Source: Ensifer sp. Root278 (GTDB lineage Bacteria; Pseudomonadota; Alphaproteobacteria; Rhizobiales; Rhizobiaceae). From it: 64,000 nucleotides of DNA. The translations under genes were made by a program, and so were the position numbers. Below, piece by piece: positions 1 to 64,000 of this stretch (the first letter of the stretch is position 1; each line of letters begins with the position of its first letter). The stretch is from positions 86,940 through 150,939 of the forward strand of contig NZ_LMJJ01000041.1 in NCBI RefSeq assembly GCF_001429285.1, read 5' to 3'. A model generated the notes under the pieces. It was not told the DNA's origin, ran no database searches, and saw only the letters and a program-made list of their open reading frames with translations.

Positions 1-2
1 CG

Positions 3-302
3 ACCGGACGCCAGGGCGTCTATGGCGGCTATCAGGGCTGGGTCAACCGGGCCGGACGGTTCCGCTCGCTCGGCGACGGCCAGGTGGATTTCGGCGCGGT
101 GTTTTCCAGGATGGCGGCCAATGATTTCTCCGGCTGGGCCGTGGTCGAATGGGAATGCGCGCTGAAGCATCCCGAGGATGGTGCGCGCGAGGGTGCCGAC
201 TTCGTCAAGCACCACATCATCCGCGTCACCGAAAAAGCCTTCGACGATTTCGCCGGAGCGGGCACGGACGAGGCCGCCAACCGGCGCATGCTGGGGATCT
301 GA
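3..302 (+). CDS. Sugar phosphate isomerase/epimerase, C-terminal fragment
   Basis: The reading frame is open from the left edge and ends in TGA; its start lies outside the window. The 99 visible residues include a GAVFSRMAANDFSGWAVVEW stretch and an ending with HPEDGAREGADFVKHHI. That pattern (a glutamate in VEWE at the end of a TIM-barrel strand, then a helix that closes the protein) is typical of the C-terminus of xylose-isomerase-like TIM-barrel proteins (IolE/AP endonuclease 2 family). Such enzymes usually isomerise or epimerise sugars or dehydrate inositol derivatives. A Gfo/Idh/MocA oxidoreductase follows on the same strand, a common pairing in rhizobial sugar or inositol catabolic operons. 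Substrate cannot be told from this fragment. Confidence 0.75.
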   Translation, partial: TGRQGVYGGYQGWVNRAGRFRSLGDGQVDFGAVFSRMAANDFSGWAVVEWECALKHPEDGAREGADFVKHHIIRVTEKAFDDFAGAGTDEAANRRMLGI

Positions 303-312
303 GGTAGCGTTT

Positions 313-497
313 GCCCCTCACCCTAACCCTCTCCCCGCTTGCAGGGAGAGGGGACGCGGACTGTGGCCGCGGTTGAGCCTGCAGCGCTCTCAGAGAGAGT
401 TGCTTGGGGCCTGGCGGGCGCATCCAGTCCCTTCTCCCCGCCTGCGGGGAGAAGGTGCCGGCAGGCGGATGAGGGGCGCTTCCCTCACCGCGCGGAC
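313..497. repeat. Rhizobial mosaic intergenic repeat (RIME-like), copy 1
   Basis: Two GC-rich palindromes lie in tandem. The first is the hairpin CCCTCTCCC...GGGAGAGGG (327-352). The second is CCTTCTCCCCGC...GCGGGGAGAAGG (430-455), followed by a GCCGGCAGGCGGATGAGGGG module. The same modules in the same order recur at 7713-7943. Architecture and wording match the RIME class of Rhizobiaceae intergenic mosaic elements as I know them. It sits between two co-oriented genes, so the transcript may carry the hairpins. Confidence 0.75.
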
Positions 498-556
498 GGG
501 GGGCGAAAGCCGCGACAAACAACACAACACACGAACGGAAACAGGGGAGAATCCAA

Positions 557-1738
557 ATGGCAATCGAAGGAACGAGCGAGAAGCGCGAGCGCCGCATCCG
601 GCTCGGCATGGTGGGTGGCGGCTCCGGCGCCTTTATCGGCGCGGTGCATCGCATGGCGGCACGGCTCGACGATCACTTTGAACTGGTGGCAGGCGCCTTG
701 TCGTCGACGCCGGAAAAGGCGGAAAGCTCGGGCCGCGAGCTCGGGCTCGACCCGTCGCGCGTCTATTCCGACTTCAAGCAGATGGCGATCCGCGAAGCCA
801 AGCTGAAGGACGGCATCGAGGCGGTGGCGATCGTCACGCCGAACCACGTTCACTACGCCGCTGCCAAGGAGTTTCTGAAGCGCGGCATCCACGTGATCTG
901 CGACAAGCCGCTGACCTCGACGCTTGCCGACGCCAAGAAGCTGAAGAAGGCGGCCGAGGACAGCGATGCCTTGTTCGTGCTGACGCACAACTACACCGGC
1001 TATCCGATGGTCCGCCAGGCGCGCGAGATGGTCGCCAATGGCGAGATCGGCGCGGTGCGGCTGGTGCAGATGGAATATCCGCAGGACTGGCTGACCGAAA
1101 ATATCGAGCAGTCCGGCCAGAAGCAGGCGGCCTGGCGCACCGATCCGGCGCGCTCGGGCGCCGGCGGCTCGACCGGCGATATCGGCACGCACGCCTATAA
1201 TCTCGGCGCCTTCGTCTCCGGTCTCGAACTGGAGGAGCTTTCGGCCGATCTCGACAGCTTCGTTCCTGGTCGTCAGCTCGACGACAATGCGCATGTGATG
1301 ATGCGCTTCAAGGCGAAGGACGGTGAGCGGGCCAAGGGGCTGCTCTGGTGCAGCCAGGTCGCGCCCGGCCACGAGAACGGCCTGATGGTGCGCGTCTACG
1401 GCACCAAGGGCGGGCTCGAATGGACGCAGAAGGACCCGAACTATCTCTGGCACACGCCGTTCGGCGAGCCGAAGCGACTGCTCACCCGGGCGGGTGCCGG
1501 GGCGGGTGCTGCGGCAAACCGCGTCAGCCGGATTCCGTCCGGTCATCCGGAAGGTTACCTCGAAGGCTTTGCCAATATCTACACGGAAGCGGCGCGCGCC
1601 ATCTTCGCCAAGCGCAAGGGCGAGAAGGTCGATGCCGCCGTCACCTACCCGACCATCGATGACGGCATGAAGGGCATGGTCTTCGTCGACGCTTGCGTCC
1701 AGTCATCCAAACGAAATGGTGCGTGGGTAAAGGTGTAG
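557..1738 (+). CDS. Gfo/Idh/MocA family NAD(P)-dependent oxidoreductase
   Basis: A 393-residue protein of usual family length. The N-terminal Rossmann segment has a glycine-rich dinucleotide loop (GMVGGGSGAFIG, about residues 17-28). The conserved EKP-type motif appears as DKP with Lys117, and the catalytic-region histidine is in GDIGTHAYN (His212). The rest is the alpha/beta GFO_IDH_MocA C-terminal domain. These enzymes oxidise a sugar or inositol hydroxyl in the cytoplasm. The start is supported by an AGGGGAGA ribosome-binding site 6 bases upstream. The gene follows a sugar isomerase-like gene on the same strand and precedes a beta-glucosidase, suggesting a sugar catabolic locus. The substrate is not determined. 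Confidence 0.85.
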   Translation: MAIEGTSEKRERRIRLGMVGGGSGAFIGAVHRMAARLDDHFELVAGALSSTPEKAESSGRELGLDPSRVYSDFKQMAIREAKLKDGIEAVAIVTPNHVHYAAAKEFLKRGIHVICDKPLTSTLADAKKLKKAAEDSDALFVLTHNYTGYPMVRQAREMVANGEIGAVRLVQMEYPQDWLTENIEQSGQKQAAWRTDPARSGAGGSTGDIGTHAYNLGAFVSGLELEELSADLDSFVPGRQLDDNAHVMMRFKAKDGERAKGLLWCSQVAPGHENGLMVRVYGTKGGLEWTQKDPNYLWHTPFGEPKRLLTRAGAGAGAAANRVSRIPSGHPEGYLEGFANIYTEAARAIFAKRKGEKVDAAVTYPTIDDGMKGMVFVDACVQSSKRNGAWVKV

Positions 1739-1757
1739 CGGAGCACAAGAACCGGCG

Positions 1758-1784
1758 AAAGGGCGGGGCATTCCCGCCCTTTTT
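1758..1784 (+). terminator. Rho-independent terminator after the Gfo/Idh/MocA gene
   Basis: AAAGGGCGGG, a GCATT loop and CCCGCCCTTTTT form a GC-rich stem with a T run, beginning about 20 bases after the stop. It separates this transcript from the beta-glucosidase gene. A TTGACA hexamer just downstream (1791-1796) could be the -35 element of that gene, but I see no good -10 partner. Confidence 0.85.
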
Positions 1785-1886
1785 CGCGAGTTGACATTTG
1801 CCAACACGGCTTTAGGTCGGCCGCGAAACAAAAGAAAGCAACATGGTCCCGTTTCCGGCGGGGCCGGAACAAGACGAGGCAGAGAG

Positions 1887-3254
1887 ATGACCGATCCCAA
1901 GATCCTGGCCCAGCGCTTCCCGGGCGACTTCGTATTCGGGGTGGCGACCGCCTCCTTCCAGATCGAAGGTGCCACCAAGGCCGATGGGCGGAAGCCGTCG
2001 ATCTGGGACGCGTTTTCCAACATGCCGGGCCGTGTCTTCGGGCGGCACAATGGCGATGTCGCCTGCGACCACTACAACCGGCTGGACGAGGATCTGGACC
2101 TGATCAAGAGCCTCGGCGTCGAGGCTTACCGCTTCTCGATCGCCTGGCCGCGCATCATTCCGGAAGGCACCGGCCCGATCAACGAAAAGGGGCTCGATTT
2201 CTACGACCGTCTCGTCGACGGGCTTAAGGCCCGCAACATTAGGGCATTCGCCACGCTCTACCATTGGGATCTGCCGCTGGCGCTGATGGGCGAGGGAGGC
2301 TGGACGGCGCGCACGACGGCCTACGCCTTCCAGCGTTACGCCAAGACGGTGATCGCCCGTCTCGGCGATCGTCTCGACGCGGTTGCGACCTTCAACGAGC
2401 CGTGGTGTTCGGTGTGGCTGAGCCATCTCTACGGCATCCATGCGCCGGGCGAGCGCAACATGGATGCAGCCCTTCACGCGCTGCACTTCACCAATCTGGC
2501 GCACGGGCTCGGCGTCGATGCCATCCGCTCGGAGCGGCCGAACCTGCCTGCCGGCATCGTCATCAATGCGCACTCCGTGTATCCCGGCAGCGACCGCAAG
2601 GCCGACATGGCAGCGGCCGAACGGGCCTTCGACTTCCACAATGGTGTCTTCTTCGGCCCCATCTTTAGAGGCGAATACCCCGAGAGCTTCATGAGCGCGC
2701 TCGGCCACCGCATGCCCACGATCGAAGACGGCGACATGGAGACGATCTCCCGGCCGCTCGACTGGTGGGGGCTCAACTACTACACGCCGATGCGGGTCAG
2801 CGCCGACCCGGCGAAGAGTGCGGAGTACCCGGCGACGATCAACGCCAAGGCGGTGAGCGAGACCAAGACGGATATCGGCTGGGAGGTCTACGCACCGGCG
2901 CTCGGTAGCCTGGTCAGGACGCTCAACGCGACCTACCAGCTGCCCGACTGCTACATCACCGAGAGCGGCGCCTGCTACAACATGGGTGTCGAAAACGGCA
3001 TCGTCGACGACCAGCCGCGACTCGACTACATCGCCGACCATCTGTCTGTCACGGCCGACCTGATTGCCGAGGGTTACCCGATGCGCGGCTACTTCGCCTG
3101 GAGCCTGATGGACAATTTCGAATGGGCCGAAGGCTACAAGATGCGTTTCGGCATCGTCCATGTCGACTACGATACCCAGGTGCGCACCATCAAGAAGAGC
3201 GGTCACTGGTACCAGGCGCTCGCCGAAGAGTTCCCGAAGGGCAACCACGCCTGA
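1887..3254 (+). CDS. Beta-glucosidase, glycoside hydrolase family 1
   Basis: A 455-residue GH1 TIM-barrel enzyme that hydrolyses beta-linked glucosides (or galactosides/fucosides) by the retaining mechanism. The N-terminal FVFGVATASFQIEG signature is present. The acid/base Glu171 is in TFNEPWC and the nucleophile Glu359 is in YITESGACYN. The usual family motif is ITENG, so Asn is replaced by Ser here. No signal peptide is seen, so it acts in the cytoplasm. The frame extends upstream to a TTG at 1791, but the ATG at 1887 has AGGCAGAGAG just before it and gives the normal family N-terminus. It is convergent with the epimerase gene. Confidence 0.93.
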   Translation: MTDPKILAQRFPGDFVFGVATASFQIEGATKADGRKPSIWDAFSNMPGRVFGRHNGDVACDHYNRLDEDLDLIKSLGVEAYRFSIAWPRIIPEGTGPINEKGLDFYDRLVDGLKARNIRAFATLYHWDLPLALMGEGGWTARTTAYAFQRYAKTVIARLGDRLDAVATFNEPWCSVWLSHLYGIHAPGERNMDAALHALHFTNLAHGLGVDAIRSERPNLPAGIVINAHSVYPGSDRKADMAAAERAFDFHNGVFFGPIFRGEYPESFMSALGHRMPTIEDGDMETISRPLDWWGLNYYTPMRVSADPAKSAEYPATINAKAVSETKTDIGWEVYAPALGSLVRTLNATYQLPDCYITESGACYNMGVENGIVDDQPRLDYIADHLSVTADLIAEGYPMRGYFAWSLMDNFEWAEGYKMRFGIVHVDYDTQVRTIKKSGHWYQALAEEFPKGNHA

Positions 3255-3344
3255 CAATTGGGCGCGTGGTTTCAGCCGACCCGCATCAAGCATAACTCCG
3301 GGACGAACGCGAAACGGTTCTCCCGGATTTGCGTTACCCCAAGA

Positions 3345-4214
3345 TCACCACCGGACCGGCAGGACCTCGAGGCTCTGCCGGTCGAGCTGGGCCAGCACTT
3401 CCTTGAAACCGTAGCGCGGCTTCCAATCGAGCTTCTCGATTGCGGCGCTCGGGTCGTAGACCCGGTCGATCGTGGCGGGCAGCGGCCAGCCGCGATCCGC
3501 AAAAGCCTGCGACAGTTTTGGCGCGCGTTCGCGCAACAGGCTTGCGGCGTCCTCTGCCAGACGGCGGCAATCGGTCGGAAGCAGCGGCGTTTCGCCAGAG
3601 ATGATGTAACGCTGGAAGAAAGGGCCGCCGTTGTCGAGTGCCGCCGCATGCGCCGCCGCAACGTCGCGCACATCGATGCCACGGTGCAAGCGATAGCTCG
3701 CGACGCGGTCGGCCGCCTCCGGGAAACAGCGCGACATGCGCAATACCCGCACATGCAGGGCACGGTCGGCGGCATTTTCAAGTAGGGCTTCGGCCGCAAG
3801 CTTGGTGTGGTGATAAATGGTGTGCGGCTTTGGCGGTGTCTCCTCGGTGATCCAGGCGCAGCCTCCGGCGGTGACCGCGTGGCCGTAAAGAGCCGTCGTG
3901 CTGGTAAAGACGATACGGCCGACACCCGTCGCCTGGGCGGCAGCGATCACCAGATGCGTGCCCATCACATTGACGCGTTCGAATTCCTGGTCGGCGAGCA
4001 TGTCCACATGCGGCGCATGCAGTGCTGCCGTATGGATCACGGCATCCGCCCCCTCCATGGCCCGCTCCAGCAATTCGCCGTCGACGAGATCGCCAACTAT
4101 CGCGGTCGTGCCGAAAGGCGTGCGGTCGATGCCGATGACATCATGGTCTGCGGCGAGCGCGTTATAGATCGCCCGGCCGATGCGGCCCGAGCTTCCGGTC
4201 AAGACGATGCGCAT
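3345..4214 (-). CDS. NAD-dependent epimerase/dehydratase (extended SDR)
   Basis: A 289-residue extended short-chain dehydrogenase. It begins with the NAD-binding loop TGSSGRIG (residues 6-13). It has the FTSTTALYG strand with catalytic Ser/Thr and the catalytic pair Tyr134-xxx-Lys138 (YHHTK). Such proteins change the stereochemistry of nucleotide-activated or free sugars; the small size resembles uronate dehydrogenase or UDP-glucose 4-epimerase-like members. The gene runs towards the beta-glucosidase gene, 90 bases away, and starts divergently from metNIQ. Exact substrate is unknown. Confidence 0.83.
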   Translation of the reverse strand: MRIVLTGSSGRIGRAIYNALAADHDVIGIDRTPFGTTAIVGDLVDGELLERAMEGADAVIHTAALHAPHVDMLADQEFERVNVMGTHLVIAAAQATGVGRIVFTSTTALYGHAVTAGGCAWITEETPPKPHTIYHHTKLAAEALLENAADRALHVRVLRMSRCFPEAADRVASYRLHRGIDVRDVAAAHAAALDNGGPFFQRYIISGETPLLPTDCRRLAEDAASLLRERAPKLSQAFADRGWPLPATIDRVYDPSAAIEKLDWKPRYGFKEVLAQLDRQSLEVLPVRW

Positions 4215-4627
4215 TTCTTACCTCGTAACCCTGTTCCTGCCCGTTAGCATGAAATGCGGTCGGGTGCAGTCCGTTCAAACAAGGATTTCCAAGATGGCGA
4301 TCTGCGGGATGCGGCACCCAGTGCAGCAAAAGAGCATGGTTTTGCCGATCTCATTCCTATTGCGGAAAATCATGTCTGTGAAATCCAGCGGCAGTTCTCC
4401 ATAAGAGCGGTAGATTATGTCGCATGCGGGCCATGCGGCGCCAAAGTTGAACTGACTGGTTTCTTGATGCTAGAGAAGTGCTCCCTGTTCCGAATGCGTT
4501 GTCGAATGTCGGCCTGACCGGACGCGCCTTCCATCCCGACTTTGCCGGGATCACGAGTTTTGAACATCCGAGAGCACCTAATGTATCCGCACATTCCGAC
4601 TGCGCCTCTTTCGGGGATCTCCGAACG
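4215..4627. other. 413-base divergent intergenic region upstream of metN
   Basis: This lies between the divergent starts of the epimerase and metN and should hold both promoters. I looked for a SAM-II or similar methionine-responsive riboswitch and could not recognise one. A short hairpin ATCCCG-ACTTTGC-CGGGAT occurs at 4533-4551, about 75 bases before metN. No convincing small gene is present; the metN frame is open back to 4478, but that part looks non-family. Confidence 0.5.
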
Positions 4628-5710
4628 ATGAGCGTTTCCGCCTTGAAAGCCACGTCACCGGCTGACGCAGCCGTCGTCTTCGACGGCGTTTCCAAGCATT
4701 TCCCCGCCTCCGGCCAAAGCGGCGCCTTCACCGCGCTCGACAACGTCTCGCTGACGGTCGATCGCGGTTCAATCACCGGCATTATCGGTCGTTCCGGCGC
4801 CGGCAAATCGACGCTGATCCGGCTGGTCAACGGGTTGGAGAAGCCGAGCAGCGGCAAGGTGCTGGTCGACGGCGTCGATGTCGGCGGGCTCGACGAGGCG
4901 GCGCTGCGCACGCTTCGCCGCAACGTCGGCATGATTTTCCAGCACTTCAACCTGCTCTCCTCGCGCACCGTGTTCGGCAATATCGCGCTGCCGCTCGAGA
5001 TATCAGGCATGGACAAACGCGCCATTGAACAGCGCGTCCGGCCGCTGCTCGATCTCGTCGGCCTTGCCGACAAACACGGGCGTTACCCGGCCGAACTTTC
5101 CGGCGGGCAGAAGCAGCGCATCGGCATCGCCCGCGCGCTTGCGACGGAGCCGAAGCTGCTACTTTCCGACGAGGCGACCTCCGCCCTCGACCCGGAGACG
5201 ACACAGTCGATCCTCGAATTGTTGAAGCGCATCAACGCCGAGCTTGGCCTGACCGTGCTGCTCATCACCCATGAGATGGAAGTGGTGAAGGCGGTGACCT
5301 CGGACGTCGCCGTCATCGACCACGGCCGCATCGTCGAGCGCGGTCATACCTTCGACGTCTTCACCCATCCGAAGCACGAGACGACGCGGGCGCTGCTTTC
5401 GGGCCTGCCGGGCTCCAAGCTTCCGGACGCGGTGGCCCGGGCGCTCAAAGCCCAGCCCGCACCTGGAGACCGTGCCGTCGTGCGGCTCACCTTCTTTGGT
5501 GCGGCGGCCGAAAGGCCGCTGATCTCACAGCTGATCAAGTCTGTCGGCGCCGAGGTCAACATCATCGCCGGAACGATCGACGAAATCGGCGGCGCGCCCT
5601 ATGGCTCGCTGGTCGTCGCCTATGGCGCGGATGCCGAGACGTCCGGGCGCGCCGAACGCTTCTTTGCCGAAAACGGTCTGGTCACGGAGGTGCTCGGTTA
5701 TGTCGCCTGA
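4628..5710 (+). CDS. metN: Methionine ABC transporter ATP-binding protein MetN
   Basis: A 360-residue ATPase of the MetNIQ importer (methionine uptake, methionine/alanine family). Walker A is GRSGAGKS (residues 54-61), the signature is LSGGQKQR, and Walker B is LLLSDEAT followed by the SALDPET D-loop. After the ATPase come about 80 residues matching the C-terminal NIL/ACT-like domain. In E. coli this domain binds methionine and trans-inhibits transport. Start at 4628 gives the family N-terminus; an earlier in-frame start at 4478 adds 50 unlikely residues. The 3' end overlaps metI by 11 bases, so the two are translationally coupled. Confidence 0.93.
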
Positions 5711-6365
5711 TATTCTCCTGCGCATTGGCGGCGCCACCGTCGACACCATCTACATGGTCGCCGTCGCCGGCCTGATCGGCTCGCTGATCGGCCTGCCGAT
5801 CGGCATCTTTCTCGCGACCAGCGGCAAGGGCGAACTCTTCCCGGCGCCGACGCTGAACCGCATCGTCGGGCTGATCGTCAACGCCACGCGCTCGACGCCG
5901 TTCATCATCCTGGTCGTCGCCATCATTCCCTTCACTCGGCTTCTCACAGGCACTTCGATCGGTACCAAGGCGGCGATCGTGCCCTTGACCATTGCGACGA
6001 TCCCCTTCGTCGCGCGTCTGGTGGAGGCGGCGATCCGCGAGATCGACAAGGGTCTGATCGAGGCGGCGCGCGCCATGGGCGCGACCCCGATGCAGATCGT
6101 CTTCAAGGTGCTGCTGGCGGAGGCGCGGCCGGCGCTGACCTTGGCACTGACGATGACCGCCGTCAGTCTCATCGGCTATTCGGCGATGGTCGGCGCCGTC
6201 GGCGGTGGCGGGCTCGGCGACCTCGGCATTCGCTACGGCTACCAGCGCTTCATGCCCGACGTGATGCTGGTCGTCGTCATCGTGCTGATCGTGCTGGTGC
6301 AGCTCGTCCAGAGCGCCGGCGACGGCCTGGCGCGGCGCTTCGACAAGAAAAACCGCAAGACCTGA
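5700..6365 (+). CDS. metI: Methionine ABC transporter permease MetI
   Basis: A 221-residue inner-membrane permease with about five hydrophobic segments. It has the EAA-type coupling loop ([19 protein letters not shown]), which docks on MetN. The ATG at 5700 lies inside the end of metN (11-base overlap), the usual arrangement. An upstream in-frame start at 5601 would be inside metN coding sequence and adds non-membrane residues, so it is not chosen. It is followed after 38 bases by metQ. Length and topology fit the MetI family. Confidence 0.92.
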
Positions 6366-6403
6366 TTTCCTCCCAAGACTTGAACGTGAACAAGGAGACA
6401 TCC

Positions 6404-7180
6404 ATGAAGAAGCTCATCATCGCGGCAGCGATTGCCGTTCTCACCGCCGGCACGGCGCTTGCCGAAACCATCAAGGTCGGCGTCACGCCGGGCGAACATG
6501 CCCAGATCATGGAGAAGGTGAAGGAAGTCGCGGCACCCAAGGGCCTCGACATCGAGATTCTCGAATTCTCCGACTACGTCGTTCCGAACCAGGCTCTGGC
6601 CGATGGCGATCTCAACGCCAACTCGTTCCAGCACCAGCCCTATCTCGACAACCAGATCGCCGATCGCGGCTTCGAGATCGTCAGCGTCGGCACCACGATT
6701 ACCACGCCGATGGGTGTCTATTCGCAGAAGGTGAAGAGCCTCGACGAACTCCAGGACGGCGCGACGATCGCCATCCCGAACGACCCGACCAATGGCGGCC
6801 GCGCGCTGCTGGTTCTCGCCTCCAAGGGCCTGATCAAGGTCAAGGAAGAGGCCGGCCTGAAGGTCACGCCTGCCGACATCACCGAGAACCCGAAGAACAT
6901 CACCTTCGCCGAGCTTGATGCCGCCCAGCTGCCGCGCTCGCTGCAGGACGTCGATGCGGCCGTCATCAACACCAACTACGCGATGGAAGCCGGCCTGCAC
7001 CCGAAGAAAGACGCGATCGCGATCGAAGGCGAGAAGTCGCCCTATGCCAACGTCATCGCCGTGCGCAAGGCCGACAAGGATGCGCCGTGGGTGAAGACGC
7101 TGGTCGAATCCTACCACGACGAAAAGGTGAAGGCCTTCATCAACGACACCTTCAAGGGCGCGCTGATCCCGAGCTGGTAA
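6404..7180 (+). CDS. metQ: Methionine-binding protein MetQ/NlpA family
   Basis: A 258-residue periplasmic substrate-binding protein. The signal peptide is MKKLIIAAAIAVLTAGTALA, then ETIKVGVTPGEHAQIMEKVKE, the NlpA family start. Unlike E. coli MetQ, there is no lipobox cysteine: the cleavage site is a plain ALA-E, so a soluble periplasmic protein is predicted. The start has an AAGGAGA ribosome-binding site about 8 bases upstream. The protein delivers D- or L-methionine (or a related thioether) to MetNI. A strong terminator follows. Confidence 0.92.
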   Translation: MKKLIIAAAIAVLTAGTALAETIKVGVTPGEHAQIMEKVKEVAAPKGLDIEILEFSDYVVPNQALADGDLNANSFQHQPYLDNQIADRGFEIVSVGTTITTPMGVYSQKVKSLDELQDGATIAIPNDPTNGGRALLVLASKGLIKVKEEAGLKVTPADITENPKNITFAELDAAQLPRSLQDVDAAVINTNYAMEAGLHPKKDAIAIEGEKSPYANVIAVRKADKDAPWVKTLVESYHDEKVKAFINDTFKGALIPSW

Positions 7181-7204
7181 GCTTCTCTATCTGATCGAAA
7201 CAGC

Positions 7205-7236
7205 AACCGCGCGCCGCATTCCGGCGCGCGGTTTTG
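7205..7236 (+). terminator. Rho-independent terminator of metNIQ
   Basis: ACCGCGCGCC, a GCATTC loop and GGCGCGCGGTTTT form a ten-pair GC stem with a short T run, 25 bases after the metQ stop. Confidence 0.88.
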
Positions 7237-7291
7237 CTTTGATCGTGCGTTCCGCGCGGTTATCCTCCCGACGCTTCGAGGAGGAGACGAC

Positions 7292-7699
7292 ATGAGTGTG
7301 ATGAAAGGCGGCTGTCTCTGCGGCGCAATCCGCTACGAGGCGAAGGGGCAACCCCTCTATTCCGGGTTCTGCCATTGCCGCGATTGCCAGCGCACCACCG
7401 GAACCGGCCATTGCTGCTACATGATCTTCGATCGCGCGAACGTGGTAATGTCAGGCACCTGCCGCGGTTACGAGACACGCGCCGAAAACGGCAATGTGTC
7501 GGTCCGCTATTTCTGCGAAACCTGCGGCAGCCAGGTCTTCGGCTCAGGCCCGCCAGGGGATCCACGCGTGTCGATCTATGCCGGCACGCTCGACGATCCC
7601 TCAGTGTTCCAGCCGACCGATGCGATATTCACCCGCAGCCGGCATGAATGGGACCGCAGCGCGTTGGCGCTGGATGAATGCGAGGCGCTGCCGGGGTAG
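7292..7699 (+). CDS. GFA (glutathione-dependent formaldehyde-activating/CENP-V) family protein
   Basis: A 135-residue zinc-binding protein of the GFA fold. Conserved cysteine motifs are GGCLCGAIRYEA near the N-terminus, CHCRDCQR (about residues 28-35) and CETCGSQVF (about residues 72-80). The named member Gfa binds glutathione and formaldehyde, but most homologues have no proven activity. A GAGGAG ribosome-binding site precedes the ATG at 7292. It is monocistronic, and its 3' region is a RIME-like repeat shared with the convergent trhO gene. Confidence 0.88.
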   Translation: MSVMKGGCLCGAIRYEAKGQPLYSGFCHCRDCQRTTGTGHCCYMIFDRANVVMSGTCRGYETRAENGNVSVRYFCETCGSQVFGSGPPGDPRVSIYAGTLDDPSVFQPTDAIFTRSRHEWDRSALALDECEALPG

Positions 7700-7712
7700 C
7701 TGCAGCAGCAGG

Positions 7713-7943
7713 TTTGCCCCTCACCCTAGCCCTCTCCCCGCAGGCGGGGCGAGGGGACGTGCCCGACAGCGGCCGTCGTGCTGGAACCTTCGCTGCCGGT
7801 CGGGACCTGCTTGAAAGCGGCGGCCCAAATGCCGGAGCCTGATCTGTGATGAGACGGCGCCAGATCTCCCTTCGCCCGCTTGCGGGGAGAAGGTGCCGGC
7901 AGGCGGATGAGGGGCCTCCCTCACCGCGCGGATGAGGGGCGAA
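7713..7943. repeat. Rhizobial mosaic intergenic repeat (RIME-like), copy 2
   Basis: The same modules occur as at 313-497: TTTGCCCCTCACCCTAGCCC, a CTCTCCCC...GGCGAGGGG palindrome, a unique spacer, a CTTCGCCCGC...GCGGGGAGAAGG palindrome, and GCCGGCAGGCGGATGAGGGG. It fills the whole gap between the convergent GFA and trhO genes and ends about 9 bases from the trhO stop. Its hairpins may act as a bidirectional transcript end. Confidence 0.8.
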
Positions 7944-7951
7944 ACCGCCGT

Positions 7952-8908
7952 TCAGCTTCCGAGGTGGCGTTCGCCGCGCTTCTTCGCAAGCTCGATCTGC
8001 TTCTGGCGCTGGCGGTAGCGTTCGCGGTCCTCGTCTGTGCGGACCTCGTAGCAATGAATGCAGGAAACGCCGTCCTCGTGGTGCGGCGAGAGGAGATCGG
8101 CCTTGGTCAGCGGCTGGCGGCAGGCATGGCAGAGCGTGTGCTCGCCTTCTTCCAGACCATGGGTAACGGAGACGCGATCGTCGAAGACGAAGCAGGCGCC
8201 CTCCCAGAGGCTCTCTTCCTGCGGCACTTCCTCGAGATACTTCAGGATGCCGCCCTTGAGGTGGTAGACCTCGTCGAAGCCCTGTTCCTTCATGAAGGCG
8301 GTCGCCTTCTCGCAGCGGATGCCGCCGGTGCAGTACATGGCGATCTTCGGCTTGTTGTGCAGGCCGGTGTGGTTGCGCACCCAGTCCGGGAACTCGCGGA
8401 AGGTCTTGGTCTGCGGATCGACCGCGCCCTTGAAGATGCCGATCGCCGTCTCGTAGTCGTTTCGCGTGTCGATGACGATCGTCTCGGGATCGGAGATCAG
8501 CGCGTTCCAGTCTTTCGCATCGACGTAGGTACCAACGATCTTGTTGGGGTCGATGTTCTCGACACCCATGGTGACGATTTCCTTTTTCAGCCGCACCTTC
8601 ATGCGCAGAAACGGCATCGAGGACGCGCGGCTTTCCTTGTGCTCCAATGCGACAAGCTCCGGCTGCGCGCGCAGGAAGGCAAGCACCGTGGCGATGCCGG
8701 CATCCGTGCCGGCGATCGTGCCGTTGATGCCCTCATGGGCGATGAGCAATGTGCCCTTGACGCCGTTCTCGTCGCAGACGGCCTGCAGCGGTTCGCGGAA
8801 TTCGGCGAAGCGCGGGAAGCTTGCGAAATGATAGAGCGCGGCGACCAGAAACTGGCCGTGGGTCTCACCATGGGTCTCAGGGCGCGGGGTGGTGGAAATG
8901 TCGGTCAT
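7952..8908 (-). CDS. trhO: tRNA uridine(34) hydroxylase TrhO (YceA, rhodanese family)
   Basis: A 318-residue rhodanese-related protein. It has the UPF0176 N-terminal domain ([10 protein letters not shown]), then a rhodanese domain with [12 protein letters not shown]. Cys193 and Cys199 flank the glycine loop, Cys193 being the expected active-site residue. A cysteine-rich C-terminus follows (CHACRQPL...CIHC). TrhO/YceA proteins install 5-hydroxyuridine at position 34 of certain tRNAs using oxygen and prephenate-independent chemistry. Start at 8908 gives the family N-terminus; 26 extra upstream residues to 8986 have no family character. The 3' end abuts a RIME-like repeat. Confidence 0.9.
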
Positions 8909-9296
8909 GGCCGGTGCAAATACAGCTTTCGCGCCGCAAGCGCAATCGTGGCGGGCGAGAGGGGGCACTCTGTCGCTGCAGGTCACGATGAAACGAGTTG
9001 AATGAACCGGCGGGAAACCGCAGGCGGGATCGCATCGCGTCTTGGTTCCGCATCATGTTCAAGAAACAATTGGATGCTAATATGCAACTCAAAAGGGTGG
9101 AGGCGCGATTTAGGAATTGCGCGAGCGCCGCTGCTGTTTGCGAGATCAATGCGCGAGAGAGCGGGACCGCCAGCTGGGAGGAGACGCAGATCACTTGGGG
9201 CCCTGAGCCATGCAAACCTAAGGTGCGTAACAATGAAGACTCCTGCGCCAGGGTACACGCAGGCAGATCCCCCGATCCTATCCGAATGCCGCTGGC
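8909..9296. other. 388-base divergent intergenic stretch with no convincing gene
   Basis: It lies between the trhO start and the DUF3592 start. Several short overlapping open frames occur on both strands, but none has a credible ribosome-binding site, domain or codon pattern. The sequence looks less GC-rich and less codon-biased than its neighbours, which could mean a decayed gene or acquired DNA. Promoters for both flanking genes should be here. Confidence 0.45.
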
Positions 9297-9866
9297 ATGG
9301 ACCTGAGCGCCGTCCTTAGCACGCTCTATGTGTGGTTAGCCGAGGACTTTCGCTTGGTCCGTCTGCTTTTCTCGGTCGTCGGCGTGGGACTTGCGTTGGA
9401 TATCGCATGGAAGCTGCGGCGTGACGCGCTGCTTCGGCGTCGTGGAACATCGACCAAGGGACGGATCGTCCAAGTGTCGAGTGGGGAGGACTACGACACC
9501 GCCATCATTCGGTTCACAGACGGGGCGGGACGCACACACGAATTCGACTCCGAGCTTCCTCATTCAGGCGAGCCCGTCGGGACAAGCGTCGACGTACGCT
9601 ATGACCCTCAGACCCCAGGGCGTGCCCATCTCGCCGGCAGACCCCTAAGGCGCATGTTGCTGTACGTGGTGTCTCTGATCGTCGCCGCGGGTTTTGTCTT
9701 CCTGGCGGTGGTGCTCGACGGCCGAATACAGCGGGGAGCCCCAGCTAGCGCGCGGCGTCGAGCCAGAGCAGACGGATCGTCCGGCTCTCTTCGTCGGGCT
9801 GCTCCTGGAAGACCGTTGCTGCCAGTGTCAACGCGTCGTCTCGCAAGGTTTCCTGCCGGGCAATGA
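9297..9866 (+). CDS. DUF3592-like membrane protein, 3' end antisense to the CHAD gene
   Basis: It has an N-terminal hydrophobic segment (LVRLLFSVVGVGLALDIAW, about residues 20-38). A small beta-rich part follows (TKGRIVQVSSGEDYDTAIIRFTDGAGRTHEF...VDVRYDPQTPGRA), and then a second membrane segment (MLLYVVSLIVAAGFVFLAVVL). That is the DUF3592 layout: two helices around a beta domain with the V.VRYDP.P..A motif. Function is unknown. The recognisable protein ends near residue 142 (about 9720). The remaining 47 residues are Arg/Ala-rich and lie antisense to the convergent CHAD gene, so a frameshift or truncation near 9725 is possible. A weak start context makes the exact ATG uncertain. Confidence 0.6.
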   Translation: MDLSAVLSTLYVWLAEDFRLVRLLFSVVGVGLALDIAWKLRRDALLRRRGTSTKGRIVQVSSGEDYDTAIIRFTDGAGRTHEFDSELPHSGEPVGTSVDVRYDPQTPGRAHLAGRPLRRMLLYVVSLIVAAGFVFLAVVLDGRIQRGAPASARRRARADGSSGSLRRAAPGRPLLPVSTRRLARFPAGQ

Positions 9867-10653
9867 CGGCGGCGATGAGATGGGCCTGGTCCTGGCTGTT
9901 GCCGGCCAGCGCCGGATCTTCGTTAATCAACTGGATCATGACGGAGAGATCGTTGAGGTGGCCGAGCGTGTCGACCAGCATCTTGGCCTCGCTGCGCTTG
10001 GCCTGGATAGCAGACGGCCAGGTGTCGCGCATAAGTCCCAGATGCATGCGGTAGTCCTGCGCCCGCTTGCGCAACTCGTGGAAGGCGCCGGCATCGGTGC
10101 TCGAGCCGCAGGCTTCCTTGGCGCGGGCGGCGCGCTTGAGCGTCTGCTGCCAGCCTTTCGTCAGTCGGGCGGCGGTTCTACGGCGACGATCGTCAAAAGA
10201 GACATGGGCCAGTGCTTGCAGGGCGTGTTCACAAGTGACGATGGTTGCGGCAACGCGGTCCTCGATGTCGGTCTCGCAGGCAGCGATGCGGTCGCGACGT
10301 TTCTCCAGCCGCTTGCAAATGTGGGTGAGAGCCTTCTCCTGTTCGACGCTGGCAGCCGATGCCCTCAGGTATTGAGCGTTTTCCACCAGCGCTGCCGCAT
10401 CGCGGACGGTTGAGAGATTGCGGGCCATGTCGCGTATGCGCGCGTTTTCGTGCTTCTGGAATTGCGGCGCGTCGGCGGCGACGAGCCGATAGAGCGAACG
10501 CAGACGCTTGAAGTTCTTGCGGGCCTCATGGATGGCTTCGTGGAGGCCATCAGGGCGGTCTTCGAGGGTCATGACCGCCTGCGTGAATTGCTCGGCGGCA
10601 ATGGCGCGGAAATCGTCGGTGAACGGCCGTCCGGGCCGGAAGGCGTAGGTCAT
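9745..10653 (-). CDS. CHAD domain protein
   Basis: A 302-residue all-helical CHAD protein. Conserved histidine/basic helices are visible: HEAIHEARKNFKRLRSLYRL near residue 38 and a second one (FHELRKRAQDYRMHLGLM) near residue 190. CHAD domains bind polyphosphate through these positive surfaces. The ATG at 10653 overlaps the stop of the upstream CYTH gene in an ATGA, so the two are translationally coupled. In many bacteria CYTH and CHAD are fused in one protein (E. coli YgiF), whereas here they are separate. The role is probably polyphosphate or inorganic triphosphate metabolism, inferred from the pairing. Confidence 0.88.
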   Translation of the reverse strand: MTYAFRPGRPFTDDFRAIAAEQFTQAVMTLEDRPDGLHEAIHEARKNFKRLRSLYRLVAADAPQFQKHENARIRDMARNLSTVRDAAALVENAQYLRASAASVEQEKALTHICKRLEKRRDRIAACETDIEDRVAATIVTCEHALQALAHVSFDDRRRRTAARLTKGWQQTLKRAARAKEACGSSTDAGAFHELRKRAQDYRMHLGLMRDTWPSAIQAKRSEAKMLVDTLGHLNDLSVMIQLINEDPALAGNSQDQAHLIAAVIARQETLRDDALTLAATVFQEQPDEESRTIRLLWLDAAR

Positions 10654-11123
10654 GATTGGGGTTCCATCAGCCCCTCTGTGGCAAGCGCCTGGTTGGAATA
10701 ACGGCGGTCGCCGGTGACTTCGCGGCCGATCCAATTGGGCAGCGCCGGCAAGTCGGTCTCGCGCTTCATCTCCACTTCGGCGACGACCAGGCCCTTGAGC
10801 GCGCCTTCGTAGACATCCACTTCCCAGATGAAGCCCTTGTACGGGATGCGATATCGTCGTTTCTCAATGACGATGCCGACCGCCTGCGTCAGCATCTCAC
10901 GGGCGTCGTCCATAGGTACATCGTATTCATATTCGTTTCTGACCAGCGCCGACTTGCCGATCTTGATGGTGAGGCGCGCCCACTTGTTGCCGTGGATGCG
11001 CACGCGCAGCGAGCGGTCGTCCATGGTGACGACATAGGCTTGCCTGAGGTCGATGCCCTTGTCCGCATGCTCTCGCCACCCGTCGGACGCGACCAGAAAC
11101 TTGCGTTCTATTTCCTTCGCCAT
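10650..11123 (-). CDS. CYTH domain protein (triphosphate tunnel metalloenzyme)
   Basis: A 157-residue CYTH/TTM protein. It starts MAKEIERKFLV, containing the diagnostic ExExK metal- and phosphate-binding motif (Glu4, Glu6, Lys8). The repeated basic/acidic strands of the tunnel follow (LRVRIHGNKWARLTIK; EVDVYEGALKGLVVAEVEM). Characterised relatives hydrolyse inorganic triphosphate; other members are thiamine triphosphatases or class IV adenylate cyclases. Short length and absence of extra domains fit a triphosphatase. It is the first gene of a two-gene operon with the CHAD gene, joined by an ATGA overlap. Confidence 0.9.
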   Translation of the reverse strand: MAKEIERKFLVASDGWREHADKGIDLRQAYVVTMDDRSLRVRIHGNKWARLTIKIGKSALVRNEYEYDVPMDDAREMLTQAVGIVIEKRRYRIPYKGFIWEVDVYEGALKGLVVAEVEMKRETDLPALPNWIGREVTGDRRYSNQALATEGLMEPQS

Positions 11124-11325
11124 GGATAATCCGCCATTTCGATAGGCTCGCCGTCATCAAACTATCGCTTTCGTGCGAAGGCTCAAGTCATCTCTTTGTT
11201 GTAGGTAATATTTTATCTTCAGCTTACATGAGAATGCCGCACACTTGCGCCCTTAGGTCTCGACAACCGGTGGCCGGCGGAGTATGCGGAGGGCATATTC
11301 AATCGTTTTAAAAAGGACGATCGGC

Positions 11326-11964
11326 ATGAGCGCGAAAACCGACAGGCTTCTTTCCATCCTCAAATTGCAGCCGGTCGTTCCGGTCCTCGTGATCGACGAC
11401 GTCGCGACCGCCGTGCCGCTGGCGCGCGCTCTGGTTGCCGGCGGGTTGAGGGCGATCGAGATCACGCTGCGCACGCCGGCAGCGCTCGAAGCGATCAGCG
11501 CGGTTGCCAACGAAGTGGAAGGTGCTGTTGCCGGCGCCGGCACGATCCTCAATGCCGCGCAATTCGAAGCGGCGGTCGAAGCCGGCTCCAAGTTCATCGT
11601 CAGCCCCGGCACGACGCAGGAACTGATCGATGTCGCGAACGACCACGACGTGCCACTGCTGCCGGGTGCCGCGACGGCGAGCGAAGTCATGGGCCTGCGT
11701 GAAGAAGGCTACGACGTCATGAAGTTCTTCCCGGCGGAACAGGCCGGTGGTGCCGCCTATCTCAAGTCGCTGTCTTCGCCGCTGGCCGGCACGATGTTCT
11801 GCCCGACCGGCGGGATCTCGCTTTCCAACGCGCGCGACTATCTGACGCTTCCGAACGTCGTCTGCGTTGGCGGCTCCTGGGTTGCACCGAAGGATCTGGT
11901 CGCCAAGGGCGATTGGGCCGGAATCACCAAGCTTGCGGCCGAAGCCTTCGCCCTCAAGGGCTGA
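11326..11964 (+). CDS. eda: 2-dehydro-3-deoxyphosphogluconate aldolase (KDPG aldolase)
   Basis: A 212-residue class I aldolase that cleaves KDPG to pyruvate and glyceraldehyde 3-phosphate in the Entner-Doudoroff pathway, the main hexose route in rhizobia. The catalytic glutamate is Glu45 in AIEITLRTP and the Schiff-base lysine is Lys133 in VMKFFPAE, the same numbers as in the E. coli enzyme. The phosphate-binding FCPTGGIS loop is present. An AAAGGACGA ribosome-binding site precedes the ATG at 11326; a GTG/ATG further upstream is not needed. It is monocistronic with its own terminator. Confidence 0.95.
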
Positions 11965-11990
11965 GCGGGAAGCACTGCGTTCTACATTTG

Positions 11991-12018
11991 CAGGCCGGGC
12001 GAAAGCCCGGCCTTTTTC
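11991..12018 (+). terminator. Rho-independent terminator of eda
   Basis: AGGCCGGGC, a GAAA tetraloop and GCCCGGCCTTTTT form a nine-pair stem with a T run, 27 bases after the stop. Confidence 0.92.
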
Positions 12019-12172
12019 GTTGGTCGCGGTGTTCTTCGTCACACGCGCCTGGCGCGAATTTGTATTTCCCCTGCAACGTTCCTATGTCTCAATCCATTCG
12101 ACGGCGCGAGCGCGGGCGGCGCTCCGTTTCGGTTGACCTTAACCGCCCGGAACCGACAAGGAGCGAAACCCG

Positions 12173-12886
12173 ATGTTCGACGCGAAGAAATTGCTGGATC
12201 AGTTTCTGGGATCGCAGGTGCCCGGTGCCGGCGGCACGGTGCGCGATCGCGCGACCCAGGCGACGCAGCTTGCCAAGGACAATCCGCTGGCGACGGGCGC
12301 CATCGCCGCGGTCCTGCTCGGCACCAAGTCGGGTCGCCAGCTGGCCGGCAATGCCGCCGTGCTCGGCGGCCTCGCGGCCATCGCGGGTCTCGGTTACCAG
12401 GCCTACAAAAACTATCAGGCCGGCAACACGCCGGGAGGCGCAAACGTTGCCAAGGGGGAACCGGAACTCCTGCCGCCGCCGGCCGATTCCGGCTTCCCTT
12501 CTGCGCCGGAGGCCGTCAGCCACGATTTCGCGCTGACCCTGGTGCGGGCGATGATCGCGGCCTCGCGCGCTGACGGGCACATCGACGAGGCCGAGCGTCA
12601 GCACATCATGGACAAACTGTCGGTCTCCGGCCTTTCGGCCGATGCCGCCGCCTTCCTCGACAACGAGCTTGCCAACCCTGTCGATATCGACGCGATCGTC
12701 GGTGCGGCCAAGACGGAAGAAGAGCGCGTCGAGGTCTATACCGCATCGCGCCTGACGATCGAGCCGGAGACGCGTGCGGAGCGTGGCTATCTCGACCTCC
12801 TGGCCGGCCGCCTCGGCCTTCCGGATGCGCTGGTCGATCACATCGAGGCGACCGTATCGGCCGCCAAGGTGCCGGCTACGGCCTAG
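12173..12886 (+). CDS. DUF533 (YebE-like, TerB-related) protein
   Basis: A 237-residue protein. The N-terminal part (MFDAKKLLDQFLG) leads into a glycine/alanine-rich, weakly membrane-like segment (TGAIAAVLLGTKSGRQLAGNAAVLGGLAAIAGLGYQAYKNY, about residues 41-80). A proline-rich linker follows, and then an acidic helical TerB-like domain (ARADGHIDEAERQHIMDKL, about residues 137-156). This is the DUF533/YebE arrangement. Function is unknown; TerB-like domains have been linked to metal sensing and envelope stress. It appears monocistronic, with an AAGGAG ribosome-binding site before the ATG. Confidence 0.85.
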   Translation: MFDAKKLLDQFLGSQVPGAGGTVRDRATQATQLAKDNPLATGAIAAVLLGTKSGRQLAGNAAVLGGLAAIAGLGYQAYKNYQAGNTPGGANVAKGEPELLPPPADSGFPSAPEAVSHDFALTLVRAMIAASRADGHIDEAERQHIMDKLSVSGLSADAAAFLDNELANPVDIDAIVGAAKTEEERVEVYTASRLTIEPETRAERGYLDLLAGRLGLPDALVDHIEATVSAAKVPATA

Positions 12887-12915
12887 CATTCTGGGCTGTC
12901 CCGCATGGGTGCATC

Positions 12916-12970
12916 ACCAGTTTGAACAGGGTTCATAACCAGTTTGAACAGAGTTCATAACCAGTTTGAA
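12916..12970. repeat. 22-base tandem repeat with embedded dyads, upstream of a GNAT gene
   Basis: Two and a half direct copies of ACCAGTTTGAACAGNGTTCATA follow each other exactly (12916-12937, 12938-12959, 12960-12970). Each complete copy carries an 11-base dyad, GAACAGGGTTC or GAACAGAGTTC. Reading across the junctions gives GTTC-N7-GTTT, one base short of the GTTC-N7-GTTC LexA box of alphaproteobacteria. Two-turn helical spacing suggests an operator array rather than chance duplication, but this is inference. Confidence 0.7.
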
Positions 12971-13030
12971 TTTGTATCGGTCGCCACTCTGGCCTATTGC
13001 GAAGTGCAAGGGGTAACGGAGGAGCGGCCG

Positions 13031-13726
13031 ATGCGTGATCTCAAGAACTGGAAAGGATGCCCGGCGCCGAAGGGCGTCGCGCTCGAAGGGCGCTTTGTCA
13101 AGCTCGAGCCCTATGAGCGTGACCGGCATATTCAGGACCTCTGGGACGGTCTCGGCGGCATGGCGATCAATCCGCTGCTCAAGTATTTCACGCAGCCGGA
13201 TTTCAGGGATATCGAGGGTTTCGACGCCTGGCTGACGGCGGCGCAGGAGAAATCCGGCTGGGTCACCGAAGTGTTTCGCGACAAGGCGACGGGTATCGTC
13301 GTCGGCATGGCCAACTACATGCGCGCCGATCCCGCCAACGGCGTCGTTGAAGTCGGCTCTGTCGCCCATGGCGCGCCCATGGCCCGCTCACCGCTCTCGA
13401 CCGAAGTCCATTACCTGATGGCGAAGCACGTCTTCGAGGATCTCGGCTATCGCCGTTACGAATGGAAATGCCACAGCGAGAACATGGCAAGCCGCAACAC
13501 GGCGGCGCGCCTCGGCTTTACGTTCGAGGGCATCTTCCGCCAGCACATGATCTCCAAGGGCGAAAACCGCGACACGGCCTGGTTCTCGATGATCGACAGC
13601 GAATGGCCGCTGCTCAATGCCGCATTCGAAACCTGGCTCGCAGCTGATAATTTCGATGAGGATGGTCGCCAGAAGCGGCGGCTTGAAGATATACGTGCGG
13701 ACTTGGAGCGGAAGGCGTCCAAGTAG
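13031..13726 (+). CDS. GNAT family N-acetyltransferase (RimJ/RimL-like)
   Basis: A 231-residue protein of the Acetyltransf_3 class. It shows VALEGRFVKLEPYERDRH near the start and the core strands GIVVGMANYMR and GVVEVGSVAHGA. The acetyl-CoA pyrophosphate-binding region follows, with the YRRYEWKCHSENMASRNTAARLGFTFEGIFRQH motif (about residues 142-174). Such enzymes acetylate amino groups of proteins or small molecules; the YEWKC..N..S...A..LGF pattern is typical of uncharacterised rhizobial members. The ATG at 13031 has GGAGGAG upstream; the frame is open further back into the tandem repeat, which is not family-like. Confidence 0.87.
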   Translation: MRDLKNWKGCPAPKGVALEGRFVKLEPYERDRHIQDLWDGLGGMAINPLLKYFTQPDFRDIEGFDAWLTAAQEKSGWVTEVFRDKATGIVVGMANYMRADPANGVVEVGSVAHGAPMARSPLSTEVHYLMAKHVFEDLGYRRYEWKCHSENMASRNTAARLGFTFEGIFRQHMISKGENRDTAWFSMIDSEWPLLNAAFETWLAADNFDEDGRQKRRLEDIRADLERKASK

Positions 13727-13767
13727 GCGCCTGACGCTCGGTCGCATCAGACAACAGCAGGGAAGTC

Positions 13768-13974
13768 ATGCAGAACAAGGAAAAGTCACCGGCGATCGCC
13801 GCTGCGATCATTCTCGTCGTCGCCGGCCTCGGCTTCTTCGTGCTGCCGTCGATCATGCTGAAGCTTGGCGACATCTCGCCCTGGCTTGCCGCTGCCTTCG
13901 GCGTGATCTTCGTGCTCGGCTTCTTCCTGCTGTTCTGGTTGAGAGCCCGCTACCAGCGCAAGCGCGGGCTTTGA
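13768..13974 (+). CDS. Small two-helix membrane protein, function unknown
   Basis: 68 residues with two clear membrane segments (IAAAIILVVAGLGFFVLPSIML and WLAAAFGVIFVLGFFLLFWL) and a basic tail (RARYQRKRGL). It follows the GNAT gene by 41 bases on the same strand, so co-transcription is plausible, and it is convergent with the metal exporter gene. A GGGAAG ribosome-binding site precedes the ATG. I do not recognise a named family. Confidence 0.75.
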   Translation: MQNKEKSPAIAAAIILVVAGLGFFVLPSIMLKLGDISPWLAAAFGVIFVLGFFLLFWLRARYQRKRGL

Positions 13975-14002
13975 CGATCGCTTCTGCTTAAGCCGCAGAG
14001 CG

Positions 14003-15055
14003 TCAGCTCTGCAGTGCCGCGCCGAGAAGAACCAATCCAAGCAACAGAACCAAGGCTGCACCGGCGATCTCGATGCCGTTCGAGATCCGGGCTGCGGCAG
14101 AGCTGCTTGAGGCGTAGCGCAGCGCAACGCCCTTGGCCGTGACGGCCATGGTCGCGAGGATCGAGACGGTGATCGCGGTGCCGATCGACATGGCGAAGAC
14201 CGAGAGCACGCCGCCGAGATAGAGCCCGTTCAGGAGCGCGAACGACAGCACGATCAGCGCGCCGGAGCAGGGCCGCAGCCCGACGGCGATAACGGCCGAC
14301 CAGGCTTCCCGGAGCGCAAAACGATCGCCCTTCAGCATCGACGGATCGGGGGCGTGCGCATGCCCGCAGCTCGCGCAGACTTCGCCAGGGCCATGGCTGT
14401 GCCCATGGTGACCGCCGTGTTCGTGATGATGGTGATCGTGGTGATGATGGTCGTGATCGTGCGCGAGATGGATATGCCCGCCGCCGGCGATTGAGGCCAC
14501 GGCGACCGGACGCAGCATCGACCGCAGCTTGCGCAGAAGCAGCCATCCGCCGAAAGCGGCAATGAGCGCGTAGCTGGCGATTTCCAGCCACCGCGTCGCC
14601 GTGGTCATGTTGATCGACGAACCGCGCAGCAGCAGATAGACGGCGCCGATCAAAAGGATCGCGACGATCCCCTGCAGGATCGAGGAAAGGAACGACAGCA
14701 TTACGCCGCGCTTCAGCTCGGTCTCGTTGGCGATCATGTAGGAGGAGATCACCGCCTTGCCGTGGCCGGGGCCGGCGGCATGAAGGACACCATAGGTGAA
14801 GGAGAGCCCGACCAGCGACCAGAGCTGCCAGGGGTTTTCCCGCATGCCCTTCAACGCGTTGGTCATCAACCGGTAGAAGCCCTGCTGCTCCATATTCACC
14901 CAGGCGAAGAAACCGCCGAGGAAACCGGTCGTTTTGAATGCAGGCTCGGCCGTGCCGATGCCGAGCGGCGACTGGGCCGCCGCAAGCGTTGCGGACAGCG
15001 CCGTGACGATGAGCGCTGCCGTGACCAGACGTCCGATCCTGCGGGTGTTCAGCAT
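14003..15055 (-). CDS. NicO/RcnA-like nickel/cobalt exporter with His-rich loop
   Basis: A 350-residue membrane protein. It has an N-terminal signal-like segment (residues 1-27) and six or so further membrane helices. Between the halves lies a cytoplasmic or periplasmic loop with a dense histidine cluster (HDHDHHHHDHHHHEHGGHHGHSHG, about residues 198-222) followed by a CASCGH motif. The HAAGPGHGKAVISSY motif in the third helix is the NicO/RcnA metal-binding signature. The family moves Ni2+ or Co2+ out of the cell. The gene overlaps the upstream DUF1007 gene by 7 bases; DUF1007-NicO pairs are common and probably work together. A short hairpin (13995-14012) covers the stop. Confidence 0.87.
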   Translation of the reverse strand: MLNTRRIGRLVTAALIVTALSATLAAAQSPLGIGTAEPAFKTTGFLGGFFAWVNMEQQGFYRLMTNALKGMRENPWQLWSLVGLSFTYGVLHAAGPGHGKAVISSYMIANETELKRGVMLSFLSSILQGIVAILLIGAVYLLLRGSSINMTTATRWLEIASYALIAAFGGWLLLRKLRSMLRPVAVASIAGGGHIHLAHDHDHHHHDHHHHEHGGHHGHSHGPGEVCASCGHAHAPDPSMLKGDRFALREAWSAVIAVGLRPCSGALIVLSFALLNGLYLGGVLSVFAMSIGTAITVSILATMAVTAKGVALRYASSSSAAARISNGIEIAGAALVLLLGLVLLGAALQS

Positions 15056-15693
15056 GTGATCTCTATCCTGGTTGCAAAGAGCTTCGACATGTCCGTGCCG
15101 GTCGGATCACTCCAAAAGGCATCGGTCAGCGTGTCCTTGTTCTCGGCGAGAACCTCGTCGGGATCAGGGCGGACGACCTTGTGTTCGCAGGCGTTGATCT
15201 TGTCGCCGACGACGGTCAGGTCGTTGTCGGTCGCGAAATCCATCGCGGTATACATGGTCGGATCATAGACGCCGAAGGAAAGTTTGCCCTTGAGCGGCAT
15301 CGGCTCGGCCGGCTTGACGGCGAACATCATCATGAGCTGCCCGTCCTTGTAGTCGACGGTGATGCTGTCCGGCTTGTTGACCTTGATGGTTTTGCCGTTG
15401 TCGAGGATCGTCGTGTAGTAATTGTACTCAGACAGCGACTCCAGCACGGTCTGGCCGACTTCCGCCAGTTCGTCCGGATCGAGCATCGCATTCGAGTTCT
15501 TGTCGAAATCGAGCACCACGCTCGACGAAAACAGCTCGTCGAAACGCCAGACGTTTCGCAGTTCACTGACTTCGGCCTTGTCGTCGGAGACCACCTCGAG
15601 GCGCGCTTCCGCGAAGATGTGCGGATGGGTAAGGGCCAGCGACGGCGCAAGCAGGGTGGCAAGGCCGGCCATGATGAGGCGTTTGGTTCTCAT
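15049..15693 (-). CDS. DUF1007 family periplasmic protein
   Basis: A 214-residue secreted protein: signal peptide MRTKRLIMAGLATLLAPSLALTHPHIFAEARLEV with cleavage near ALT-H. The HPHIFAEA start of mature DUF1007 is present and puts two histidines at the mature N-terminus, plausible metal ligands. An acidic DKNSNAMLDPDELAEVG segment resembles an EF-hand loop. It is the first gene of a two-gene operon with the NicO/RcnA-like exporter (7-base overlap). That context suggests a periplasmic accessory in nickel/cobalt handling, but the biochemical role is not known. Confidence 0.85.
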   Translation of the reverse strand: MRTKRLIMAGLATLLAPSLALTHPHIFAEARLEVVSDDKAEVSELRNVWRFDELFSSSVVLDFDKNSNAMLDPDELAEVGQTVLESLSEYNYYTTILDNGKTIKVNKPDSITVDYKDGQLMMMFAVKPAEPMPLKGKLSFGVYDPTMYTAMDFATDNDLTVVGDKINACEHKVVRPDPDEVLAENKDTLTDAFWSDPTGTDMSKLFATRIEITC

Positions 15694-15819
15694 GAAACGG
15701 CAATCCTTTCGGCGGGGCGATCTCCCGCGATTCGTTTCCGGGAATGTACCGGAAATGGGACGGAATTGGGACTTGGCCGATCACATGCGCCGGCGGCAGC
15801 TTCGGTGGTGCAGAGGCGG

Positions 15820-16713
15820 TCAGCGTGGCTTGCGGAACCAGGCATGCAGGAAATCGACCAGCGTCCTGACCTTGGCCGGCAAATAGCGGCGATGCGGATA
15901 GATCGCATAGATGCCGCGGTCGCGCGGCAGGAAATCGTCAAACATCGTCACGAGTTCGCCCGCCGCGATCTTCGGCCGGGCAATGAAATCGGGAATGACC
16001 GCGACGCCCATGCCGGAGACGGCGGCCCTCAGAGCGGCAAGCGGACTGTTGACCTCGATCGGGCCGCTGACCGGAACGGTGAAGGCCGAGCCGTCGGGCT
16101 CGACGAAGCGCCAGTTGGAATAGGAGCGGCCATTGGTGTCGAGAATACAGGGGAGCTTGGAAAGATCGGTCGGGTGTTCGATCGGGCCGGATTTCTCAAG
16201 AAACTCCGGCGCGGCGCAGATCAGCACCTGGAAATCGTCGAGCTTGCGGGCGATAAGCGTGGAATCCTCCAGTCGCGTTATGCGGATGGCAGCGTCGAAG
16301 CCTTCCTCGACGAGATCGACGAAGCGGTCGTCCGAGACGATCTCCAGCGAGAGCTCAGGATGCTGCTTGCCGAAGTCGATGAGCGACTGGCCGATCTCGG
16401 CATCGACGAAAGTGCGCGGCGCCGTGATGCGCAGCCGTCCCTTCAGGTCGGAGTTGTTGGCGCGCACGAGATCGGCAAGGTTGTCGATCTCCTTCAGGAT
16501 TTCCGAGGCGGTGCGGTAGTAGGTATGGCCGGCTTCGGTCAGCGAGAATTGCCGGGTGGTGCGGTTGAGCAGCAGCGCGCCGAGCTCGTCCTCGAGTTCG
16601 CGCACATATTTCGAAAGTAGCGCCTTCGACTTGCCGACGCGCCTGGCGGCGGCCGAGAACCCCTCGGCGTCCACGACGTCGATGAAGGCGCGGATGCGGG
16701 TGAGTGTGTCCAT
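15820..16713 (-). CDS. LysR family transcriptional regulator
   Basis: A 297-residue LTTR. The N-terminal winged helix-turn-helix spans residues 1-60 (MDTLTRIRAFIDVVDAEGFSAAARRVGKSKALLSKYVRELEDELGALLLNRTTR), followed by the linker helix and the two-lobed effector-binding domain. The subgroup (MDTLTRIRAF...RVGKSKALLSKYV) is the common CrgA-like type that often regulates neighbouring oxidoreductase or exporter genes. No obvious target is divergent here: the 700-base upstream region leads to the decarboxylase gene. It may regulate the decarboxylase or an unlinked gene. Confidence 0.92.
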   Translation of the reverse strand: MDTLTRIRAFIDVVDAEGFSAAARRVGKSKALLSKYVRELEDELGALLLNRTTRQFSLTEAGHTYYRTASEILKEIDNLADLVRANNSDLKGRLRITAPRTFVDAEIGQSLIDFGKQHPELSLEIVSDDRFVDLVEEGFDAAIRITRLEDSTLIARKLDDFQVLICAAPEFLEKSGPIEHPTDLSKLPCILDTNGRSYSNWRFVEPDGSAFTVPVSGPIEVNSPLAALRAAVSGMGVAVIPDFIARPKIAAGELVTMFDDFLPRDRGIYAIYPHRRYLPAKVRTLVDFLHAWFRKPR

Positions 16714-17413
16714 GGCAATCTTTCTTTCGTGCTCTCAATCGCGTTGCGCCGATTCGATGCGAACGCCTCTTTTCGCGCCGAGGATGCCGACGGCAGATTG
16801 TCCGTCGCTTGCGCCTGATGCACCGGTTTCGGCGGATACCGGCGCATGCTGAAAATAATGACCCTTTTCAATAATTTACAGCAGTGATCGATCCGGCGCA
16901 GTTCGTTCAATGTTTGTGAACACCGCCAGTTTTGCCTGCTTGGAAAAAAATTCAACTGCCAGTGCGAAAAAACTCTTGATTGCGACAGGCTTTTTTCTTA
17001 CCTACGCCCTTGCCCAAAGTCGCACGTGCCTGTGGGTGTCCGCCGACCCTCGATTAGGTGAGGGTATCGGTAAGGTACCTGGAACTAACCCCTCCAGTCG
17101 CTATTCCGGCCAACCGGGAAATGCGAGGACATCTTGAAGCAACGACGGTGCGGGCCTTTCTGGTGTCTGCCGGCTTTCCAACAGCCGGGGTTACTGAAGA
17201 GGCACACCTTCATTGCCGGAAGTGCGGTTGGGTTATCCCCTCCAATCCATGGCAGACAAAGCCGAATTGAAGCCTAGGCGGGCTTTGATTCACCGTTCGC
17301 GCATCGAGCGCATGCATGGTTCCGGGGTCTCCACCGGCTGGTTCCAGCGCATGTGCGCGTATGCCCTTTGTCCTCCGCGAAAGCGGAGCATTTTGGATCA
17401 GGGGAATATGGCC
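16714..17413 (+). promoter_or_regulatory. 700-base region with long structured leader of the ornithine/lysine decarboxylase gene
   Basis: No protein-coding gene is convincing here. The right 350 bases are rich in stems: CCGGCT-N7-AGCCGG (17170-17188), CAAAGCC...GGCTTTG (17257-17287), and CTCCGC-GAAA-GCGGAG (17373-17388). The last is a GNRA-capped hairpin ending 12 bases before the AGGGGA ribosome-binding site. Alphaproteobacterial odc genes of this family are known to carry a conserved leader element called speF (Rfam family of that name). Position and downstream gene fit, but I cannot run a covariance-model search, so identity is inference. The left part holds the divergent LysR promoter and AT-rich tracts (16860-17010). 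Confidence 0.55.
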
Positions 17414-18547
17414 ATGACCACGGCACGCATCATCGACTTCATCAACACCCGACGACCCGAAGGCCCATGCCTCGTTGTCGACCTCGACGTCGTGCGCGAC
17501 AACTTCAAGGCCTTCCGCCACGCGCTGCCCGACAGCTCGATCTATTACGCCGTCAAGGCCAACCCGGCGCCGGAAATCCTGCGCCTTCTCGCCGGTCTCG
17601 GCTCCTCCTTCGATTGCGCGTCCGTCGCTGAAATCGAAATGGCGCTCGATGCCGGTGCGACCCCGAGCCGCATTTCCTATGGCAACACCATCAAGAAGGA
17701 GCGCGACATTGCCCGCGCCCATGCGCTTGGAATCAACTTGTTTGCGGTCGACAGCCACGAGGAAGTCGAGAAGGTCGCCCGTGCGGCCCCCGGCGCCCGC
17801 GTGTTCTGCCGCGTGCTGACCGATGGCGAAGGTGCCGAATGGCCGCTGTCGCGCAAGTTCGGCTGCGTCCCGCAGATGGCCGTCGACGTGCTCGTCTACG
17901 CCCATCAGCACGGCCTCGTCTCCTACGGCGTCTCGTTCCATGTCGGTTCGCAGATGACGAAGCTCGATGCCTGGGATGCGGCTCTCTCGGATGCCAAGCG
18001 CGTCTTCGTGCAGCTGGCCAAGCGCGGCATCGAGCTGAAGATGGTCAACATGGGTGGTGGCTTCCCGACGAAGTACCTGAAGGACGTCCCGACGGCGGAA
18101 GCCTACGGCCAGGCGATCTTCGGTGCGCTGAAGAAGCACTTCGGCAACAACATCCCGGAGACCATCATCGAGCCGGGTCGCGGCATGGTCGGCAACGCCG
18201 GCGTGATCAAGGCGGAAGTCGTTCTCGTGTCGAAAAAGTCGGACAACGACGCCCATCGCTGGGTGTTCCTCGACATCGGCAAGTTCGGCGGTCTAGCCGA
18301 AACCATGGACGAGGCGATCCGCTACCCGATCCGCACGGCGCGCGATGCCGACGAAATGGAGCCTTGCGTTCTCGCCGGCCCGACCTGCGATTCGGCCGAC
18401 GTGCTCTATGAGAAGAACATGTACCCGCTGCCGATCACGCTTTCGATCGGTGACGAGGTTCTGATCGAGGGCACCGGCGCCTACACGACGACCTACTCGG
18501 CCGTCGCCTTCAACGGCTTCGAGCCGCTGAAGGCCTACGTGATCTGA
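17414..18547 (+). CDS. odc2: Ornithine/lysine decarboxylase, PLP fold-III (Odc2 type)
   Basis: A 377-residue alanine-racemase-fold (group IV) decarboxylase making putrescine and/or cadaverine for polyamine synthesis. The PLP lysine is Lys48 in IYYAVKANP. The phosphate-binding EPGRGMVG loop and the GPTCDSADVLYE active-site cysteine motif are present. The sequence and length resemble the rhizobial Odc2 enzymes that accept ornithine and lysine. Start: AGGGGA is 8 bases before the ATG at 17414 but only 2 bases before the ATG at 17408, so 17414 is preferred. The frame is open back to 17213 through the leader, which is not protein-like. The leader probably controls expression. Confidence 0.92.
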   Translation: MTTARIIDFINTRRPEGPCLVVDLDVVRDNFKAFRHALPDSSIYYAVKANPAPEILRLLAGLGSSFDCASVAEIEMALDAGATPSRISYGNTIKKERDIARAHALGINLFAVDSHEEVEKVARAAPGARVFCRVLTDGEGAEWPLSRKFGCVPQMAVDVLVYAHQHGLVSYGVSFHVGSQMTKLDAWDAALSDAKRVFVQLAKRGIELKMVNMGGGFPTKYLKDVPTAEAYGQAIFGALKKHFGNNIPETIIEPGRGMVGNAGVIKAEVVLVSKKSDNDAHRWVFLDIGKFGGLAETMDEAIRYPIRTARDADEMEPCVLAGPTCDSADVLYEKNMYPLPITLSIGDEVLIEGTGAYTTTYSAVAFNGFEPLKAYVI

Positions 18548-18554
18548 TCCGGTT

Positions 18555-18585
18555 TGCTCCCGTCTTCGGGCGGGAGCGCCATTTC
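18555..18585 (+). terminator. Probable terminator of the decarboxylase gene
   Basis: GCTCCCG...CGGGAGC forms a seven-pair stem (18556-18577) shortly after the stop, followed by a weak T tract (GCCATTTC). Confidence 0.6.
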
Positions 18586-18635
18586 ACAATTTTTGTTCGG
18601 TCCGCCTGAAGCGGTTTTGATGACGGGAGGCCCCG

Positions 18636-19226
18636 ATGGCCGCTGTTGTTGACGCCCTGCGCGCATTCTTTGCGCCCACTACATTTGTAATCGATGCCGA
18701 AAATCCGGGCGACGTCGTCGCGCGCGAGAACCTGCTCGACCGTGCCATGGGGCCGGAGCGGCGCCGCAAGTCGTCGGAAAAGCTGCGCAGTGGCCGGCTG
18801 CCGGCCGAGGGCCTCGCCTTCGTCGCGCGTGATATCGACGGTCATGTGATTGGTACCGTTCGCCTGTGGAACGTCGAAGCCGGTGTCAACCGCGAAGGCC
18901 ATGCCCTGCCGGCATTGCTGCTCGGTCCGCTCGCGGTCGATCCTGATCATGAGGGCAAGGGCATCGGCGCCATGCTGATGCGGGCGGCGATCGAAGAGGC
19001 CAAGAACCGCGGCCATGGCGCGATCCTGCTCGTGGGCGACGCCGCCTATTACGAGCGCTTCGGCTTCTTCGCGAGCCGCACGCAGCACCTCGTCATGCCC
19101 GGCCCGTTTGAGCGCAGCCGGTTCCTGGCGCTCGAGCTTCGGGACAACTGGCTTGAGGGCGCTGCCGGCCTGATCGTCGCCAGCGGCCGTAAGCTGACGA
19201 TGCCGCCGGTCCGCCGCGTGGCTTGA
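18636..19226 (+). CDS. GNAT family N-acetyltransferase (YhbS-like)
   Basis: A 196-residue acetyltransferase. The core is visible as VIGTVRLWNVE, LGPLAVDPDHEGKGIGAMLMRAAIEEAKNRG (acetyl-CoA pyrophosphate loop of type V.P...G.GIG..L) and ILLVGDAAYYERFGFFASRTQHLVMPGPF. This is the pattern of YhbS/COG3153 acetyltransferases. The substrate is unknown. A GGGAGG ribosome-binding site precedes the ATG. The gene lies 88 bases after odc2, with a hairpin between. A role in polyamine acetylation is possible but only suggested by position. Confidence 0.88.
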   Translation: MAAVVDALRAFFAPTTFVIDAENPGDVVARENLLDRAMGPERRRKSSEKLRSGRLPAEGLAFVARDIDGHVIGTVRLWNVEAGVNREGHALPALLLGPLAVDPDHEGKGIGAMLMRAAIEEAKNRGHGAILLVGDAAYYERFGFFASRTQHLVMPGPFERSRFLALELRDNWLEGAAGLIVASGRKLTMPPVRRVA

Positions 19227-19233
19227 GACCCCT

Positions 19234-19267
19234 TTCCGCCTCCAACCCTGCGGAGGCGGATTTTTCG
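19234..19267 (+). terminator. Rho-independent terminator after the GNAT gene
   Basis: TCCGCCTCC, a short loop and GGAGGCGGATTTTT form a nine-pair stem with a T run, directly after the stop. Confidence 0.9.
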
Positions 19268-19424
19268 CTGCTCCCTCGCTGGTCCGATGCGACCGGTGAG
19301 GGGGCAGACGCCTCATGGGCCGCGCGCTCTCTCCCGATGATTTCCTGATCTTCCTTGACAACGCGGTGTCGCTGACCTGTCCTTGCGGACAAGGACTCGT
19401 TGCAAGTACATGGAAATCTCCCGC

Positions 19425-20051
19425 ATGGATCCGTTCATTCTCGGGGCAGCGACCCTGCTGCCCTTTCTGCTGACATCCTTCATCATCGAACTGACGCCCG
19501 GGCCGAACATGGCCTACCTCGCCATGGTTGCGGCTTCGGAGGGGCGTCGGCCCGGCATGGCGACCGTTGCCGGCGTCGCGCTCGGCCTGGCACTCGTGGG
19601 CTTCGCCGCCTCCTTCGGGGTTGCCGAGTTTGTCGGTCAGTCGGACATGCTCTACGGCGCACTTCGCTGGGCTGGGGTCGGCTTCCTGCTCTATCTTGCC
19701 TTCGACGCCTGGAACGGCGACGGCGAGGAGGCCGGTCCGAGCGGCAAGCCGGCATCCTTCTATTTTCAACGTGGCCTGATCACCAATCTGCTCAATCCGA
19801 AGGCGGCCCTGTTCTTCGTCACCGTCCTGCCGACCTTCGTTGACGACGCGCGGCCGCTGTTGCCACAGAACCTGACGCTTGCTGCGATCTATGTGGGCGT
19901 TGCGACTGCGGTGCATGCCGCGATCGTGCTTCTGGCAGGTGCATTGGAGCCGGTCCTCAACTCGCCGTCACGCGAACGCCTGGTGCGGCGCGTGCTCGCA
20001 CTGATGCTCGCGGCCGTGGCGCTCTGGTTCGGCTGGTCGACGCGACGCTAG
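19425..20051 (+). CDS. LysE/RhtB family amino-acid exporter
   Basis: A 208-residue inner-membrane protein with about six hydrophobic segments. It has the family motifs IIELTPGPNMAYLAMVAASEGRRPG (residues about 18-42) and NLLNPKAALFFVTVLPTF (about 118-135). Members export amino acids or homoserine-type compounds. Start: the ATG at 19425 has GGAAA about 9 bases upstream; an ATG at 19410 would add five residues. A second LysE-type exporter gene lies 1.2 kb away on the other strand. The substrate is not predictable. Confidence 0.87.
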   Translation: MDPFILGAATLLPFLLTSFIIELTPGPNMAYLAMVAASEGRRPGMATVAGVALGLALVGFAASFGVAEFVGQSDMLYGALRWAGVGFLLYLAFDAWNGDGEEAGPSGKPASFYFQRGLITNLLNPKAALFFVTVLPTFVDDARPLLPQNLTLAAIYVGVATAVHAAIVLLAGALEPVLNSPSRERLVRRVLALMLAAVALWFGWSTRR

Positions 20052-20071
20052 GTGCCCGGCAAAAGGACCGA

Positions 20072-20479
20072 CTAGGCGGCGTTTTTTTCCGTGCGGGCGT
20101 CGTAGCAGACAAAGGCAAGCTTGTTGCCGTCCGGGCAGCGCACATAGGCTGCGTAGAAGCCTTCTCCGTATTGCGGGCGGAAGCCCGGCTTTCCCTCTTC
20201 GCTACCGCCGCGCTCCATAGCGGTTTCGAACAACCGGTCGATCAGCTCGGCGCTTTCCACCAGGAAGGCCGTCATCGCGCCGTTGCCGACCGAGGCGGGG
20301 CGCGTGTCGAAGGGGTAGCAGGCGAAGAAGCGCGGCGCCTTGTCGTCGTCCTTTCGGCCCCATGAGGAAACCTGCTCGTCGCAATAGCAGCGTTCCTGGC
20401 CGATCAGCGTCATCAGCGGATCATAGAAACGCTCTGCGCGTTTCAGGTCCGTCGTCCCGACCATGGTGTAGCCGATCAT
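20072..20479 (-). CDS. VOC (glyoxalase/bleomycin resistance) family protein
   Basis: A 135-residue single VOC module starting MIGYTMVGTTDLKRAERFYDPLM, with the second half ending GEGFYAAYVRCPDGNKLAFVCY. This is the usual beta-alpha-beta-beta-beta repeat, with metal-ligand positions in the GYTMVGT and GNKLAFV strands. Related proteins are common and mostly uncharacterised. Start 20479 gives the family N-terminus; 24 extra residues further upstream are not conserved-looking. It is convergent with the LysE-type gene, ending 20 bases from its stop. Confidence 0.85.
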   Translation of the reverse strand: MIGYTMVGTTDLKRAERFYDPLMTLIGQERCYCDEQVSSWGRKDDDKAPRFFACYPFDTRPASVGNGAMTAFLVESAELIDRLFETAMERGGSEEGKPGFRPQYGEGFYAAYVRCPDGNKLAFVCYDARTEKNAA

Positions 20480-20623
20480 GCCTGTCTCCTCGCCTTGCCC
20501 GTCTCGGTGGCAAGTCGTCTCACACCTGCTCCAGGCACGCAACAGTGGCAATCGGGATTAGAAGGAGCCACCGATACGCGCAACGATGGTGTTCGCGCTG
20601 TGTTGCCGTGGATCGCATGTGCC

Positions 20624-21247
20624 TCAAGACGAGAAGCGGATGGTGTCCTCGGCGCCGTCCGCCTTTTTGTGCGTTACTGCCCCCTTGAGAAAGGCGCGGC
20701 CGCGTTCGGACAGGCGATAGCCGACGGCTAGGCTTTCGGTGAGGCCGAGTTCCTTCAGTTTGCGGATGCGCGTCTTGAGTTTCAGTTTTTCCATGCCGAT
20801 GGCGGCGCTCAATTCCGTGGCGGTGGTTCCGTCGCAGGCAGCGATCAGCGTGAGCACCGGTATCGTCCAGGCCATGCCCGCGCTGCGGTCGAAGTCATCG
20901 AGCTTGCGGCCGATCTCTGCCCGTTCTTCGCTGCCGAAGTCGGACATTTCCCGCAGCGTGATGCGCGGATCGTCGCCGGCTCGGTGGAAGGCGATGCGAT
21001 AGCAGCGGCCCTCGCGGCGAGCGGCAAGCTCTTTCAAGAGAGCGCCGAGGTCGGCAAAGCCGGCCTTGCGCGCGTCGCCGTCGGTGATTGCGCCTTCCTC
21101 GATCTCGTCGATGGCATCGATGGCGAGAACGCCGACTGCGGTGCGCAGCGTACCACCGGCCCTGACCGTCGGCTTCGTCCAGCGTCGGAAGGCCAAGGTC
21201 ACGTCGCCGCTGGCGATGGCTGCGAGCACGTGCTGACGAAACAGCAT
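20624..21247 (-). CDS. ASCH domain protein with a C-terminal winged-helix-like part
   Basis: A 207-residue protein. The first 90 or so residues (MLFRQHVLAAIASGDVTLAFRRWTKPTVRAGGTLRT...GVLAIDAI) match the ASCH fold, a PUA-like RNA- or nucleoside-binding domain. The last part (PVLTLIAACDGTTATELSAAIGMEKLKLKTRIRKLKELGLTESLAVGYRLSERGRAFL) reads as a winged helix-turn-helix. The combination suggests a nucleic-acid-binding regulator, but I know of no assigned function. It starts 1 base after the stop of the upstream LysE-type gene, so the two are very likely one operon. Confidence 0.8.
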   Translation of the reverse strand: MLFRQHVLAAIASGDVTLAFRRWTKPTVRAGGTLRTAVGVLAIDAIDEIEEGAITDGDARKAGFADLGALLKELAARREGRCYRIAFHRAGDDPRITLREMSDFGSEERAEIGRKLDDFDRSAGMAWTIPVLTLIAACDGTTATELSAAIGMEKLKLKTRIRKLKELGLTESLAVGYRLSERGRAFLKGAVTHKKADGAEDTIRFSS

Positions 21248-21248
21248 T

Positions 21249-21884
21249 TCAGGCGGTGGCGCGGCGATAGAGGGCGAGCGAGCCGGCGAGCGCCAGTAGC
21301 GCGCCGCCACAGAGTCTATCGAGCCAGACGGCGCCGGAGTGCTTGAGGAAGGCCGCGGCCTGTGCACCGAGCAGCGCGTAACCGAACATCACGGCAAGAT
21401 CGACCGAGGCGAAGACGAATGTCAGGGTGGCATATTGTTGTGCTTGCGGCGCCGCGGCGTCGATGAACTGCGGCAGGAAGGCGGTGAAGAACAGGTAGCC
21501 CTTCGGGTTGGTGACGGCGACGAGGAAGCTCTTGACGAAGATGGCGACAGCGGAAACGGGATGACCGGAGCCGCTTGCCTCGGTTGCGACCTGGATCGTT
21601 CCTTTCGACCGCAACAGCATGATGCCGAGAAAGGCGAGGTAGGCGGCGCCCAGCCATTTGACGACGGTAAACCAGAATTCGGAGGCGGCGAGCAGGGCGC
21701 CGAGACCGAGTGCGACGGCGCCGATCAGCACGAAATCGGAGAGCACGGCGCCGAGCATGCCGGCGATTGCGCGCTTCACGCCATAACGCGAGCCGTTGGT
21801 GAGCGCGAGCAGAACCGTCGGGCCCGGTGTCGCGATGCCGATGAAGGCAACCAGCGCGAATGCGAGTATCGTCATGTCGGTCAT
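21249..21884 (-). CDS. LysE/RhtB family exporter
   Basis: A 211-residue membrane protein with the family motifs FIGIATPGPTVLLALTNGSRYG (about residues 14-35) and VAVTNPKGYLFFTAFLPQF (about 125-143), plus about six membrane helices. It probably exports an amino acid or related metabolite. The ATG at 21884 is preceded by GGAGG on the minus strand. The gene is followed after 1 base by the ASCH/winged-helix gene. This pairing of exporter with a possible regulator is the main context clue. Confidence 0.87.
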   Translation of the reverse strand: MTDMTILAFALVAFIGIATPGPTVLLALTNGSRYGVKRAIAGMLGAVLSDFVLIGAVALGLGALLAASEFWFTVVKWLGAAYLAFLGIMLLRSKGTIQVATEASGSGHPVSAVAIFVKSFLVAVTNPKGYLFFTAFLPQFIDAAAPQAQQYATLTFVFASVDLAVMFGYALLGAQAAAFLKHSGAVWLDRLCGGALLALAGSLALYRRATA

Positions 21885-22165
21885 GATGTCCTCCCTCGTC
21901 GTCTCCCGCGCCGTAGTCGTCCCACAGCTTTTGCGCGTGCGCAATCGTCTTTTGCGCCTGCACGATCGCCGCTCTTCCGGGCCAAGTTTGACAGTCGAGA
22001 CGGCATCCCCTATGGAAACGGCAGGGTGAAGGTCCCTGCCGTCCGCGAGCGTCATGCTTTGGTGAAGTCCTTCTTCGAGACACGGTCAGCCGAAACGGCA
22101 TGCGAACCGGTGGCAATGCGGGCTCCCATCTCCAAGGAATGCATGCCGCTGCAGGAGACCCTCTC

Positions 22166-22612
22166 ATGACGCGCGGAACAACCACGCTTCCCTCACTCGA
22201 TGCCCTGAAAGATCAGGCCAGGCGCCTGCGTACCCGCCTTGCTGCCGAAGGCGAAACCATCGGCCATTCCCGCTCGCTTGAATTGATCGCCGCGCAATAC
22301 GGCTTTCGCGACTGGAACACGCTGCATGCCTCCGTCGGCAACCGGCCGCCCTTCAATCCCTGGATGCTGGGCTCGCGGGTGAAGGGGCGCTATCTCGGCC
22401 AGGCTTTCGAAGGCGAGATCCTGTCGGTGCAGGCGCTGACGGCGCAGCCGGGGCGCTATCGCCTGACGATGAAATTCGACGAACCGATCGACGTCGTCAC
22501 CTTCGAAAGCTTCTCGGCCTTCCGTCAACGGGTCACTGCGACGGTGGATGAGACGGGTCGGACGATCGAAAAAACCTCGAACGGGCTTCCTCAACTCGAA
22601 CTCGAATGGTGA
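22166..22612 (+). CDS. Glyoxalase-superfamily-associated small protein
   Basis: A 148-residue protein. The first 55 residues (LPSLDALKDQARRLRTRLAAEGETIGHSRSLELIAAQYGFRDWNTLHAS) are the helical module found in front of, or instead of, VOC domains in proteins annotated as glyoxalase superfamily. The second part (NPWMLGSRVKGRYLGQAFEGEILSV...TFESFSAFRQRV) is a small beta domain. Function is unknown. Start at 22166 (ATG after CAGGAGACC) fits; upstream in-frame codons to 22100 are less likely. It is monocistronic with a strong terminator. Confidence 0.75.
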   Translation: MTRGTTTLPSLDALKDQARRLRTRLAAEGETIGHSRSLELIAAQYGFRDWNTLHASVGNRPPFNPWMLGSRVKGRYLGQAFEGEILSVQALTAQPGRYRLTMKFDEPIDVVTFESFSAFRQRVTATVDETGRTIEKTSNGLPQLELEW

Positions 22613-22679
22613 AACTGGCGCCGGTCGGGCTTTGCGATGCGGATGAGCCCGCTTCCGGTCCGTGCAACGGCTTCCGATC

Positions 22680-22714
22680 AACGTCCCCGAAGCGCTGCTT
22701 CCGGGGACGTTTTC
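22680..22714 (+). terminator. Rho-independent terminator
   Basis: AACGTCCCCGAAGC, a GCT loop and GCTTC(C)GGGGACGTT make a 14-pair stem with one bulged C and a short T run. It lies 67 bases after the stop of the glyoxalase-associated gene. Confidence 0.88.
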
Positions 22715-22795
22715 GTTCCAGGGCAGATGGGAGTTGCGGCGTTAAGCGATCGGTCCCTTGGGTCCCTGCGCAAGAGCGCTCGATTCGAGGTTAGT

Positions 22796-22844
22796 TGCGA
22801 ATGAGTTGCATTTGCATTATTGATGTAGCTGCAAATGATTTGCA
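22796..22844 (+). promoter_or_regulatory. Paired Fur-family-like palindromes upstream of the multicopper oxidase/ZIP operon
   Basis: TGCAAATGATTTGCA at 22830-22844 is a perfect 15-base dyad centred on G. TGCGAATGAGTTGCA at 22796-22810 is an imperfect copy (two mismatches), 34 bases upstream and in the same phase. The TGCAAAT/ATTTGCA half-site is the type recognised by Fur-family regulators (Fur/Mur) in Rhizobiales. The downstream operon encodes metal-handling proteins. Binding is inferred, not shown. Confidence 0.6.
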
Positions 22845-22920
22845 AAAGCATGTGGCGCATTGCTGACCTATGCCATCGCAGCGCGGCGCGTGGCTTATCC
22901 AATCGAGAGAGGGGCCAAAA

Positions 22921-24048
22921 ATGGACAAGCCGACGAGACCAGACCTGCTCCGAAGGCGGAGCCTTCTGATGGGCGGGCTGGCGGCGGCGGGCGGGACCGC
23001 GATCTGCACCAGCGCCACCTTGGGCCAACAGCAGGCGAGCCATGCCGGTCATGCTGCGCCGGCGGGGGCGGCCGCCCAGGATCCGATGCCCGCCATGGGG
23101 CATGGGGCGATGATGACGATCGGCGATGTCGACAGCACCGTCAACGGTTTCGACCCGACCGACATGCTGACCGATTGGGAGACCGGTACGGTCTCGATGC
23201 TGCCGGATGGACGAACGCTCAGGACCTTCGAGATGACCGCGCAGGATCGCGACATCGAAATCGCGCCCGGCATCACCTTTCCGGCCTGGACCTATAATGG
23301 CCGCGTGCCGGGGCCAGCACTTCGGGCAAAGGAGGGCGAGCGTCTGCGGATCGTCTTTCGCAACTACGCATCTCATCCCCACTCGATCCACTTTCATGGC
23401 ATTCATGCCGCGCGCATGGATGGCGTGCCGGGTGCCGGCATGGTCGATCCCGGCGATGAGTTCATTTACGAGTTCGACGCCAAGCCGTTTGGCTGCCACC
23501 TCTATCATTGCCATGCGATGCCGCTGCGCCGACATATCCACAAGGGCATGTATGGCGCCTTCGTCATCGACCCCGATCCCGAGCGCCGGCCGGAACATGT
23601 GGACGTCGCCCGCTCCCGACTGCTCGGCACGCCGGAGAATGCCGGCTGGCAGGAACTGGTGATGGTGATGAACGCCTTCGACACCAATTTCGATGCCGAA
23701 AACGAGTTCTACGCGGTCAACACCGTCGCTCACGCCTACATGAAGCGGCCGATCCGGATCGTGAAGGGCAAACCGGTGCGCATCTATCTGGTCAATGTCA
23801 TCGAGTTCGACCCAATCAACTCGTTCCACCTGCACGCCAATTTCTTCGACTATTACGATCAGGGCACGACGCTGACGCCGACATTGAAAACCGTCGATCT
23901 CATCACCCAGTGCCAGGCACAGCGCGGCATTCTCGAATTCACCTTCGCCGAGCATGAGCCCGGTCTTTACATGTTCCACCCGCATCAGACCGAGTTTACC
24001 GAACTCGGCTGGGTCGGCATGTTCGATGTGGTGGAGGCGCTGGCATGA
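22921..24048 (+). CDS. Two-domain multicopper oxidase, Tat-exported
   Basis: A 375-residue cupredoxin enzyme. The N-terminus has a Tat signal (LLRRRSLLMGGLAAAG, residues 10-25) and then a His/Met-rich linker. Domain 1 has HPHSIHFHG (His152, 154, 157, 159) and HLYHCHAMPLRRHIHKGM (His193 to Met210). The latter supplies a type-1 copper ligand set with Cys197. Domain 2 has HLHANFF (His303, 305) and MFHPHQTEF (His353, 355) and no cysteine, so it lacks type-1 copper. That fits a two-domain (type B) multicopper oxidase, probably trimeric and periplasmic. It could oxidise Fe2+, Mn2+, Cu+ or phenols. It overlaps the ZIP gene start in an ATGA. Confidence 0.85.
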   Translation: MDKPTRPDLLRRRSLLMGGLAAAGGTAICTSATLGQQQASHAGHAAPAGAAAQDPMPAMGHGAMMTIGDVDSTVNGFDPTDMLTDWETGTVSMLPDGRTLRTFEMTAQDRDIEIAPGITFPAWTYNGRVPGPALRAKEGERLRIVFRNYASHPHSIHFHGIHAARMDGVPGAGMVDPGDEFIYEFDAKPFGCHLYHCHAMPLRRHIHKGMYGAFVIDPDPERRPEHVDVARSRLLGTPENAGWQELVMVMNAFDTNFDAENEFYAVNTVAHAYMKRPIRIVKGKPVRIYLVNVIEFDPINSFHLHANFFDYYDQGTTLTPTLKTVDLITQCQAQRGILEFTFAEHEPGLYMFHPHQTEFTELGWVGMFDVVEALA

Positions 24049-25232
24049 ACGAGACCCTGCCGAGAGCTGCGATCCGCGCGGCAAAGACCAACCTGGTGTG
24101 GCTGGCGCTGCCTCTCATCGCCTTTGCCATTGCCGTTGCCTGGATTCTATCGACCGATCCGTTGTCGGGATTCCGCAACGGTGCGCCGCCTATCGAAAAC
24201 CTGACCTTCGAAAGGACCGTGCTCGACGACAGCGGCCTTCGTCTCCTTGTTCGCGCCGGTGGATCGGAACCGATGACAGTGGCGCAGGTTCAGGTGGATG
24301 ACGCCTATTGGCAATTCACCCAGGATCCGTCGGGGCCGATCGCGCGGGGCAGGGCAGCGTGGCTGAACCTGCCGTTCCCATGGATGCTGGGCGAGGCGCA
24401 TGCCGTGAAGGTGGTGAGCAATACCGGGGCCACGTTTGCTCACGACATTGCCGTCGCCGTGCCGACGCCGCAGGCAACGACAGGCCAACTGCGACTGCAG
24501 GCGCTGGTCGGCATCATCGTCGGTATCGTGCCGGTGGCCGTCGGCCTGATGTTCTACCCGGTGCTGCGCGGCGTCGGTCGCGACGGCATGGCCTTCCTGC
24601 TGTCGCTGACGATCGGCCTGCTAGGCTTCCTGCTTGTCGATGCGAGTGCAGAAGCGCTCGAACTTGCCGGCGAGGCGGCCGCGATCTTCCAAGGGCCGGT
24701 CATGGTGGTGCTGGCGGCCCTAAGCAGTTTCCTCCTGTTGATGGCGATCGGGCGGCGAAGCGGTGCGCCGGCCGGGCTTGCGCTTTCCACTTACATCGCG
24801 CTCGGGATCGGCCTGCACAATCTCGGCGAGGGGCTGGCGATTGGTGCCGCCTTTGCCGCCGGGTCGGCTGGGCTCGGTACCTTCCTGGTGCTGGGATTTG
24901 CGCTCCACAACGTCACCGAGGGCATCGGCATTGCCGCTCCGATCCTGAAAAAGCGGCCGTCCATCTGGGTGTTCATCGGGCTGACGCTGCTTGCCGGCGG
25001 TCCGGCTGTCATCGGCATGTGGCTCGGAAGCCTTGCGACCTCGGCGCAGTGGTCGGCGTTGGCGCTAGCGGTTGGTGCAGGGGCGATCCTGCAGGTGATC
25101 ATCGAAGTCGGTGCCTATCTGATGCGGCAAAGCGAGCGCGGGCGCGACGTGTTCCTGACGCCGCCTGTTCTGGCCGGTCTCGCGACCGGCGCCGCCTTCA
25201 TGTATGTTACCGCCGCGCTGGTGAAGATCTGA
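24045..25232 (+). CDS. ZIP family metal transporter with an N-terminal extracytoplasmic domain
   Basis: A 395-residue membrane protein. A first helix (about residues 17-35) is followed by about 110 residues of likely periplasmic beta domain (ENLTFERTVLDDSGLRLLVRAGG...). The ZIP/GufA-like core comes next with around seven helices. Metal-site motifs are HNLGEGLAIGAAF (His258) and HNVTEGIGIAAP (His288), the HNxxEG pattern of helices IV and V. ZIP proteins move Zn2+, Fe2+ or Mn2+ into the cytoplasm. The ATGA overlap with the multicopper oxidase gene implies linked expression and perhaps a joint oxidase-permease function. Confidence 0.85.
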   Translation: MNETLPRAAIRAAKTNLVWLALPLIAFAIAVAWILSTDPLSGFRNGAPPIENLTFERTVLDDSGLRLLVRAGGSEPMTVAQVQVDDAYWQFTQDPSGPIARGRAAWLNLPFPWMLGEAHAVKVVSNTGATFAHDIAVAVPTPQATTGQLRLQALVGIIVGIVPVAVGLMFYPVLRGVGRDGMAFLLSLTIGLLGFLLVDASAEALELAGEAAAIFQGPVMVVLAALSSFLLLMAIGRRSGAPAGLALSTYIALGIGLHNLGEGLAIGAAFAAGSAGLGTFLVLGFALHNVTEGIGIAAPILKKRPSIWVFIGLTLLAGGPAVIGMWLGSLATSAQWSALALAVGAGAILQVIIEVGAYLMRQSERGRDVFLTPPVLAGLATGAAFMYVTAALVKI

Positions 25233-25258
25233 AGCGGGAGCGGGCCTGACGCGGGCGC

Positions 25259-25288
25259 AGATGGATCAGACGATCGTCTGGTCCATCT
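25259..25288. repeat. 30-base palindrome covering the 3' end of cysE
   Basis: AGATGGA, T, CAGACGA, TCGTCTG, G, TCCATCT: a near-perfect 30-base inverted repeat with one mismatched pair. It lies in the 33-base gap between the convergent ZIP and cysE genes and encodes the last cysE residues (DQTIV). No T run follows on either side. It may act as a transcript-end hairpin for both genes. Confidence 0.65.
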
Positions 25289-26093
25289 CTGCCGCTGGCA
25301 CCTCGTCGACACGGTGAATGCGCACCACCGTTGCCGGCACGCCCGCTACCGTGGTGCGCGGCGGCACGGGTTTCAGCACCACGCTGCCGGCCGCGACCTT
25401 GCTGTAGGCTCCGACCTCGATATTGCCGAGGATCTTGGCGCCGGCGCCGATCATGACGCCTTGGCGAATTTTTGGATGCCGATTGCCGGTTTCCTTACCG
25501 GTGCCACCGAGCGTGACATCCTGCAGGATCGAAACCTGGTCTTCGATGACGGAGGTCTCGCCGATGACGATGCCGGAGCCATGGTCGAGCATCACGGCCT
25601 TGCCGATGCAGGCGGCCGGGTGGATATCGGGACCGAAGACAAGCGAGGCGAGGTTCGAGAGCCAGTTGGCGATGTCCTCGCGGCCATCGGTCCACAGCCG
25701 GTGAGCCGCGCGATAGGTCTGCAGCGCCTGGAAGCCCTTGAGATTGAGGAGGACATGCAAGAGGCCCGGGCAGGCGGGGTCACGTTCCATCACCGCCTGG
25801 AGGTCCGCCTCGGCAGCGCGCAGAGCTTCTGCATCGGCGTCGAAGATGTCCGAAAGCAGCTGCGCCAGCGATCGTTCGTCGACGCGGGCAACGGAAAGGC
25901 GGGAGGCGAGAACACCTGCGAGCACCGCCGCATCCGGCCGCACCTCGGTGATCAGCTGCAGCGTTTGCTCCATGACCGGCTCGCGCATGGCGAGCGCCCG
26001 GGCTTCCGCACGGATGCGGTTCCAGACTTCGCCGTCCACCAGAGGCACAACGGCCGAGCCAGCATAGAGTGGAGCTTCTGCGCCTGCGGTCAT
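25266..26093 (-). CDS. cysE: Serine O-acetyltransferase
   Basis: A 275-residue CysE. The helical N-terminal SATase domain (EVWNRIRAEARALAMREP...) precedes a left-handed beta-helix of hexapeptide repeats. The latter has FGPDIHPAACIGKAVMLDHGSGIVIGETSVIEDQVSILQDVTLGGTGKETGNRHPKI, including the catalytic DHGSG histidine and the GNRHPKI loop. It makes O-acetylserine from serine and acetyl-CoA, the committed step of cysteine synthesis. It is the last of three co-directional genes (COG0523 GTPase, WD40 protein, cysE), with a 10-base gap to the WD40 gene. Start 26093 avoids an upstream extension that lies within the WD40 coding sequence. Confidence 0.93.
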   Translation of the reverse strand: MTAGAEAPLYAGSAVVPLVDGEVWNRIRAEARALAMREPVMEQTLQLITEVRPDAAVLAGVLASRLSVARVDERSLAQLLSDIFDADAEALRAAEADLQAVMERDPACPGLLHVLLNLKGFQALQTYRAAHRLWTDGREDIANWLSNLASLVFGPDIHPAACIGKAVMLDHGSGIVIGETSVIEDQVSILQDVTLGGTGKETGNRHPKIRQGVMIGAGAKILGNIEVGAYSKVAAGSVVLKPVPPRTTVAGVPATVVRIHRVDEVPAAEMDQTIV

Positions 26094-26103
26094 TGTTTGC
26101 CTG

Positions 26104-27093
26104 TTATCCCGCGATATCGACGACACCGCAGTCGCCCTCGGCGGAGCCGAAGACGAGCTGCCGGCCGTCCTTGTTCCAGGCCATGGCGGTGATGGCGCCC
26201 TTGCCGGGGCGGCGCAGCAGCACTTCCTTGCTGTCGGCAAAGCGCGCGCCGAGGATCATGCCGTCCTGATAGCCGATCGCGACGATGTCTTCGGCCGGAT
26301 GGCAGCAGACCGAGGTCACCATGATGTCGGCGCGGGTGCCGAGTTCCAGCGGCGCCTTGCCCATCGGGCCGTCCTTGCCCTGGAAGGGCCAGACGATGGC
26401 GGCCGGGGCGCCTGAGGAGGCGAGCCATTTGCCCTTGGCCGACCAGGAGACCGACTTCACCTTGGCGGGATAGCCGGTCATGCGCATGTGGCGGGCTTCG
26501 GCGCCGGGCTTGGCGTCGAGTTTCCAGCCGTGCAGCGCGTTTTCCTGCATCGTGGTGACGAGGAAGCGGCCGTCGGGCGAGAAGGTGACGCCGGTGTGGG
26601 CGCCCTTCCATTCGAGGTCGATCGGCTGGCCCGATGTGCCGACCCAGTGCAACGACACGCCGTTGTAGCGCGCTGCGGCGACGCGAAGGCCTTTCGGTGC
26701 AAAGGCGAGGCCCTCGACGGTGCGTTCCTCGGTAAATTCCTTCGTCGTGCCGGCGGCGAGCCGCACATGGGTGGTCTTGCCATAGGCATAGGCGACGGCG
26801 CCTTGCGGGCCTGCTGCAACTTGCGCGATCCACTTGCGTGGCGCTTCGGCGACCAGCGAGGTGGTGCCGTCGGCGGCCGTACGCATGACCTTGCCGTCCT
26901 CGCCGCCGGTCAGCAGCGTGTCGTTGGCGTCGTCCACCACGAGCGACAGCAGGCCCTCGTGGACCTCCGTCGTCTTGCGGCCGAGGTCGAGGCGATGGAT
27001 CGCACCAGTGGCTTCGGCGAAGAAGGGGACGCCTTTGAGAAAGGCCACGCCGACGACGTGACCTTCGAGATCGAGGGGAGCGACAGTCGGCAT
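26104..27093 (-). CDS. WD40-repeat beta-propeller protein
   Basis: A 329-residue protein made of about seven 40-residue repeats with degenerate GH...WD pattern. Examples are VKSVSWSAKGKWLASSGAPAAIVWPF, AHTGVTFSPDGRFLVTTMQENALHGWKL and ITAMAWNKDGRQLVFGSAEGDCGVVDI. It has no signal peptide and no extra domain, so it is probably a cytoplasmic scaffold. The start codon shares one base with the stop of the COG0523 GTPase gene (TGATG). COG0523-WD40 neighbours occur in rhizobia, and the propeller may be a partner of the metallochaperone. The role is unproven. Confidence 0.87.
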   Translation of the reverse strand: MPTVAPLDLEGHVVGVAFLKGVPFFAEATGAIHRLDLGRKTTEVHEGLLSLVVDDANDTLLTGGEDGKVMRTAADGTTSLVAEAPRKWIAQVAAGPQGAVAYAYGKTTHVRLAAGTTKEFTEERTVEGLAFAPKGLRVAAARYNGVSLHWVGTSGQPIDLEWKGAHTGVTFSPDGRFLVTTMQENALHGWKLDAKPGAEARHMRMTGYPAKVKSVSWSAKGKWLASSGAPAAIVWPFQGKDGPMGKAPLELGTRADIMVTSVCCHPAEDIVAIGYQDGMILGARFADSKEVLLRRPGKGAITAMAWNKDGRQLVFGSAEGDCGVVDIAG

Positions 27094-28196
27094 CAGTTCG
27101 GCTGCGCCTCGCAGGCTTTGAACGTGCGCTCGAGCTTCTCGCGGTCGAGATCACGGCCGATGAAGACGAGGCGGCTTTCGCGCTTCTCGCCATCCTTCCA
27201 GGGGCGCTGGTGGTCGCCCTCGATGATCATGTGCACGCCCTGGACGACGTAACGCTCGGCGTCACCGGCAAAGGCGATGATGCCCTTCAGGCGCAGGATG
27301 TTCGGGCCGTCCGTCTGGGTGATCTTCTGGATCCAGGGGAAGAAGCGATCCGGGTTCATCTCGCCGCCGCGCAGCGAGATCGACTGCACCGTCACGTCAT
27401 GGATCGGCGAGGGCGCGTGATCGTGGTGGTGGTGATGGTCGTGATCGTGGTCGTGATCATGATGATCGTGATCATGGTGGTGATGGTGGTCGTGGCCGCA
27501 GTCCGGGCCGCAGGTGTGATCGTGTTCGTGATCGTCCTGGTCGAGGAAATGCGGATCGTTTTCCAGCGCCCTTTCCAGGTTGAAGGCGCCCTGATCGAGG
27601 ACCTTGGCAAGATCGATGTCGGAGCGCTGGGTGCGGTAGATGCGGGCCGACGGATTGATGACGCGCACGGTCGCTTCGATGCGCTCCAGTTCCTCAGGCG
27701 TGACCAAGTCGGTCTTGTTGAGAAGCACGACGTCGGCAAAGGCGATCTGGTCTTCGGCCTCGCGGCTGTCCTTCAGCCGCAGCGGCAGGTGCTTGGCATC
27801 GACCAGTGCGACGACCGCGTCGAGCTCGGTCTTGGCGCGCACGTCATCGTCCATGAAGAAGGTCTGGGCGACCGGCACCGGATCGGCAAGGCCGGTCGTC
27901 TCGACGATGATCGCGTCGAAGCGGCCGGGGCGGCGCATTAGGCCCTCGACCACGCGGATCAGGTCGCCGCGCACGGTGCAGCAGACGCAGCCGTTGTTCA
28001 TCTCGTAGATTTCCTCGTCGGATTCCACGATCAGGTCGTTGTCGATGCCGATCTCGCCGAACTCGTTGACGATGACCGCGTATTTGCGACCATGGTTCTC
28101 GCTGAGGATGCGGTTCAAAAGCGTCGTCTTGCCGGCGCCGAGATAGCCGGTGAGCACAGTGACGGGGATCGGCTTCTGCGGGGATGTTTCGGTCAT
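27093..28196 (-). CDS. CobW/COG0523 family GTPase, putative zinc metallochaperone
   Basis: A 367-residue G3E GTPase. Walker A is GYLGAGKTT (residues 17-25), the metal-binding CxCC motif is CVCC (Cys70, 72, 73), Walker B-like and NKTD guanine-specificity motifs follow. A histidine-rich loop (CGPDCGHDHHHHHDHDHHDHD..., about residues 225-258) precedes the CobW C-terminal domain (RGGEMNPDRFFPWIQ). The His-rich loop and CxCC point to zinc or another divalent metal rather than cobalamin; no cobalamin genes are near. Start 28196 is chosen. A much longer open frame upstream runs antisense to a glycosyltransferase gene and is rejected. It is the first gene of the operon with WD40 and cysE. Confidence 0.9.
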   Translation of the reverse strand: MTETSPQKPIPVTVLTGYLGAGKTTLLNRILSENHGRKYAVIVNEFGEIGIDNDLIVESDEEIYEMNNGCVCCTVRGDLIRVVEGLMRRPGRFDAIIVETTGLADPVPVAQTFFMDDDVRAKTELDAVVALVDAKHLPLRLKDSREAEDQIAFADVVLLNKTDLVTPEELERIEATVRVINPSARIYRTQRSDIDLAKVLDQGAFNLERALENDPHFLDQDDHEHDHTCGPDCGHDHHHHHDHDHHDHDHDHDHHHHHDHAPSPIHDVTVQSISLRGGEMNPDRFFPWIQKITQTDGPNILRLKGIIAFAGDAERYVVQGVHMIIEGDHQRPWKDGEKRESRLVFIGRDLDREKLERTFKACEAQPN

Positions 28197-28385
28197 GGGA
28201 ACCTCTAGGATTTCCGGATGCGGCGGGCAGGCATCCAAGTCGGGTTTCATATAGGAGATGCGGCGGCGATGCGCAAATGGCGCGGGCGATTTTGGCGGGC
28301 GCGGGCGGATCGCCTCAGCGGTCTGCGATAACCCTCCTTTCATCAAAATCGGAGAGAGTGCGCGGCAGATCCTAGGGGTGCGCGC

Positions 28386-29477
28386 GTGAAGACGATTTCC
28401 ATCAACGGCCGGTTCCTGACCCAGCCGCTCACCGGCGTGCAGCGCTTCGCCCGTGAGATGACCCGAGCGCTGGATGTGCGCATCGCTTCCGGGCAGGTGC
28501 CGCATGCGCTGAAGGACGCGCGCTGGCGGCTGCTTACTCCGGGCAAGGCTGTCGACGATCTCGGGCTCAAGGCGATTTCGGTCGAGCGGTTCGGCTCCGG
28601 ACCGGGCCATGTCTGGGAGCAGGGCGCGCTCTATTGGCGCGCGCGCCGCGATACGCTGATCGGCTTCGGCGGCAGCGGCCCGGTGCTGCACGGCGACCAG
28701 GTGGTGGTGATCCACGACGTCACCCTGTTTCGCCATCCGGCCTCGTTCGGGCGCGGCTACCGGCTGTTTCATGGGGCGCTCGGTTTCATCCTTGCAAGGC
28801 GGGCAAAGCTCGGCACCGTCTCGAACTTTTCGCGCCAGGAGCTTGCCGATGTCTTCCGCGTGCCGGCTGCTGGCATCGACGTCATCTACAACGCGACGGA
28901 TCACTTCGCGCGACTTCAGCCGGACGAGGGCGTCATCCAGCGGCTCGGGCTTGCCGATACGCCCTTCTTCCTGCTGGTCGGCACGCTGAAGCCCAACAAG
29001 AATGTCGAGTTTGCGGTGCGCGCCTTCGAGGCACTTGGTGCCGGCGACCACAAGCTCGTGGTCGTGGGTGGCACCGACCCGACCGTGTTCCGCGATATCG
29101 CGCCCACGTCGAAGGGCAACCTGATCTTTCCGGGCCGCCTGACCGATGACGAGATCGCCGGGCTGCAGCGGCGCGCTGTCGCCTTCGTCTTTCCCAGCCT
29201 CTATGAAGGTTTCGGCATCCCGCCGCTGGAAGCGATGACGCAGGGGTGCCCGGTGCTCGCCGCCGATATTCCGCCGGTTCGCGAGGCCTGCGGCGATGCC
29301 GTTTGCTACTTCGATCCGTTGAAGACGGAGGCTTTGGTCGACGCGATGCGGACGATCTCCGCCGACGAGGCCGTTCGCCGAGATTTGCGGCGTTCCGGCT
29401 TTGACAATGCGAAGCGCTTTTCCTGGGACGGGAGTGCGGTCGTGCTGCTCAACATGCTGGCGGCGCAGCACATCTGA
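28386..29477 (+). CDS. Glycosyltransferase family 4
   Basis: A 363-residue GT-B enzyme. The N-terminal acceptor-side domain begins MKTISINGRFLTQPLTGVQRFAREM. The donor-binding half has LLVGTLKPNKNVEFAVRAF, VVVGGTDPTVF and the E-x7-E motif in PSLYEGFGIPPLEAM (about residues 272-286). It is a retaining enzyme that transfers a sugar from a nucleotide donor to a glycan, as in mannosyltransferases of polysaccharide synthesis. No signal peptide is present. The next two genes downstream on the other strand are a GT2 and a flippase, so it probably helps build a surface polysaccharide. Confidence 0.9.
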   Translation: MKTISINGRFLTQPLTGVQRFAREMTRALDVRIASGQVPHALKDARWRLLTPGKAVDDLGLKAISVERFGSGPGHVWEQGALYWRARRDTLIGFGGSGPVLHGDQVVVIHDVTLFRHPASFGRGYRLFHGALGFILARRAKLGTVSNFSRQELADVFRVPAAGIDVIYNATDHFARLQPDEGVIQRLGLADTPFFLLVGTLKPNKNVEFAVRAFEALGAGDHKLVVVGGTDPTVFRDIAPTSKGNLIFPGRLTDDEIAGLQRRAVAFVFPSLYEGFGIPPLEAMTQGCPVLAADIPPVREACGDAVCYFDPLKTEALVDAMRTISADEAVRRDLRRSGFDNAKRFSWDGSAVVLLNMLAAQHI

Positions 29478-29501
29478 TCCATTCTGCGCGATTTTGGAGC
29501 G

Positions 29502-30380
29502 TCAAAGGTCGAGAACCCGCATCGGGTCCAGTCGACCCCGGACAAAATCACCAAATGCAATCAGATTGCCCTTGAGCCGACCGCGTCGATCGACGAGGCC
29601 TTGCGGTTTGAGGCTGCCGAGGATGTTGGCGGCGAAGTTGCCGCCCATGAGGCGAAGTGCCCATTTCAGTCCGACCGTGCCCTTGTTGCGCAGATAGAGC
29701 GGATTTGCGACCTGCGAGTAACCGAAGCGCAGGCCCGAGGTGCGGCCGCGCTTGTTGCCGAGGTGGACGCCGCGCAGCGCCGGCGATTTCACGATGCGCC
29801 CGTGCGCGGCCAGACGCCGGCAGAAATCGACATCCTCCTGCCAGCCATAGAGCGGCAGCCGCTCGTCGAAACGGGTGCGTTCGGCGGCAATCGCCGATAC
29901 GCGGAAGGCCATGTTGCAGCCATAGGCGTTGAAGGCCGGCTGTGTGACATCGTGCGGCTGAGCGCCGGGATCCGTCTCGAGGATCGCCTTGGCATCGGCA
30001 ATCGATATGCCCGGGCCATGAATGCCGTCGGCCAGAACCAGGCCGGTTGCCACGACGAGATCAGCCTCGCGATCGAACAGCCTTTCAGCCTCGGTAAGAA
30101 AATCGCTGCGCGGCAGGAAATCGTCGTCGAAAAAGACGATCAGATCGGCGGTTGTCGCCTGGTCGAGGATGGCGTTGCGCTGTGCGCTGGAACCCTTGTT
30201 GCCCGCGACGATACGGGCCTTCAAGGGAAGCGAGCCGATTCTGGCTTCGTCGACGTCCTCCGGCGTGCTTGGGCAGATGACGACGGCGTCCGGTAGTCGC
30301 GTCTGCCGCGTCAGATGCAGCAGGGTTTCGGAGAGGACCTCGCGGCGGCCCGCGGTCGCTATGCCGACGACGATGTTCAT
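29502..30380 (-). CDS. Glycosyltransferase family 2
   Basis: A 292-residue GT-A protein. The nucleotide-binding N-terminus (MNIVVGIATAGRREVLSETLLHLTRQT) and the acidic DxD motif (IVFFDDDFLP, about residues 91-100) are clear. An acceptor-site pattern (YGWQEDVDFCRRL, about residues 171-183) resembles the ED/Y motif of inverting GT2 enzymes. The C-terminus is basic and may sit at the membrane. It follows the flippase gene by 61 bases on the same strand, so the two are likely co-transcribed. Donor and acceptor are unknown. Confidence 0.88.
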   Translation of the reverse strand: MNIVVGIATAGRREVLSETLLHLTRQTRLPDAVVICPSTPEDVDEARIGSLPLKARIVAGNKGSSAQRNAILDQATTADLIVFFDDDFLPRSDFLTEAERLFDREADLVVATGLVLADGIHGPGISIADAKAILETDPGAQPHDVTQPAFNAYGCNMAFRVSAIAAERTRFDERLPLYGWQEDVDFCRRLAAHGRIVKSPALRGVHLGNKRGRTSGLRFGYSQVANPLYLRNKGTVGLKWALRLMGGNFAANILGSLKPQGLVDRRGRLKGNLIAFGDFVRGRLDPMRVLDL

Positions 30381-30441
30381 GGGGCGCTCTCCGCTCTTTC
30401 GGCGCGATCTAACCGGAAATTCGTGCAGTTTTTCTTAGCGC

Positions 30442-31845
30442 CTAGGCCGTGCTGGGTCTCGGCGACCGCATCATCAGCCGCAACTGGTTGAGCGAGAGCA
30501 AGCAGAACAGACCACCGACAACAATACCGGTACCGATCGTAACGTAGCTGGTTTCACCGGAGAGGGAGAAGGCCAGCACGGCCGCGCCAAGTCCGGCGGC
30601 GGCGAAGAGCACGGGCGGCCAGGAGAAATCGAAGGCGAGCGAGGACATCAGGCGAAGGCCGATGAGGGCGGCGAGGATCGCGCCGATGGCGCTGCCCCAG
30701 GCTAACGCCGCATCGTTCGCCCCAGCCAAGGCCAGGACTGCCAATGCTCCAAGGCTTAGAAGCACGCAGTCGGCCACGGCGAGCAGCAGGATCAACGCAA
30801 GGCGTTGCCTCAGGTGCAGCGGCGTCGGCAGCATGATCTGTGTCAGCGTGCGAACGAGCGAGAGGACGATGATGGCAGGCGCGGTTGCGAGGAAACCTTG
30901 CTGCAGGTCCGGGCTGATGACGAGCCAGGTGGCCGGGAGAAGTGCAGCGAAGATACCGGCGGCCATCATCAGCGCAAAGCTCGTCAGCAGCGCGTAGTAT
31001 TGCCCGAGTTGGCGGGGAAGAGCGGCGCGATCGCCGGTCCGGTCATGCGCGGCAACGATCTCCGGATATTGGATCGCCTGAAGGGCCGAAACGATGAGCA
31101 CGAACGGGCGTTGCAGCAGGTCGAGCGCAAGCAGGGCGCCGGCAGCACCCGTCGCGCCGAGCGCCGAGGTGAAGATCGCCTTCAGTGCCAAGGGCGCGAA
31201 CATGGCGGCAGTGGCGGCCCCGGCCGAGACGCTGCCATAGATGAGATGCTTGCGGATACGGACATTGTCGAGCGCGGCGGCTGGGCGCGTGTCGGCGCGG
31301 CGGGAAAGAAGGAATGCAAGCAGGCCATAGGCAACGTAACCGGCGAGCAGGCCCGTGACGGTCGACAGAAAGCTTGGCGAAATGAGCGCACCGAGGAGCG
31401 TGCCCGCGGCGAGAATGGTGGCGCGGGAGCCCTGCAGCACCGAGAAGGCGCGAAAATCCTGGCGGAAACGCAGCATCGTCAGATGCAGGTCGCTGCCGCC
31501 TTGTGCAATCGACACCAGGCCGCCGACAAGCGCCACGACCGGCGGCACGCCGAAGATCAAGGACACGCCCGCCGCGATCAGGCACAGCACGGCGCAGGCG
31601 AGGGCTTCGGTCAGGATCGCCCGCCGCTCCGCCGCTTCACTGTCCGCATCCGCCCCAGGGTAGAAACGCATGCAGGCGAAACGCACCCATTCGAAGGCGG
31701 CGATCGCAGCGAACTGGCAGATGGAGATGAACAGTGAATAGCTGGCATAGTCGGCCGGCGCCAGCCAGTGGGCGACGACGATCAGCAGGCCAAAGGCGAT
31801 GACGGCCTGGTAGAAATAGGCGCCGAGCGCAATGATCTTCGCCAT
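30442..31845 (-). CDS. Polysaccharide flippase (Wzx/MATE-like, oligosaccharide flippase superfamily)
   Basis: A 467-residue integral membrane protein with about 12-14 hydrophobic helices and short polar loops. It starts MAKIIALGAYFYQAVIAFGLLIVVAHWLAPADYASYSLFISICQFAAIAAFEWVRFACMRF, the typical Wzx/PST opening with Arg-Phe pairs. It probably flips a lipid-linked glycan across the inner membrane. It is the promoter-proximal gene of a pair with the GT2. With the GT4 gene it makes a compact surface-glycan group lacking polymerase and export genes nearby. Confidence 0.85.
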   Translation of the reverse strand: MAKIIALGAYFYQAVIAFGLLIVVAHWLAPADYASYSLFISICQFAAIAAFEWVRFACMRFYPGADADSEAAERRAILTEALACAVLCLIAAGVSLIFGVPPVVALVGGLVSIAQGGSDLHLTMLRFRQDFRAFSVLQGSRATILAAGTLLGALISPSFLSTVTGLLAGYVAYGLLAFLLSRRADTRPAAALDNVRIRKHLIYGSVSAGAATAAMFAPLALKAIFTSALGATGAAGALLALDLLQRPFVLIVSALQAIQYPEIVAAHDRTGDRAALPRQLGQYYALLTSFALMMAAGIFAALLPATWLVISPDLQQGFLATAPAIIVLSLVRTLTQIMLPTPLHLRQRLALILLLAVADCVLLSLGALAVLALAGANDAALAWGSAIGAILAALIGLRLMSSLAFDFSWPPVLFAAAGLGAAVLAFSLSGETSYVTIGTGIVVGGLFCLLSLNQLRLMMRSPRPSTA

Positions 31846-31923
31846 GGTTTTTCTGCCCTACGCCCGCGGGGAACTGCGCATCTGATAGCGCAAAAGCGCA
31901 AAGAAAGTGTTTGCCGCCCCGCT

Positions 31924-32715
31924 TCAGGTCAGATCGTCGGGATCGAAATCCCTGACATCTTCAAGGAGTTCGATAAACCCTCGGACGGCATGGGCGATCA
32001 AAATCTCACCCCGTGCCGCCGTGGCAACCGAGGCATTGCCGGCGACACCTTCGCCATTCAGGTCGTGCATCTTCCAGCCGAAGGCGTGGGGACCGTAAGC
32101 GCGCAGATGCTTGAAGCGTTCAGAAAATTCGCCTTGGCGGGAGGTGAAATTTTCGGCCTTGGCCATGTCGACCCTGTCCGGATGGAGCGCCAGCATCACC
32201 GATGTCTCGATGTCGCCGCCGTGGATGTCCAAGGCTTTATCCTCCGGCTTGATCCAGCCGTCCGGTTGGCCGAAGCGGGTCCAACTCGTCGCGACGGCCA
32301 GCATGTTGAAGCGTACGCGCGCTTCGGTCGCGATGATCGTCATCAACGGCGAGTTGCCGCCGTGGGCGTTCAGCATCACGAACTTGCGGATACCTTGGTT
32401 GTGAAGATCACCGGCAATGCCGAGCCAGCGCTCGACCGCCTCGCCATAGGCAAGGGTTCGGCTGCCGGCGACATCCATGTGCTCGATGGAGTAACCGACC
32501 GGCTCGGCCGGCAGGAAGGTTACCGGCAGGCCGGCGGGCATGGCGGCGATCGTGCGGGAGACGATGCCCTCGGCGATCAGCGTGTCGGTTTCGAAGGGCA
32601 GATGCGGACCGTGCTGTTCATGGGCGCCGAGCGGCAGCACGGCGATCCAGTCACGGCGAGCGTCGGCCGGAAGGTCGGTCCGATTGTCCTGCCATCGCGG
32701 CTCAGGCATCGACAT
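31924..32715 (-). CDS. Creatininase family metal-dependent amidohydrolase
   Basis: A 263-residue protein. Metal ligands of the creatininase fold are visible: LGAHEQHGPHLPFETDTLIAE (about residues 27-47), MLNAHGGNSPLM and IHGGDIETSVML. These give the Glu, His, Asp, His, Glu set for two zinc or manganese ions. Members hydrolyse creatinine, 3-oxo-guanidines or the formamidopyrimidine-type amide in riboflavin-like compounds, so the substrate is open. Start 32715 is supported by GGAGGATCGAAGAG upstream; an ATG six bases later is an alternative. It is divergent from a MarR gene, with an inverted repeat between them. Confidence 0.87.
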   Translation of the reverse strand: MSMPEPRWQDNRTDLPADARRDWIAVLPLGAHEQHGPHLPFETDTLIAEGIVSRTIAAMPAGLPVTFLPAEPVGYSIEHMDVAGSRTLAYGEAVERWLGIAGDLHNQGIRKFVMLNAHGGNSPLMTIIATEARVRFNMLAVATSWTRFGQPDGWIKPEDKALDIHGGDIETSVMLALHPDRVDMAKAENFTSRQGEFSERFKHLRAYGPHAFGWKMHDLNGEGVAGNASVATAARGEILIAHAVRGFIELLEDVRDFDPDDLT

Positions 32716-32763
32716 TTCTCTTCGATCCTCCACGTCAATTGTCGTAAAATTGTTATTTGAGTC

Positions 32764-32789
32764 ATACAGTTCGTAATCGCAAGCTGTAT
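32764..32789. promoter_or_regulatory. Inverted repeat in the creatininase-MarR divergent promoter
   Basis: ATACAG, 14 bases, CTGTAT: a six-base dyad whose arms are centred 20 bases apart (two helical turns), in an AT-rich 114-base divergent region. A MarR autoregulatory operator is the natural guess; this is inference. Confidence 0.45.
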
Positions 32790-32829
32790 TGTTATAAGTG
32801 TTCGACTCGGGGATTCGGCAGGAGGTCCA

Positions 32830-33327
32830 ATGGGCAAGAAGAACAAGGCCGAAAAGAAAGGCAAGAACGGCAAGAAGAAGGACGAGTTCCTGAATGAGCC
32901 GCACGATCTTGCCGCTATCCTTGTCCAGGCAGCGCGTTCCATGCGCACCGTACTCTCCCGCAATCTTCTTGAAAGTGGTCTTTACGCCGGGCAAGACGGC
33001 GTAATGCTGGCGCTGGCCGAAGCCGACGGCATGACCGCGGGTGGGCTTGCCGCCAGGCTTGGGGTCAAGGCGCCGACCATGACCCGCACGATCGGGCGGA
33101 TGGAAGCGCAGGGCTTCCTCGAGCGCCGTCCGGACGAGGACGATGCGCGGCTCACCAAGGTCTATCTTACTGAGCCCGGCCGCAACCGGCTGCAGATCAT
33201 CGCCGAGGCGGGGCAGCATTCGGAAAAGCTCGCGACACGCGGCCTGACCGACAAGCAGGTGCGCACTCTGATGAAACTGCTGCGCGCCGTCGACAGTAAT
33301 CTCCAGGCCGCACGGGCCGCCGACTGA
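32830..33327 (+). CDS. MarR family transcriptional regulator
   Basis: A 165-residue protein. A lysine-rich N-terminal tail (MGKKNKAEKKGKNGKKK) precedes the MarR winged helix. Helices QDGVMLALAEADGMTAGGLAARLGVKAPTMTRTIGRMEAQGFLERRPDEDDARLTKVYLTEPG contain the recognition helix and the wing with the DxRxxxV/L pattern (DDARLTKVYL). MarR dimers usually repress a divergent gene, here the creatininase. The poly-lysine tail is unusual and may increase nonspecific DNA affinity. A GCAGGAGG ribosome-binding site lies 6 bases before the ATG. Confidence 0.92.
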   Translation: MGKKNKAEKKGKNGKKKDEFLNEPHDLAAILVQAARSMRTVLSRNLLESGLYAGQDGVMLALAEADGMTAGGLAARLGVKAPTMTRTIGRMEAQGFLERRPDEDDARLTKVYLTEPGRNRLQIIAEAGQHSEKLATRGLTDKQVRTLMKLLRAVDSNLQAARAAD

Positions 33328-33356
33328 GCCTTGTTCGCCGCATATTGCCGTGGCGA

Positions 33357-33383
33357 TTTAAACAGTTTAAAAGGGATTTAAAT
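33357..33383 (+). promoter_or_regulatory. TTTAAAC-A-GTTTAAA dyad and ATTTAAAT upstream of the LacI-type gene
   Basis: TTTAAACAGTTTAAA (33357-33371) is a perfect 15-base inverted repeat; ATTTAAAT (33376-33383) is a second small palindrome 4 bases later. They sit in the 177-base gap after the MarR stop and upstream of the regulator start (33505). The centre is not the CG of most LacI operators, so another regulator, or simply an AT-rich promoter, is also possible. Confidence 0.5.
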
Positions 33384-33504
33384 TTATGGCACGCGTACGT
33401 CCGTTGGGATGTACGAAAAGTGCCGTGAGGCATGCTGCAAGAACCTCACTCGGATTGGATTGTGGGGCTGCGGCCGAGGGCGGAACAAGGCTACAGGGGG
33501 CATC

Positions 33505-34527
33505 GTGGCGCAAAAGGTCAAGCTTTCGACGATTGCGGAAACACTCGGTCTTTCGACGGCAACGGTATCCCTGGCTCTACGCGACAGTCCTTTGGTGGCG
33601 ACCGTCACCCGCGATAAAATCAAGGAGCAGGCCCGCGCGCTCGGCTATATCTACAACCGCCGCGCTGCCAGTCTCAGAACATCCCGCTCCGGCATCATCG
33701 GCGTCGTCGTGCACGACATCATGAACCCGTTCTACGGGGAAATCCTGAAGGCGATCGAAGCGGAGCTCGACCGCGACAAGCAGACCTTCATTCTCTCCAA
33801 CCACTACGATTCGGTCGACAAGCAGCGCGATTTCATCGAGACGCTGCTGCAGCTCGGCGGTGATGGCGTGATCATGTCGCCGGCGATCGGTACGCCGCTG
33901 GAGGACATCCAGCTTGCCGAGGACAACGGCATGCCGGCGATCCTAATCGCCCGTTCGATCGAGGGCGTGGACGTGCCGATCTTCCGCGGCGACGACGCCT
34001 ACGGCATCTCGCTTGCCACCAACCACCTGATCGGCCTTGGCCATCGCTGCATCGCCATGGTCGGCGGCACCGACCAGACGTCGACCGGGCGCGACCGCTA
34101 TCAGGGCTATGTCAACGCGTTGCGCAAGGCCAATATCGAGGTCGATCCGGAGCTGCGCATCCCCGGTCCCCGCACGAAGCAGGGCGGCTTCGAGGCGGCG
34201 GTGCATCTGCTCTCCCTGCCGCAGAAGCCGACGGCAGTCGTCTGCTGGAACGACCTGGTGGCGATCGGCATGATGAACGGCATCGCCCGCGCCGGTCTGG
34301 TGCCCGGCGTCGATATCTCTGTCACCGGCTACGACGACCTCGAAGAGGCGTCGATCGCCACGCCGGCATTGACCACCGTCTGGAATGGCCAGGCCGATGT
34401 CGGCCGCAGTGCTGCCCGCGCGCTCCTCGACAAGCTTTCCGGCAGCCACGAACCCGACGGTATCCATCTGATCAAGCCGGAAATGCGCATCCGCCAATCA
34501 ACGGGCCCGTTGCGCGTCATCGCCTGA
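33505..34527 (+). CDS. LacI family transcriptional regulator
   Basis: A 340-residue repressor. The helix-turn-helix KLSTIAETLGLSTATVSLALRDSPLVATVTRDKIKEQARALGYIYNRRAASLRT (about residues 6-59) carries the LacI hinge. The periplasmic-binding-protein-like sensor follows (SGIIGVVVHDIMNPFYGEI...AVVCWNDLVAIGMM...DISVTGYDD). Start: a GTG at 33505 has AGGGGG 4 bases upstream and gives the normal N-terminus; an ATG at 33409 would add 32 cysteine/arginine-rich residues. It is followed after 26 bases by a 2-hydroxyacid dehydrogenase, so the pair is probably one transcription unit for a sugar-acid pathway. Confidence 0.88.
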   Translation: MAQKVKLSTIAETLGLSTATVSLALRDSPLVATVTRDKIKEQARALGYIYNRRAASLRTSRSGIIGVVVHDIMNPFYGEILKAIEAELDRDKQTFILSNHYDSVDKQRDFIETLLQLGGDGVIMSPAIGTPLEDIQLAEDNGMPAILIARSIEGVDVPIFRGDDAYGISLATNHLIGLGHRCIAMVGGTDQTSTGRDRYQGYVNALRKANIEVDPELRIPGPRTKQGGFEAAVHLLSLPQKPTAVVCWNDLVAIGMMNGIARAGLVPGVDISVTGYDDLEEASIATPALTTVWNGQADVGRSAARALLDKLSGSHEPDGIHLIKPEMRIRQSTGPLRVIA

Positions 34528-34553
34528 GATCTCCCTCCCGACAGGAGCTGCCC

Positions 34554-35522
34554 ATGTCTGTGAACCGCACGCGCGTTCTCGTGCCCGGAAAGATCAATCA
34601 ACGGGTCATCGATCGACTGGTCGGGCAATTCGAAGTCGTCAGGATCGAGAGTGCCGATCCAGCATTGGTGACGCCGGATATGCAGGACGTGAAAGCGGTT
34701 GCAGTAGCCGGCCGGCTGCCCGGTGCCCTGATGGATGTCCTGCCGCAGCTCGAGATCATCGCCAATTTCGGCGTCGGCTATGACGGCGTCGAGGTCGCAC
34801 ATGCCGCCGCCAAGGGCGTTGCCGTCAGCAATACACCGGATGTTCTGACCGAAGAGGTGGCCGACACGGCGGTTGGTCTTCTGCTGAATACACTCCGGCA
34901 ATTGCCTCAGGCAGAACAATGGCTGCGCCAGGGACGCTGGAGCCGCGAGGGCGCGTTTTCTCTGTCGCCGCTGTCCCTGCGCGGCCGAAGCGTCGGTCTT
35001 TACGGCCTCGGTCGCATCGGGCTTTCGATCGCCAGGCGGCTGGAAGCCTTCGGGGTGTCGATCGCCTATCACACGCGCAGCCCGCGCGAGGGCCTGCCCT
35101 ATGCCTACCATCCGACGCTCGTCGGCCTCGCGGCGGCGGTCGATACGCTCATTGTCATCGTGCCCGGCACCGAGGCGACGCGGCATACGGTGAATGCGGA
35201 GGTTCTCGTGGCGCTCGGCGGAAACGGCGTGCTGATCAATGTCGGGCGTGGTTCGACGGTCGATGAGGCGGCGCTGATCGCGGCGCTTCAGAAGGGCGTG
35301 ATCGCCGGCGCCGGGCTCGATGTTTTCGAAAACGAGCCGCAGGTGCCGGACGCGCTGATGGCTTTGCCGAACGTGTCGCTCCTGCCGCATGTGGCCTCGG
35401 CCTCGGTGGTCACACGCAACGCCATGGCCGATCTCGTCGTCGACAATATCGCAGCCTGGTTTGCGACCGGAAGGGCTTTGACGCCGGTGCCGGAAACGCC
35501 GTTCAGCCGACGCGCGATTTGA
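34554..35522 (+). CDS. D-2-hydroxyacid dehydrogenase (glyoxylate/hydroxypyruvate reductase-like)
   Basis: A 322-residue enzyme. It has the substrate-domain N-terminus and the NAD(P)-binding loop GLYGLGRIGLSIARR (about residues 148-162). The catalytic set comprises Arg in INVGRGSTVDEAAL, Glu in GLDVFENEPQ and His in LLPHVASAS. A putative substrate-binding NFGVGYDGVE segment is also present. It reduces 2-oxo acids such as glyoxylate, hydroxypyruvate or 2-ketogluconate with NAD(P)H. A GAGCTG ribosome-binding site precedes the ATG. The LacI-type regulator just upstream probably controls it. Confidence 0.88.
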   Translation: MSVNRTRVLVPGKINQRVIDRLVGQFEVVRIESADPALVTPDMQDVKAVAVAGRLPGALMDVLPQLEIIANFGVGYDGVEVAHAAAKGVAVSNTPDVLTEEVADTAVGLLLNTLRQLPQAEQWLRQGRWSREGAFSLSPLSLRGRSVGLYGLGRIGLSIARRLEAFGVSIAYHTRSPREGLPYAYHPTLVGLAAAVDTLIVIVPGTEATRHTVNAEVLVALGGNGVLINVGRGSTVDEAALIAALQKGVIAGAGLDVFENEPQVPDALMALPNVSLLPHVASASVVTRNAMADLVVDNIAAWFATGRALTPVPETPFSRRAI

Positions 35523-35566
35523 CACCCGGCGTCGTTGCCTCAGGCGGCGATGCGGAAGCCGTGATG

Positions 35567-36325
35567 TCAGGCGGCCAAACGGCCGGCGGCGTAAGTCCGC
35601 ACCGCGTCGCCGAAGGCCCTAAACAGGCTGGCGGAGGGGGTGTCGGTGCGCACCCAGTATTCCGGATGCCATTGTACGCCGACGGCAAAGGCCTTGGCGC
35701 CGATCACCGAAACCGCTTCGATCGTGCCGTCGTCAGCCACCGCTTCGACAGCCAGGCGCGGAGCAGCGGCGCCGATCGCCTGTCGGTGCAACGAGTTGAC
35801 GCGGATGCGGCCGGCGCCAAGCACGGGCGCGAGGCAGCTCCCTTCCTTGACGATGACGTCCTGGCGGATGCCATAGGCAACGTCGAGTTCCTTCACGTCA
35901 GGCTTGCGGTGATCCCAGATCCCCGGCTGATCCTGGATTTCGCTCGCCAGCGTGCCGCCGAGTGCGACGTTCAGTTCCTGGATGCCACGGCAGATGGCAA
36001 ACAACGGCACACCGCGCTCGATCGCGCGCCGGATCAGGGGCAGGCTGGTCGCATCGCGGCCGGGATCGAAAGGTCCGTCACTGTCCTTGGCCTCGCGGCC
36101 ATAGAGCGAGGGATGAACATTGGAGCGGGCGCCGCTTGCAAGCACGCCGTCGACGCGGTCGAGGATTTCGTCAATGTCGTTGCCGGTTTCGAGCGCCGGG
36201 ATGAGGAAGGGCATAACGCCGGCGCCTTCGACGGCGGCGCGCACATATTGATGGGCAACGACATGCCAGACATTGCCGTCGAATTCGCGGAAATCGCAGG
36301 GGATGGCAACGACAGGTTTCGACAT
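35567..36325 (-). CDS. Gamma-glutamyl-gamma-aminobutyrate hydrolase-like class I GATase (PuuD type)
   Basis: A 252-residue peptidase C26 protein. The nucleophile is the cysteine in LFAICRGIQELNVALGG (about residues 110-126) and the catalytic His-Glu pair is in VGVQWHPEY near the C-terminus. PuuD releases GABA from gamma-glutamyl-GABA in putrescine breakdown; several relatives act on other gamma-glutamyl amides. No other puu genes are adjacent. Start 36325 gives a 7-base spacing from GGAG; an overlapping ATG at 36328 is possible. It is convergent with the hydroxyacid dehydrogenase. Confidence 0.85.
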   Translation of the reverse strand: MSKPVVAIPCDFREFDGNVWHVVAHQYVRAAVEGAGVMPFLIPALETGNDIDEILDRVDGVLASGARSNVHPSLYGREAKDSDGPFDPGRDATSLPLIRRAIERGVPLFAICRGIQELNVALGGTLASEIQDQPGIWDHRKPDVKELDVAYGIRQDVIVKEGSCLAPVLGAGRIRVNSLHRQAIGAAAPRLAVEAVADDGTIEAVSVIGAKAFAVGVQWHPEYWVRTDTPSASLFRAFGDAVRTYAAGRLAA

Positions 36326-36754
36326 CATCAGGCTCCGTAATACGCTTAAGAAAAGCCTTGCCTTCAGATGCTGATGAAAGTCAACTGAGAACGTAGTGAG
36401 CGTGATCACCGCGCTGATCCAAGGCGGATCGGTAGCGAACACGAACTAAAAACGGCAGGAAATCGCAGGTAATTCTTTAAGATCGAGTAACCATCGCGCA
36501 CGCAAATTCTGGATCGTCCGCCAGCATAGCTGAATTGTCGAAGTTGCAGTCGGGCCTTTTGTGTCGTGGATACCTATGTTTGGTTGCAGAAACCGAGTAC
36601 TGTTCAGCGCGGTTCGCACTATTGAGTTGAACTCTTGGGTCTTGCCGGCACGGCCCTGTGGTTATTCTGGGATTCGGTACTTTTTTCGGGGCGTTAGACG
36701 AAATCATTCGTTAAGTCATCACCCCTAACAATCCGGTAAACCGGAGCTTGGTTC
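36326..36754. other. 429-base divergent region with a hairpin at the GGDEF/EAL ribosome-binding site
   Basis: It contains promoters for both neighbours and no convincing gene. Just before the GGDEF/EAL start, TCCGGTAAACCGGA (36732-36745) can fold as TCCGG-TAAA-CCGGA. The right arm covers most of the CCGGAG ribosome-binding site, which suggests translational control. A short GC/T segment (TTTTTTCGGGGCG, about 36680) lies further upstream. Nothing else stood out. Confidence 0.5.
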
Positions 36755-39064
36755 ATGATGCGACTTGGACAGAGCGCTCTTCCGACTGACGTGTATCTGT
36801 CATCCGTGAGCTCGCTCTACGAACATCGCAAGACGTTGCTGATCGGCATGTTGTCGCATGTCGTGACGTTTCTGCTCGTCTATCTCAAGACCAGTGATCC
36901 GCTTTATCTCGCCTGCTCCGGCGTGATCTTCGTGCTCTGGGCGCTGCGCAATGTCGATATGGCGCGGTTCGACCGGCAGGATTTCTCCAATGCCGACCGG
37001 GCGATGGTCCGCAAATGGGAGAACCGCTATATCGTCGGCGGTGTCAGCGTCACGCTCACCTGCGGCATCGCTTGCGGTTATGCCATTGCCGTCAGTCAGG
37101 ATTCCTTTTCAGAGCTTGCGACCATATCGGTGACGCTGGCCTCGATGATCTCGCTCGTTGGGCGCAACTACGGCTCGGAGCGGGCCGTGCTTCTCCTGTC
37201 CTCGTCCGCATGCCTGCCGATCGTGATCGGCCTGATGACGCTGCAGGACGTGTTCATGCTGGCGCTTGCCTTCCTCATCCTGCCGTTCATCCTTTCCACC
37301 TGGATGATGGCCAACAATGTGCGCGCCTTTCTCTATGAGAATGTTTTGGCGGCGCGCGAGATCGCGACGATTGCCGGCCAGTTCGACGCGGCGCTCAACA
37401 ATATGACGCATGGCTTGTTCATGCTGGATGGCGACGGCCGCGTGGTGGTGGCCAATGAGCGTGCCAGCGAGTTGCTGGCGCTTGGCGACAGGACCGAACT
37501 CAAGGATTGGCTGCTCGATGACGTGATCCGGCGCGGCGCGCGGCGCATGCGGCTCGATGCCGAAAAGACCAAGGCGATCTCGCGTCAGCTCGATCTTCTG
37601 CTCAAGGGCAAGCGCCCGCAGGTATTGATCCCGGTCAGCGAGGAACTGCACCTCGAGTTTTCCGCCAGCCGCCGCGACAATGGCGATATCGTGCTGATCT
37701 TCGAGGACGTGACGGCACGCGTACAGGCGGACAAGCAGATTCTGCACATGGTGCGCTTCGACAAGCTGACCGAGCTGCCGAGCCGCGACTACTTCGGAGA
37801 GCTGGTTGTGGCCGCCGCAAGCGGCGACGAGAAGGAGGACCGGCTCGTCGGCCTGATGGTCCTCGACGTCACCGAGTTCAAGCATGTCAACGACATGCGC
37901 GGCCACATCGTCGGCGACAAGCTGCTGCAGGCGATCGCCGGCCGGTTGAAGGCGCTCGCCGGTGATGATGCGATCGCGGCGCGGCTGATGGGCGACGAGT
38001 TTGTCGTGTTCTTTCCGAACAGGGCTGACGTGGCCGATCTGGAAGAGCGGATGCGGGGGCTGCACACGGAACTGCGCGGCACCTATGTTGCCAGCGGCTT
38101 CACCTTCAACATGACCATGAGCGCGGGCTTCGTCATCGCGTCGAACGTGGATCTAAAACTCGAAGACCTGCAGATCAAGGCGGATCTCGCGCTTTCGGAA
38201 ACCAAGCTGCGCAACCGCGGCGGCTGCACTGCGTTCGAAGTCGAGATGGACGCCCGCTATGTCGACCGCCAGAAGCTCAAGGCGGATTTGCGCGAGGCGA
38301 TCAATGCGCGCAGCCTGACGCTTTCCTACCAGCCGATGTTCGCGCCGAGCGGCGGCCGGGTCGAATGCTGCGAAGCGCTGGCCCGCTGGACGCATCCGGA
38401 GCGCGGGCCGGTGCCGCCGAACGTGTTCATTCAGCTCGCCGAGGAACTGGGGCTGGTCACGGAGATCACGCGTTTCGTGCTCGACCATGCATGCCGGGAT
38501 TGCATGGACTGGCCGAGCGATGTGTCCGTCTCCGTCAACCTCTCGGTGCTCGATCTACGCAGCAGCGAAATCGTCACGATGGTCACGGATGCGCTTCAGG
38601 CAACCGGCCTCGATGCTTCGCGGCTGCATCTGGAGGTCACCGAAAGCTGCCTGATGGACGAGCCGCTCAAGGTGCAGGCGATCCTGCGCGAGCTGCGGGG
38701 TCTCGGCATCACCATTGCCATCGACGATTTCGGCACCGGATACTCCAGCCTCAGTTATCTCGATGCCCTGCCGGTAGACATCATCAAGATCGATCGGTCC
38801 TTCGTGCGCAACATCCGTGAGGATTCGCGCCGCTTCAAGCTCCTGCGCGGGACGGCAAATCTTGCCCGTGCCCTCGGCCTGCGCATCGTCGTCGAAGGCG
38901 TCGAGACGACGGATCAGTTGCAGCTCATCACCGAGCATAATTGTGCCGATTTGATACAGGGCTTCGTCTTCGCCGCCCCCATGCCAGCTTCTGCTATTGC
39001 AACGCTTTGCAAGAACGGTGTGCCAAAACGAGGCACTAAACCCAGCAGCAAGCGCATCGCCTGA
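36755..39064 (+). CDS. Membrane PAS-GGDEF-EAL protein; degenerate GGDEF, intact EAL
   Basis: A 769-residue c-di-GMP protein. The N-terminus has about five membrane helices (residues about 28-190). A PAS-like part follows (AALNNMTHGLFMLDGDGRVVVANERA), then the GGDEF domain. Its signature is RLMGDEF, MGDEF at 412-416, so the first glycine is Met and cyclase activity is doubtful. The EAL domain is complete: Glu540-Ala-Leu in CEALARW, NLSV, an ES motif, and DDFGTGYSS (Asp657, Asp658). It is probably a phosphodiesterase lowering c-di-GMP, with the GGDEF as a regulatory module. A hairpin occludes the start's ribosome-binding site. Confidence 0.9.
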   Translation: MMRLGQSALPTDVYLSSVSSLYEHRKTLLIGMLSHVVTFLLVYLKTSDPLYLACSGVIFVLWALRNVDMARFDRQDFSNADRAMVRKWENRYIVGGVSVTLTCGIACGYAIAVSQDSFSELATISVTLASMISLVGRNYGSERAVLLLSSSACLPIVIGLMTLQDVFMLALAFLILPFILSTWMMANNVRAFLYENVLAAREIATIAGQFDAALNNMTHGLFMLDGDGRVVVANERASELLALGDRTELKDWLLDDVIRRGARRMRLDAEKTKAISRQLDLLLKGKRPQVLIPVSEELHLEFSASRRDNGDIVLIFEDVTARVQADKQILHMVRFDKLTELPSRDYFGELVVAAASGDEKEDRLVGLMVLDVTEFKHVNDMRGHIVGDKLLQAIAGRLKALAGDDAIAARLMGDEFVVFFPNRADVADLEERMRGLHTELRGTYVASGFTFNMTMSAGFVIASNVDLKLEDLQIKADLALSETKLRNRGGCTAFEVEMDARYVDRQKLKADLREAINARSLTLSYQPMFAPSGGRVECCEALARWTHPERGPVPPNVFIQLAEELGLVTEITRFVLDHACRDCMDWPSDVSVSVNLSVLDLRSSEIVTMVTDALQATGLDASRLHLEVTESCLMDEPLKVQAILRELRGLGITIAIDDFGTGYSSLSYLDALPVDIIKIDRSFVRNIREDSRRFKLLRGTANLARALGLRIVVEGVETTDQLQLITEHNCADLIQGFVFAAPMPASAIATLCKNGVPKRGTKPSSKRIA

Positions 39065-39198
39065 CGCTGCGACCCCAAATTTCGTTCCGTTTTGATGCTG
39101 CGCATTCGGCAGCAAGCCCTTGATTAGTTGGGGTAAATTCATCCAGATTTGGTGCGTTTTGCTCCAAATCAACCGAATTAATTTACGAATTTTTAGGG

Positions 39199-39214
39199 TT
39201 AACAAAAAGTTAAC
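39199..39214 (+). promoter_or_regulatory. CtrA box 1 (TTAA-N7-TTAAC)
   Basis: TTAA-CAAAAAG-TTAAC matches the alphaproteobacterial CtrA consensus TTAA-N7-TTAAC exactly. It lies 80 bases before the FeeM-like start. Its partner is at 39263-39279. Confidence 0.75.
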
Positions 39215-39262
39215 AGTGAACTGTTCCGTTTTGCGGTTGCCGCCCCATTTTCCGTCAATAGG

Positions 39263-39279
39263 TTAACGATTTGTTAACC
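39263..39279 (+). promoter_or_regulatory. CtrA box 2 (TTAA-N7-TTAACC)
   Basis: TTAA-CGATTTG-TTAACC matches the full CtrA consensus including the trailing C. It ends 14 bases before the ATG, so bound CtrA could block translation initiation-proximal transcription or start it upstream. A GANTC methylation site (GATTC) lies at 39304-39308 inside the gene start. Box 1 lies 64 bases upstream. Confidence 0.75.
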
Positions 39280-39293
39280 ATGAGGTCTGGAAT

Positions 39294-40067
39294 ATGGGTG
39301 AGACGATTCACCAGGCGGAGCCTGGGCGTTTTTCTGAAAAGCTGATGCAATTGCTCGATCGTGTCGAATATCGGCGGGTCGAAACCGGCGAGGACATGGA
39401 GGACATCGCGCGGCTGCGTTACAAGTCCTACAAGTCCGTCAATCTGATGGAATTGACGGGCTCCACGCTGATCGACGATCTCGACTTCGACAGCCACGCC
39501 TATGTCTTCGGCATCTATCTCGATGAGAGCCTCGTCAGCACCGTGCGCGTACATCACGTAACGCCGGAGCACCGCGCCAGTACATCGGGCCTGATCTTCG
39601 GCTCCGAGATCGACGCGTTCCTCGATGCCGGCATGGTGCTCGTCGATCCGGGCCGATTGGCCGTCGACCCTGATGTCATCGGTGACGATATGCGGGCGCT
39701 TCCCTACCTCACGCTCCGCCCGGTCGCCATGGCCTGCGAATACTTTTCCGCCGACCGTTGCCTGACGGCCTGCCGGCCGCGCCACACCGCCTTCTACAAG
39801 CGCATTTTCGCCTCCGAGACCGTGGTCGCCAAGCGCGATAACCTGGGGGTCTACAATGCCGATGGCGCCCTGCTCGTGGCGCAGGTGAGGGGGCAGCGGC
39901 CCTCGATCCTCGACCGCTACCCGATTTTCGATTCGGAGCCTTTCGAACGCCGCATGATGTTTGCCGATCGCAGCGAGGTGCCGTTCGCCCCGCTGACGAT
40001 CCTGCCGACCGCGCGCATGGCGCAAACCGGTTATGGACGTTCTTATCGAACCTCCGTCTTCCGCTAG
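39294..40067 (+). CDS. FeeM-like N-acyl amino acid/acyl-homoserine-lactone synthase-fold acyltransferase
   Basis: A 257-residue GNAT-fold protein. Residues about 20-90 show the pattern of FeeM and LuxI-type synthases: DIARLRYKSYKSVN (Arg-rich opening), DDLDFDSHAYVFGIYLDESLVSTVRVHHV (acidic pair, then the Arg-containing strand). A long helical C-terminal half follows. Such enzymes make N-acyl amino acids or acyl-homoserine lactones from acyl-ACP; here the product is unknown. No signal peptide or membrane helix is present. Two perfect CtrA boxes precede the start, so cell-cycle control is likely. The upstream gene is a c-di-GMP phosphodiesterase candidate. Confidence 0.75.
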   Translation: MGETIHQAEPGRFSEKLMQLLDRVEYRRVETGEDMEDIARLRYKSYKSVNLMELTGSTLIDDLDFDSHAYVFGIYLDESLVSTVRVHHVTPEHRASTSGLIFGSEIDAFLDAGMVLVDPGRLAVDPDVIGDDMRALPYLTLRPVAMACEYFSADRCLTACRPRHTAFYKRIFASETVVAKRDNLGVYNADGALLVAQVRGQRPSILDRYPIFDSEPFERRMMFADRSEVPFAPLTILPTARMAQTGYGRSYRTSVFR

Positions 40068-40303
40068 CAGTCTTCGATGTCGACATCAGATGGTGAGGCG
40101 CGCCCGTGCGCGCCACCCTTGCTGCCGGCCGCGACATATCGCCCCATCAGGTACTGCTAAAGGACGGGTTTTCGTTGCACCCGGCCTAAGCATTGTGTAA
40201 GGGCAGCTATAAGGGTTTTCGCGACTTTTCGCGGGAGCCATGCTTCGATTAGGAGCGGCGGCGATCAAGGGTCGCGCCGTGGCATTCAGGGAGAATTTGA
40301 ACG

Positions 40304-40528
40304 ATGGCTGAGCATCATTCTGGACCGGTCGATGTGGGCGCTTCGATGGATTATCCGGAGCACGAGAAGACCTATCTCATGTTCCTGAGCGCATCGAAGT
40401 ACGGCACGCTGTTTTGCGTGGCCCTGTTGATTGCCATGGCTGCCGCATTCTTCACGACGATGGGCTTCTTCTCCTCGCTCGTGCTCTTCATTCTGCTCAA
40501 CGTCGCAGGTTTCTTCTTCCTGCGCTAA
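40304..40528 (+). CDS. aa3-type cytochrome c oxidase subunit IV
   Basis: A 74-residue protein with the family core MDYPEHEKTYLMFLSASKYGTLFCVALLIAMAAAFF, then a second hydrophobic stretch ending LNVAGFFFLR. This matches the short bacterial CoxIV (PF07835) that wraps the aa3 oxidase. No other oxidase genes are near. In Rhizobiales this gene is often found just before pntAA, as here. A hairpin lies further upstream (40092-40117). Confidence 0.85.
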   Translation: MAEHHSGPVDVGASMDYPEHEKTYLMFLSASKYGTLFCVALLIAMAAAFFTTMGFFSSLVLFILLNVAGFFFLR

Positions 40529-40979
40529 TCAGCGTCATCGGACCGATTGCCGAGGGGCTTGACGTTTCCTCGGCAACCGGGCGCGAGCCCGGACGAAGGT
40601 GCATGCCGTCGACTGGAGGCGTCGACGCTGCGCAGCACTTCAAAATGCTACAGCGACCTTTGTGCAGCCAATAGGGTGTGCAGTGCTGTAGAGCCTAGAG
40701 ATCTCCACGCCCGGGCATTCACTGCAATGGGACGTGTTTCCTCACTGCGTGAGGGGGGAGTGGAATGCAGACCCGCGATGCCGAGCACGGTTCGGCGTCG
40801 ATCGGCGCCGGACCGCCTGCGGTTCGAACACCTGAGGTGTCTGTTTCCAGAATATATGTGCCTGGCACCCCAGTGCCTGGCATATGGGGGCGTGCAGGCT
40901 CGATTGGCCGCACGCTTTGCAGTCGGAGAGAATGCCCGCATTCCGGCCTTGGCTCGATTGCGGCCAAGGAGGGGGATTT
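40529..40979 (+). promoter_or_regulatory. 451-base structured leader of pntAA, including a palindromic repeat
   Basis: No supported gene. Short stems are dense: CCTCAC-TGC-GTGAGG (40740-40754), ACACC-TGA-GGTGT (40828-40840) and GGCAC-CCCA-GTGCC (40864-40877). GTGCCTGGCA is directly repeated (40858-40867, 40873-40882). The left part (40632-40691) is a palindromic repeat homologous to one at 45727-45787. The pntAA ribosome-binding site AAGGAGGGGG ends the region. Transcription or translation control is plausible; I do not recognise a named RNA family. Confidence 0.5.
40632..40691. repeat. TACAGCGA palindromic repeat, copy 1
   Basis: GCAGCACTTCAAAATGCTAC, then AGCGACCTTTGTGC, then a closing GCTGTAG arm. 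GCTACAGC (40647-40654) pairs with GCTGTAG (40685-40691). The inverted copy at 45727-45787 matches in about 25 of 34 aligned bases. It is a rhizobial-style intergenic palindrome. Confidence 0.6.
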
Positions 40980-42125
40980 GTGAGCGAGATTGTCTTTGTC
41001 GCCAAGGAAACGGACCCGAACGAGGGTCGCGTTGCCGCATCACCGGACACCGTGAAGAAACTGAAAAGCCTCGGCTTCGACGTCGTCATCGAGGCGGGCG
41101 CCGGGTTTTTGTCGCGCATTCCGGACGCTGAGTTCGAAAAGGTCGGGGCCCGGATCGGGACGATCGCCGACGCCAAGACGGCCGATGTCGTGTTGAAAGT
41201 GCGCCGGCCGACGACCGCCGAAATTGGCGGCTACAAGTCGGGCGCTATCGTGCTCGCCATCATGGATCCCTATGGCAACGAGGCGGCGATCGCCGAGATG
41301 GCCAAGGCCGGGCTTACTGCCTTTGCGATGGAACTGATGCCGCGCATCACCCGTGCGCAGTCGATGGACGTGCTGTCGAGCCAGGCGAACCTCGCCGGTT
41401 ATCAGGCCGTGATCGACGCCGCCTGCGAATATGATCGGGCGTTGCCGATGATGATGACGGCGGCCGGGACGGTTCCTGCCGCCAAGGTCTTCGTCATGGG
41501 CGCGGGCGTTGCCGGCCTGCAGGCAATCGCGACGGCCCGCCGTCTCGGTGCCGTGGTCTCGGCGACGGACGTGCGTCCGGCAGCCAAGGAGCAGGTCGCC
41601 TCGCTCGGCGCCAAGTTCATCGCCGTCGAGGACGAGGAATTCAAGGCGGCCGAAACGGCCGGCGGCTACGCCAAGGAGATGTCCAAGGAGTATCAGGCCA
41701 AGCAGGCCGCACTCGTTGCCGAGCATATCGCCAAGCAGGACATCGTCATCACCACTGCACTCATCCCCGGCCGTCCGGCGCCGCGGCTCGTCACCCGTGA
41801 CATGCTGAAAAGCATGAAACCCGGCTCGATCGCGGTCGATCTTGCGGTCGAACGCGGCGGCAACGTCGAGGGTGCTGAGCCCGGCAAGGTCGCCGAGGTC
41901 GAAGGCGTCAAGGTCATCGGCCATCTCAACGTGCCGGGCCGCATCGCGGCCTCCGCGTCCGGTCTCTACGCCAAGAACCTCGTCACCTTCCTGGAAACGA
42001 TGGTGTCCAAGGAAACCAAGGCGCTCGCGCTCAACATGGAGGACGAGCTCGTCAAGGCGACGGCGCTCACCCATGGCGGTGAGGTCGTGCATCCGAACTT
42101 CGGCGCCAGCAAGGGGGACAAGTGA
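40980..42125 (+). CDS. pntAA: NAD(P)+ transhydrogenase subunit alpha part 1
   Basis: A 381-residue dI (NAD(H)-binding) subunit of the proton-translocating transhydrogenase, a soluble component bound to the membrane parts. It starts VSEIVFVAKETDPNEGRVAASPDTVKKL, has the RAQSMDVLSSQANLAGYQAV loop and the GAGVAGLQAIATARRLGAVVSATDVRP dinucleotide fold (about residues 174-200). The start is a GTG at 40980 with AAGGAGGGGG upstream; an ATG at 40884 would add 32 residues from the leader. It transfers hydride from NADH to NADP+ using the proton gradient, supplying NADPH. It overlaps pntAB by one base. Confidence 0.93.
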   Translation: MSEIVFVAKETDPNEGRVAASPDTVKKLKSLGFDVVIEAGAGFLSRIPDAEFEKVGARIGTIADAKTADVVLKVRRPTTAEIGGYKSGAIVLAIMDPYGNEAAIAEMAKAGLTAFAMELMPRITRAQSMDVLSSQANLAGYQAVIDAACEYDRALPMMMTAAGTVPAAKVFVMGAGVAGLQAIATARRLGAVVSATDVRPAAKEQVASLGAKFIAVEDEEFKAAETAGGYAKEMSKEYQAKQAALVAEHIAKQDIVITTALIPGRPAPRLVTRDMLKSMKPGSIAVDLAVERGGNVEGAEPGKVAEVEGVKVIGHLNVPGRIAASASGLYAKNLVTFLETMVSKETKALALNMEDELVKATALTHGGEVVHPNFGASKGDK

Positions 42126-42535
42126 TGGCGAATGAACTTCTCGACAAGGCGCTCGCCGATCTCGACCGGGCGGTGGAAGCGGTCCGCACCGCTGCAGAAT
42201 ACGTGCCGGACGCGGCTGGTGCTGTCGCCCATGGCGCGACCGGCGGCGCGATCGATCCTTTCGTCTTCCGCCTGGCGATCTTCGTGCTGGCGATCTTCGT
42301 CGGCTATTACGTCGTCTGGTCGGTGACGCCGGCGCTGCACACGCCGCTGATGGCGGTCACCAACGCGATTTCCTCGGTCATCGTCGTCGGTGCTCTGCTT
42401 GCCGTCGGCATCTCCGCCTCTGGGCTTGCCACCGGCTTCGGTTTTGTGGCGCTGGTGCTTGCCGCCGTCAACATCTTCGGCGGCTTCCTCGTCACCCAGC
42501 GCATGCTCGCCATGTACAAGAAAAAAGACAAGTGA
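42125..42535 (+). CDS. pntAB: NAD(P)+ transhydrogenase subunit alpha part 2
   Basis: A 136-residue membrane subunit, the first part of dII. A soluble N-terminus (about residues 1-40) precedes three or four helices (DPFVFRLAIFVLAIFVGYYVVWSV; ISSVIVVGALLAVGISA; GFVALVLAAVNIFGGFLVTQRMLAMYKKKDK). The ATG at 42125 shares its first base with the last base of the pntAA TGA stop, and the GTG at 42122 is less likely. The gene is followed by pntB after 10 bases. Three-gene splitting is typical of alphaproteobacteria. Confidence 0.93.
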   Translation: MANELLDKALADLDRAVEAVRTAAEYVPDAAGAVAHGATGGAIDPFVFRLAIFVLAIFVGYYVVWSVTPALHTPLMAVTNAISSVIVVGALLAVGISASGLATGFGFVALVLAAVNIFGGFLVTQRMLAMYKKKDK

Positions 42536-42545
42536 GGCCGGCCCG

Positions 42546-43946
42546 ATGAACGCTAACTTCGCAGCCTTCCTCTACCTCGTCTCCGGCGTCCTGTTCGTCA
42601 TGGCGCTGCGTGGACTTTCGCATCCGACCACCAGCCGCAAGGGCAATACCTACGGCATGGTCGGCATGGGCATTGCCATCGTCACGACGTTGTTTTTGGC
42701 AAAGCCCAGCTTCGGTGGCCTGATGCTGATCGTGCTCGGCCTCGCCATCGGCGGCGGCGCCGGTGCTGTCATTGCCCGTCGCATCGCCATGACCTCGATG
42801 CCGCAGCTCGTTGCCGCTTTCCACTCGCTGGTCGGTCTTGCCGCCGTCATGGTGGCGGCTGCCGCCATGTACGCGCCGGAAAGCTTCGGCATCGGCACCC
42901 TCGGCGACATCCACGCCCAGGCGCTGGTCGAAATGTCGCTTGGCGTCGCCATCGGCGCCATCACCTTTACCGGTTCGGTCATCGCCTTCCTGAAGCTCGA
43001 CGGGCGCATGTCCGGCAAGCCGATCATGCTTGCGGGACGTCACGCCATCAATGCAGGTCTGGCAATCGCGCTGGTCGTGCTGGTGGTCATGCTCGTGCTG
43101 ACGCAGAGCACGACGGTGTTCTGGCTGATCGTCGCGCTGTCGCTCGTACTCGGCGTGCTGATCATCATCCCGATCGGCGGCGCCGACATGCCGGTGGTGG
43201 TGTCGATGCTCAACTCCTACTCGGGTTGGGCCGCAGCCGGCATCGGCTTCACGCTCGGTAACCTGGCGCTGATCATCACCGGTGCGCTCGTCGGCTCCTC
43301 CGGTGCGATCCTCTCCTACATCATGTGCAAGGGCATGAACCGCTCGTTCATCTCGGTCATCCTCGGCGGCTTCGGCGGCGAGACCGCGGCGGCCGTCAGC
43401 GACGATGGCATTCAGCGCACGGTCAAGCAGGGCTCTGCCGACGATGCGGCCTTCCTGATGGCGAACGCCTCCAAGGTGATTATCGTGCCGGGCTACGGCA
43501 TGGCCGTTGCCCAGGCACAGCATGCGCTGCGCGAAATGGGCGACCAGCTGAAGGCCGCGGGCGTTGAGGTCAAGTACGCGATCCATCCGGTCGCGGGCCG
43601 CATGCCCGGCCACATGAACGTGCTGCTCGCGGAAGCGAACGTGCCCTATGACGAAGTGTTCGAGCTCGAGGACATCAACTCCGAGTTCGCTCAGGCCGAT
43701 GTCGCCTATGTCATCGGCGCCAATGACGTCACCAATCCGGCCGCGCGTGACGACAAGTCCTCGCCGATCTACGGCATGCCGATCCTCGACGTCGACAAGG
43801 CCAAGACCTGCCTTTTCGTCAAGCGTTCGCTCGGCTCCGGCTATGCCGGCATCGACAACACGCTGTTCTACAAGGACGGCACGATGATGCTGCTCGGCGA
43901 CGCCAAGAAGGTGACGGAAGATATCGTCAAGGCGCTGCACGCTTAA
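42546..43946 (+). CDS. pntB: NAD(P)+ transhydrogenase subunit beta
   Basis: A 466-residue subunit. The first 270 residues are hydrophobic dII helices (YLVSGVLFVMALRGLSHPTTSRKGN...). The last 180 are the NADP(H)-binding dIII with VIIVPGYGMAVAQAQHAL (GxGxxA loop), KYAIHPVAGRMPGHMNVLLAEANV and the VIGANDVTNPAAR loop. Together with pntAA/AB it forms the proton-driven NADPH generator of the inner membrane. Single operon with a terminator 24 bases after the stop. Confidence 0.95.
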   Translation: MNANFAAFLYLVSGVLFVMALRGLSHPTTSRKGNTYGMVGMGIAIVTTLFLAKPSFGGLMLIVLGLAIGGGAGAVIARRIAMTSMPQLVAAFHSLVGLAAVMVAAAAMYAPESFGIGTLGDIHAQALVEMSLGVAIGAITFTGSVIAFLKLDGRMSGKPIMLAGRHAINAGLAIALVVLVVMLVLTQSTTVFWLIVALSLVLGVLIIIPIGGADMPVVVSMLNSYSGWAAAGIGFTLGNLALIITGALVGSSGAILSYIMCKGMNRSFISVILGGFGGETAAAVSDDGIQRTVKQGSADDAAFLMANASKVIIVPGYGMAVAQAQHALREMGDQLKAAGVEVKYAIHPVAGRMPGHMNVLLAEANVPYDEVFELEDINSEFAQADVAYVIGANDVTNPAARDDKSSPIYGMPILDVDKAKTCLFVKRSLGSGYAGIDNTLFYKDGTMMLLGDAKKVTEDIVKALHA

Positions 43947-43970
43947 CGCTGTTCGCATCGATCGACAATG

Positions 43971-43999
43971 AAACGCCCGCCTTTCGGCGGGCGTTTTGC
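43971..43999 (+). terminator. Rho-independent terminator of the pnt operon
   Basis: AACGCCCGCC, a TTTC loop and GGCGGGCGTTTT make a ten-pair stem with a T run. Also a possible weak terminator for the minus strand. Confidence 0.92.
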
Positions 44000-44065
44000 G
44001 TTGGAAGGCATTGTGGGGCATGCGACGCATTCCGCAACAAGGCGTCATGCGTCTTCGAGGCCGAT

Positions 44066-44542
44066 CTAACCGGCCGGTGCCAGCGTCAGTTGGTCGATGC
44101 CGACCGCGACGTTCAGCCCCTCCTGGACCTGAACGTTGACCGGCTGCAGCATGAAGGCCTTGTTCGTGCCGCCGCCGATCACCTTGGCGCCGCCGCCGAC
44201 CGCGAGGCTCGCATCGGCGCCGACGCCGTAGTATTCGCCGGCAAGCGCGAACGCGCTAACCGGCGTTCCGGTCTTGGCAAAGACGTCCCAGACCATCGTG
44301 CTCTTGCCCGTCTTGCCGATGTCGATGCCGATCTTGCGAATCGTGCCGGCATAAACGGCCTTCGGTCCGCCATTGGTGGGCGTGAACGTGCACATCAGGT
44401 TCTTCGTCGAGGTCACGATCATGCCGGTGCCGCCTTCCGAACCGCAGACGAGACGGCCGAGTGCGACATAGTTCTGCGCGGCGGCCGGACCGGTGGCAAG
44501 CGCGGCCAGTGCCAGCGCAGTGACGAGGGTTCGTTTGATCAT
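44066..44542 (-). CDS. DUF992 domain secreted protein
   Basis: A 158-residue periplasmic protein with signal peptide MIKRTLVTALALAALATGPAAAQ. The mature part has GRLVCGSEGGTGMIVTSTKNLMCTFTPTNGG and a glycine-rich beta region (YYGVGADASLAVGGGAKVIGGGTNKAF), the DUF992 layout with two cysteines. Function is unknown; members are common in rhizobia. Start 44542 gives the signal peptide; 25 upstream residues are not signal-like. Confidence 0.87.
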   Translation of the reverse strand: MIKRTLVTALALAALATGPAAAQNYVALGRLVCGSEGGTGMIVTSTKNLMCTFTPTNGGPKAVYAGTIRKIGIDIGKTGKSTMVWDVFAKTGTPVSAFALAGEYYGVGADASLAVGGGAKVIGGGTNKAFMLQPVNVQVQEGLNVAVGIDQLTLAPAG

Positions 44543-44611
44543 GGCTTGGTCTCCGTTCTTACTGCGCCGCGCGTCCCTTGGGGCGCTTGGTCGCGGTAGT
44601 ACTTCGAATAG

Positions 44612-44657
44612 CTGCATGTCTTCCTTTGAATCGGAGCCGATCCGAGGAAACAGGCAG
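44612..44657. repeat. Interrupted palindromic repeat A
   Basis: CTGCAT and GGCAG arms enclose an inner hairpin of TTCCTTTGAATCG, GAGC and CGATCCGAGGAA. It is homologous to repeat B at 45782-45829 (CTGCATA...TATGCAG with inner CCTTAAATCG-AACC-CGATTTAAGG). Both flank the TPR gene, one on each side. Confidence 0.65.
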
Positions 44658-44734
44658 TGACGCCTTTGGCAAACGAACGATGGCCGGGAAGGTTCCGCCT
44701 TGGCGGAGAGGGCAGGGTGGCAAGCGGCACAAAC

Positions 44735-44766
44735 GAAAACGCCCGCGAACTGTCGCGGGCGTTTCG
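44735..44766 (-). terminator. Rho-independent terminator of the TPR lipoprotein gene
   Basis: On the minus strand, AACGCCCGCG, an ACAGTT-like loop and CGCGGGCGTTTTC form a ten-pair stem with a T run, about 22 bases after the stop. Confidence 0.88.
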
Positions 44767-44788
44767 AGGAACATGCTCGGGGAAGGAC

Positions 44789-45661
44789 TTACGATGCCTT
44801 GACGCGGGCAAGGCCGGCGCGCGCCGGCTCGTATTTCGGGTCGAGCTGCAATGCGTGCGAATAGGACTTCGATGCCTTGGCCTTGTCGCCCTTGCGCTCG
44901 TAGATCAGCGCCTGGTTGGCCCAGGATTCGGCGACCTTGCCGTTGAGATTGATCGCGGTGTTGAAATCCGAGAAGGCGTTGTCGTCGTCGCCCTGGGCGA
45001 CATAGGAAATGCCGCGGCCGTTGTAGGGCTCCGGCGAGCTCGGCGACAGCGAGATCGCGGTCGAGAAGTCTTCGATCGCCTGACCGTGCTGGTTGCGTGC
45101 CTGGTAGATCAGGCCGCGATTGTGATAGGCGCGGGGATCGGTCGTGTCGAGCTGGATCGCCTTGTTGAAATCGTTGAAGGCGGAATCGAGCTGGCCGGCC
45201 TGGCGATAGAGGTTGCCGCGGCCGATATAGGCGACGTCGTAGTTGGCGTTGAGCTGCAGCGCCATGTTGTAGTCGGCAAGTGCGGCCTGGGTGTTGCCCA
45301 TGTTGCGGTGAACCAGCGCCCGGTTGGCATAGGCCTGGTAGAAGCGTGGGTTCAGCTGGATCGCCTGGTCGAAATCGGCAATGGCGCGGCGGTATTCGCC
45401 GGCGCGGCCATAGGACGAGCCGCGGACATTGTAGCCTTCGGGATCGCTCGGGTTCGAGGCGATGACGCTCGAGAGCGAGGCGATGTTTTCCTGCGAGCCC
45501 TGTTCGCGCTCGACCTTGTTGGTCATCGAGTCCGGGCCGTCGGTCGTGCAGCCTGCGAGAAGAAGGGCCGAACCAAGGAGCAGCATCGCGGCAAGCCTCG
45601 GCTTGCGCTGGTGGCGGCGAGACGCCTCATGGACAGTAAAACCGGAGACGTCCGCAGTCAT
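44789..45661 (-). CDS. TPR-repeat lipoprotein (NlpI-like)
   Basis: A 290-residue protein. After a short basic N-terminus comes a lipoprotein signal (PRLAAMLLLGSALLLAGC) with lipobox LAGC. Then at least five TPR units repeat the pattern ...YNVRGSSYGRAGEYRRAIADFDQAIQLNP. Others include RALVHRNMGNTQAALADYNMALQLN, RGNLYRQAGQLDSAFNDFNKAIQLD, RGLIYQARNQHGQAIEDFSTAISLS and ALIYERKGDKAKASKSYSHALQLDP. It is probably an outer-membrane or periplasmic scaffold. The start is uncertain. The frame is open to 45886, but the AAGGG-preceded ATG at 45787 lies in repeat B and would put 78 residues before the lipobox, so 45661 is preferred. Confidence 0.82.
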   Translation of the reverse strand: MTADVSGFTVHEASRRHQRKPRLAAMLLLGSALLLAGCTTDGPDSMTNKVEREQGSQENIASLSSVIASNPSDPEGYNVRGSSYGRAGEYRRAIADFDQAIQLNPRFYQAYANRALVHRNMGNTQAALADYNMALQLNANYDVAYIGRGNLYRQAGQLDSAFNDFNKAIQLDTTDPRAYHNRGLIYQARNQHGQAIEDFSTAISLSPSSPEPYNGRGISYVAQGDDDNAFSDFNTAINLNGKVAESWANQALIYERKGDKAKASKSYSHALQLDPKYEPARAGLARVKAS

Positions 45662-45726
45662 GGCAGCAAGTGTCAAAGGTTGATCCCTCAAATCGACAAG
45701 GTCTCGAAAGCTATCGGCTTCCGTTC

Positions 45727-45787
45727 CTACAGCGCCGCGTGTCGTCATGACGCGCCAAGATCGCTGTAACACGTTGAGTTTCTGCAT
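45727..45787. repeat. TACAGCGA palindromic repeat, copy 2 (inverted)
   Basis: CTACAGCG (45727-45734) pairs with CGCTGTAAC (45762-45770); the flank continues to the CTGCAT of repeat B. On the minus strand it aligns with copy 1 at 40632-40691. It lies upstream of the TPR gene. Confidence 0.6.
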
Positions 45788-45829
45788 AATTCTGCCCTTA
45801 AATCGAACCCGATTTAAGGAACTATGCAG
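45782..45829. repeat. Interrupted palindromic repeat B
   Basis: CTGCATA at 45782-45788 and TATGCAG at 45823-45829 form outer arms. The inner stem CCTTAAATCG-AACC-CGATTTAAGG (45796-45819) is a perfect ten-pair tetraloop hairpin. It is a paralogue of repeat A at 44612-44657. It abuts repeat copy 2 of the TACAGCGA type, so the 379-base gap (45662-46040) is mostly repeat material plus a terminator. Confidence 0.75.
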
Positions 45830-45971
45830 TAGAGCCGCTGAAACTCCCCGCGGGCTCCGCAGCCGGGCTTCATCGTGCCTCGGCAAGCCGTCCGGTTAAA
45901 CGCTCCGGCCGGCCATCCGTCACCGGCAGCGTCGATCACGCTAGCCTGTCGGCGGAAAAGATGTCCATACC

Positions 45972-46004
45972 AAAAAAAGGCGGTGGCGATATTTCGCCCC
46001 CGCC
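45972..46004 (-). terminator. Rho-independent terminator of rpsU
   Basis: On the minus strand GGCGGGGGCGA, an AATA loop and TCGCCACCGCC followed by TTTTTTT form a strong 11-pair stem with one mismatch, about 36 bases after the rpsU stop. Confidence 0.93.
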
Positions 46005-46040
46005 ACGACTTACATCGGAAAGCGTCGAAAAAACGACAAA

Positions 46041-46253
46041 TCAGCGGGCCAGGAGGCCTTCGCGCTGTGCACGCTTGCGTGCCAGCTTGCGGACGCGGCG
46101 AACGGCTTCAGCCTTTTCGCGGGCGCGCTTCTGGGACGGCTTTTCATAGAAATCGCGCATCTTCATTTCGCGGAAAATGCCTTCGCGCTGCATCTTCTTC
46201 TTGAGAGCGCGGAGCGCCTGATCGACATTGTTATCGCGGACAAGTACCTGCAC
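46041..46253 (-). CDS. rpsU: 30S ribosomal protein S21
   Basis: A 70-residue basic protein, [67 protein letters not shown], the S21 family. It starts at a GTG at 46253 with AAAGGAAC upstream; in-frame codons further upstream (to 46322) would add residues absent from S21. Its Lys/Arg density is as expected. S21 helps the 30S subunit contact mRNA. It is transcribed alone with a strong terminator. Confidence 0.93.
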
Positions 46254-46577
46254 GTGAAATCCCGTTCCTTTGGTTCGAGTTGTTTGTGACTCCGTCAGGT
46301 GCCGGAGGCAAAAGAATGACATTCGCTAAGCTGGAAGCTTTACGATTAGAGGAGCGGATACCAGATCATCAGGCGAAAGTCCAGCGACGACATGAGCAAG
46401 CGCTGAAAAATCCTGGGATGCGGGGAGGCACCTGTTCCCGCCCCGGAAGTAGCTGATCGGCGACCATGTCGCAACTGCGCGCAAGTCCACGCAATTGCGT
46501 CGCAAAAGAAACGTTGCGCGGGCGTCGGATTTGCGATCTCTAACGCCAATGAGAACGGGGTTCATGGAGTGAGGCCG
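46254..46577. other. 324-base region between rpsU and the soxBDAG operon
   Basis: This is divergent promoter space. A short dyad TTGCGTCGCAA (46495-46505) sits about 75 bases before soxB and could be an operator. I see no gene or named RNA here. Confidence 0.45.
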
Positions 46578-47831
46578 ATGCGCAAATATTCAGTTTTCGC
46601 CGTGGCGCGCGAGGCGTTGCGCGGCCACAAGGGGTGGGCCCCGCAATGGGCGTCGCCGGAGCCGCGCAAAGAGTATGATGCGATCATCATCGGCGGCGGT
46701 GGCCATGGCCTCGGTGCGGCCTATTACCTCGCCAAGGAGCACGGCATCACCAATGTCGCGGTGCTCGAAAAGGGTTGGATCGGCGGCGGCAATACCGGCC
46801 GCAACACCACGATCATCCGGTCCAACTATCTCTATGAAGAGAGCATGGACATCTACGAGCATTCGCTGAAGCTCTGGGAAAACCTGTCGCAGGATCTGAA
46901 CTACAACGTCATGTATTCGCCGCGCGGCGTCATGATGCTGTCGCACAACATCCACGACCAGCAGTCGTTCAAGCGCCATATCAATGCCAACCGCCTCTAC
47001 GGCATCGACAATGAATGGCTGACGCCGGAACAGGCCAAGGCCTATTGTCCGCCGCTCGATATCGCCAAGACGGCGCGTTACCCGATCAACGGCGCGGCCC
47101 TTCAGCGCCGCGGCGGCACCGCCCGCCACGATGCGGTTGCCTGGGGGTACGCACGCGCCGCCTCTGACCGCGGCGTGCACATCATCCAGAACTGCGAAGT
47201 GACCGGCATCCGCCGTGACGAGACCGGCCGGGTCGTCGGCGTCGACACCAACCGCGGTTACATCGGCGCCAAGAAGGTCGGCGTCTCCGCCGCCGGCCAT
47301 TCCTCGGTGCTGATGCAGATGGCCGACGTGCGTGTGCCGCTGCAGAGCCAGCCGCTGCAGGCATTGGTCTCCGAGCCGCTGAAACCGATCTTCCCCTGCG
47401 TCGTCATGTCGAACTCGGTGCATGCCTACATCTCGCAGTCCGACAAGGGCGAGTTCGTCATCGGCGCCGGCACCGACCAGTACAATTCCTATTCGCAGAC
47501 CGGCGGCCTGCAGATCATCACCCACACGCTGGATGCGATCTGCGAGCTCTTTCCGATGTTCCGCCGCGTCAAGATGATGCGGCAGTGGGGCGGCATCGTC
47601 GACGTCACCCAGGACCGCTCGCCGATCCAGGGGGTCACGCCGGTTCCGGGCCTGTTCCTGAATGCCGGCTGGGGGACGGGCGGCTTCAAGGCGACGCCGG
47701 GCTCGGCCAATCTCTTCGCCCATCTGATCGCCAAGGGCGAGCCGCATCGTCTCTCCGCCGGGCTGACGCTGGATCGCTTCCGCACCGGCCGGCTCATCGA
47801 CGAGGCGGCTGCCGCTGCCGTTGCGCACTGA
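46578..47831 (+). CDS. soxB: Sarcosine oxidase subunit beta
   Basis: A 417-residue flavoprotein. The FAD loop is DAIIIGGGGHGLGAAYYLAKEHG (about residues 37-59) and the C-terminal FAD-binding part has TPVPGLFLNAGWGTGGFKATPGSA. It matches the DAO-type beta subunit of heterotetrameric sarcosine oxidase, which holds the sarcosine site and covalent FMN in the family. It oxidises sarcosine to glycine and formaldehyde or methylene-THF. The ATG at 46578 fits; a GTG 9 bases earlier is possible. Next is soxD after 10 bases. Confidence 0.93.
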   Translation: MRKYSVFAVAREALRGHKGWAPQWASPEPRKEYDAIIIGGGGHGLGAAYYLAKEHGITNVAVLEKGWIGGGNTGRNTTIIRSNYLYEESMDIYEHSLKLWENLSQDLNYNVMYSPRGVMMLSHNIHDQQSFKRHINANRLYGIDNEWLTPEQAKAYCPPLDIAKTARYPINGAALQRRGGTARHDAVAWGYARAASDRGVHIIQNCEVTGIRRDETGRVVGVDTNRGYIGAKKVGVSAAGHSSVLMQMADVRVPLQSQPLQALVSEPLKPIFPCVVMSNSVHAYISQSDKGEFVIGAGTDQYNSYSQTGGLQIITHTLDAICELFPMFRRVKMMRQWGGIVDVTQDRSPIQGVTPVPGLFLNAGWGTGGFKATPGSANLFAHLIAKGEPHRLSAGLTLDRFRTGRLIDEAAAAAVAH

Positions 47832-47841
47832 GGATTTCGAG

Positions 47842-48162
47842 ATGCTTCTGATCTACTGCCCCTATTGCGAAGAAGAGCGCTCCGAGCTCGAATTCCGCGG
47901 CGCCGGCGACGCCCATATCGCCCGTCCGACCAACATCGCCGACATCACCGACGAGGAATTCGAGGAATATTTCTTCCTGCGTCAGAACCCGAAGGGTCTG
48001 ATCTTCGAACGCTGGCGCCATATCCATGGCTGCGGCCGTTTCTTCAACGCCGCGCGCGACACGGTCAGCGACCGCTTCTACACCACTTACAAGGCTGGCG
48101 AGCCGAAGCCTGACATCGCCGCCATTCTTCAGAGCGAGCAGGATAAGGGAGCTGCGAAATGA
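47842..48162 (+). CDS. soxD: Sarcosine oxidase subunit delta
   Basis: A 106-residue small zinc-binding subunit. Cysteines and histidine at CPYCEEERSELEF (start) and HIHGCGRFFN (about residues 55-65) form the zinc site; the rest is FAEPTN-type delta pattern (DITDEEFEEYFFLRQNPKG). It interfaces with soxA. The stop overlaps the soxA start in an ATGA (48159-48162). Confidence 0.9.
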   Translation: MLLIYCPYCEEERSELEFRGAGDAHIARPTNIADITDEEFEEYFFLRQNPKGLIFERWRHIHGCGRFFNAARDTVSDRFYTTYKAGEPKPDIAAILQSEQDKGAAK

Positions 48163-51152
48163 TGGGGGCCAATCGCATTCCAGGCGTGGGCCGCCTGACA
48201 CCGGCGCGCACCGCACGCTTCACCTTCGACGGCCGCACGCTGACGGCGCTCGAGGGCGATACGGTCGCCTCGGCGTTGCTTGCCAACGGCATTCACCTTG
48301 TCGGCCGTTCGTTCAAGTATCACCGCCCGCGCGGCATTCTGTCGGCCGGTGCGGAAGAGCCGAACGCGCTGCTTGATGTCTCGCGTGATGCCGCCCGACG
48401 GCAGCCGAACGTGCGCGCCACGGTGCAGGAAGTCTTCGACGGCATGAAGGTGGAATCACAGAACCGCTGGCCGTCGCTCGCCTTCGACGTCGGCGGTCTC
48501 AACGATCTCATGTCGCCGTTCTTCGCCGCCGGCTTCTACTACAAGACCTTCATGTGGCCGAAGGCCGCCTGGCACGCGATCTATGAACCCTTCATCCGCC
48601 GCGCGGCCGGTCTCGGCGTCGCCCCGACGGAAGCCGATCCGGATCACTATGCGAGCCGCTACGCCCATTGCGACGTGCTCGTCATCGGGGCCGGGGTTGC
48701 CGGACTTTCGGCAGCACTTGCCGCCGCCAAGGCGGGCGCCAAGGTAATCATCTGCGACGAGCAGCCGGAAGTGGGCGGTGCGCTGCGCTATGAAAGCGGC
48801 ACGACGATCGACGGCAAGGACGGCTGGGACTGGGCGCAGGAGACTGCCAAGGCGCTTGCCGCCATGGACAACGTCACGCTTTTGACCCGCACCACCGGGT
48901 TCGGTTACTACAACCACAATTTCGTCGGCCTGGTCGAACGGGTGACCGATCATCTGGCGGCGCTCGACAAGTCGCTGCCGCGCGAGCGGCTGTGGCAGGT
49001 GCGCGCCAAGAAAGTGATCCTCGCCAACGGCCAGATCGAACGGCACATGGTGTTTGCCAACAACGACCGGCCGGGCATCATGCTCGCTTCGGCCGGCCGC
49101 ACCTATCTCAACCATTTCGGCGTCGCCGTCGGCTCGAAGGTCGGCGTCTACACCGCCCATGACTCGGCCTATGAAGCGGCCTTCGACCTGAAGCGCGCCG
49201 GTGTTACCGTGGCGGCCATCGTCGATTGCCGCGAGAATCCCGGCGAGGCGGTTCTCGCCGAGGCACGCCGTCTCGGCATCGAAGTGCTGACCGGGCATTC
49301 GGTGATCAAGGCCGGCGGCAAGCTACGTGTGAACTCGATCAGCGTCGCCCGCAACGGTGGCGGTGCGGCCCGCAAGATCACCGTCGACGCGCTGCTGGTC
49401 TCGGCCGGCTGGACGCCGTCGGTGCACCTCTTCTCGCAGTCGCGCGGCAAGGTGAAGTTCGATGCGGCAACGCAGCGCTTCCTGCCCGGCACCTATCTGC
49501 AGGATTGCCTGTCGATCGGCGCCTGCAACGGCACCGACGATCTTCAGGCAACGATCGACGAGGCGCTTGCCGCCGGCGAACTGACCGCGCGTGCGGCCGG
49601 TGCCGAAGGCGGAGCGCAGGTGGCGCTTTCGGGTGAAAATCGCTTCGGCTGGACCGGCGGCATGATCGGCGCTGCAGAAGGCGCCGGGCCGGACACGACG
49701 GTCAAGGCCTTCATCGACTTCCAGCACGACGTCTGCGCCAAGGACATCCGTCTGGCGGTGCGCGAAGGCATGCACTCGATCGAGCATATCAAGCGCTTCA
49801 CCACCAACGGCATGGCGTCCGACCAGGGCAAGCTGTCCAACATGCACGGTCTGGCGATCGCCGCCGAAGCGCTTGGCAAGGACATCCCTCAGGTGGGCCT
49901 CACCACCTTCCGCCAGCCCTATACGCCGATAACCTTCGGCGCGATCGTCAACCATTCGCGTGGGCCCCTCTTCGATCCGGCGCGCAAGACGCCCATGCAT
50001 GCCTGGGAGGAGGCGCATGGCGCCGAGTTCGAGGACGTTGGCAACTGGAAGCGCGCCTGGTTCTATCCGCGCGCCGGCGAAGACATGCACGAGGCGGTCG
50101 GGCGCGAATGCAAGACCGTGCGTGACGTCGCCGGTGTCTTCGACGCCTCGACGCTCGGCAAGATCGAGGTCGTCGGCCCGGATGCCGCGCAGTTCCTCAA
50201 TCTCATGTACACCAATGCCTGGGACAACCTGAAGCCGGGCCGCTGCCGCTACGGGATCATGCTGCGCGACGACGGCTTCGTCTATGACGACGGCGTGGTC
50301 GGCCGCCTGGCAGAGGACCGCTTCCACGTGACGACGACGACCGGCGGTGCGCCGCGCGTCATGAACCACATGGAAGACTATCTGCAGACCGAGTTCCCGC
50401 ATCTGAAGGTGTGGCTGACCTCGACGACGGAACAGTGGGCCGTCATCGCCGTCCAGGGGCCGAAGGCACGCGAGATCATCGCGCCGCTGGTTGAAGGCAT
50501 CGACCTTTCCAACGAGGCCTTCCCGCATATGAGCGTTGCCGAAGGCAAGATCTGCGGCGTCCCGACCCGGCTCTTCCGCATGTCGTTCACTGGCGAGCTC
50601 GGCTTCGAAGTCAACGTTCCGGCTGACTATGGCCAGGCGGTCTGGGAAGCGATCTGGGCGCGGGCCGAGCCAATGGGCGCCTGCGCCTACGGCACGGAAA
50701 CCATGCACGTGCTGCGCGCCGAGAAGGGTTACATCATCGTCGGCCAGGATACCGACGGTACGCTGACGCCCGACGATGCCGGCCTCTCCTGGGCGGTGTC
50801 GAAGAAGAAGCCCGACTTCGTCGGTATCCGCGGCCTCAAGCGCCCGGATCTCGTCAAGGATGGCCGCAAACAGCTCGTCGGCCTGCTCACCAAGGATCCG
50901 AAGGTGGTGCTGGAGGAGGGCGCGCAGATCGTGGCCGATCCGAACCAGCCGAAGCCGATGACCATGCTTGGCCATGTGACGTCGTCCTACTGGTCGGAAA
51001 ACTGCGGTCGTTCGATCGCGCTGGCGATGGTTGCCGGCGGGCGCGAGCGCCTCGGCCAGACACTCTACGTGCCGATGGCCGATCGCACGATCGCCGTCGA
51101 GGTGAGCGACATGGTGTTCTTTGACAAGGAAGGGGGTCGCCTCCATGGTTGA
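48159..51152 (+). CDS. soxA: Sarcosine oxidase subunit alpha
   Basis: A 997-residue subunit. The N-terminal part (FTFDGRTLTALEGDTVASALLANGI) is the ferredoxin-like region without clear iron-sulfur cysteines. An NAD-binding Rossmann loop follows (VLVIGAGVAGLSAALAAAKAGAKVIICDEQ, about residues 171-200), then an FAD/NAD-like oxidoreductase portion. The C-terminal 400 residues are GcvT-like, with VVGPDAAQFLNLMYTNAWDNLKPGRCRYGIML, the folate-binding aminomethyltransferase domain that passes the methyl carbon to tetrahydrofolate. Alternative start: the adjacent ATG at 48162. It overlaps soxG by 8 bases. Confidence 0.92.
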   Translation: MMGANRIPGVGRLTPARTARFTFDGRTLTALEGDTVASALLANGIHLVGRSFKYHRPRGILSAGAEEPNALLDVSRDAARRQPNVRATVQEVFDGMKVESQNRWPSLAFDVGGLNDLMSPFFAAGFYYKTFMWPKAAWHAIYEPFIRRAAGLGVAPTEADPDHYASRYAHCDVLVIGAGVAGLSAALAAAKAGAKVIICDEQPEVGGALRYESGTTIDGKDGWDWAQETAKALAAMDNVTLLTRTTGFGYYNHNFVGLVERVTDHLAALDKSLPRERLWQVRAKKVILANGQIERHMVFANNDRPGIMLASAGRTYLNHFGVAVGSKVGVYTAHDSAYEAAFDLKRAGVTVAAIVDCRENPGEAVLAEARRLGIEVLTGHSVIKAGGKLRVNSISVARNGGGAARKITVDALLVSAGWTPSVHLFSQSRGKVKFDAATQRFLPGTYLQDCLSIGACNGTDDLQATIDEALAAGELTARAAGAEGGAQVALSGENRFGWTGGMIGAAEGAGPDTTVKAFIDFQHDVCAKDIRLAVREGMHSIEHIKRFTTNGMASDQGKLSNMHGLAIAAEALGKDIPQVGLTTFRQPYTPITFGAIVNHSRGPLFDPARKTPMHAWEEAHGAEFEDVGNWKRAWFYPRAGEDMHEAVGRECKTVRDVAGVFDASTLGKIEVVGPDAAQFLNLMYTNAWDNLKPGRCRYGIMLRDDGFVYDDGVVGRLAEDRFHVTTTTGGAPRVMNHMEDYLQTEFPHLKVWLTSTTEQWAVIAVQGPKAREIIAPLVEGIDLSNEAFPHMSVAEGKICGVPTRLFRMSFTGELGFEVNVPADYGQAVWEAIWARAEPMGACAYGTETMHVLRAEKGYIIVGQDTDGTLTPDDAGLSWAVSKKKPDFVGIRGLKRPDLVKDGRKQLVGLLTKDPKVVLEEGAQIVADPNQPKPMTMLGHVTSSYWSENCGRSIALAMVAGGRERLGQTLYVPMADRTIAVEVSDMVFFDKEGGRLHG

Positions 51153-51696
51153 TCAGGCAATTGCAAGCCGCAAGGCGGCGCTCACCTCGCGCGGCGGCTC
51201 GGCCGAAGCGATCCTGACGCCGGCACCGGCGGCGACACGCATCTCGTTGCGCGCCGGTGCCGATGCACTGCCGGCGCTCTCGGCAGCGCTCGGCGTCACC
51301 CTGCCGACGCGGCCGAAGACCTCGGCCTCATCAGGCCAGCGTCATGCCCTGTGGATCGGGCCGGACGAGTGGCTGGTGTTCGATGAAGGCGAAGCCGACC
51401 TGATGGCGGCGGCTGCTTCGAGCGGGACACTACATTCGGCGGTCGACATTTCGCATCGCAACGTTGCCGTCATCGTCAGCGGTGCGGGCGCGGACGTGGC
51501 TGTTAACAGCGGCTGCCCGCAGGATCTGTCGCTGCCGATCTTCCCTGTCGGCGCCTGCTCGCGCACCATCTTCGGCAAGGCGGAGATCATTCTCCTCCGC
51601 ACCGGTGAGGACCAGTTCCGGGTCGAGTGCTGGCGGTCGTTCTCGCCCTTCGTCTTCGGTCTGCTGTCCGAAGGTGCTGCCGACGCGGGGCATTGA
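51145..51696 (+). CDS. soxG: Sarcosine oxidase subunit gamma
   Basis: A 183-residue subunit with a GcvT-like fold: RISLRAGADALPALSAALG, LWIGPDEWLVFDEGE and the C-terminal RVECWRSFSPFVFGLL strand. It completes the soxBDAG heterotetramer. The ATG at 51145 overlaps the soxA stop by 8 bases. It is the last gene of the operon, with a terminator 6 bases after the stop. No glyA or purU gene follows in this window. Confidence 0.9.
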   Translation: MVDQAIASRKAALTSRGGSAEAILTPAPAATRISLRAGADALPALSAALGVTLPTRPKTSASSGQRHALWIGPDEWLVFDEGEADLMAAAASSGTLHSAVDISHRNVAVIVSGAGADVAVNSGCPQDLSLPIFPVGACSRTIFGKAEIILLRTGEDQFRVECWRSFSPFVFGLLSEGAADAGH

Positions 51697-51702
51697 ATAG
51701 AA

Positions 51703-51738
51703 GAGCCGGGAAGTGCCTGCAAGCGCTTCCCGGCTTTC
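51703..51738 (+). terminator. Rho-independent terminator of soxBDAG
   Basis: GAGCCGGGAAGTGC, a CTGCAA loop and GCGCTTCCCGGCTTTC form a long GC stem with a short T tract. May also serve the convergent MaoC gene. Confidence 0.85.
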
Positions 51739-51798
51739 TCAGACCGTCTGAAATTGTCCGCTCTCATTGTGCTGGCAGGACGCGTGGGCCATGCCGCC

Positions 51799-52287
51799 TC
51801 ACGCATCCGCTGGCCGGTCCTTCGGATCGAACTGGATGATCGTCTGCCAGGTGGCCGTCAACGCCGGCTTGCGCTCGCCCTCGATTTCGACGCTGACGTC
51901 GTAGGTGATCATCAGCATGCTGGCGCCGCGGAAGCGGGCATCGGCCATCACGAAGTGGCCGCGCACCTTGGCGCCGCTCTTCACCGGAGCGATGAAGCGC
52001 ACTTTTTCGAAGCCGTAATTGATGCCCATGGTCTGTTCGCGGATCTTCGGCAGGCAATTGTAGTTCATGGCCGAAAGCAGCGAGAGCGACAGGAAGCCGT
52101 GTGCAATCGTGCCGCCAAAGGGTGTTTCGGCGGCGGCGCGGACCGGATCGACGTGGATATACTGGTAGTCGCTGGTCGCTTCGGCGAACTTGTCGATCGT
52201 TTCCTGAGTGACCGTGATCCAGTCGGAAACGCCGACCTCCTTGCCGACCAGTACCTTGATCTCAGAAAGTGATATGTCCTGCAGCAT
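51799..52287 (-). CDS. MaoC-like hotdog-fold (R)-hydratase
   Basis: A 162-residue MaoC/enoyl hydratase 2 family protein. The hydratase motif is visible as DYQYIHVDPVRAAAETPFGGTIAHGFLSLSLLS (about residues 39-71), with the Asp/His catalytic pair. These act on acyl-CoA or acyl-ACP; subfamily members in rhizobia are linked to nodulation-type NodN. Start 52287 gives the family N-terminus; 52 upstream codons to 52443 are not family-like and overlap the glgX end. Convergent with soxG. Confidence 0.87.
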   Translation of the reverse strand: MLQDISLSEIKVLVGKEVGVSDWITVTQETIDKFAEATSDYQYIHVDPVRAAAETPFGGTIAHGFLSLSLLSAMNYNCLPKIREQTMGINYGFEKVRFIAPVKSGAKVRGHFVMADARFRGASMLMITYDVSVEIEGERKPALTATWQTIIQFDPKDRPADA

Positions 52288-52361
52288 GTAAACGCCCCGA
52301 AACAAGCCCCCCGAACGATCTATAGGCCCGCCCGGTGCAACCTGCAAGCGGTGGAAAAGCT

Positions 52362-54326
52362 TTAGAAAACTTCGACAAGGAAGGTGACGGACCGCGGCGC
52401 GACATGGTCTGGAATGGCAGGTCTTGCCAGCACGTTCTGCCACTTTCCGTCGATGCTGTCGGGGAGCCTGACGGGGTGGGGCGCGTGGCTGCGGTTGATG
52501 ACGACGGCAAGGCGCGTCGCCCGCTTCTGCGTGCGGTCACGGGTGGCGAGCACCATCATCAGATTGTCCGTCGCCGGATGCTCCCAGTCGCCGACGGCCA
52601 TGGGCTGTCCGTCCAGCCGCCGCCAATCGACATCGCCGTTTCCGGTCAGGAACGCCGTTTGGTCAAATACGTCGAAGCGTCGGCGCATCGCCGACAAGGC
52701 CGCTGTGTGGGCGACGATATCGTCGTCCATCGCGGTCCAGTCGAGCCAGGTAATCGCGTTGTCCTGACAATAGGCGTTGTTGTTGCCGTTCTGGCTGCGC
52801 CCGCCTTCGTCGCCGGCCGTCAGCATGATCGTCCCGCGGGAGGAAAACAGCGTGCCGATGAGCGCCATCACGTCATGACGTCGGGCCGTCAGGATTTCCG
52901 GATCTCCGGTGGCGCCTTCCGCGCCGTTGTTCCAGGAGTGGTTTTCGTTGTGGCCGTCGCGGTTCTCTTCGCCGTTCGCCTCGTTGTGTTTGCCGGCGTA
53001 GGAGACGATGTCGGCGAGCGTGAAGCCGTCATGGGCGGCGATGAAGTTGACGGTCCGTGTCCCGCACTCGCCCCAGCGGGCAAAACTGCCAGACGAGCCG
53101 GCGAGCGCCGTCGCCAGAGCGCCGATCGCGTGGCGGTCGCCGCGCCAGTAGATGCGGATGTCGTCGCGAGCGCGGTCGTTCCATTCAAGGAAGGGGGAGG
53201 GGAAGTTGCCGAGTTGGTAGCCGCCCGGGCCGATGTCCCAGGGTTCGGCGATCAGCACGCGGTCGGCAAGCAGCGGATCGGCCGAGATCGCCTGGAAGAG
53301 CCGCGCCTCGCGATGGAAACCACCCATGTCGCGGCCGAGGATCGAGGCGAGGTCGAAGCGGAAGCCGTCGACACCGGCGGCATGCACGAAATGGCGCAGG
53401 CTGTCGAGGATCAGCGCTTCGACCACCGGGTGGTCGCAGGCAATGGTATTGCCGCAGCCGGTGTCGTTGATGAGTTCGCCTGGGCGATCGGTGACATGAC
53501 GATAATAGGTCAGGTTGTCGAGGCCGCGCATCGACAACGTGGTGCCGAAGCGGTCGCTTTCGCCGGAATGGTTGAAGACGAGATCGAGGATGACGCCGAT
53601 GCCGGCCTTGCGCAGCGCCTCGACCGTCTTGCGCAGTTCCTTGATGCCGCCCGGCACCAGCCGCGGGTCGAGCGCCATCGGCGCGATCGGATTGTAGCCC
53701 CAGCCGTTCTTCAGGCCGAGGGACGGCAGGTGGCGTTCGTCGATCCAGGCGACGATCGGCATCAGCTCGACGGCCGAGACGCCGAGGCGCTTGAGATGCT
53801 CGATGATCACGGGCTCGGCCAGGGCCGCCACGGTGCCACGCTTGGCTTCCGGGATATCCGGATGGAGGATCGTGAAGGGCTTGACGGCGATCTCGTAGAT
53901 AAGGCCGCCAGCACGGAAGAGTGGCGCCTTCGGCTTGACGATCTTCGCCTCGGTGACAATGGCTTTTGGCACCAGATCAGCGGTGTCTTCGCCAAAAATC
54001 ATCAGGCGCGGATCATGCTGGAATGGTCGGTCGAGTTCGACGGCATAGGGATCGACCAGGAGCTTGGAGGGGTCGAACCAGAGCCCGTGGTCGGGGGAAT
54101 AGACGCCATCGGCGCGAAAGCCGTAGCGCGTGCCCTTCGGGGCGTCGGCGACCGTCAGGCTGTGCAGGTCGCCGTTGCGGACCATCGGTAGCTGCCGCAA
54201 TTGCTTGGAGCCGGTCTTGTCGAAGAGGCAGAGATCGATGCGGGCGGAGTTGCGCGACCAGACCGAAAACGCGGTGCCCTCAGGCGTGACGGTGGCGCCG
54301 AGGGGTGGATTTCCGGTGGTCGGCAT
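52362..54326 (-). CDS. glgX: Glycogen debranching enzyme GlgX
   Basis: A 654-residue GH13_11 protein. An N-terminal carbohydrate-binding domain (PPLGATVTPEGTAFSVWSRNSARIDLCLF) precedes the GH13 barrel. It has VILDLVFNHSGE, GFRFDLASILGRD (nucleophile Asp), VLIAEPWDIG (acid/base Glu) and FIAAHDGFTLAD. It hydrolyses alpha-1,6 limit-dextrin branches. It is downstream of pgm on the same strand but separated by a terminator (54403-54427) and a large hairpin. So it may have its own promoter. Confidence 0.93.
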   Translation of the reverse strand: MPTTGNPPLGATVTPEGTAFSVWSRNSARIDLCLFDKTGSKQLRQLPMVRNGDLHSLTVADAPKGTRYGFRADGVYSPDHGLWFDPSKLLVDPYAVELDRPFQHDPRLMIFGEDTADLVPKAIVTEAKIVKPKAPLFRAGGLIYEIAVKPFTILHPDIPEAKRGTVAALAEPVIIEHLKRLGVSAVELMPIVAWIDERHLPSLGLKNGWGYNPIAPMALDPRLVPGGIKELRKTVEALRKAGIGVILDLVFNHSGESDRFGTTLSMRGLDNLTYYRHVTDRPGELINDTGCGNTIACDHPVVEALILDSLRHFVHAAGVDGFRFDLASILGRDMGGFHREARLFQAISADPLLADRVLIAEPWDIGPGGYQLGNFPSPFLEWNDRARDDIRIYWRGDRHAIGALATALAGSSGSFARWGECGTRTVNFIAAHDGFTLADIVSYAGKHNEANGEENRDGHNENHSWNNGAEGATGDPEILTARRHDVMALIGTLFSSRGTIMLTAGDEGGRSQNGNNNAYCQDNAITWLDWTAMDDDIVAHTAALSAMRRRFDVFDQTAFLTGNGDVDWRRLDGQPMAVGDWEHPATDNLMMVLATRDRTQKRATRLAVVINRSHAPHPVRLPDSIDGKWQNVLARPAIPDHVAPRSVTFLVEVF

Positions 54327-54357
54327 GAAGGCGGCCCTCTTGTTCCAGATGTGCCCG

Positions 54358-54395
54358 AACACCCCCTCTGCCCTTCCGGGCAAAGGGGGTGTTCG
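54358..54395. repeat. 38-base near-perfect palindrome between pgm and glgX
   Basis: GAACACCCCCT, one mismatch, TGCCC, a TTCC loop, GGGCA and AGGGGGTGTTC. A 16-pair hairpin with one mismatch and a tetraloop, right after the pgm terminator on the minus strand. It may stabilise or separate the glgX mRNA. Confidence 0.7.
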
Positions 54396-54402
54396 GTCGA
54401 CA

Positions 54403-54427
54403 GAAAAAGGGCCGCATAAAGCGGCCC
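54403..54427 (-). terminator. Rho-independent terminator after pgm
   Basis: On the minus strand GGGCCGC, TTTAT and GCGGCCC followed by TTTTTCT make a clean seven-pair stem with a five-T run, 6 bases after the pgm stop. It lies before glgX in the direction of transcription. Confidence 0.9.
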
Positions 54428-54433
54428 AGTATC

Positions 54434-56068
<1,635 letters not shown>

Positions 56069-57511
56069 TTAACCTTTCCCGAGAAGACCGGAATATAGAG
56101 AGACGTAACGATCGGCACTTGTGGCCCAGGAAACGTCCGATTTCATGCCCTGGGTCTGAATTTTCGCCCAGACCTTGGGTTCGCTGTATGCACGCAGTAC
56201 GCGCCGGATCGCAAGACGCAGCCCGTCGGCGTTCACTGGCGTGAACTGGAAGCCTGTGGCGACCTTGGCCGCAAGCCCGGCTTCGTTCGCGTCGATGATG
56301 GTATCGGCAAGCCCGCCGGTCCGGGCGACAACCGGCACGCAACCGTAGCGCAGGCCATAGAGTTGGGTCAGCCCGCAGGGCTCAAATCGCGACGGGATGA
56401 GGATCGCGTCGGACCCCGCCTGCATCAGATGCGACAGCGGCTCGTTGTAGCCGGTGACCATGCCGATATGGCCACGATGGCGGGAGGCGGCGGCCAGCAG
56501 CGCGCCTTCGAGCGCCGCATCGCCGGAACCGAGCACGATGAGCTTTCCACCCATGGCGACGATTTCGTCCGCGACTTCCGCGACGAGGTCCATGCCTTTC
56601 TGCCAGGTGAGCCGGCTGACGACGCAGAAGATCGGACCGTTGCCCTTTTCGAGGCCGAAGCGTTCTTCGAGCGCTCGGCGGTTGCCGGCGCGCTGCTTCA
56701 AGGTCGTCGCGCTGAAATGCTGGGCGATGTGCGGGTCGGTCTGCGGATCCCAGATATCGGCGTCGATGCCGTTGACGATGCCCGAGAGATCGGCGACGCG
56801 GCTCTTCAACAGGCCTTCGAGGCCCATGCCGAATTCCGGCGTCAGGATCTCCTGTGCATAGGACGGGCTGACCGTGGTGACCGCGTTTGCGGTCTGCAGA
56901 CCGCCCTTCAGGAAGCCGACATCGCCGTAGTATTCGACGAACTGCATCGAGAAGGCTTCCGGCGGCAGCGCAAGCTCGGGGAAGACCGAGGCGCCGAACT
57001 GGCCCTGGAAGGCGATGTTGTGGATCGTCATGACCGTCGGGGTCGCGGCAGCGGAGCCGAAATGCATGTAAACCGGCGTCAACGCCGTCTGCCAGTCATG
57101 AGCGTGGACGATATCGGGCTTCCAGCCGGAAGCGACATCGCCGCCGGCGATCTCGGCCGCCGCAAGCGAGAGTGCTGCGAAGCGGCGGAAATTATCGACA
57201 TAGTCGCGGCCGGTCGCATCGACGTAAGGCCCGCCGTCGCGCGCGTAGAGTGCGGCCTGATCAAGGACCAGCAGGTCGAGCCCGTCGACCTCGGCGGCGA
57301 GAATTGTCGCCGGATTGCCGAACAGGTTGGCGAAACTGCCGACCTTCTTTTTCTTCTTCAGCTTCTGCAGCACGGCAGGATAGCCGGGCACCAGGGTGCG
57401 GGTCTTGACGCCGTGCGGCACAAGCGCTGCCGGGAGCGCGCCGACGACATCGGCGAGCCCCCCGGTCTTGATCAGCGGATAGACTTCGGACGCAACGGAC
57501 AGGACGTTCAT
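56069..57511 (-). CDS. glgA: Glycogen synthase
   Basis: A 480-residue GT5 enzyme with the ADP-glucose-binding KTGGLADV motif (residues 15-22) and the C-terminal [33 protein letters not shown] loop (E-x7-E type). It elongates glycogen with ADP-glucose. It begins 7 bases after the glgC stop and ends 6 bases before pgm, so it is clearly within the operon. Confidence 0.95.
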
Positions 57512-57518
57512 GGAGTGC

Positions 57519-58781
57519 CTACATTCCCAGCTTGTCGATCATCGTTTGCGTGATCAGGCAGACGCCGTTCTCCGAACGCCGGAAACGCTTGGCATCGAGC
57601 TCCGGATCGTCACCGACAACGAGCCCCTCCGGGATCACGACACGGCTGTCGATGACCACGTTGCTCAAGAGCGCATGGCGACCGATCTTCACATCGGGAA
57701 GAACTACGGCATTCTCCAGACGGGAATATGAATTAACTCTGACGCCTGTGAATAACAGGCTGCGGTTGAGCGCAGCACCGGAGATGATGCAGTCGCCTGA
57801 TATAAGCGACGACGTCGCCGAGCCGCGCCGGTTCTCGTCGTCATGCACGAATTTCGCCGGCGGCTTGATCTCGGCAAAAGTCCAGATCGGCCAGGTGCTG
57901 TCGTAGATGTCGAGCTCGGGCGTCACATGGGTCAGGTCGATATTGGCCTGCCAGTAGGCATCGATCGTGCCGACGTCGCGCCAATAGGCCTCGCGCTCGA
58001 AATCGGACCGCACGCAGGACTGAGCAAAGCGGTGGGCGACGGCTTTGCCGTTGTCGACGATGTAGGGAATGATGTCCTTGCCGAAGTCGCGGCTCGATTT
58101 CGGATCGGCGGCGTCGCGGCGCAGAAGATCCATCAGGAACTTCGTGTGGAAAACATAGATGCCCATCGAGGCAAGCGCCATGTCCGGATTGCCGGGGATT
58201 CCCGGCGGATCGGCCGGCTTCTCGACGAAGGCGATGATGCGGTCCTTGTCGTCGACATGCATGACGCCGAAGCCGGTCGCTTCCATGCGTGGCACTTCGA
58301 GGCAGCCGATGGTGACGTCGGCGCCGGAATCGACGTGCTGCTGCAGCATCAATTCGTAGTCCATCTTGTAAATATGGTCGCCGGCAAGGATCACCATGTA
58401 CTCGACGCCGTGGTCCTCGATGATGTCAATGTTCTGATAGACGGCATCGGCGGTGCCCTCGTACCACTGCGTTTCGGAAACGCGTTGGCTGGCGGGCAGG
58501 ATGTCGAAGCTTTCGTTTCGCTCGGGGCGGAAGAAGTTCCAGCCGCGCTGCAGGTGTCGGATCAGGGAATGCGCCTTGTACTGGGTGGCGACGCCGATGC
58601 GGCGGATACCGGAGTTCAGCGCATTCGATAGCGCGAAGTCGATGATGCGGGCCTTGCCGCCGAAATAGACCGCCGGCTTCGCCCGTCGGTCCGTCAGTTC
58701 TTTCAGACGACTGCCGCGACCGCCAGCGAGAACATAGGCCATGGCATCACGTGCCAGAGGTTGCGAACGCTTTTCCACCAT
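57519..58781 (-). CDS. glgC: Glucose-1-phosphate adenylyltransferase
   Basis: A 420-residue ADP-glucose pyrophosphorylase. It has the pyrophosphorylase signature [39 protein letters not shown] (about residues 15-53) and the C-terminal left-handed beta-helix ([43 protein letters not shown]). It makes ADP-glucose, the committed step, probably under allosteric control. Start 58781 is backed by GGGGAGGAC upstream; 12 extra residues to 58817 are not supported. The 120-base gap to glgB carries a hairpin (58865-58890). Confidence 0.95.
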
Positions 58782-58901
58782 TTGTCCTCCCCAATCATTG
58801 ACTTCCGGGGTCGTCACGGCGGCTTTTGGCGACGCCTTGCGGCCCTCGAATTTTACAGTCTCGTTCCGCCTGCCGATTTCGGCGGGCGGACCGGATGAAG
58901 T

Positions 58902-61112
58902 TTACTCCTGCTCCAGCATCAGTGTCGCCAGCGGCGGCAGCGTGATGTTGGCCATGATCGCTCCCGTGGTGCTCTTCCCGGCATAGACGGCGCCGCCGTT
59001 GCCCTTGCCGCTTCCTCCGTAGATTTCCGCGTCAGAGTTGAGGATCTCCTTCCAGCGACCTTCAACCGGCAGCGGGATGGCGTAGCTCTCCCGGTACACG
59101 GGCGTGAAATTGGTGATGACGGCGACGAGTTTTTCACCGGGCGCCTTGCGCAGCCAGGCAAAGACCGAATTGTCGCGGTCGTCGGCAAGCAGCCACTCAA
59201 AGCCGTCGCCTTCGCAGTCGCGGGCATGAAGGGCGGGCTTGGCGCGGTAGGTGCCGTTGAGGTCACGCACGAGGCGCCGCATGCCCTCGTGCAGGTGATA
59301 TTCGAGCAGGTTCCAGTCGAGCGCGCGCTCCTCGGACCATTCGCGCCATTGCGCGAATTCCTGTCCCATGAACAGGAGCTTCTTGCCGGGATAACCCCAC
59401 ATGAAGGCGTAATAGGCCCTGAGATTGGCAAACTTCTGCCAGTCGTCGCCGGCCATCTTGGCGATCAGCGATCCCTTGCCGTGCACGACTTCGTCATGGG
59501 ACAGCGGCAAAACGAAGTTTTCGCTGAAGGCGTAGAGCAGGCCGAAGGTCAGGTCATTGTGGTGGAACTTGCGGTGCACCGGCTCGCGCGACAGATATTG
59601 CAGCGTGTCGTGCATGAAGCCCATGTTCCACTTGAAGCCGAAGCCGAGACCCCCGGCATGGACCGGATGCGATACATTCGGCCAGGAGGTCGATTCCTCG
59701 GCGATCGTCAGGATGCCCTTATGGGATCCGTAGATTTCCGTGTTCAGCGTCTGCAGGAAGCGAACCGCCTCGAGGTTCTCGTTGCCGCCATACTCGTTCG
59801 GCACCCACTCGCCGTGCTTGCGCGAGTAGTCGAGGTAGAGCATCGAGGCGACCGCATCGACGCGCAAGCCGTCGACGTGGAACTTCTCCGCCCAATAGAG
59901 CGCGTTGTTGACGAGGAACGACAGGACTTCCTGGCGGCCGAAATTGTAGATTGCTGTGTTCCAGTCCGGGTGAAAGCCCTGGCGCGGGTCCTCGTGCTCG
60001 TAAAGTGCCGTGCCGTCGAACCAGCGCAGCCCGTGCTCGTCGGTCGGGAAATGTGCCGGCACCCAATCGAGGATGACGCCGATGCCCACCTTGTGGCAGC
60101 CGTTGACGAAACGGGCAAAACCTTCCGGCTCGCCGAAGCGGGCGGTGGGCGCATAGAGCCCGGTCGTCTGGTAGCCCCAGGACGGATCGAAGGGAAATTC
60201 GGAGATCGGCAGGAACTCGATATGGGTGAAGCCCATGTCGACGCAATAGGGAATCAGCCGGTCCGCCAGTTCGTCCCAGGAGAGCATCTCGCCATTGTCG
60301 CGGCGCTGCCAGGATCCGGCATGGACCTCGTAGATCGAGATCGGCTGGCGACGGGCATCGACCGTTGCCCAATGCTTGCGATGTGCCTCGTCGTCCCAGG
60401 TTTGCGCAATCTCCGGCGTCGTCACGGAAGCGGTATTGGGGCGAAGCTCGGAGCGCCGGGCAAAGGGATCGGCTTTCAGCGGCAGCCGCGTGCCGTTGCG
60501 ATCGAGGATCTCGTATTTATAGGCAAGGCCGCTCTCGACGCCGGGAATGAAGATTTCCCAGATGCCGGTGTCGGTGCGCAGCCGCATGACGTGTCGCCGG
60601 CCGTCCCAGTCGTTGAACTGGCCGACGACGGAAACGCGCTTGGCATTGGGTGCCCAGACGGCGAAGTGGTAGCCGTCGGCGCCGTCATGGTGGATCGGGT
60701 GCGCGCCCATCTTGTCAAAGAGCCGGAGGTGCGAACCTTCGCGGATGTAGTAGTCGTCCATCGGGCCGAGCACCGGACCGAAGCTATAGGGATCGACGAC
60801 GATCCATTCGCCGCCCTCATTGCGGGCGCGGTAGCGCACCGGCTGGGGTTTCTTCAGCGACACGGACCCTTCGAAGAAGCCGGAGTCGTGACGCCGCTCG
60901 AGCGCTCCGAGTTCCTTGCCCGAGAGCGTTTCAACCGTCACGGTCTCGGCATCGGGGATGAAGCAGCGGGCAAGGACGGCCTTGCCGGCGGGGTGCACGC
61001 CGAGGACTGCGAAGGGGTCTTCGTGCGTGCCCGAAAGAATGGCCGCGATATCCGGCGCTGACAGCAGACCTGAAGCTGCGGGTTCCGGGTCCTTGCCGGC
61101 CGAAGGCGTCAT
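58902..61112 (-). CDS. glgB: 1,4-alpha-glucan branching enzyme
   Basis: A 736-residue GH13_9 enzyme. Two N-terminal beta domains (CBM48-like, [21 protein letters not shown]) precede the barrel. Catalytic motifs are [17 protein letters not shown] (nucleophile Asp), [13 protein letters not shown] (acid/base Glu) and [19 protein letters not shown]. It introduces alpha-1,6 branches. The ATG overlaps the glgP stop in ATGA, so the two are coupled. Confidence 0.95.
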
Positions 61113-63574
61113 CCAGCTCTCCAGATTTCCCCGGCATATTGCCGGATGGTGCGATCGGATGAGAACCAGCCCATCCGTGCGGTGTTGCGGATCGCTTGCG
61201 CATACCAGTCGGACGGTGTCGTCCAGAGCTGGTCGATCTCGCGCTGCGCCTTGGCATAGGCCTCGAAATCGGCCGCAACCATGAACCAGTCGTGATTGTA
61301 GATGCCGTCGATAAGACCGGAGAAGCGGTTGCGGTCGTCCGGCGAGAAGACGCCGGAGGCGATCGCCTGCAGTGCCTGCGACAGCTCGCGCGATCCTTCG
61401 ATGATGGCGCGCGGATTGTGGCCCTCGGCGCGGGCCTTCGTCACCTCTTCGGCGGTCATGCCGAAGATCTTGATGTTTTCCTCGCCGATCCAGTCGCGCA
61501 TCTCGACATTGGCGCCGTCAAGCGTGCCGATCGTCAGCGCGCCGTTCAGCGCGAACTTCATGTTGCCAGTGCCGGACGCTTCCATGCCGGCGGTCGAGAT
61601 CTGCTCGGAGAGGTCGGCGGCCGGAACCATGATCTCGGCGAGCGAGACGTTGTAGTTCGGCACGAAGACGATCTTCAGGAGGCCGCGCACCGCCGGGTCG
61701 TTGTTGACGACGCGAGCGACGTCGTTGGCGAGTTTGATGATCAGCTTGGCATTGTGATAGCTGGGCGCCGCCTTGCCGGCGAAGAGCTTGACGCGCGGGA
61801 CCCAATCGAGTTCCGGATGCGAGCGGATCTGGTCGTAGAGCGCCACCGCCTCGATGATATTCAGAAGCTGGCGCTTGTATTCGTGGATGCGCTTGATCTG
61901 GATGTCGAACATCGCCGACGGATCGAGCCTGATGCCGAGCCGGCTCTGAACGAGCTGGGCGAGGCGGACCTTGTTGGCGCGCTTGACGGCGGCGAAATGC
62001 TCCTGGAAATCCGCCTTGTCCGCAAAGGCATCGAGTGCCTGCAGCGCCTCGGTATTGTCCATGAACTCGTCGCCGATCGCGTCGCGGATCAGGCCGAAAA
62101 GACCGGGATTGCACTGCATAAGCCAGCGGCGCGGGGTGATGCCGTTGGTCTTGTTGTTGATGCGATCGGGATAGAGCCTGTGCAGGTTGGCAAAGACCGT
62201 TTCCTTCATCAGCTCCGTATGCAGTGCCGAAACGCCATTGATCGAATGCGAACCGACGAAGGCAAGGTTGCCCATGCGCACGCGACGTTCGCCGCTCTCG
62301 TCGATCAGCGAGATGTTGCGGATCTCGTCGTCCGTTGCGCCCTTCTGCCGGCGAGCCTCGATCAGGATCTTGGCGTTGATCGCGTAGACGATCTGCATGT
62401 GGCGTGGCAGCAGCCGCTCGATGAGCGGCACCGGCCAGCTTTCGAGCGCCTCCGGCAGAAGCGTGTGGTTGGTGTAGGAGATCGTGCGGCGGGTGATGTC
62501 CCAGGCCTGCTCGAAATCGAGGCCGTGCAGATCCGTCAGGAGGCGCACCAGTTCGGCAACGGAGATGGCCGGGTGGGTGTCGTTCAACTGAATGGCGACG
62601 GCGTCCGGCAGCGAGGTGAAGTCCGGATATTGCTGCAGATGCCGGCGCAGGATGTCCTGCAGAGAGGCGGAGGAGAAGAAATATTCCTGGCGCAGCCGCA
62701 GTTCCTGGCCGGCAGGCGTCGCGTCGGCGGGGTAGAGAACGCGGGTCAGGCTTTCCGCCTTGTTGCTCTCCCGCAGCGCGCCGATGTGGTCGCCGGCGTT
62801 GAAGGCGGCAAGCAGGATCGGGTCGATCGGCTGCGCCGTCCAGAGGCGAAGCGTGTTGACACGCTTTGCCCGCCAGCCGACGGCGGGCGTATCGAAGGCC
62901 GTGGCGATGACGCGTTCGGCCGGCTTCCAGACGAAACGTTGGATTTCCTCATCGACATTGGCGGTTTCGACGACGCCGCCGAAGCCGATTTCGTAGGAGC
63001 TTTCGCGCCGCTCGAACTCCCAGGGATTGCCGTGGGCAAGCCAGGTTTCCGGCAGTTCCACCTGCCAGCCATCGGCCATCTGCTGGCGGAAGAGGCCGTG
63101 CATGTAGCGGATGCCGTAGCCGTAGGCGGGCACGTCGACGGTCGCCATCGATTCCATGAAACAGGCGGCGAGACGGCCGAGACCGCCATTGCCGAGCGCC
63201 GCATCCGGCTCGAGTTCGGCAACGACATCGATATCGACACCGAGCGAAGCGAGCGCATCACGCATCTCGTCCATCAGGCCGATATTGGTCATGGCGTCGC
63301 GCATCAGCCGGCCGATGAGAAATTCGAGCGAGAGGTAGTAAACGCGCTTGGCACCGGTCGCATAGGTCTTGCGGGTGGAATCCATCCACTTGTCGGTGAT
63401 GCGGTCGCGGGCGACCAGGATCGCGGCCGTCAGCCAGTCGTGCGGCTTGGCAACCTTCGGATCCTTGCCGATGCGATACTTCAGGCGTTCGAGGATTTCG
63501 ACGGCGAGCTGGCCGGGTTCGGACGACCTCAGGGCGGGCTGCGGCACGTCGTTGGTGGAGAGCCTGTTCATCAT
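61109..63574 (-). CDS. glgP: Glycogen phosphorylase
   Basis: An 821-residue GT35 enzyme. The PLP-binding [24 protein letters not shown] motif (Lys in the GNMKF segment) and the N-terminal [29 protein letters not shown] segment are clear. It releases glucose 1-phosphate from glycogen. First gene of the minus-strand cluster. Start 63574 or 63571 (adjacent ATGs); the longer open frame up to 63781 is not family-like. The upstream 220 bases hold its promoter. Confidence 0.95.
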
Positions 63575-63746
63575 GAAACTGTCTTTACCCTTTTGCGTTG
63601 GGAGGTCGCAGGCCGGACCCGACCGGGGATAAAGGCAATTTATGCATCGATCCGAAGCGCTTGCAACAGATGTTTTTAAATGGATTAGAACTGTCTCAAA
63701 CGGTGGGAAGTCGTTGGTGGAGCAGGCCGGCGATACCGAAAGCAAA

Positions 63747-63771
63747 TGCCGCCCGGCAGGACCGGGCGGCA
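63747..63771 (-). terminator. Probable terminator of the TadG-like gene
   Basis: TGCCGCCCGG, CAGGA, CCGGGCGGCA form a ten-pair stem 22 bases after the TadG-like stop on the minus strand, then ATTTGCTTT. The T tract is weak. Confidence 0.7.
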
Positions 63772-63793
63772 AGAAGGGCACAGTTTTGGTGTT

Positions 63794-64000
63794 TTATTTC
63801 GTCAGGCGCGTAGCCATGGCCGAGGCTTTTTCGCCGATCGCCTTGAAGGCTGCGATCAGATCGGCGGCTTCTTCCGCCTGGAAGTAATTCGCTTCGGTCG
63901 TAGCGCAGGCCTTGAGCAACGCCTTGCCGCGATCCGGCGCCATGAATGCGACGGTATAGACCTGAACTTTGTTCTTTCGTGCGGTGTCGCACCACGTCAG
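63794..64000 (-). CDS. TadG/TadE-like VWA-domain pilus-assembly protein, C-terminal fragment
   Basis: The frame is open to the right edge, with stop TAA at 63794-63796; the start is outside the window. The 68 visible residues read WCDTARKNKVQVYTVAFMAP, then DRGKALLKACATTEANYFQA, then EEAADLIAAFKAIGEKASAM. This is the end of the VWA domain in TadG-type proteins (VYTVAF.A, LL..CA, Y..A....L..AF..IG). Those proteins belong to Flp/Tad pilus systems or related rhizobial TadE/G secretion-associated genes. Short fragment, so the call rests on this C-terminal pattern only. Confidence 0.75.
   Translation of the reverse strand: MTWCDTARKNKVQVYTVAFMAPDRGKALLKACATTEANYFQAEEAADLIAAFKAIGEKASAMATRLTK

Follow-up and report, generated by a model that had tools for sequence, protein, structure and literature searches.

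The acyltransferase locus

In this work we have analysed a window of 64,000 nucleotides from Ensifer sp. Root278 (by the window we mean this whole stretch of DNA), in which a gene for a putative acyltransferase of the FeeM/LuxI superfamily stands behind two CtrA-type boxes. The features of the locus are:

36755..39064, + strand: gene for a membrane PAS-GGDEF-EAL protein, a probable c-di-GMP phosphodiesterase (Pfam EAL 224, GGDEF 106 and PAS_7 48 bits)
39198..39214, + strand: distal CtrA-type box GTTAACAAAAAGTTAAC, its core 95 bp upstream of the acyltransferase start codon
39215..39261, + strand: inter-box spacer, containing a partly conserved block and then tcAataGg ahead of the proximal box
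39262..39279, + strand: proximal CtrA-type box GTTAACGATTTGTTAACC, its core 31 bp upstream of the start codon
39294..40067, + strand: gene for the predicted FeeM/LuxI-superfamily acyltransferase, 257 aa (PF21926 134 bits, cut-off 27)
40304..40528, + strand: gene for an aa3-type cytochrome c oxidase subunit IV (COX4_pro_2; PF07835 71 bits), followed by pntAB

A gap of 229 bases separates the acyltransferase gene from the gene upstream, and both boxes lie inside it. An earlier, sequence-only reading of the window had described two exact CtrA-type sites here, TTAACAAAAAGTTAAC at 39199-39214 and TTAACGATTTGTTAACC at 39263-39279, and we find both of them; each window box forms an inverted repeat (palindrome) GTTAAC-N5-GTTAAC. 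The same reading held that nothing else in the window shows such sites. This is true of the pattern TAA-N7-TTAAC but not of the shorter core TTAA-N7-TTAA, which has a weaker third copy, TTAAAAGGGATTTAA, at 33367-33381. That copy lies just upstream of a gene (33409-34527) which we read as encoding a LacI-type regulator. The three TTAA-N7-TTAA cores of the 64-kb window compare with a mean of 0.06 in shuffled sequence. A scan of the promoter region with the sigma-70 consensus gave no match. A terminator-like hairpin with a T-rich tail, at 39311-39325 in the first acyltransferase codons, is within chance (one found and 1.6 expected in 1.4 kb).

The gene directly upstream had been proposed to encode a c-di-GMP phosphodiesterase. 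Its PAS-GGDEF-EAL architecture was confirmed and an EALAR motif is present, in keeping with that assignment, and the GGDEF motif reads MGDEF and is perhaps degenerate. Among 66 full-length orthologues the EAL motif DDFGTG is kept in all 66 and ExLxR, searched with a narrow pattern, in 55. The protein has five non-overlapping hydrophobic segments in its first 190 residues.

Conservation of the boxes among orthologous loci

If the boxes matter to the acyltransferase gene, are they kept where the gene is kept? We collected 68 loci in one scan for close relatives of the acyltransferase and took the 160 bp before the start codon as the upstream zone. These 10,880 bp contain 121 TTAA-N7-TTAA sites, whereas not one occurs in the other 713,047 bp of these loci. 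The sequence-only reading had named conserved orthologues lacking the boxes as the finding that would speak against regulation, and such orthologues are few: the strict box occurs in 61 of the 68 loci, twice or more in 42, and is missing in seven (L053, L055, L056, L058, L059, L061 and L062). At spacings of 5, 6, 8, 9 and 10 the upstream zones contain 0, 5, 1, 6 and 1 sites, compared with the 121 at 7, which indicates that it is the seven-base spacing that is conserved. A strict box is found in the distal position (-135 to -74) in 52 of the 68 loci, in the proximal position (-60 to -20) in 36, and in both together in 28. The distal element of the relatives is often double, with two boxes that begin 17 bp from each other.

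A second set of 105 loci, from the family and the order, was composed of the best-scoring loci of two profile searches (30 at most from each) and 48 hand-picked ones, aimed at one per genus; it overlaps the first set in part (L164 and L075, for example, are on contigs of equal length). Within 160 bp of the start codon a strict box is present in 59 of these loci and a box with at most one mismatch in 96, so that 46 have no strict box and nine not even a one-mismatch box. Control windows from the same loci, which are presumably mostly coding, gave 0 strict and 11 one-mismatch boxes in 1,623. For the 48 hand-picked loci alone the counts are 19 strict and 42 with at most one mismatch (0 and 5 in 490 control windows). 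Nineteen loci, part of the 42 matches outside the window's family, belong to three further families of the order; a strict box is present in 12 of them and a box with no more than one mismatch in all 19 (0 and 5 in 372 control windows).

When 21 Ensifer/Sinorhizobium sequences were aligned, the share of columns conserved at >=85% was 87% in each box, 47% in the spacer and 20% in a stretch upstream of the distal box. The spacer consensus after the distal box in these sequences reads tgt..c.tTTtg..gTtgc.

A GANTC site just inside the gene had also been noted. GATTC does exist at 39305, but only one of the 68 orthologous loci has it at the same offset. Any GANTC between -150 and +60 is found in 24 of the 68 loci, compared with about 11 expected from the density in the window; these sites are scattered, the commonest offset being found in seven loci. 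We have rejected GANTC as a second cell-cycle element (a promoter of the GcrA/CcrM type), because its position is not conserved.

Loci without the acyltransferase gene

Could the boxes instead act on the cox and pnt genes downstream, or on the EAL gene at its 3' end, so that they precede the acyltransferase gene only by chance? The gene order is stable enough to raise this question. In all 68 loci the PAS-GGDEF-EAL gene lies upstream on the same strand (directly adjacent in 66, with a frame of >650 aa in 66 of 68) and a coxIV-like gene lies downstream, as does pntA in 57. In the 105 further loci the PAS-GGDEF-EAL gene is upstream in 99, within the flank that was fetched.

The answer comes from genomes which have the EAL gene and not the acyltransferase gene. 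Profile searches of 297 genomes of the family found the acyltransferase in 210 and the membrane domain of the EAL protein in 225. When the two lists were compared by hand, 208 genomes had both, two the acyltransferase alone, 17 the EAL domain alone and 70 neither; the EAL membrane domain thus accompanies the acyltransferase in 208 of 210 genomes and is found in 17 of the 87 others. We examined the eight loci with the stronger matches among these 17, the matches of the other nine being weak (E 4.7e-4 to 4.7e-19). None of the eight, at 5.2-5.9 kb each, contains the acyltransferase gene or a TTAA-N7-TTAA or TTAA-N7-TAAA site. Half-sites do occur: in one locus (L213) a single GTTAAC is found 77 bp past the EAL match, and in another (L215) there is one GTTAAC inside the EAL match. 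The order EAL-coxIV-pntA is kept in four of the eight, and these four have no box, nor do the other four. One genus (g48) holds both states, with the acyltransferase present in one genome (G259) and absent from two (G047 and G140). The lack of boxes at these eight loci indicates that the boxes go with the acyltransferase gene. We have rejected the neighbouring genes as their targets on the same grounds; that reading is already largely contradicted and we give it hardly any credence.

CtrA as the regulator

In the alphaproteobacteria CtrA governs genes of motility, division and the cell cycle. The genome studied here encodes a CtrA with 99% identity across 201 aa to the query sequence taken as that of Sinorhizobium meliloti. 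Its 7.1 Mb contain five exact GTTAACN5GTTAAC places, two of which are those before the acyltransferase gene, and the other three adjoin genes for a flagellin, a FliN-type protein and an outer-membrane protein. Two of these three, at L079:1502 and L082:1502, lie before the FliN-type gene and the outer-membrane beta-barrel gene. A one-mismatch form of the box precedes minC.

These genes resemble those known from S. meliloti, where flaA is a CtrA target verified by ChIP and lacZ fusion (PMC4433202), minC carries a CtrA motif and five CtrA sites have been verified at ctrA itself (PMC3616915). The likeness extends to the type of box and to the kinds of gene that bear it, flagellin and minC, and the difference is that the acyltransferase gene is not among the genes named in the description of the S. 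meliloti CtrA regulon in these two sources, apart from their supplementary target lists. The motif has its limits, however. With at most one mismatch GTTAACN5GTTAAC has 15 places in the genome and the backward pattern 10, and TTAAN7TTAAC gave 18 + 16 rows compared with 14 + 13 for its backward form, a modest enrichment; the ctrA region with its 1.5-kb flanks has no exact box. As ctrA is a published CtrA target and the genome-wide excess is modest, the strict motif must be neither complete nor exclusive.

It may be asked if another regulator binds the boxes, or if they are just AT-rich promoter sequence. The palindrome GTTAAC-N5-GTTAAC could be read by other dimeric regulators, and the modest enrichment and the ctrA region without an exact box fit such an explanation. 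The spacing of exactly seven, the absence of any such site from the 713 kb of flanking DNA and the fact that flagellar genes of this genome also have the box, and minC a one-mismatch form of it, argue against it, and we consider it quite improbable. Control by CtrA, as predicted from the conservation of the boxes, their spacing specificity and their absence where the gene is absent, is strongly supported.

The enzyme

The assignment of the gene product to the FeeM/LuxI superfamily was borne out by the sequence comparisons, namely the PF21926 score, a match to EsaI and colinearity with the genome's own LuxI, and we regard membership as well supported. All 69 aligned members of the acyltransferase family match PF21926 at E<=1, the best at 1e-41. 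Its closest named relative, 98% identical, comes from an Ensifer strain, and dN/dS values of 0.017-0.064 in eight comparisons point to strong purifying selection. The genome has a single match to the acyltransferase profile (A1), and in a sample of the class (289 genomes) no other PF21926 match scores above 48.8 bits. The genome's true LuxI also passes the PF21926 cut-off, with 33 bits; the Pfam name FeeM is therefore broad and does not fix the chemistry.

A search of solved chains with a diverse 57-member profile found EsaI at E=0.0036 and a second AHL synthase at E=1, and did not retrieve FeeM's own solved chain (2G0B) at E<=10. The single acyltransferase sequence found nothing among the solved structures. 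The matches of a 69-member profile to solved structures were judged spurious, and comparing this profile with the genome's LuxI gave no meaningful result. NCBIfam and PHROGs contain no family that matches the acyltransferase at E<=1e-3. The acyltransferase profile and the genome's own LuxI are colinear by hhalign (E=0.00063, probability only 28%). We take the LuxI signature residues to be R, F, W, D, D, R, E and R, with positions taken from the genome's own LuxI. Arg42, Asp61, Asp64, Arg85 and Arg121 of the acyltransferase are identical at these positions, Tyr46 for Phe and Asp118 for Glu are conservative replacements, and Trp is not kept.

Is the enzyme then genuinely a synthase of acyl-homoserine lactones (AHLs), LuxI-like and encoded on the chromosome, which the LuxI profiles miss? 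It shares the superfamily and most signature positions with LuxI and EsaI, its best solved match is EsaI, and three of the 69 members match Autoind_synth (PF00765), the best at E 5.1e-4. However, no PF00765 match at E<=1 was listed for the window protein (the HMMER filters drop most matches above 0.1), so we have not placed it in this family; it lacks the Trp, has Asp for Glu, and the conserved neighbours that were compared (GGDEF-EAL, coxIV and pntAB) do not include a LuxR gene. A true AHL synthase is thus unlikely. The likeness to FeeM lies in the shared Pfam family, from which a chemistry of acyl-ACP plus amine is predicted.

The genome's true LuxI gene (L086:1890-2525; PF00765, 181 bits) lies elsewhere and diverges from a ParA/RepA-like gene (L086:187-1449, - strand). 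Between the two is a near-perfect CtrA-type box, GTTAACAAAGCCTTAAC, at G000:C18:12900-12916 (L086:1501-1517), which recalls the CtrA site at the repABC-linked autoinducer gene of Rhizobium etli mentioned in PMC4046655.

Pairing with the GGDEF-EAL gene

Of 297 genomes sampled across the order 53 have the acyltransferase; 11 of the 53 belong to the window's family, and the distribution outside this family is thus patchy. A further occurrence is on plasmid pRt1078 of Rhizobium tumorigenes (L216:5953-9346). The acyltransferase there has diverged (34% identity; PF21926 111 bits), and its gene converges with a GGDEF-EAL gene whose encoded membrane domain matches that of the window neighbour (129 bits, E 1e-41). 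No strict CtrA box was found at this pair. Since the partners stay together here in a changed orientation, joint function explains the pairing better than inherited order alone, in this one case.

Other FeeM-type genes have different company. On two Roseobacteraceae plasmids (L219:1763-4558 and L217:5467-8260) such genes (126-130 bits) lie by genes for a methyltransferase and a membrane sensor histidine kinase; the Loktanella methyltransferase is a weak ICMT/PEMT-type match. This cluster is a candidate for the synthesis of N-acyl amino acid methyl esters, for which no synthase gene had been found so far according to PMC11580390. The pairing with a kinase does not appear to be general, as a FeeM-type gene was found in the flank examined at three of 31 loci with the kinase domain. 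We also found no support for a receptor domain common to the membrane part of the EAL protein and these kinases, with hhalign probabilities of about 0.1% for each kinase, and 0.16% with a 33-row alignment.

Perhaps the enzyme is under CtrA control and makes no signal at all, its product being a structural membrane aminolipid or an acylated envelope component made at a fixed cell-cycle stage. A review groups aminolipid N-acyltransferases with AHL and N-acyl amino acid synthases (PMC11631085), the GNAT domain Acetyltransf_5 weakly matches 14 of the 69 members (best E 0.02), and a box of the same type precedes the outer-membrane protein gene of this genome. Presence in 210 of 297 family genomes under strong constraint would be expected of envelope functions too. 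On the other hand, no second acyltransferase is encoded among the neighbours compared, the steady companion of the acyltransferase gene encodes a signalling protein, and one plasmid carries the pair too, in rearranged form. We regard a structural product as possible, though clearly the less probable outcome.

Relation to known CtrA-linked signals

The link between CtrA and an acyl signal had been thought undescribed, which is too strong. Expression of luxI2 and luxI3 in Dinoroseobacter shibae depends on the CckA-ChpT-CtrA relay, and luxR2 is preceded by two perfect CtrA boxes and Dshi_4067, which adjoins luxI3, by a conserved one (PMC4046655). The same paper predicts CtrA sites ahead of LuxI/LuxR genes in some rhizobia and calls their occurrence scattered. 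As described there, the survey took in genes with pfam00765 or an autoinducer-binding domain, and the acyltransferase, having no PF00765 match, was probably outside it. The two systems are alike in that acyl-signal synthase genes are tied to CtrA, here a putative one by prediction, with CtrA boxes nearby. They differ in that the D. shibae genes are LuxI (pfam00765) genes, whereas ours is FeeM-type, is in stable synteny by a GGDEF-EAL gene and has boxes in most of the orthologues examined.

What stands of the earlier claim is its narrower form: we found no report of this FeeM-type gene under CtrA in the literature surveyed, apart from the supplementary tables of papers on CtrA targets. FeeM itself comes from an uncultured soil microbe, and its descriptions, as far as given in PMC9654057 and PMC11631085, mention no CtrA link. 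The conserved connection of CtrA boxes, in four families, with a FeeM-type enzyme and the pairing of this enzyme with a membrane PAS-GGDEF-EAL protein appear to be new.

Proposed model

From these comparisons we infer CtrA binding with its sign and timing, as well as the chemistry and the pathway. CtrA would bind the acyltransferase promoter directly, as the motif evidence suggests. The distal box, double in many relatives, probably takes the place of the -35 region, and the conserved spacer block would then sit about where a -10 would lie. The proximal box, near the start codon in many lineages, probably limits transcription. The opposite sign, with limitation from the distal and activation from the proximal box, is possible as well. 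With CtrA in control, transcription would be confined to a certain phase of the cell cycle. The enzyme, predicted to depend on acyl-ACP, would transfer a fatty acyl chain onto a small amine to give an N-acyl amino acid or a related compound, and the membrane PAS-GGDEF-EAL protein probably belongs to the same pathway, possibly as a sensor of the product. For this explanation as a whole, a FeeM/LuxI-superfamily N-acyltransferase made in a cell-cycle window from a CtrA-bound promoter and sharing a pathway with the EAL protein, our confidence is reasonably good.

We can go one step further, though on much more speculative ground. The acyltransferase and the PAS-GGDEF-EAL protein could be a dedicated synthase-receptor pair, unrelated to LuxR, in which a CtrA-timed N-acyl compound acts on c-di-GMP and so feeds back on CckA-CtrA. 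This extension is a long shot compared with the model above.

An enzyme of acyl metabolism with CtrA boxes across several families would give the cell cycle a chemical output, and, if the synthase-receptor reading is true, a cell-cycle-gated lipid signalling module would be old enough for several families of the order to share. The two-gene unit is widespread in the window's family, could be deleted cleanly and is a concrete candidate for the source of an acyl signal or lipid in rhizobia. It also offers a regulatory link whose presence or absence follows that of a single gene inside an otherwise stable gene order.
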